From IMG/VR virus record IMGVR_UViG_3300012954_000113, positions 1 through 21,225 of that record: 21,225 nt of DNA. One strand, written 5' to 3'. The notes under the pieces are model-generated. The model worked only from the letters and a program-made list of their open reading frames with translations. It did no database searches and was not told the origin of the DNA. This document shows, in pieces, positions 1 through 21,225 of the stretch. Within the stretch, counting starts at the first letter, position 1. Each line of letters begins with the position of its first letter. Source of the stretch: a virus. A program made the translations under genes and the position numbers.

Positions 1-239
1 ATCTGCTTATAGTAGTCACGAGAACCATAACCACTCAGTAGATCACGAAGTTCTCTAGCACGAACATATGATTGTTCATGATACTTGATTACATCATCGA
101 CGCAAGATAGAATCTCTTCATACGTCTGTCTGCTTGATACTTTGTCATCTTGCAGGTAATCGTCGATAGCATCCTGCATACGATCTTTGCGTTGTTCTTC
201 ATAAGTTTTTTGAGGGGATTGAAGAAAGGAGTCAGTCAT
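1..239 (-). CDS. hypothetical protein, 3' end beyond window edge (79 codons visible)
   Basis: The ATG at 239 shares its A with the TAA of the preceding gene (TAATG). A GAGGA ribosome site lies 6 bases upstream (246-250). The frame is open to the left edge. Visible text: MTDSFLQSPQKTYEEQRKDR, then a helical acidic stretch (QDAIDDYLQDDK), TYEEILSCVDDVIKYHEQSY, and ARELRDLLSGYGSRDYYKQ at the edge. It looks like a soluble alpha-helical protein, possibly coiled-coil. The family is not recognised and the total length is unknown. Confidence 0.72.
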   Translation of the reverse strand, partial: MTDSFLQSPQKTYEEQRKDRMQDAIDDYLQDDKVSSRQTYEEILSCVDDVIKYHEQSYVRARELRDLLSGYGSRDYYKQ

Positions 240-424
240 TAAAATTCCTCGTTACGACGGCGGTCAAGATATTCGATGATCTCACCACGCCACTCAAGTA
301 ATTCATGGTAGCATTTCTGATCATGTGCATCTTGACGTAGCTCATGGTCTGGTTTGAGAACACTCTCATAAAAGATAAAGAAAGCGTCTTTACGTTTCTC
401 TTGTTTGTTCGTGTCCCAGTCCAT
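239..424 (-). CDS. small hypothetical protein (61 aa)
   Basis: This is a small charged, mostly helical protein: MDWDTNKQEKRKDAFFIFYESVL, then a His/Glu-rich middle and LDRRRNEEF at the end. I do not recognise it. A 68-base gap (425-492) separates it from the upstream gene; I see neither a clear hairpin terminator nor a strong promoter there, and the ribosome site is weak. Support comes from the TAATG junction with the next gene and from GAGGA inside its last codons serving that gene's start. Confidence 0.6.
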   Translation of the reverse strand: MDWDTNKQEKRKDAFFIFYESVLKPDHELRQDAHDQKCYHELLEWRGEIIEYLDRRRNEEF

Positions 425-492
425 TGAATTCTAGCGTAGTGGTAGTATTTTAGATTGTTTTAACAGGAAACCCAGACAATTTCAGGATTTCT

Positions 493-774
493 TTATGTTT
501 GAGGAGGACCAGCAGGTCCCCACCCATCGTTCTCAGGAACACAGTCATCATCATCAACTTGATCGACGGATGCAATGTCACATACTGGCACCTCATGCTC
601 ACCACCTACAAGATACCATGGCATAACGACACCATGATACTCTGGATGTGCTTGGAAGTCCACAGGGTATTCTTTATCACCCAGATACTTTAGTTCGCTT
701 TCTGGAATAGCGTTGTCTCGTAACATTGCTTGTAGCTGCAAGTGCGTCAACTCGTACTGCGTGGGTACTCTCAT
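493..774 (-). CDS. hypothetical acidic-tailed protein (93 aa)
   Basis: The start is the ATG at 774 because GGAG lies 5 bases upstream (780-783). The longer readings beginning at 957 or at the in-frame ATG giving MKNTKD have no ribosome site and lie deeper within DUF4385. The protein starts MRVPTQYELTHLQLQAMLRDN, passes through a Pro/Gly/aromatic centre (HPEYHGVVMPWYLVGGEHE) and ends with an acidic DQVDDDD segment and GWGPAGPPQT. The composition and codon sense look protein-like and the acidic tail is distinctive. The family is not recognised and there is no membrane segment. It overlaps DUF4385 by 98 bases in another frame. Confidence 0.7.
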   Translation of the reverse strand: MRVPTQYELTHLQLQAMLRDNAIPESELKYLGDKEYPVDFQAHPEYHGVVMPWYLVGGEHEVPVCDIASVDQVDDDDCVPENDGWGPAGPPQT

Positions 775-1228
775 TAGATCTCCAAAGTTTGCGTTGTCTT
801 TTGTATTCTTCATTGTTTGCAACGATGTCACGTACTCTCTTGAATATCTGAGCACTTTTATTATAGTCACAGGTCCAGTGATCAGATTCTTGAGGGCGGA
901 CCTCACCATTGTCATCATACTTTGTACCTGAGTGATGATTAGCATATCGACGAGCACGAGTAAATCCCATCTCTAGAAACTTACGACACATATCCATACC
1001 TACAAAGTCTTTAGCGTCTCTGTAGTCAAGATACATCGCATAGATTTTGTTTGCAGACTTAACTGCTAGCTCAGGAGTTCTGAATTTCCAATGAGCACAA
1101 ATGTCGTTTGTATAAGGGCGAACCAGTAGAACTCCTTGTTCTCCCCTACCGATACGATAAAGTTCGTGAGTTGCTGGATCTGTAAAGTCAAGTTCCTCGT
1201 AAGGTAGTTCATAGCAAAATTCAAGCAT
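677..1228 (-). CDS. DUF4385 family protein (183 aa)
   Basis: Residues 1-140 match the DUF4385 pattern known from T4-like cyanophages and some bacteria: LPYEELDFTDPATHELYRIG, RGEQGVLLVRPYTNDI, HWKFRTPELAVKSANKIY, DFVGMDMCRKFLEMGFTRARRYANH. The biochemical function is unknown. The RGEQGV-L and FTRARRYANH stretches are the conserved cores. The last 32 residues (from 152) are basic and of low similarity to anything I know, and they are read from DNA that also encodes the start of the next gene. The family normally ends near the EEYKR segment, so the tail may be an extension or a sign of a changed stop. A 47-base gap without a clear ribosome site precedes the ATG. Confidence 0.85.
   Translation of the reverse strand: MLEFCYELPYEELDFTDPATHELYRIGRGEQGVLLVRPYTNDICAHWKFRTPELAVKSANKIYAMYLDYRDAKDFVGMDMCRKFLEMGFTRARRYANHHSGTKYDDNGEVRPQESDHWTCDYNKSAQIFKRVRDIVANNEEYKRQRKLWRSNESTHAVRVDALAATSNVTRQRYSRKRTKVSG
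780..783 (-). promoter_or_regulatory. ribosome binding site GGAG for the 93-aa gene
   Basis: The coding strand reads GGAGATCTAATG with a 5-base spacer. It lies inside the DUF4385 reading frame and supports the start at 774 rather than a longer protein. Confidence 0.65.
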
Positions 1229-1275
1229 GGATCTCGTGCTCGCTGTCGCTATCCTACCATGCTGTCAAGGGCGTG

Positions 1276-1902
1276 TCAAGCGCCTGGGAACATGATATTG
1301 AATGAGATTGAAATTCTGTCTTGATCTGTGTTATTCTCTTCTACATTATGACCAATGTATGCTGGGAACATGAAGACCCTACCTTCTTTTGGTAATATTT
1401 CATGAACTGCCCACTCATCCACGTTTTTACTGATAGGATGCATAAACTTCTGTGCTGCATACTCTGATGGATGATGTAATACTAAAGAACCTGCCTGTCT
1501 TGGTTGTGGTATGCTTACACCATTACCATCAGTCCTTGAAGGTACATTAATGTATATGATACCAGCAGCAGATGCTCCTGGGTGTATGTGTTGTGAGTTC
1601 CAAGAGTTAGGACCATTGATATTAAACCACCAGTTCTGTATCCTTGTGCCCCTACCGATAAATGATGTCAACTCATTTTGAATTGATGTGATAACATATG
1701 TCATCGATGGGGATTTATACAATGCCGTTGCATCTTGTGGTCCAACCTTGATAGACTGCCAAGAGTTTCTGCCACTTGCAATCTCTGCTGGATAGTCTTT
1801 CTTTACTTTATATGCAAGATCGATGATATTTTGTTTGTGATCATCAAAGAATAGTACATCATGCTCATATAGATGAACAGGAAATATTTCTTGTTTTCTC
1901 AT
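1276..1902 (-). CDS. 2OG-Fe(II) oxygenase, second subfamily (208 aa)
   Basis: This differs from its neighbour and matches the TIGR02466 / 2OG-FeII_Oxy_5 pattern: WWFNINGPNSWNSQHIHPG, then SAAGIIYINVP, GSLVLHHP, EGRVFMFPAYIGHNV and RISISFN. Candidate metal ligands are H105 and/or H107 in HIHPG and distal H185, with R196 for 2-oxoglutarate. I chose the ATG at 1902 over the in-frame GTG at 1923: GGAGA ends 4 bases before this ATG, the upstream gene stops one base earlier, and the extra seven residues would lie inside that gene. The substrate is unknown. Its pairing with an unrelated oxygenase subfamily suggests sequential or different hydroxylations rather than a simple duplication. Confidence 0.87.
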   Translation of the reverse strand: MRKQEIFPVHLYEHDVLFFDDHKQNIIDLAYKVKKDYPAEIASGRNSWQSIKVGPQDATALYKSPSMTYVITSIQNELTSFIGRGTRIQNWWFNINGPNSWNSQHIHPGASAAGIIYINVPSRTDGNGVSIPQPRQAGSLVLHHPSEYAAQKFMHPISKNVDEWAVHEILPKEGRVFMFPAYIGHNVEENNTDQDRISISFNIMFPGA

Positions 1903-1903
1903 A

Positions 1904-2464
1904 TTATCTCCATTGTGGACCACATGCCCACGCTACAAAAACTTTACGAATACCAGATGTAACTGGTAATACTCTATGTGTCATGACAGATGGAAATATA
2001 AGAATATCACCCTTTTCTAATTTGAGTGTCTTAATTTCTACACCATTGTCATTCTCATAGCTAACTCTCTTGAATTGAAACTCTCCACCCTCATATTCAT
2101 CATTCAATACAAGCGTCATTGATAATTTCCTTGCTGCATCACCATCATGAACATGCCAATCGTCATGCCAATCATAATGTTGATCATTTTTATATGTAAT
2201 GAACTGAATAGGTATCATTGACTTGAGATCAAACTTCCAATAACTATTGTTTGCTTTGATCAAGTTTGCAAATATGTAGTTGTTGATTTGTTCATCTTTA
2301 ACTACACTAACATTACAGTCACGAATCTCTTTCTTAGAACCATCTACCATAAGACCACCAGCATTCCACTTGTGGTCATTATCATTTACATACTTTAGAA
2401 TTAAATTAAGAGAGTCGTCTGGTATCTTTACCTTTATCCATTCTTTTAACTTATTAGTTGGCAT
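1904..2464 (-). CDS. 2OG-Fe(II) oxygenase, PKHD-type hydroxylase (186 aa)
   Basis: This is a jelly-roll dioxygenase that would use 2-oxoglutarate, O2 and Fe(II) to hydroxylate a substrate. The metal triad is visible: H100-x-D102 in YDWHDDW, and distal H163 in VMTHRVLPVTSGIRKV, with R173 placed to bind 2-oxoglutarate. RKLSMTLVLND-EYEGGEFQF is the family's usual strand between them. The C-terminal HRV-PVTSG-R pattern is typical of prolyl-4-hydroxylase/PKHD-type proteins related to YbiX/PiuC. The length fits a minimal catalytic domain. The substrate is unknown; related phage enzymes have been proposed to act on proteins or nucleic acids. It overlaps the preceding gene by 11 bases, and its end (TGGAGATAA) doubles as the ribosome site of the next oxygenase. 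Confidence 0.88.
   Translation of the reverse strand: MPTNKLKEWIKVKIPDDSLNLILKYVNDNDHKWNAGGLMVDGSKKEIRDCNVSVVKDEQINNYIFANLIKANNSYWKFDLKSMIPIQFITYKNDQHYDWHDDWHVHDGDAARKLSMTLVLNDEYEGGEFQFKRVSYENDNGVEIKTLKLEKGDILIFPSVMTHRVLPVTSGIRKVFVAWACGPQWR
1907..1911 (-). promoter_or_regulatory. ribosome binding site GGAGA for the second oxygenase
   Basis: The coding strand reads GGAGATAATATG. The site sits inside the last codons of the upstream oxygenase and 4 bases before the ATG at 1902. It decides the start in favour of that ATG. Confidence 0.75.
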
Positions 2465-2774
2465 TATTCATCATTTCCAGAAACTCTTCGTATCTCTCTT
2501 GATACATTCTGTCTACTTCTGGAACTGGATTGCCAATAGTTACTACACTACCAAATGGAACATCAAAAGATGAATCTGCAGATCCACCCATCCATGCAAC
2601 GTAATTAATATCGAACTCTTGTGCTCCTGTTTCTTGATTGATCTTTGGGATCATCATAATCTTATACGGGAAAATAAAAGAAAATCCTACTTTATTTCCA
2701 TTCGCATCAAGACTGTCACCGACTTTAGAAACAAGTTCTTCGCCAGTGACTAGTTTAATAATTTTAGTGTCCAT
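2454..2774 (-). CDS. small conserved-looking protein, possible Sm-like barrel (106 aa)
   Basis: The protein opens with KIIKLVTGEELVSKV, continues with a strand-rich section (FSFIFPYKIMMIP, DINYVAWM) and then VPFGSVVTIGNPVPEVDRMYQERYEEFL. The order 'KL-x-TGEE-(hydrophobic) ... PY ... W ... ITI-x-NP ... Y' resembles small phage and cyanobacterial proteins sometimes described as Sm-like beta barrels. I offer that only as a fold guess; no RNA-binding role can be shown. It is followed by a helical C-terminus. The start is 3 bases after the glutaredoxin stop, and the last 11 bases overlap the start of the next gene. Confidence 0.7.
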   Translation of the reverse strand: MDTKIIKLVTGEELVSKVGDSLDANGNKVGFSFIFPYKIMMIPKINQETGAQEFDINYVAWMGGSADSSFDVPFGSVVTIGNPVPEVDRMYQERYEEFLEMMNNAN

Positions 2775-2777
2775 AAT

Positions 2778-3026
2778 TTATTCAGGTACTGTTACTAATC
2801 CTTTATCCAATAGAAATTTAGCTACATCAGCAATTGTAGCATATGCTGTATCATCAATCAATGTATATGGAGTTTGATTGATGTCTGGGAATGCTGTTCG
2901 GAATTCTTCCATACTAATATCACTTCCAATTCTTACCTCTGTCCAAGTAAGGTTTGCTCTTTCCAGTAGAGTTTTGGCATGGGTGCAGTAAGTACACCCT
3001 GATGCTGTAAATAATTTAACTTCCAT
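2778..3026 (-). CDS. glutaredoxin (82 aa)
   Basis: This is a small thioredoxin-fold redox protein of normal glutaredoxin length. It has a beta strand VKLFTASG, the dithiol active site C11-T-Y-C14, and the cis-proline motif Q51-T52-P53 followed by YTLIDD. The later GG-D motif that helps hold glutathione in many glutaredoxins is replaced by YATIADVAKFL, so glutathione use is less certain than the fold. Phage glutaredoxins usually feed electrons to ribonucleotide reductase, but no nrd gene is in this window and here it sits between structural and oxygenase genes. It could reduce cysteines in other proteins or the host pool. Start and stop lie 4 and 3 bases from its neighbours. Confidence 0.9.
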   Translation of the reverse strand: MEVKLFTASGCTYCTHAKTLLERANLTWTEVRIGSDISMEEFRTAFPDINQTPYTLIDDTAYATIADVAKFLLDKGLVTVPE

Positions 3027-3030
3027 TGTT

Positions 3031-3372
3031 TTAATTCTGATAAATTATACTCTGCTTGTCAACGACATAGCATTTGAAATAATACTCATCGGTCTTGTCA
3101 CCCAACTGTGTCTTTGTTGGGAACCATTCTTTAGCACTAATTATTGCTGAGTCTTGACTAGTCATTTTGATAATGTTATCATCACCAGTCTTGATTGTCA
3201 ACAACAGGTCATCTGGAAGAAAGTCTTCATAGTATGCATATACTTTATCTTTTACCGATTGCTCTGCTCTGTCAAGATCATTGTTTGTAAAGTAAATGTA
3301 CACACATGTGTTCTCTGCAGCACATTGATATAAAATATCAAAAATATCGTATGAATCTACAATATCAATCAT
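3031..3372 (-). CDS. hypothetical protein (113 aa)
   Basis: I do not recognise this protein. It is acidic and rich in Asp and Tyr (IVDSYDIFDILYQC, YAYYEDFLPDDLLL), with a central KTGDDNIIKMTSQDSAIISAKEWFP stretch, no predicted membrane segment and no signal peptide. The pattern of short alternating hydrophobic segments suggests a small alpha/beta fold. The start overlaps the preceding stop as ATGA, supporting coupled translation from the chaperone-like gene. The glutaredoxin ATG lies 4 bases after its stop. The tight coupling makes it a real gene even though its function is unknown. Confidence 0.75.
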   Translation of the reverse strand: MIDIVDSYDIFDILYQCAAENTCVYIYFTNNDLDRAEQSVKDKVYAYYEDFLPDDLLLTIKTGDDNIIKMTSQDSAIISAKEWFPTKTQLGDKTDEYYFKCYVVDKQSIIYQN

Positions 3373-4160
3373 TCTCCACTACCTCCAACGGTCTTTAGTA
3401 GCTCATCAACGTATTCTGCAGATGTTTGTGGCCATTGTGTTCTCTGACTCATTCTATTTGTGTAGTCCTTATAGTTCATCGGACTATTTACACTCTGTTT
3501 AACTAACAGATACTGTACAATTCTCTCTTTAAAGTGGTTAATCATGAAACCAGAGAGATTCTTGTATTGTGTCACTGTGCTGAGATATGTCTCTCCCTCT
3601 TGTTTAGTATGGGAGTAATGATATTTCCAATCATTAGGTGAGATAGGAAAGTTGACATTCTCTGGTTCTGAATACATGTCAGTTTGAGGAACGTCTCTAA
3701 GTTTTTGTCTATATGTTACCCACATAGATTTCTCATCATCTGGTAATGGACAATCAGATAACATTACCCAATCAGAATCCTCTAGTAAGAAGTTTCTAAT
3801 AAGACGAATACTAAACCACGAGATTGCATTGGATCTATAGTGTGCTTCTGATATCTCTTTTTGGAAACTTTCTTTCTCGACACTATCCATCAAGTAGAAA
3901 GCATCCTTTAACTTGTTAAAGATTACTTGCGCTTGATCATTATCAATTTCCTCCATCTCATAATCTTTCCACTCATATTCATTAGTGGAATGATTTTTTA
4001 CAAACTTTCTTCTCTTAGCATGATACGCACCAGTATCATAATAATTTAACTGAATTAGCTTGTCCTTGTCAGTATCCCACATAGGATACAACAGGGGACC
4101 GATATGCTCAGTCCAGTAGTTTTGAGTGATTTCTCTTTCGATTCCTCTATAACTTACCAT
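3369..4160 (-). CDS. tail-fibre assembly / tail assembly chaperone-like protein (263 aa)
   Basis: Residues 121-160 contain IRNFLLEDSDWVMLSDCPL, then W147, YRQKLRDVPQ. This is the pattern of the phage tail assembly chaperone-like domain (RN-x-LL-x-x-SDW ... W-x-x-YR-x-x-LRD-x-P, Pfam Phage_tail_APC type), often coded just after fibre genes and fused to fibre-associated proteins. The first 120 residues are highly charged and aromatic and match nothing I recognise. The C-terminal 100 residues are also unassigned. It follows the three collar genes, consistent with help in folding or attaching fibres. It overlaps the next gene by ATGA. Only AGAAG abutting the ATG resembles a ribosome site. It could instead be a minor structural component; the motif does not prove chaperone activity. 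Confidence 0.65.
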   Translation of the reverse strand: MVSYRGIEREITQNYWTEHIGPLLYPMWDTDKDKLIQLNYYDTGAYHAKRRKFVKNHSTNEYEWKDYEMEEIDNDQAQVIFNKLKDAFYLMDSVEKESFQKEISEAHYRSNAISWFSIRLIRNFLLEDSDWVMLSDCPLPDDEKSMWVTYRQKLRDVPQTDMYSEPENVNFPISPNDWKYHYSHTKQEGETYLSTVTQYKNLSGFMINHFKERIVQYLLVKQSVNSPMNYKDYTNRMSQRTQWPQTSAEYVDELLKTVGGSGE

Positions 4161-4257
4161 CTTCTGAACTGAATTCAGTTGAAGAATAAGTTTGGGAACG
4201 TAAGATTATGTTACGATACTCATGATTTCTTAGATGGAATTGCCCCTGTTTATCTAT
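4161..4257 (-). promoter_or_regulatory. 97-base leader between fibre genes and accessory cluster; possible late promoter
   Basis: This is the longest non-coding gap in the window; nearly all other junctions overlap or are a few bases. On the coding strand, TCTAAATA (4255-4262, overlapping the stop of the third collar gene) differs by one base from the T4 late promoter TATAAATA. A CATAAT hexamer lies at 4205-4210, with only a poor -35 match upstream. A short inverted repeat, CGTAA-7 bases-TTACG, occupies 4199-4215. There is no U-tract typical of an intrinsic terminator. The gap may hold a secondary promoter or a processing site. The spacing is the strongest evidence and the motif matches are weak. 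Confidence 0.35.
4167..4180. repeat. 14-base perfect palindrome AACTGAATTCAGTT
   Basis: The sequence reads identically on both strands and ends 7 bases before the ATG at 4160. Flanking TTCT (left) and AGAA (right) could extend the pairing past a small internal loop. It could act as a dimeric-protein operator, or as an mRNA hairpin over the ribosome-binding region of the next gene, which has no good Shine-Dalgarno sequence. Confidence 0.6.
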
Positions 4258-7200
4258 TTAGAATGCTTTTATCAAATACTTAGTTAGGCAGTATGGTTCA
4301 ATGAGTGGAATTGCTTTAACTGGGTCTAATGCTGGTGTAGGTGTTAATGGTGTTCCAGCAGATAGAGTGAATCTCATATCATTAACATCATAACCTGCAG
4401 GATGTAATGCATTAGCAGATCCTTCAACGTTATATGTTATTGTTTTAGCATCACTACTGATTTCACCTGACGTTCCTACAAACTGTGTATCAGTAATAAA
4501 ATCATAGTAATAAAGGAATTCAACGATACCAAAATGATCTCCGTCACTAGCATTGTCATTTGAACCAGATGCAACGCTTCTCTTTTGTTTGATTTGGAAT
4601 TTAGTACCAGGAGCTCTAGCATTTGATGGTAATGTTAATGTATATGTAAACCAGTTAGTTGCTGCTGTACCACTACCATTACCATCGTATGAACTTGCAA
4701 TTTCTGCAGAAGTAGGTCTAGGAACTAGAACACCAACAAAGTTAGATGCAGGGAAATTATCAGATCCATCTGTGTTGTAATATAATACTAATTCATCTGC
4801 AGAATCATCTGGTAATTCTCCACCATTAATATTGTTACCTCTACATGCTTTAACACCAAACTCAACAACATCAGTTGTATCACTTGCTGTAATAGTAATA
4901 AATCTTTCTAGCTCTGCTCCACCTATTTTTACATAACGAGTATATGCAGAAGAACTACCAGAAACAATAGTAATATTGTTTACGGAACCAGAAGCATCAA
5001 TTGAAGCAATTGCTTGTGTTCCTCCACCAGAACCACCCAAGAATCTAATTTCTGGTGCTTGAAGATAACCAGATCCACCATTTCCTAAGTTGACACCTGT
5101 CACAACACCATTACTAACAACTGCTGTTGCAGTAGCACCACCTCCAGGTTGGTCTCCCTGAGCTAAAATCTGAACAATAGGAGCTTGAGTAGTTGGTAAT
5201 TTAAAACCGCCAGCAGATGTTTGTCCACTACCAGACGCATAAATGTCAACACCCTCAGATCCTTTGATTACAACGTCACCAATAGTATCATCAGTGTTTC
5301 CACCAAATGTACCTAAAAACTTCTTGGTAGTTACTTTTACATAACCATCAGATGCATCTGCACTAGTAATAGGAGTGGCATTTTCTACATATCCAGATGA
5401 AATTGTTCTACTGAATGCACTTGGATTTCCTGTAACAATACCTCCTGTTACACCATTACCACCACTGCCAACTGTTACAGTAACAGATGAAGCATTTAAT
5501 GGTTGCATCACAGTATCTGGTACTTCTACTTGAAGTCTTCCACCCATACCACCACCGCCTGCTGATGCGGTCCAGTTGTTTCTATTTTCATTAACAAAAC
5601 CAACCATTCTACCGTTATTACCACCACTACCATTAGGAGTGCTAGAACTACGACCAGAATTATGATTAACATCACCACTAGAAACTACAGAGAAGAAGTC
5701 ACTACGGTAGCTACTTAATCCTCTAGCACCACCATATCCACCGCCGTGACCGCCAAAACCGCCACCACCACCGCCAGGTCCACCAGCGGATGCACCACCT
5801 GAGTCACCAGGACCAGCAGCACCACCAGTTTGAGAGGCAAGACCAACGCCGCCGCCTCCGCCGCCTCCGCCGCCACCTGTACAACCATAGTTACCACCGT
5901 TACCGCCGCCACCTACAAATAGGTTTTGACTGACTGCTTGCATACCATCTGTAATTGGGTTACCATATGCATCATCACCACATTGTCCTTCACCAGCGCC
6001 ACCGCCGCCGCCACCTCCACCAATACCAGCAATAATATTGGTTGCTGTAGCGTTATATACTAGACCAGCGCCACCGCCGCCACCACCGTCTTGAATATAT
6101 CCATCACCACCTGATCCACCGCCACCGCTTCCATTTCCACCGCCACCACCAGTGCCAGGATATCCAGATGAACCTGCGCCACCTGGGTAGAGATAGAATG
6201 TTCCAGTTATATCACCATTGCTATCTGGATTGATAGACAATCTGGCATACTTTCCATTTCCTCTACCACCAGTGGTACATCCACCAGAGTTTGTAGAATA
6301 TTGACCAATACCAGTTGTATATGTTCCACCAAAGTTTTGACATTGAGCACCTGCTGCTCCATACATGTCAATGTAAGCACCTTGGAGAGCCCAGATAGTA
6401 GGATCTTGACTGGAAGCAAAAAATGTAGTATTAGATGGGTATGTAACGTCTTGTACAATTCTTTCTACAGTAGAGGTAACTGATAAGAATTCTCCAAAAG
6501 ATCCAGATCCACCATCTGAAGTTCCTTGAGGAATTCCTCTCCAGTTTGGATCTGCTTCATCATATTCACCATTCCAGAATTTTCCTTTATCACCATCTTG
6601 AGCACCTGCACTACCTGCTCCTTCTATAGTAGTTGCTTGCAAATCAATGGTAATATCATTAGCATATGTTCCTGCAACTGTACTAGCTCCACCAGGACCG
6701 CCACCACCAGCAGTATCAACATATGGAACAGAACCAGTATTTTCTGCAACTGCTAGACCACCAGTACCACCACCTGCGGTTAGTGTCAAACCAGATCCAT
6801 CACCAACCAAGACAGTTGATGCAGTTCCATTACTACCTGCTGTAGTCCATACACCACCAGAACCACCTCCACCAATCATTTCAATTGCTAAAACATCAAT
6901 ATCAGTTGTAAGTGGAACTGCATATGTACCAGCTACATTATACTCATATTCAGTCTCTTCATAAAATGGTGTTCCTCCAGTAGAAACACTTCTACCACCA
7001 ATCTCAGAGGAATTGGTAAACACTTTACTAAGAGGTTGTGGTGTATATGTAATCTCTTCAAATGTTCCACCACCACCAGAAGCAAAATAGTTTCCTGCAG
7101 GATTTAGAGATCCAGGTCCTTGGTCACCACCAGCATAGTTAAAAACATCGTATGTAGCTATATTTTGACCAGTTAGTCTTTGTTTAGATAATACATGACT

Positions 7201-8010
7201 GTGAGTTAATTTGATACCTCCTGCAGGACTGAATCCTTGAACTCTACCATTTCTAGTTCTATATCCAGTTAGATATGGGTCTCCTCCAAATCCAGTATCA
7301 AATCCTTGAACCTGAGGTACTTCCGAGTGAAGAAGGAAATGATCATGAACAGGAGCACCATTTAGATCATCATCTGCAAGTGTAACATCGATCTGTTGAT
7401 ATCCAACAACCTGTCCTGCAACGTCTGCTACTACATCTGTATATCCTGTTGTTCTAATATTTCCTAGGTTGAAAAATCCTTCTTGGGTGTCTTTACTTAG
7501 ATACCATTTACCACCCTGAACTCCAACCTGCAATTCAACGTTACCAATAGCAGGAGATCCAGATCCATAAACAGGACCGAAACCAACAACTTTTTTTGCT
7601 TTTAAATCAGGAACCTTGAAAGTTCCCATGTCTTCTGGCCAAAACTCAAATACATTAGTTTGTGTTACTGGCACTCCACCAACATTTCCTGCTGTTCCTC
7701 CATATTTGTTACCGATACTTTCAAATAATAGAGGATAATCCTTAATATTATATTCTGACCCATCACAGTACAAATATCCATAGTATTGAAACTCTGGGTT
7801 ATTATATGGTTGCGGATCTCCAGGGTCAACATCATATGCTGCTGTCCCATTTATAGGAGTAGAGCTAGGTCTAAACTCAGTATCAAAAGAATTACTATTA
7901 TCTTTTGTCTTGAAGACATTAATAATCGTTCCAATAGAAAGACTATCTGGACCTTTCTCTTGATAAAAAGACTGTCTATTGTTTCTGTATACAGGATTTG
8001 AAGCAACCAT
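4258..8010 (-). CDS. collar-domain fibre protein with large glycine-rich domain, copy 3 (1250 aa)
   Basis: Three parts are visible. Residues 1-150 hold a collar domain: GYLYCDG 78-84, YPLLFESIGNKYGG 92-105, FKVPDLKAKKVVG 131-143. HxH motifs sit at 222-224 (HDH) and 270-272 (HSH). From about 375 to 860 is a glycine-rich domain, opened by a short beta segment (GTYAVPL to IEMIGGGGSGG), a layout seen in phage Gly-rich fibre domains. It contains runs of up to about ten glycines and many GGGGSGG-type repeats. The last 390 residues are beta-rich with SGGAT-, GSGYL-type turns and end KYLIKAF. The start lies one base after the previous stop. Glycine-rich blocks in adhesins such as Salmonella phage S16 gp38 stack as polyglycine-II helices and carry host-binding loops, so this is a candidate receptor-binding protein. 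That role is inference. Confidence 0.88.
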   Translation of the reverse strand: MVASNPVYRNNRQSFYQEKGPDSLSIGTIINVFKTKDNSNSFDTEFRPSSTPINGTAAYDVDPGDPQPYNNPEFQYYGYLYCDGSEYNIKDYPLLFESIGNKYGGTAGNVGGVPVTQTNVFEFWPEDMGTFKVPDLKAKKVVGFGPVYGSGSPAIGNVELQVGVQGGKWYLSKDTQEGFFNLGNIRTTGYTDVVADVAGQVVGYQQIDVTLADDDLNGAPVHDHFLLHSEVPQVQGFDTGFGGDPYLTGYRTRNGRVQGFSPAGGIKLTHSHVLSKQRLTGQNIATYDVFNYAGGDQGPGSLNPAGNYFASGGGGTFEEITYTPQPLSKVFTNSSEIGGRSVSTGGTPFYEETEYEYNVAGTYAVPLTTDIDVLAIEMIGGGGSGGVWTTAGSNGTASTVLVGDGSGLTLTAGGGTGGLAVAENTGSVPYVDTAGGGGPGGASTVAGTYANDITIDLQATTIEGAGSAGAQDGDKGKFWNGEYDEADPNWRGIPQGTSDGGSGSFGEFLSVTSTVERIVQDVTYPSNTTFFASSQDPTIWALQGAYIDMYGAAGAQCQNFGGTYTTGIGQYSTNSGGCTTGGRGNGKYARLSINPDSNGDITGTFYLYPGGAGSSGYPGTGGGGGNGSGGGGSGGDGYIQDGGGGGGAGLVYNATATNIIAGIGGGGGGGGAGEGQCGDDAYGNPITDGMQAVSQNLFVGGGGNGGNYGCTGGGGGGGGGGVGLASQTGGAAGPGDSGGASAGGPGGGGGGFGGHGGGYGGARGLSSYRSDFFSVVSSGDVNHNSGRSSSTPNGSGGNNGRMVGFVNENRNNWTASAGGGGMGGRLQVEVPDTVMQPLNASSVTVTVGSGGNGVTGGIVTGNPSAFSRTISSGYVENATPITSADASDGYVKVTTKKFLGTFGGNTDDTIGDVVIKGSEGVDIYASGSGQTSAGGFKLPTTQAPIVQILAQGDQPGGGATATAVVSNGVVTGVNLGNGGSGYLQAPEIRFLGGSGGGTQAIASIDASGSVNNITIVSGSSSAYTRYVKIGGAELERFITITASDTTDVVEFGVKACRGNNINGGELPDDSADELVLYYNTDGSDNFPASNFVGVLVPRPTSAEIASSYDGNGSGTAATNWFTYTLTLPSNARAPGTKFQIKQKRSVASGSNDNASDGDHFGIVEFLYYYDFITDTQFVGTSGEISSDAKTITYNVEGSANALHPAGYDVNDMRFTLSAGTPLTPTPALDPVKAIPLIEPYCLTKYLIKAF
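5410..6885 (-). other. glycine-rich domain coding region
   Basis: This sub-region of the third collar gene encodes roughly residues 375-860. Its plus strand is dominated by ccacc/gccgcc triplets, that is, GGN codons on the coding strand. Local GC is clearly above that of the flanking AT-rich coding DNA. Runs of consecutive glycines alternate with short loops containing Asn, Ser, Thr, Tyr and Asp. Other frames here look like long Val/Ala-rich open frames, but these are by-products of the GGN codons. Confidence 0.8.
5847..5878 (-). repeat. GGN trinucleotide run encoding about ten glycines
   Basis: The plus strand carries a near-pure run of gcc/tcc triplets. On the coding strand it reads as GGC/GGA codons giving an uninterrupted polyglycine stretch of about ten residues. 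Such triplet runs can gain or lose whole codons by slippage or recombination without breaking the frame. Confidence 0.75.
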
Positions 8011-8011
8011 T

Positions 8012-10099
8012 TTAAGTCTTAATTAGATATTCAACAATAATGAACGGAGCAGTAGCAACGTCAATTGATGCTGCACTTGATGGTGTCAGTGCTAATGTAG
8101 TATTTAGATTGTCTGGGTCAATCAGAGTAGCATCAGTGACAATAGAATATTGATGATCATATCTCTCAACTTCAATTTTATGACTATGAATAGTAGGATC
8201 TCCTTCTACTTCATTTTCATTAACCTGAGTATAAACGTTACGTGCCTGTGGATATGAACGAGAAGCTAAAACTTGACCATTAATTGGTAGAACATCATCT
8301 AGAGGTAAACCTTTCCAGTCATTTGGCAAGTTACTAGCAGGATAGTTATAAGTTGGTGGTACACCACCATCTTCATCTCTAGGACTTCTGTTCTTTTCGT
8401 TATTTCCTCCACCAGGGCAACCACTAAAGCTTGAACCAAGACTAAAAAATGTTTGACCTTCATTAATTCTGGTTCCCTCAATACCAAACCAATCTTTATC
8501 TAGTTCGTAATCGACAGAATCTTTAAGAAGACAGTAGCATCTAAGATTAGTAATAGAACACCCACTCTCACATTGGTTATATCTAGAAATATATTCAGCA
8601 AACGTCAAGAATGTATTAACGTCCTGAACTTCTTCTCCAGCTAGAGTACCAGATGCGATTGCCCAACATGCTGGTTGTCCACTTCCAGGACTGCTATTTG
8701 ATGGAGATGTAGATTTGGTAGCATCTAACCATGCATCAATATCAATAGTCGATGCTGTCTTAAAGAAGTTAATACCAATAGGAATATCGTTACCAGTGTC
8801 AGTCAAAGATGGATCATTTTCAAATCCACCGTCAAATCCTACCTGAACAATACCACACATATCAAATGCGTTTGGAGCACCAGTGGTGTTATTAGGAAGT
8901 TCTGATTGTTGCTGTTCACCAATATTAATTACATTACCATCTGCATCTAAAGTAGGATTATAACCACCAGGATTAGATTCTAATCCACCACCTGCTTGTA
9001 CAACTGTTTGTACGAATTTGAAATTAAATGTGCCAGTTCTATATGCTTGAGGAATTGGGAGTGATTGTGTTCTCCAACTATCGTATTGTGCATCATATTG
9101 ACTAGTTGAAAGTCCACTTTCTCTTCTAGCAGGTAGAATTGGTGATGTACTCTTAGTACCATCTGGCCAGACAATATAAATTCCTTCACCTGCATTGTTA
9201 ACACGCTCACCACCATTAGAGTCATTACCCATGATTGCAGTAACGCTCAATAGAGAATATCCTGGATTTGTCAGAGTAATAGTATATTCCCTTTGAACTT
9301 GCAAACTACTAAAAGGACTGGTTCCTGATGTACCAAAAGCAACATATCCTGAACCAAAACCTGGAGAAATAAATCCATTTAGCTCACCACTACCAGGACC
9401 ATAACCTACAAATGCAGTACCACTATATTGTGGATTCAATGATCCATCAGTGACATCAATTGTAATTGGTGGTAATGTAAGAACTCCACCTGTTGCACCA
9501 GATTTTGATTTAACACGAACTCTACTTGTACTAGAGAAGTGCATGTGTGGATAAATCTGTGCTGCATCTACACTCTCTGCATCAGTTCTACCATCATTTC
9601 CCCAACGCCAAGATGGTTTTCCTTTACAAGCAAACGTTTGAGATGGTAAGATAAATTTACCACTATAAGTAATTTGAACAACAGGTTCAATAGCAGTTGC
9701 TTCAATACCAATTCCAGATCTGGTAACAGTTGTACCATTCTGAGTTGTTGTTAAAATATTGTTGAAAACACCAGCATCACCACCAGAGACAGGTCTAGGA
9801 ATTTTAGATCCCAAATCAGGAACTACAAATTCTTCATCACTAATAGATCCGATTACTTCATCATTGATATCGAATTTTAAGAATTTACAATTAAGTCCCG
9901 TCCCACAAATTTCTGCTAATAGAGGATAATCTCTGGCATTATATTTTGCACCATCACATCTAAGATAACCTGCAGGTAGTTTTTCTACCATATCAAAGTT
10001 ATTTGGATTTGAACCAGAAGCTAATTCAACGGGATATGCCACAACTGTTCCCGTCAAAGTTCCATACTTTGATCTCTCTTTTGTGTAATGTGTTGCCAT
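8012..10099 (-). CDS. phage tail collar domain fibre protein, copy 2 (695 aa)
   Basis: This is a paralogue of its neighbours by architecture. The collar domain shows GYLRCDG (44-50), YPLLAEICG (58-66) and FVVPDLGSKIPRP (91-103). HxH motifs lie at 185-187 (HMH) and 638-640 (HSH). The C-terminus reads FIIVEYLIKT, matching the endings of copies 1 and 3. The collar is less standard than in copy 1: the usual G-x-x-YGG stretch is replaced by GTGLNCKF. The middle is long and diverged and holds a tight cysteine cluster (C510, C514, C521, C523), unusual for a fibre. The start ATG shares its A with the preceding TAA (TAATG), a strong sign of translational coupling; the upstream AGAG is a weak ribosome site. 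Likely role: second fibre or adhesin of the baseplate. The ligand cannot be named. Confidence 0.88.
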   Translation of the reverse strand: MATHYTKERSKYGTLTGTVVAYPVELASGSNPNNFDMVEKLPAGYLRCDGAKYNARDYPLLAEICGTGLNCKFLKFDINDEVIGSISDEEFVVPDLGSKIPRPVSGGDAGVFNNILTTTQNGTTVTRSGIGIEATAIEPVVQITYSGKFILPSQTFACKGKPSWRWGNDGRTDAESVDAAQIYPHMHFSSTSRVRVKSKSGATGGVLTLPPITIDVTDGSLNPQYSGTAFVGYGPGSGELNGFISPGFGSGYVAFGTSGTSPFSSLQVQREYTITLTNPGYSLLSVTAIMGNDSNGGERVNNAGEGIYIVWPDGTKSTSPILPARRESGLSTSQYDAQYDSWRTQSLPIPQAYRTGTFNFKFVQTVVQAGGGLESNPGGYNPTLDADGNVINIGEQQQSELPNNTTGAPNAFDMCGIVQVGFDGGFENDPSLTDTGNDIPIGINFFKTASTIDIDAWLDATKSTSPSNSSPGSGQPACWAIASGTLAGEEVQDVNTFLTFAEYISRYNQCESGCSITNLRCYCLLKDSVDYELDKDWFGIEGTRINEGQTFFSLGSSFSGCPGGGNNEKNRSPRDEDGGVPPTYNYPASNLPNDWKGLPLDDVLPINGQVLASRSYPQARNVYTQVNENEVEGDPTIHSHKIEVERYDHQYSIVTDATLIDPDNLNTTLALTPSSAASIDVATAPFIIVEYLIKT

Positions 10100-11667
10100 T
10101 AGTACGCTCTAATTATATACACAATATTTTGTGATGGGTTAGCGACCTGCGCTGATATATTTAGTGCGCCATTGATGGTCTGAGCAAGGACATCACCTTT
10201 ACTTACATTATTTACAGGTACAGTTGTTGGTCCTTTTAATCCACCACCCATCTCAATTTCAAATGTTCCGTGATCGTGTCCCCTAAAAGTTTGACCAGTA
10301 GGATCTTGACCTGATGGTGGTCTATTCATATTTGTAGGATATGTACCATCTCTAAAAGTTACTGCCTTTGTATTAACACCACCGCCAGCAACGTTCTTAC
10401 TTAACTCTACAACATATTCATAGTTTCCAACAGATCCCTCACGAGAAATTGCTACTACCTGAGTTCCTCTTTCAAGATATGCTCCAGAACCATAGTCTTC
10501 TTCATCAACTTTTACTAGCATGAATGGTCGAATATAATCATATCCAGTTCCAATAAATGTTCCTGCGGGAATTGTAAAGCTAGTTGATCCTGATTGTAAT
10601 GTCACATCAAAAGACTGTGCTGGTCTATACTCTGGATCATCTGGGATACCTGTAGGACCCACAAATCCAGTGCCATAACCGAAGAAGTTTCTACTACCAA
10701 AGAACTCCATTGGTCTTGGGAAAAATCCTTCCCATGCAACTTGTGCGTGAGTAGTAATTGGTTTTGCTGTAAATGTCTCAGTATATGCACTCAATCCATC
10801 GTAGATAACATCTGGAGCAGTTTCAGGTGGAATCTGAGAATAATCATAGTCTGGTGTGCTAATAAACTCATTGAATTGAAACGTTTCAATCAAAGTAGTA
10901 TCATCAAAGTAAGTAATAAATCCAGCACCATTACACCATCTAGGAGCATCTGGATCAGAAAGAGACGCCTGTAACCATGAGACATCAGGACATCCAGCAT
11001 CTCCAGATTGACTACCACCAACCTGCATAGCTACAGGATAGAATAATTCAGGACCAGATGCACCACCAACTGCAGTTGTGTATTCACCAGGGTGTCTGTG
11101 TGTTGGCATATGGTTAATGCCTAACTTTCTACCAATAGAATATACAGTTGCTGTGAATGATGGATTTGATATCGTAATGTTAGTTTCATTAGCTCCACCT
11201 CTCAATTTTCCAGAAAATTCAATGTCACTGGGAATAGAAAAAGAAATGTTAGTGTCGGCACTGATATTAGTCGTAATGGATTTTGTTAATCCATCATCAA
11301 CAACCAAATCATCTCCTGCTTCATCAACTAATTTTAAGTAAGCATCTGCTTGCCCTGCTTGATAATCAGCATCAAATAACATCGATGGTTCTAAGTCCAT
11401 CATGACTCTACCAGTAATGTCTGGAACTTTCACTGTGCCACCATATTCAGGAAAATCTCCCGTAATATCTGTGCCACCATAACTATTACCCAAAACAGAT
11501 GATAGTAATGGGTATCTGTCAGCTTGATAGACTCTGCCATCACATAATATCCAACCTTTGGGAACGTTGGATGAGAGAGTTCCATCGTTCCCGTTCCCCG
11601 CCCATGGCATGATAGTGCCAATTTTGGCGGTCTTCATTGTTTTAATTTGACCGTAATTTTGTGCCAT
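10099..11667 (-). CDS. phage tail collar domain fibre protein, copy 1 (522 aa)
   Basis: The N-terminus carries a phage tail collar domain. A proline-containing strand (MPWAG, from residue 20) is followed by GWILCDG (38-44), YPLLSSVLGNSYGG (52-65) and VPDITGRV (81-88), the usual order in T4 gp12-type short fibres and many phage adhesins. Two HxH motifs follow: HRH at 190-192 and HDH at 464-466. In T4 gp12 and gp37 such motifs hold metal ions on the threefold axis of the trimer; here this is inferred from the motif. The protein ends IVYIIRAY, similar to the next two proteins. The ATG lies 4 bases after the giant gene's stop and has no clear Shine-Dalgarno sequence, so translation may be coupled. 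Likely role: trimeric host-contact or baseplate fibre. No tip domain could be identified, so the receptor is unknown. Confidence 0.9.
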   Translation of the reverse strand: MAQNYGQIKTMKTAKIGTIMPWAGNGNDGTLSSNVPKGWILCDGRVYQADRYPLLSSVLGNSYGGTDITGDFPEYGGTVKVPDITGRVMMDLEPSMLFDADYQAGQADAYLKLVDEAGDDLVVDDGLTKSITTNISADTNISFSIPSDIEFSGKLRGGANETNITISNPSFTATVYSIGRKLGINHMPTHRHPGEYTTAVGGASGPELFYPVAMQVGGSQSGDAGCPDVSWLQASLSDPDAPRWCNGAGFITYFDDTTLIETFQFNEFISTPDYDYSQIPPETAPDVIYDGLSAYTETFTAKPITTHAQVAWEGFFPRPMEFFGSRNFFGYGTGFVGPTGIPDDPEYRPAQSFDVTLQSGSTSFTIPAGTFIGTGYDYIRPFMLVKVDEEDYGSGAYLERGTQVVAISREGSVGNYEYVVELSKNVAGGGVNTKAVTFRDGTYPTNMNRPPSGQDPTGQTFRGHDHGTFEIEMGGGLKGPTTVPVNNVSKGDVLAQTINGALNISAQVANPSQNIVYIIRAY

Positions 11668-11671
11668 AGGA

Positions 11672-14600
11672 TTATAGTTCGACTAACCACCAACCACGAA
11701 GATTGGAAGGAATTTCTGTTGCGTTTGGATCATTTGGTGCGTCTGTGTTGCCAACATATACAAGACCGAACGAAGCGTTACGTGTCTGAACAATCATTTC
11801 ACCACCAGCATATGGATTAGTCAATAATGTAGATCCAGAACCAGCAACTGCTCTGGTTCCTTGCAAGTCACCTTGAACTGCTACCGCATTTCCATCAACT
11901 GGAAGTGCTCTGATAATTAAGCTAGTGTTGTAACTTAAGTTGCCAGTTAGTTCTACAAATCTAATTATGTCACCAGTTACTGCATAATCTGGGAGATAAA
12001 CAACCATGTTACCACCAGAAGATAGGTTAAGTAGATAGTTGTTGTTTGGTTGTAGTGGATTGCCTGTTGTCTGACCTAATCCAGTTGCAGAAGCGGCAAC
12101 ATATGTCCATCTTCTACCACCATTTTTGTTAAGGTACTGTGTAATACCAAATGCATCAACAGATCCATCTTGGTACATGATGTAGTCCTTAGGACCAGCA
12201 AGACCACCAACACCAGCAGAACCTAGGTTGTCAATATGAAGAACTGGAGTGGAAGGTGATTCAACCTCAGTTACTTGACCCTTAATGTAAAGGTCAGCAC
12301 CCATTTCGACACTACCATCTAGTCTGCTAACCTTGAAGTTACGTTCGTTAGCACATACTCCGTTCTCTTGACACTGTTGGTTGTAGACTAAGAGGTCACC
12401 AAAGATGTTAGCTTCACCGTTGAGGAACATTCCTCGCTTACCTGTGAGTGGGTCAATGATAGAACCATCACCAGAGTGACCATCATCGTTGGCAACGTTG
12501 AAGACGAGGGTTTGACCGTCTCCACCAAAGATTCTGAGGTTACCACTAGTAATCTCTACATTACCATGAGAGGTAAGATTACCACCACCAAAGAATGTAC
12601 TGATTGATTGATCACTATTTCTAACAGACTTAGATAGTCTGACACCAAATACACTATCATTGCTGCCATCGATGCTATCAGGCCAGAAGATCTCAGTTCC
12701 AATTCTGACATAATATGGATAGTCAAGTTTCTCAGAAATTAGGTCACCATTGACCAATCTCATACGAATCTTATCTGGTTCAATATTTGGAGATTCTACA
12801 ATTACTCTGCCTGTAGCAGGAATAATTTCACCTAGAGTTGTAGTCTGTAGATCTTTCTGGAGTTTGACTAGAATGTCACCACCACTCCAACCTTGTGCAG
12901 TAGAATCTTCTACTGCTCTACCACCTGTAGGATACTCAGCATAAACTCCACATGGAAGGAACTTATTACCACTACCATCTGTATATGGATCATCAGTAAC
13001 TCTGATCATCTCATACTTGGTCAATGCGCCATCATAGATGAGACACAAGTCACCTTTCTGGAATGGATTGATGTCATTAACAGGGATATTAGGTGTAGAA
13101 GCAAAGACTTGACCAGTGCTCTGGTTAGCTGCAACTGTGGTCTGTGGACCATTTTGCTGTGCTGTCTCTGGATCCCATCTGTAAACATGAACTACATCAG
13201 TCATGCTATGTGCAGCAGGTGTAGTTCCAAGATATCCGCCTCTAGCAAATATCGTTGCATACTGACTACCAAACTCAACATCACCAGTACAAATATCAAG
13301 TTCTGCAGTCTTATAGAGAGAATTTCTAAACGTTAGTTTAGTATTTGTGTCTCCTGCTGTTCCATCAGAACATGTACCATTGAAGTTGACGTTACCGTAA
13401 ATGAATGTAGTTGTATCATCATTTCCAGGATCACCAAGGATAACACTACCAGTAGTAGAATCAACCTCAAAGACTGTCTCTTCTGAGAGACTATCACATC
13501 CATTCTTAACGCTAAACTTCTTAGCTACTTGATCAAGTAGAGAAGCAACCTTAACAACTTCACCCTGGTTGTCAGTGCCATCACCGTTGGTGTCTTCACG
13601 ACTGATGATAACATAATCAATGTTAGGTCTTAGTTGTCCTCCAAACTCAGAGAGATATACATTATCTTGTGCTCCAGAACCATCAATAGGTTGAGTAATC
13701 CAAGTAGCATCAAATGCGATGTTAATCTTCCAGATGTTTGTAGTATCTGGGTGGTTCTCCTTGATAGCAGTAAATGTACCAAGTGGTTGACGCCTTACCT
13801 TGAGGTAGTAAGGAGCAGTTTCTGCACCTTGTAGACCATCTTCTGTAATCTGTACGATTTCAGGATGAGTGGATCCAGTAACGCTAGTATCAATAATGAA
13901 GCGATCAAGTGCCTCGAAGTATGGTGTAGGTTTGTACTTGACTGGTAGATAGAATTCATCACCAGTTAGAGCAGGAAGATCTGCTCCTTCAGCACCTCCT
14001 CCAACAACTACAGATTGGTAAGTAGCATCACCCCAAGGATCAGAACCTTGAGTATCAATTCTGTTAAATCCTGCAGCTAGTTCTGCTTGAGTTGGAATGT
14101 TTTGATTAACAACATCAATGACTAGGACATTGACAATATCAATATTCTGGTTATACTGATTTGCTCCAAGAATTCCACTAGCATGATTAATGACTGTGGA
14201 TCCTAGTTGTCCTCTATCTCCAGTGAAGGAGAAGGATGCAAATCCACCACATAGAGTGATGCTAGAATTAAATCTAGAGCTAGCATCTACGAGTAGATTG
14301 TTTCTAATCTTAGTCGTACCACCCTGACCACCAATGTTAACTTCAGATGCGTTAGTAGCAAAGTCTAGTGTCTGGGTATTTCCAGTAAAGAACTTAACAA
14401 TACCTGCTTCAGTTCCGAGAGTAACAATGTTTTCTGGGTTAGTTCTATCACCACCAAGAACTTTGTTAGCACCGAAGGTTACGTCACCAGCAAAGTTAAC
14501 TCTTCTGTTTCCAAATGTGGTGAAAGAGTTAGAGGAGTTGTTACCATATGCACCACCAATTTTAACCTTGGAGATGTTAGATGCAGTGTCTGCAATATCA

Positions 14601-17600
14601 CCGAGGAAGATGTTAGAGTGATCAGTGCTGTTACCAATAAAGATAAACTGATCGTCTGTGGTTGCATCAGCAATCTCAACATACTTGAGACTGTTACCAA
14701 TGTATAGACCAGAAGATGCATTTCTATCAAGTACACCAGCAGTGATGCTTAGGTTGCCATTGAATGTGCTATCACTTACTAAGTTGAAGCTACCATTTGT
14801 CTGGGAGGTTCTGATCTCAGCAACTGCGCCGTCATCACCATTGACTTCGATGTCATGCTCAAAGCGAGCATCATCAGTAAATCTAGATGTACCATCAACA
14901 ACCAGTGCTCTGTCGAGTTGAGAATTATCAACATTGATACCAACACGACCATTGTTTGTAGTAGCAACACGTAAGACTGCCTCATCATTAGGAGCAGAAC
15001 TGTCACCACCAACTAGTAGAGCATTGTCTTCTGCTGTCTTATCACGATCAGCAAAGTTAGTGTGATCTAAGAAATCACCAGTGGTACGACCACTAATGAA
15101 TGCAGTACCAACAACATCAAGGTTTGCACGAGGATCAGTCGTAGCAGTATTTACCCATGCATTTGTGTATGCACTATGTGGAGCACGAGCAACAGTGTTG
15201 ATGCCTAGCTTGTAGTTACCAATTGTCTCAGTCTCAGTTCTGAGTGCTTCACCACCAATAACTCCAACTTCCTTCCAGTTAGCATTAGAGAACTCAATAG
15301 TTGGTTCATCTGCACCAACTGCAGTACCAGCAATAATATTCTCCCATGCCTGAGTATCCTGAGGAATCTGATCGATTACTTGGAAGTGACAGTAGTTATT
15401 GCTTGGGTTGAATGCATCACCTGGTTTAGCAGCATATACCTGCCAAGTTAGGTTCAGTCTAGGATCATAATAGAAGTTCTTGATTCTAATCTGAGAAGCA
15501 GAAGTAATTCCGATATCAGTGTTAGAAAGAGCAACACCACTATTAAAGTCTCTGAAGGAGAGTTTAACAACATTAGTGCCATCGAACTCAATATTGTCAA
15601 TTTGATTATTTGTAATCTGAGCGAAGTAGTTAGATAGAACCCATGCAATAGATCCATTCTTACCAACTTCAGATCCCTTGAATAGAACATCGCCAGGAGC
15701 AGCAAGAACACCACCATAATTTACAAATTGTGCTGCATTAATTCTAGATCCACCACCAGAAATTAGTGGAGATTGGTTAGGAGTAATGTTAGATGCAACA
15801 CCAGCAACAGTGTGCGTCTGGAACATGTAGCTCTGACCATTTCCTCTAGCGTTGAACTGGAAGATAGCAGAACGAATTCTGTTCTTGCTTAGTCTGATAT
15901 CACCCTCAGTTGGAGGAGCAAATGCAGTTCTGTCTAGACCTTCGTCTTGCTCTAGTTGAGTTACAGGATCAACAGAAGATACATTAGAACGGATGATCAA
16001 TGCATCTCTTGCCTGAGTTAGATCTTCATCTTGAATTGCAATTGTGATTGGCGATTCAAATGTGTTGACTAGCTCTCCATCACCACCAACGATTGTAATA
16101 TTCTGGTTGAATGTTACAGGTGTATCGAAGGTAGTAACGAGACCGTCTAGTACATCATCCTCGTCTCCATCATCTGCTAATGTAGCAGCATCAATGAATG
16201 TCTCTTCGCCAGTAATAGCATTGATTCTTCTATTACCAATATACAAGTCACCTTGTGAGTTGATACCAGTATAGAATACGATACCAGCGTCTTGTTTCTT
16301 ACTTTGTGCGTAGAAGTCTTCTTCAGGTGTTAAGACAACTTCCTGACGTGCTGGGAGACCAGTAGAGTAGTTACCAGGACCGAAACCAAGATATTCAAAC
16401 GTGTGGTTACCAGCACGAGCGATAGATGGTCTTCTAAGTTCAACGTAATAACGCTGATCGGAAAGAACTGTGCTATCACCAGCAATTGGAATCAAGCGAT
16501 CTTCAGAACCTGAAGTTGCATTGCCTTTCTGTGCCTGAATTGCATTTGCACCAGTATAAGTGTTAAGTAGGAATGCAGGTTGTTCAGTTAGGTCTGCAAC
16601 CATTTCTCTGGTTGTTGATCCCTTGAAGTCGTTAACTGTGACAAGACCATGTACATAGTTGTCAGCAGCAGAGAATGCCTGTGGAGGATCAATCAATGCA
16701 GCATAGTAATCTTTCTCTTCTTGAGATGTACCAGAGTTCTTGAACCAGAGAGGATCGTTTCTATAGTTCAGAGGATATAGCTTGCTGACTGGTTGAGAGA
16801 ACTTAAACTTCTTAAAGTTATTAGTTACACCAGCACCAGTTGGGAATGGTGAGATATTACCACGTAGTGCAGTTAGATAGTAGATACCATCTTGCTGTCC
16901 AGAAATTCTCTTCTGTAGGGTCTCATATCCGAAGATGTAGAATGTATCTTCGATGACTCCTGCATCCTCAACACTATCAACATAGTATTCAACACCAGCG
17001 TCGTCTTGAATACGATCACCAGGGGTGATAGTATAAACGTTAGCGCCGTTTTGCTTGTAGAAAAACTCAGGATTATTTTTTGCAATTTGGGTCTTCAGAG
17101 GTAGGGATTTGCCCATATCCTGATCCTCAAGCATGTCAGCGAAGACAGTGCCCTGAGTGAATCTTGTGTTAGCATACTCACTATACTCAAGAGTACCACC
17201 ACGGATATTCTTAATGATTAGATAGTGCTCACCATTTACGGTGTAGTATGCATGGACATTAGCTAGACCAGAAGAATTACCAGCGAAACTAATAGCATTA
17301 GGATCTGCTGCCTGATTGTCAACCTTACTGACTACGAAGTTACCACCTTGAGGTGCAGTAATCTTAACTGTAGTGAATGTCTCGTTTCTTAGACCAGGGA
17401 AGTTTCTAGTATCAACAGCATGGTCATAGAGACTCAACTCAAGATACTTAATAGAAGGATCCAGAACATCTTCTACATAACGACCAGACTGAATAGTTGC
17501 CTGAATACCAGAGGTAAATCTTGCAAATGCTCTATACTCAATAGCAGCACCTGTTAGATCTTTCTTGAATGGATCATACTGTGCATCGAGATTAAGATTA

Positions 17601-20600
17601 TTGTTTGCAAAATCAGTAGAATCATAACCGATGTATTCACCTGCTTGTACTGGGTTCTCAAAACGAGCACCATATACTGTACCTACAACTGGTTTTAATA
17701 GAACTTTCTGTGGTACTAGCTTACGAGTGTCGTCAGTTCTTGTCTTAAGAACGAATCCATTGATAGGATCTCTAGCATTCTCAAGGTACTTAGGAATAAC
17801 GAAACGTAGTTTGTATGTTCTTTCATCCTTGTCACGATTATCTTCTAGACGCTCATACCACATGTCAGTGGATCTCTGTCTATCAGCGTAATCAGACTCG
17901 TTAATTCTCCAGAAGATGTTATTCTTCTTGACGTTATCTGGTTGACCAGTAACTTCATCCTTAGTCTGGATGTACCACTTACCATTGGTTGCGGTAGCAT
18001 CTGTATATCCTGGGTCGAAACGCATTGGCGAACGACGCTTGTTAGCATAAACATTGAAGACAACGCCTGCTTGACCAGATGCAAATGTAATTGGATTTAC
18101 ATTATTGATTGCATCAGCATGTGTCTTGTGTAGGGTTAGAACCTTATTGTTCTGATAACGAGTGAAGAACTCAATGTTAGGATTAATTCTACCAAGATTA
18201 GCATCAGTTGTATCAGTTACAGCAACCTGAGCATCACTTGCATAGGTTGTAGAAACTAGAGGTAGAACACCACCCTCAATAGCTCTGATGAATGCCTTCT
18301 GAGGTGTAGTACCTGCATTAGGAACGTCAAAGATATGAGATACATCTGTTTGAATACCAGCGTTGACTGTATTAGTCAAGTTAGCTTCATAAGCATGTAG
18401 ATCATACTTGTCATCTAGTACAAACTGATAGAGATCGATCTCAACATCCTTATCGATGCTGTCAGTCTCAGATGCATAGATGTAGATACCAGATGCTGCA
18501 TTTTCCTTGGAAGTTGCAAGCATCAATCTGGTTTGATCACTACCATCGAAGAATGATGTGCCGCCGTAGTTCTCAGGTTGTGTTACTCTACCAGGAGCGA
18601 TGACGTAGTATGTTCTGTTTGTCTCGAAACCATTAGGTAGTCTAACAAGACGCTTATCAACATCAACATACTTACCAGTTGTAGTATCGAAACGTGGACG
18701 TGGAACCAATCTGACTGGTGTACCAGTTTCAAAGTCATGTGGGTTAGAAGGACCAGCACCAGTGATGTCAATCGTAAAGACTGTAGCTCTAGATGCTAGA
18801 AGTGCAGTGTTAACTGTCTGTTCCTGTCTAGTAACTGTTCCTAGACCACTGTTAATAATTGTGGTAATGTTACCAATAAGAGTTTCAATTGCGTTAGCAG
18901 TACCAGAACACTCTCTGTTAGTTGGAGAAACTGTAGTGTCTTGAATGACCTCTTCACCAGTTCCTGCAGGACCAACAATCTTAGTTGTAGGTAGTGTATC
19001 TGCCCAGATACCTTTCTCATATACAAAGTATAGTTCAGTGCTGTTGCTAGTCTGTAGAGCATTAACAGTATTGCCCTCATTTAATCTAGAACCATTGACA
19101 CCAAGTTCAATCTGAGTATTGCTAATAATATTCTTGACATATGTACCAGCAGGGATGTTAGATACCAACTGAGTTGAACCAGACTGTAGTAGTCCGTTGA
19201 CATATGCAGGACTGACTGGATCAGTGTCATCATATTCCTTGACACTCATACCAATGATGATGCCACGAGTATCGTTAACATCGACGATTGCACTACCAGC
19301 AGTTGTGGAGCAGTTGTATGCGAGAACATCGAAGTTTCTCATGGCAGCAGTTGCCATCTGTCCGACGTAATCCCATGCATCTAGAGTCTCGGTCTTCTCG
19401 CCGTCAATATACTCTAGGTTGTTACCAACATAGTATGCTTCACCTGCTTGGATACTGTTGAGGTTACCACCAAGTCTGAGGTCATTAACAACAGCGTCAA
19501 CAATGTAAGTAACGTCACGGAAACACTTAGATGCTTCGTTGTTGATTGTGAAGTCGCCAGTGTTAAGAGGAGGTAGATCAGCAAGTGTACCACCAACGAT
19601 TGCATCCTGTAGAATATCAAAGAGAACTTCGATAGAACTACGGACGTTAGCACAATCCCACTCACCATTGTTTAGAGGTGGTAGGTTGTCAAGGTTACCA
19701 TCATTGAGAGAGTTGCATGTAATGTCAATCAGTGCGTTGACAGTAGCTAGAACGTCAGAGCAGTTACCATCAGCATATGCAGCAGGTCTGTACTTACCAG
19801 CAGATCTAGGATATGCATGAGTAGTTACGTTCTGATCCTTAGTACACTTGAAGATGAGAGATTCATCCTTAAGTTTAACGCTAGTACCAGCAGGTAGACT
19901 GTGGTTACCAATCGTTAGAGCAATAGAACCAGTTGCAGGATCATATACTGCGTTAGATACGTTCCATTCTACGAGAGGAGATGTACCAACGTTGATTGTG
20001 ATTGAAGTTGCAGTAACAGAAGTTGGGTTAACATTCTGACCAGCAACAGGGTCAGATCCAGCACGAGGATAAGTCTTAGTGGTTGCATCTCTACCCATGT
20101 CACAAGAGAATGTGAGTGAGTTATCATCGAGAGATAGCAGATCACTTGTAGTTACACCATGTGCAGATCCGAAGAATAGAGTTAGATCTCCAGATGTAGC
20201 ATTGTATGTTGCATTGATTGGAGTGATCTGAGCACCGTTAACAACATTAACTGCACCCGCTGCAGCACTTACAAATGTGTGAGGATAGTTACCACCAGAT
20301 ACTACAGCGCCAGCAGTAGCTGCGATGAATGTATGTGGGTATTGATCCTGTGATGCAGATGCACCAACATTAAGTGTGATAGATGTAGCAGTAGTGCTGA
20401 TGATATTGAGTGCCTTGTTCCATGCAGGATCAGGACCGTCAGGAGTAGTTCTGGTTACACCGTTGAGGTTACCTACGCCACCATCATTACCAATTGCTTG
20501 AATGATGATACCCATGAGAGTATCAACAGCAGCGACAGCAGAACCACACTTAGGTAGTAGTTCAGTTGCATCCCAGTCCTCTACGATTGTAGTATCAATG

Positions 20601-21225
20601 ACCTGAGTCTTGGTGTTAGCAGCATCAGTAGTTACAGTCTCATTCTTGATAACCTGCATTGCGATGTTCTTAGCTTCAAGCATTACCTTGGCAGCTTCAT
20701 CACGCTCAGCATCAATGAATGTTTCTACAGTAGTACCGTCTCTGTAGTCATAGTTAGTGACATAGATCTTAGCAGCATCGTATGTCTTGTAGTTACCACC
20801 AAACTTAACATCCCACATGACTTCCTTAAGGACGCTAACAACGTCATCCTTACAATCCTGTGCAGTATTATCTGCCTGTGGTGTGTAAGAAGGATATGCA
20901 GCAAGCATACGAAGATATGCTTCTTCTGCAATAAAGTCTAGGTTAGACATTACCATGTCATGTGCATCACACTCGATGTCACCTACGATTGGTGGATCAC
21001 CTGTCTGATCTAGTGTAATGTTAAGGTCACGATCATAGTATTGGTTGTTCAATGCACGCTGCATTAGATCTTCAGCACGCTTGAATGCAGTGATAGAAGG
21101 TCCAACCTCAGCGTCAACACCATTAGCAATTAACTGGTTATTGTTGAAGTATTCCTTAGTTGCAGCGATAGTAAACTCGTTACCACCAAACCAGAGATCC
21201 TGTGCAACAGCATCAACAACAATAC
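11672..21225 (-). CDS. giant virion structural protein, fibre/baseplate-like (5' end outside window)
   Basis: At least 3183 residues are visible. The ATG at 21064 is not the start: the frame stays open through 53 more codons to the window edge, and those codons encode a copy of a repeat found downstream. Order of parts: repeat modules with Cys-headed helical segments and LGGN/FGGN motifs (about 21223-18840); a long mixed region; fibre-like beta repeats rich in ISGRTTG, LVVDGTSRF, NIGGQGGTTKIRNNLLVD (about 15120-14250) and again at about 12560-12100; and a C-terminal domain (about 12070-11675) with GDIIRFVELTGNLSYN, IVQTRNASFGLVYVG and a final GWWLVEL. No signal peptide or membrane segment was noticed in the visible part. 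Repeats of this kind fit an elongated, trimeric virion fibre or baseplate-peripheral protein. The family name is not certain. It is followed after 4 bases by the first collar gene, so both are probably co-transcribed. No ribosome site for the next gene is obvious in its end. Confidence 0.85.
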   Translation of the reverse strand, partial: IVVDAVAQDLWFGGNEFTIAATKEYFNNNQLIANGVDAEVGPSITAFKRAEDLMQRALNNQYYDRDLNITLDQTGDPPIVGDIECDAHDMVMSNLDFIAEEAYLRMLAAYPSYTPQADNTAQDCKDDVVSVLKEVMWDVKFGGNYKTYDAAKIYVTNYDYRDGTTVETFIDAERDEAAKVMLEAKNIAMQVIKNETVTTDAANTKTQVIDTTIVEDWDATELLPKCGSAVAAVDTLMGIIIQAIGNDGGVGNLNGVTRTTPDGPDPAWNKALNIISTTATSITLNVGASASQDQYPHTFIAATAGAVVSGGNYPHTFVSAAAGAVNVVNGAQITPINATYNATSGDLTLFFGSAHGVTTSDLLSLDDNSLTFSCDMGRDATTKTYPRAGSDPVAGQNVNPTSVTATSITINVGTSPLVEWNVSNAVYDPATGSIALTIGNHSLPAGTSVKLKDESLIFKCTKDQNVTTHAYPRSAGKYRPAAYADGNCSDVLATVNALIDITCNSLNDGNLDNLPPLNNGEWDCANVRSSIEVLFDILQDAIVGGTLADLPPLNTGDFTINNEASKCFRDVTYIVDAVVNDLRLGGNLNSIQAGEAYYVGNNLEYIDGEKTETLDAWDYVGQMATAAMRNFDVLAYNCSTTAGSAIVDVNDTRGIIIGMSVKEYDDTDPVSPAYVNGLLQSGSTQLVSNIPAGTYVKNIISNTQIELGVNGSRLNEGNTVNALQTSNSTELYFVYEKGIWADTLPTTKIVGPAGTGEEVIQDTTVSPTNRECSGTANAIETLIGNITTIINSGLGTVTRQEQTVNTALLASRATVFTIDITGAGPSNPHDFETGTPVRLVPRPRFDTTTGKYVDVDKRLVRLPNGFETNRTYYVIAPGRVTQPENYGGTSFFDGSDQTRLMLATSKENAASGIYIYASETDSIDKDVEIDLYQFVLDDKYDLHAYEANLTNTVNAGIQTDVSHIFDVPNAGTTPQKAFIRAIEGGVLPLVSTTYASDAQVAVTDTTDANLGRINPNIEFFTRYQNNKVLTLHKTHADAINNVNPITFASGQAGVVFNVYANKRRSPMRFDPGYTDATATNGKWYIQTKDEVTGQPDNVKKNNIFWRINESDYADRQRSTDMWYERLEDNRDKDERTYKLRFVIPKYLENARDPINGFVLKTRTDDTRKLVPQKVLLKPVVGTVYGARFENPVQAGEYIGYDSTDFANNNLNLDAQYDPFKKDLTGAAIEYRAFARFTSGIQATIQSGRYVEDVLDPSIKYLELSLYDHAVDTRNFPGLRNETFTTVKITAPQGGNFVVSKVDNQAADPNAISFAGNSSGLANVHAYYTVNGEHYLIIKNIRGGTLEYSEYANTRFTQGTVFADMLEDQDMGKSLPLKTQIAKNNPEFFYKQNGANVYTITPGDRIQDDAGVEYYVDSVEDAGVIEDTFYIFGYETLQKRISGQQDGIYYLTALRGNISPFPTGAGVTNNFKKFKFSQPVSKLYPLNYRNDPLWFKNSGTSQEEKDYYAALIDPPQAFSAADNYVHGLVTVNDFKGSTTREMVADLTEQPAFLLNTYTGANAIQAQKGNATSGSEDRLIPIAGDSTVLSDQRYYVELRRPSIARAGNHTFEYLGFGPGNYSTGLPARQEVVLTPEEDFYAQSKKQDAGIVFYTGINSQGDLYIGNRRINAITGEETFIDAATLADDGDEDDVLDGLVTTFDTPVTFNQNITIVGGDGELVNTFESPITIAIQDEDLTQARDALIIRSNVSSVDPVTQLEQDEGLDRTAFAPPTEGDIRLSKNRIRSAIFQFNARGNGQSYMFQTHTVAGVASNITPNQSPLISGGGSRINAAQFVNYGGVLAAPGDVLFKGSEVGKNGSIAWVLSNYFAQITNNQIDNIEFDGTNVVKLSFRDFNSGVALSNTDIGITSASQIRIKNFYYDPRLNLTWQVYAAKPGDAFNPSNNYCHFQVIDQIPQDTQAWENIIAGTAVGADEPTIEFSNANWKEVGVIGGEALRTETETIGNYKLGINTVARAPHSAYTNAWVNTATTDPRANLDVVGTAFISGRTTGDFLDHTNFADRDKTAEDNALLVGGDSSAPNDEAVLRVATTNNGRVGINVDNSQLDRALVVDGTSRFTDDARFEHDIEVNGDDGAVAEIRTSQTNGSFNLVSDSTFNGNLSITAGVLDRNASSGLYIGNSLKYVEIADATTDDQFIFIGNSTDHSNIFLGDIADTASNISKVKIGGAYGNNSSNSFTTFGNRRVNFAGDVTFGANKVLGGDRTNPENIVTLGTEAGIVKFFTGNTQTLDFATNASEVNIGGQGGTTKIRNNLLVDASSRFNSSITLCGGFASFSFTGDRGQLGSTVINHASGILGANQYNQNIDIVNVLVIDVVNQNIPTQAELAAGFNRIDTQGSDPWGDATYQSVVVGGGAEGADLPALTGDEFYLPVKYKPTPYFEALDRFIIDTSVTGSTHPEIVQITEDGLQGAETAPYYLKVRRQPLGTFTAIKENHPDTTNIWKINIAFDATWITQPIDGSGAQDNVYLSEFGGQLRPNIDYVIISREDTNGDGTDNQGEVVKVASLLDQVAKKFSVKNGCDSLSEETVFEVDSTTGSVILGDPGNDDTTTFIYGNVNFNGTCSDGTAGDTNTKLTFRNSLYKTAELDICTGDVEFGSQYATIFARGGYLGTTPAAHSMTDVVHVYRWDPETAQQNGPQTTVAANQSTGQVFASTPNIPVNDINPFQKGDLCLIYDGALTKYEMIRVTDDPYTDGSGNKFLPCGVYAEYPTGGRAVEDSTAQGWSGGDILVKLQKDLQTTTLGEIIPATGRVIVESPNIEPDKIRMRLVNGDLISEKLDYPYYVRIGTEIFWPDSIDGSNDSVFGVRLSKSVRNSDQSISTFFGGGNLTSHGNVEITSGNLRIFGGDGQTLVFNVANDDGHSGDGSIIDPLTGKRGMFLNGEANIFGDLLVYNQQCQENGVCANERNFKVSRLDGSVEMGADLYIKGQVTEVESPSTPVLHIDNLGSAGVGGLAGPKDYIMYQDGSVDAFGITQYLNKNGGRRWTYVAASATGLGQTTGNPLQPNNNYLLNLSSGGNMVVYLPDYAVTGDIIRFVELTGNLSYNTSLIIRALPVDGNAVAVQGDLQGTRAVAGSGSTLLTNPYAGGEMIVQTRNASFGLVYVGNTDAPNDPNATEIPSNLRGWWLVEL
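19552..19762 (-). repeat. module B tandem repeat in giant protein (two adjacent copies)
   Basis: Two neighbouring copies each begin with Cys, run through an amphipathic helix and end with NLPPLNNG or DLPPLNTG preceded by GNL or GTL. More diverged copies of the Cys-headed helix lie at about 20548-20480 (CGSAVAAVDTLMGIII) and 18910-18841 (CSGTANAIETLIGNI). The adjacent pair has kept the clearest similarity. Confidence 0.65.
19789..20217 (-). repeat. duplicated beta-rich module in giant protein
   Basis: Two copies of about 55 residues (about 20217-20050 and 19955-19789). Each starts Y-(N/D)-x-(A/T)-(S/T)-G-(D/S), passes a glycine/histidine turn and a Leu-x-(D/K)-(D/E)-x-SL-x-F-(S/K)-C-x-x-(D) core and ends T-(K/H)-x-YPR-(A/S). 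They sit next to the 54-base repeat within the same segment. Confidence 0.65.
20234..20341 (-). repeat. 54-base tandem duplication (18-residue unit) in giant protein
   Basis: Two adjacent 18-residue units read YPHTFIAATAGAV plus five residues, then YPHTFVSAAAGAV plus five residues. Similarity is visible at the DNA level as well (aaatgtgtgaggata and gaatgtatgtgggta, 54 bases apart), so the duplication is fairly recent or constrained. Confidence 0.75.
20645..20857 (-). repeat. module A repeat in giant protein (clear internal copy)
   Basis: The encoded stretch has the pattern C-x-x-DV-x-x-(hydrophobic) ... D-x-x-FGGN-x-x-T-x-AA-x-x-Y, then a Glu/Ala-rich helix. Other copies start at the right edge (about 21223-21050: VVDAVAQDLWFGGNEFTIAA) and at about 19527-19310 (CFRDVTYIVDAV, LRLGGNLNSI). 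Three diverged copies mark this as a building block of the protein's N-terminal part. Confidence 0.65.

Follow-up and report, generated by a model that had tools for sequence, protein, structure and literature searches.

Oxygenase and glutaredoxin genes adjoining the tail fibre genes of a T4-like cyanophage and their possible role in fibre hydroxylation

Placement of 2-oxoglutarate (2OG)-Fe(II) oxygenase genes next to the tail fibre genes is typical of Kyanoviridae. The virus DNA analyzed here (referred to as the window, i.e. a whole IMG/VR virus record of 21,225 bases) is a variant of this arrangement: the resident oxygenases are absent, and a glutaredoxin (Grx) and two oxygenases (2OG#2 and 2OG#1) are found in their place. 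That related viruses nearly always keep such enzymes beside the fibres suggests, without proving it, that the enzymes act chemically on the structures with which the virus itself binds its host.

Gene content of the fibre locus

The gene content of the window is that of a T4-like cyanomyovirus, with all named parts on the minus strand. A giant structural gene, open at its 5′ end, is followed by three Collar-domain fibre genes, a tail fibre chaperone and a series of small genes (Table 1). In protein comparisons, the nearest longer relatives were Kyanoviridae and uncultured contigs, whereas phage relatives at the DNA level were limited to short, weak pieces. For T4-type late promoters (TATAAATA), neither an excess nor an exact site was detected.

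Table 1. Features of the fibre locus, listed in minus-strand gene order.
Feature	Position	Strand	Basis
FIB_A, short tail fibre, Collar domain, 522 aa	10099..11667	-	PF07484 5.9e-13; phrog_4591 7.3e-67
FIB_B, Collar-domain fibre, 695 aa	8012..10099	-	PF07484 1.1e-5; Cys cluster
FIB_C, Collar-domain, glycine-rich virion protein, 1250 aa	4258..8010	-	PF07484 8.9e-10; phrog_30655 1.8e-208
Tail fibre assembly chaperone, 263 aa	3369..4160	-	PF16778 6.4e-14; phrog_4697 3.8e-34
ORF113, conserved protein adjoining chaperone	3031..3372	-	position after chaperone in both clades
Grx, dithiol glutaredoxin, 82 aa	2778..3026	-	PF00462 7.2e-6; CTYC motif, cis-Pro53
SmL, Sm-like small protein, 106 aa	2454..2774	-	phrog_431 1.9e-14; PF16243 weak, 0.047
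2OG#2, PF13640, PKHD/PiuC-like 2OG-Fe(II) oxygenase, 186 aa	1904..2464	-	Pfam 6.1e-16; PiuC 3.5e-5
2OG#1, PF13759 2OG-Fe(II) oxygenase, 208 aa	1276..1902	-	Pfam 1.3e-18; TIGR02466; fold
DUF4385 protein, after cassette	677..1228	-	PF14328 1e-50

The initial annotation had described a tightly spaced cassette of 1.75 kb, immediately downstream of fibre and chaperone genes and comprising a glutaredoxin and two oxygenases of different subfamilies. All three genes were confirmed by matches over the Pfam cut-offs, and the oxygenases do belong to separate families (PF13640 and PF13759). Two corrections are required: the cassette contains a fourth gene that had been overlooked (SmL), and ORF113 intervenes between the chaperone and Grx. 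The run from the chaperone to 2OG#1 sits tightly behind the three fibre genes, with near-zero or overlapping spacing throughout (chaperone/ORF113, −4 bases; ORF113/Grx, +4; Grx/SmL, +3; SmL/2OG#2, −11; 2OG#2/2OG#1, +1). For 2OG#1, the ATG at 1902, which is preceded by GGAG, is preferable to the GTG at 1923 as start codon.

The chaperone, which adjoins FIB_C, scored 52 bits against PF16778 (cut-off 26.6). SmL is kept beside Grx in relatives. No family in the Pfam, PHROG or NCBIfam profiles matched ORF113 above cut-off; as this gene directly follows the chaperone in both clades described below, with or without oxygenases, it is a candidate chaperone partner. In many relatives, too, a DUF4385 domain is encoded downstream of the fibre genes and their neighbours. 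FIB_C, the largest of the Collar fibres, has a long glycine-rich stretch in its middle that is reminiscent of the polyglycine domains of adhesins.

Oxygenases at the fibre locus of Kyanoviridae

For 17 complete genomes of Kyanoviridae that encode Collar fibres, positions of PF13640 and PF13759 matches were compared with those of Collar matches. Of the 144 oxygenase genes, 57 followed the last Collar match at a distance of no more than 8 kb, against 5.9 expected; a count this high did not occur in 20,000 random rotations. The initial annotation had asked whether the oxygenases occur at unrelated loci in most relatives. This is not the case, since fibre-locus oxygenases were present in 16 of the 17 genomes. 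The sole exception was S-WAM2, whose seven oxygenases are all found elsewhere. Cyanophage genomes carry 4-18 oxygenases each, many of them away from the fibre locus. Given this strong excess behind the fibres of complete relatives and the recurrence of the same module in about 20 contigs, the gene arrangement is not due to chance.

The recurrent layout starts with fibre, oxygenase and chaperone, followed by a second and a third oxygenase, of which the third is annotated as 'DNA endonuclease V'. Two small genes and, in some genomes, a fourth oxygenase precede uvsW. In a tree of the largest family, the enzymes encoded between the last fibre and the chaperone (slot 1) formed a clade of 20 rows (15 isolate and 5 uncultured enzymes; SH-aLRT 96) without any member from other loci. 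This clade was represented in 16 of the 17 genomes with Collar fibres and in none of the four without (Fisher 8e-4, uncorrected for kinship). A profile search of IMG/VR yielded at least 597 slot-1 relatives, and neighbourhoods were judged for the nearest 80. Among these, 76 were immediately flanked by a fibre gene upstream and a chaperone gene downstream, three had one of the two neighbours and one had neither. Two further oxygenase families were confined to the fibre locus (15/15 and 13/14).

The resident enzymes of Kyanoviridae (e.g. S-RIM32 gp219, gp217 and gp216, and S-RSM4 gp210, gp207 and gp206) belong to the same superfamily as those of the window and have the same place with respect to Collar fibres and chaperone, but their subfamilies and slots differ. 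The window lacks the slot-1 enzyme, leaving a gap of just 97 bases between FIB_C and the chaperone, as well as families 3 and 4, and has Grx in addition. Among the examined isolates, SmL was found at the fibre locus of S-RSM4 only.

Within the window clade (L008-L027, chaperones more than 50% identical), the core of fibre, chaperone, ORF113, Grx and SmL is constant. The oxygenase occupies one of three positions: (i) before the chaperone (L015-L019, L027); (ii) between Grx and SmL (L012-L014, L021-L025); or (iii) after SmL (the window, L008-L011). At no locus were two of these positions occupied, L026 has no oxygenase, and the locus is incomplete in L020. Different oxygenase subfamilies alternate here, whereas Grx, SmL and chaperone remain the same. 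Since each state corresponds nearly to one clade on the chaperone tree, the slot changes reflect few independent events.

A second chaperone clade comprises 38 contigs, among them S-WAM2. Its fibres are homologous, but no oxygenase, Grx or SmL adjoins the chaperone; in some members, oxygenases follow at a greater distance, beyond DUF4385. Any modification is thus either not obligatory or possible in trans. The interpretation offered in the initial annotation is partly supported: the oxygenases do cluster at the fibre locus, including one clade fixed between fibre and chaperone, but this does not extend to the S-WAM2-like clade.

The two oxygenases and the glutaredoxin

2OG#2 scored 59.6 bits against PF13640 (cut-off 27), and its iron triad (H100-x-D102, H163) and 2OG-binding residue (R173) are invariant in nine relatives. 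2OG#1 scored 67.7 bits against both PF13759 (cut-off 27) and TIGR02466 (cut-off 62.5). Its candidate metal and 2OG residues (H105, H107, H185 and R196) are likewise invariant in nine relatives, with HxH instead of the HxD typical of the superfamily.

AlphaFold models were obtained for 2OG#1 and 2OG#2 (pLDDT 75 and 81, respectively). The nearest folds of the 2OG#1 model were 3BVC and 2RG4, followed by P4H/PHD prolyl hydroxylases; those of the 2OG#2 model were Dictyostelium PHD, a Pseudomonas putida P4H solved with EF-Tu, PiuC, PHD2 and the PBCV-1 collagen hydroxylase (vCPH). Both oxygenases are thus predicted to fold like peptidyl hydroxylases, and this predicted fold favours protein substrates; the catalytic motif is intact in 2OG#2 and putatively so in 2OG#1. 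For cyanophage oxygenases, a structural similarity to human EGLN3 has been noted previously (PMC12774648). P. putida P4H, PHD2 and vCPH resemble the window enzymes in their double-stranded beta-helix fold and compact size, and share HxD...H...R with 2OG#2. However, sequence identity is only about 9-21%, and 2OG#1 differs by its HxH at the proximal site. 2RG4 and 3BVC, from marine Rhodobacterales and of unknown function, are the best solved matches of 2OG#1 in sequence as well as fold, and share with it the H-x-H-P motif and the distal H and R. For 2OG#2, the best solved sequence match was PiuC, although 2OG#2 ends at the catalytic domain. Equivalence to PiuC/PKHD-type hydroxylases was rejected, as the score of 68.5 bits is far under the NCBIfam cut-off of 143.

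Relatives of both enzymes are also found at other loci. In Syn19 and S-RIM12, the interval from uvsY to uvsW contains members of the 2OG#2 family, which also occur at further loci. For 2OG#1, the closest judgeable IMG/VR relatives have Grx in their locus, nearly always directly adjacent, whereas more distant relatives do not. Their gene order is Grx-2OG at the fibre locus and 2OG-Grx after psbD; in a sister contig of the window, SmL and 2OG#2 lie between Grx and 2OG#1, as they do in the window. In a tree of 2OG#1-type enzymes (50 rows), linkage to Grx was observed for 14 of 21 members of one subclade and for none of the 29 outside. A single origin shared by all Grx-linked enzymes did not emerge from the tree, which allows one to three origins, with up to three changes. 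The nearest 2OG#1 relatives outside the fibre locus are those at psbD (S-CAM1, S-CAM3 and uncultured contigs), where a PF13759 oxygenase is paired with a dithiol Grx as in the window. This pair differs from that of the window in its locus, its reversed gene order and a Grx from another clade. The view of the cassette as a single undescribed unit was therefore abandoned: relatives of 2OG#1 adjoin Grx at psbD, and relatives of 2OG#2 adjoin uvsW and other genes.

Grx scored 26.6 bits against PF00462 (cut-off 22.9), and C11, C14 and P53 are invariant in relatives. The fibre-locus Grx proteins (n = 14) form their own clade (support 97/97), apart from the Grx encoded at the psbD/purM locus of isolates. 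Contig G003, which bears locus L010, has two Grx genes: besides the fibre-locus copy, another adjoins gnd, psbD and psbA (names of these genes derived from translations). The fibre-locus Grx is hence a paralogue rather than a relocated NrdC. Its separate clade and the presence of both copies in G003 also led us to reject orthology with the usual phage NrdC. In isolates, the usual phage Grx and a 2OG oxygenase, whose family varies, are direct neighbours after psbD in roughly half of the lineages examined; these comprise S-CAM1, S-WAM2, S-CAM3, S-PM2, Syn1, Sf-FP1 and Sf-CH11 (loci L003, L082, L085, L086, L087, L090 and L091).

Reduction of a disulfide within 2OG#1 by Grx is unlikely, as 2OG#1 of the window does not contain any cysteine. 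In the clade with Grx, FIB_B has a fixed C-x3-C-x6-C-x-C pattern, two cysteines of which are replaced by Ala/Ser/Thr/Gly and by Tyr in the clade without Grx. This cluster could represent a metal site or disulfides. Together with one extra fixed cysteine in FIB_A, there are three gains and no fixed losses. The excess was not convincingly above background (fixed differences at 3 of 14 cysteines, compared with 79 of 721 for all residues) and the two clades amount to one comparison, so that the extra cysteines provide a lead rather than a result.

Possible roles of the fibre-locus oxygenases

The explanation that we consider the best, though somewhat short of an even chance, is that the operon for fibre assembly encodes protein-hydroxylation and redox enzymes of its own: late-operon hydroxylases would act on fibre or chaperone clients, with Grx as a dedicated helper. 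The conserved position suggests that the slot-1 enzyme at least, and by analogy the other oxygenases of the fibre locus, act on a local product, i.e. the fibre, the chaperone or ORF113. Late in infection, while fibres fold on their chaperone, 2OG#1 and/or 2OG#2 would use O2, 2-oxoglutarate and Fe(II) to hydroxylate a fibre or chaperone client on its side chains. Such hydroxylation might alter fibre stability or receptor binding, and Grx may keep the iron enzyme, or the cysteine-rich FIB_B, reduced in the oxygen-producing host cell. We regard fibre modification with caution because the sister clade lacks an adjacent oxygenase and the window oxygenases have relatives at other loci. The presence of Grx and SmL but no module oxygenase in L026, as well as the small number of slot-change events, also count against it. 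The wider claim, namely that Kyanoviridae carry hydroxylases dedicated to modifying the phage's receptor-binding fibres while these are assembled with the chaperone, and that the window represents a variant in which an additional Grx serves that step, appears possible but doubtful.

Oxygenases in cyanophages have been noted since Syn9, for which a role in DNA repair was proposed (PMC2984593). Effects on 2-oxoglutarate and nitrogen have been proposed as well (PMC3037559). In S-SCSM1, 24 copies were counted, and as of 2022 the viral functions had not been specifically investigated (PMC9602691). The synteny of fibre, oxygenase and chaperone offers a concrete alternative to the ideas of DNA repair and nitrogen metabolism. 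Among the papers that could be searched in full text, none reporting hydroxylated phage virion proteins was found, and none on cyanophage oxygenases with fibres, glutaredoxin or virion hydroxylation linked the oxygenases to fibres. If true, the proposed modification would constitute, in an abundant marine family, a post-translational modification system for phage adhesins that is not described in those papers. Oxygen-dependent hydroxylation of adhesins would then add a new layer of control over phage host range and particle stability in the sunlit ocean.

A possible, if rather unlikely, alternative is that the stretch between fibre and uvsW is a tolerant insertion site collecting oxygenases, for which the fibres are mere neighbours. 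Targets would then be host proteins or metabolites, such as EF-Tu, ribosomal proteins or the 2-oxoglutarate/nitrogen balance. The many oxygenases encoded elsewhere in cyanophage genomes, the P4H solved with EF-Tu among the closest folds of 2OG#2, the S-WAM2-like clade without oxygenases at this locus and the published suggestions of 2-oxoglutarate draw-down and nitrogen signalling (PMC3037559) agree with such a passenger role. However, the cargo of the locus is mainly oxygenase and not mixed, three oxygenase families are rare or absent elsewhere, and the slot-1 clade is unlike the content of a tolerant site in being fixed in nearly all complete genomes and in most of the nearest metagenomic loci judged (16/17 and 76/80, respectively).

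It is also conceivable, but improbable, that Grx and 2OG#1 are a self-standing pair with a redox or iron role unconnected with fibres, which in this clade is found in the fibre operon by happenstance and elsewhere beside psbD in the same combination. The top judgeable 2OG#1 relatives indeed have Grx in their locus, be it fibre or psbD, Grx adjoins an oxygenase at psbD in seven isolates, and Grx linkage is restricted to the one 2OG#1 subclade (14/21 versus 0/29). Yet the fibre-locus Grx clade stays with the module when the oxygenase is of another subfamily in slot 1 (L015-L019) or absent (L026), the linkage requires up to three changes on the tree, and 2OG#1 of the window is three genes from Grx. 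AlkB-like repair or modification of nucleic acids, an earlier proposal for the oxygenases next to uvsY/uvsX in cyanophages, is very improbable. In its favour are the 2OG#2 relatives found between uvsY and uvsW (Syn19, S-RIM12), the suggestion of repair for Syn9 (PMC2984593) and the frequent position of uvsW at the end of the fibre locus. Against it, the Pfam matches of the two oxygenases (those listed at E up to 1) did not include an AlkB model, peptidyl hydroxylases were the best among the listed structural matches, and the window lacks uvsW where L010 has it.

Several annotated proteins in the compared loci deserve mention. Proteins annotated as 'DNA endonuclease V' (phrog_274; L002 15737-16240, L005 12459-12989, L007 15899-16417 and 17022-17606) look like 2OG oxygenases; the one of S-RIM32 matched PF13640 with 29.7 bits (cut-off 27), and members of its family hardly occur outside the fibre locus. 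According to a review, cyanophages do not have denV, and the label is probably wrong. Proteins labelled 'ferrochelatase' (phrog_3531; L002 19888-20478, L007 17603-18145) display HxD...H motifs like those of 2OG oxygenases without a Pfam match, and phrog_3531 matches 2OG#2 at 2e-18. In pelagiphages, a 'ferrochelatase' was reported beside a 2OG oxygenase (PMC9599517), and this pairing may rest on that label. Both probable mislabels bear on published accounts of metabolic genes. Finally, the region gp43-gp54 of Syn9 (L007 11055-18145) comprises about ten consecutive 2OG/cupin-like genes, including two labelled 'minor coat protein' and the JmjC-like gp49, near tail fibre genes and directly after two tryptophan halogenases.
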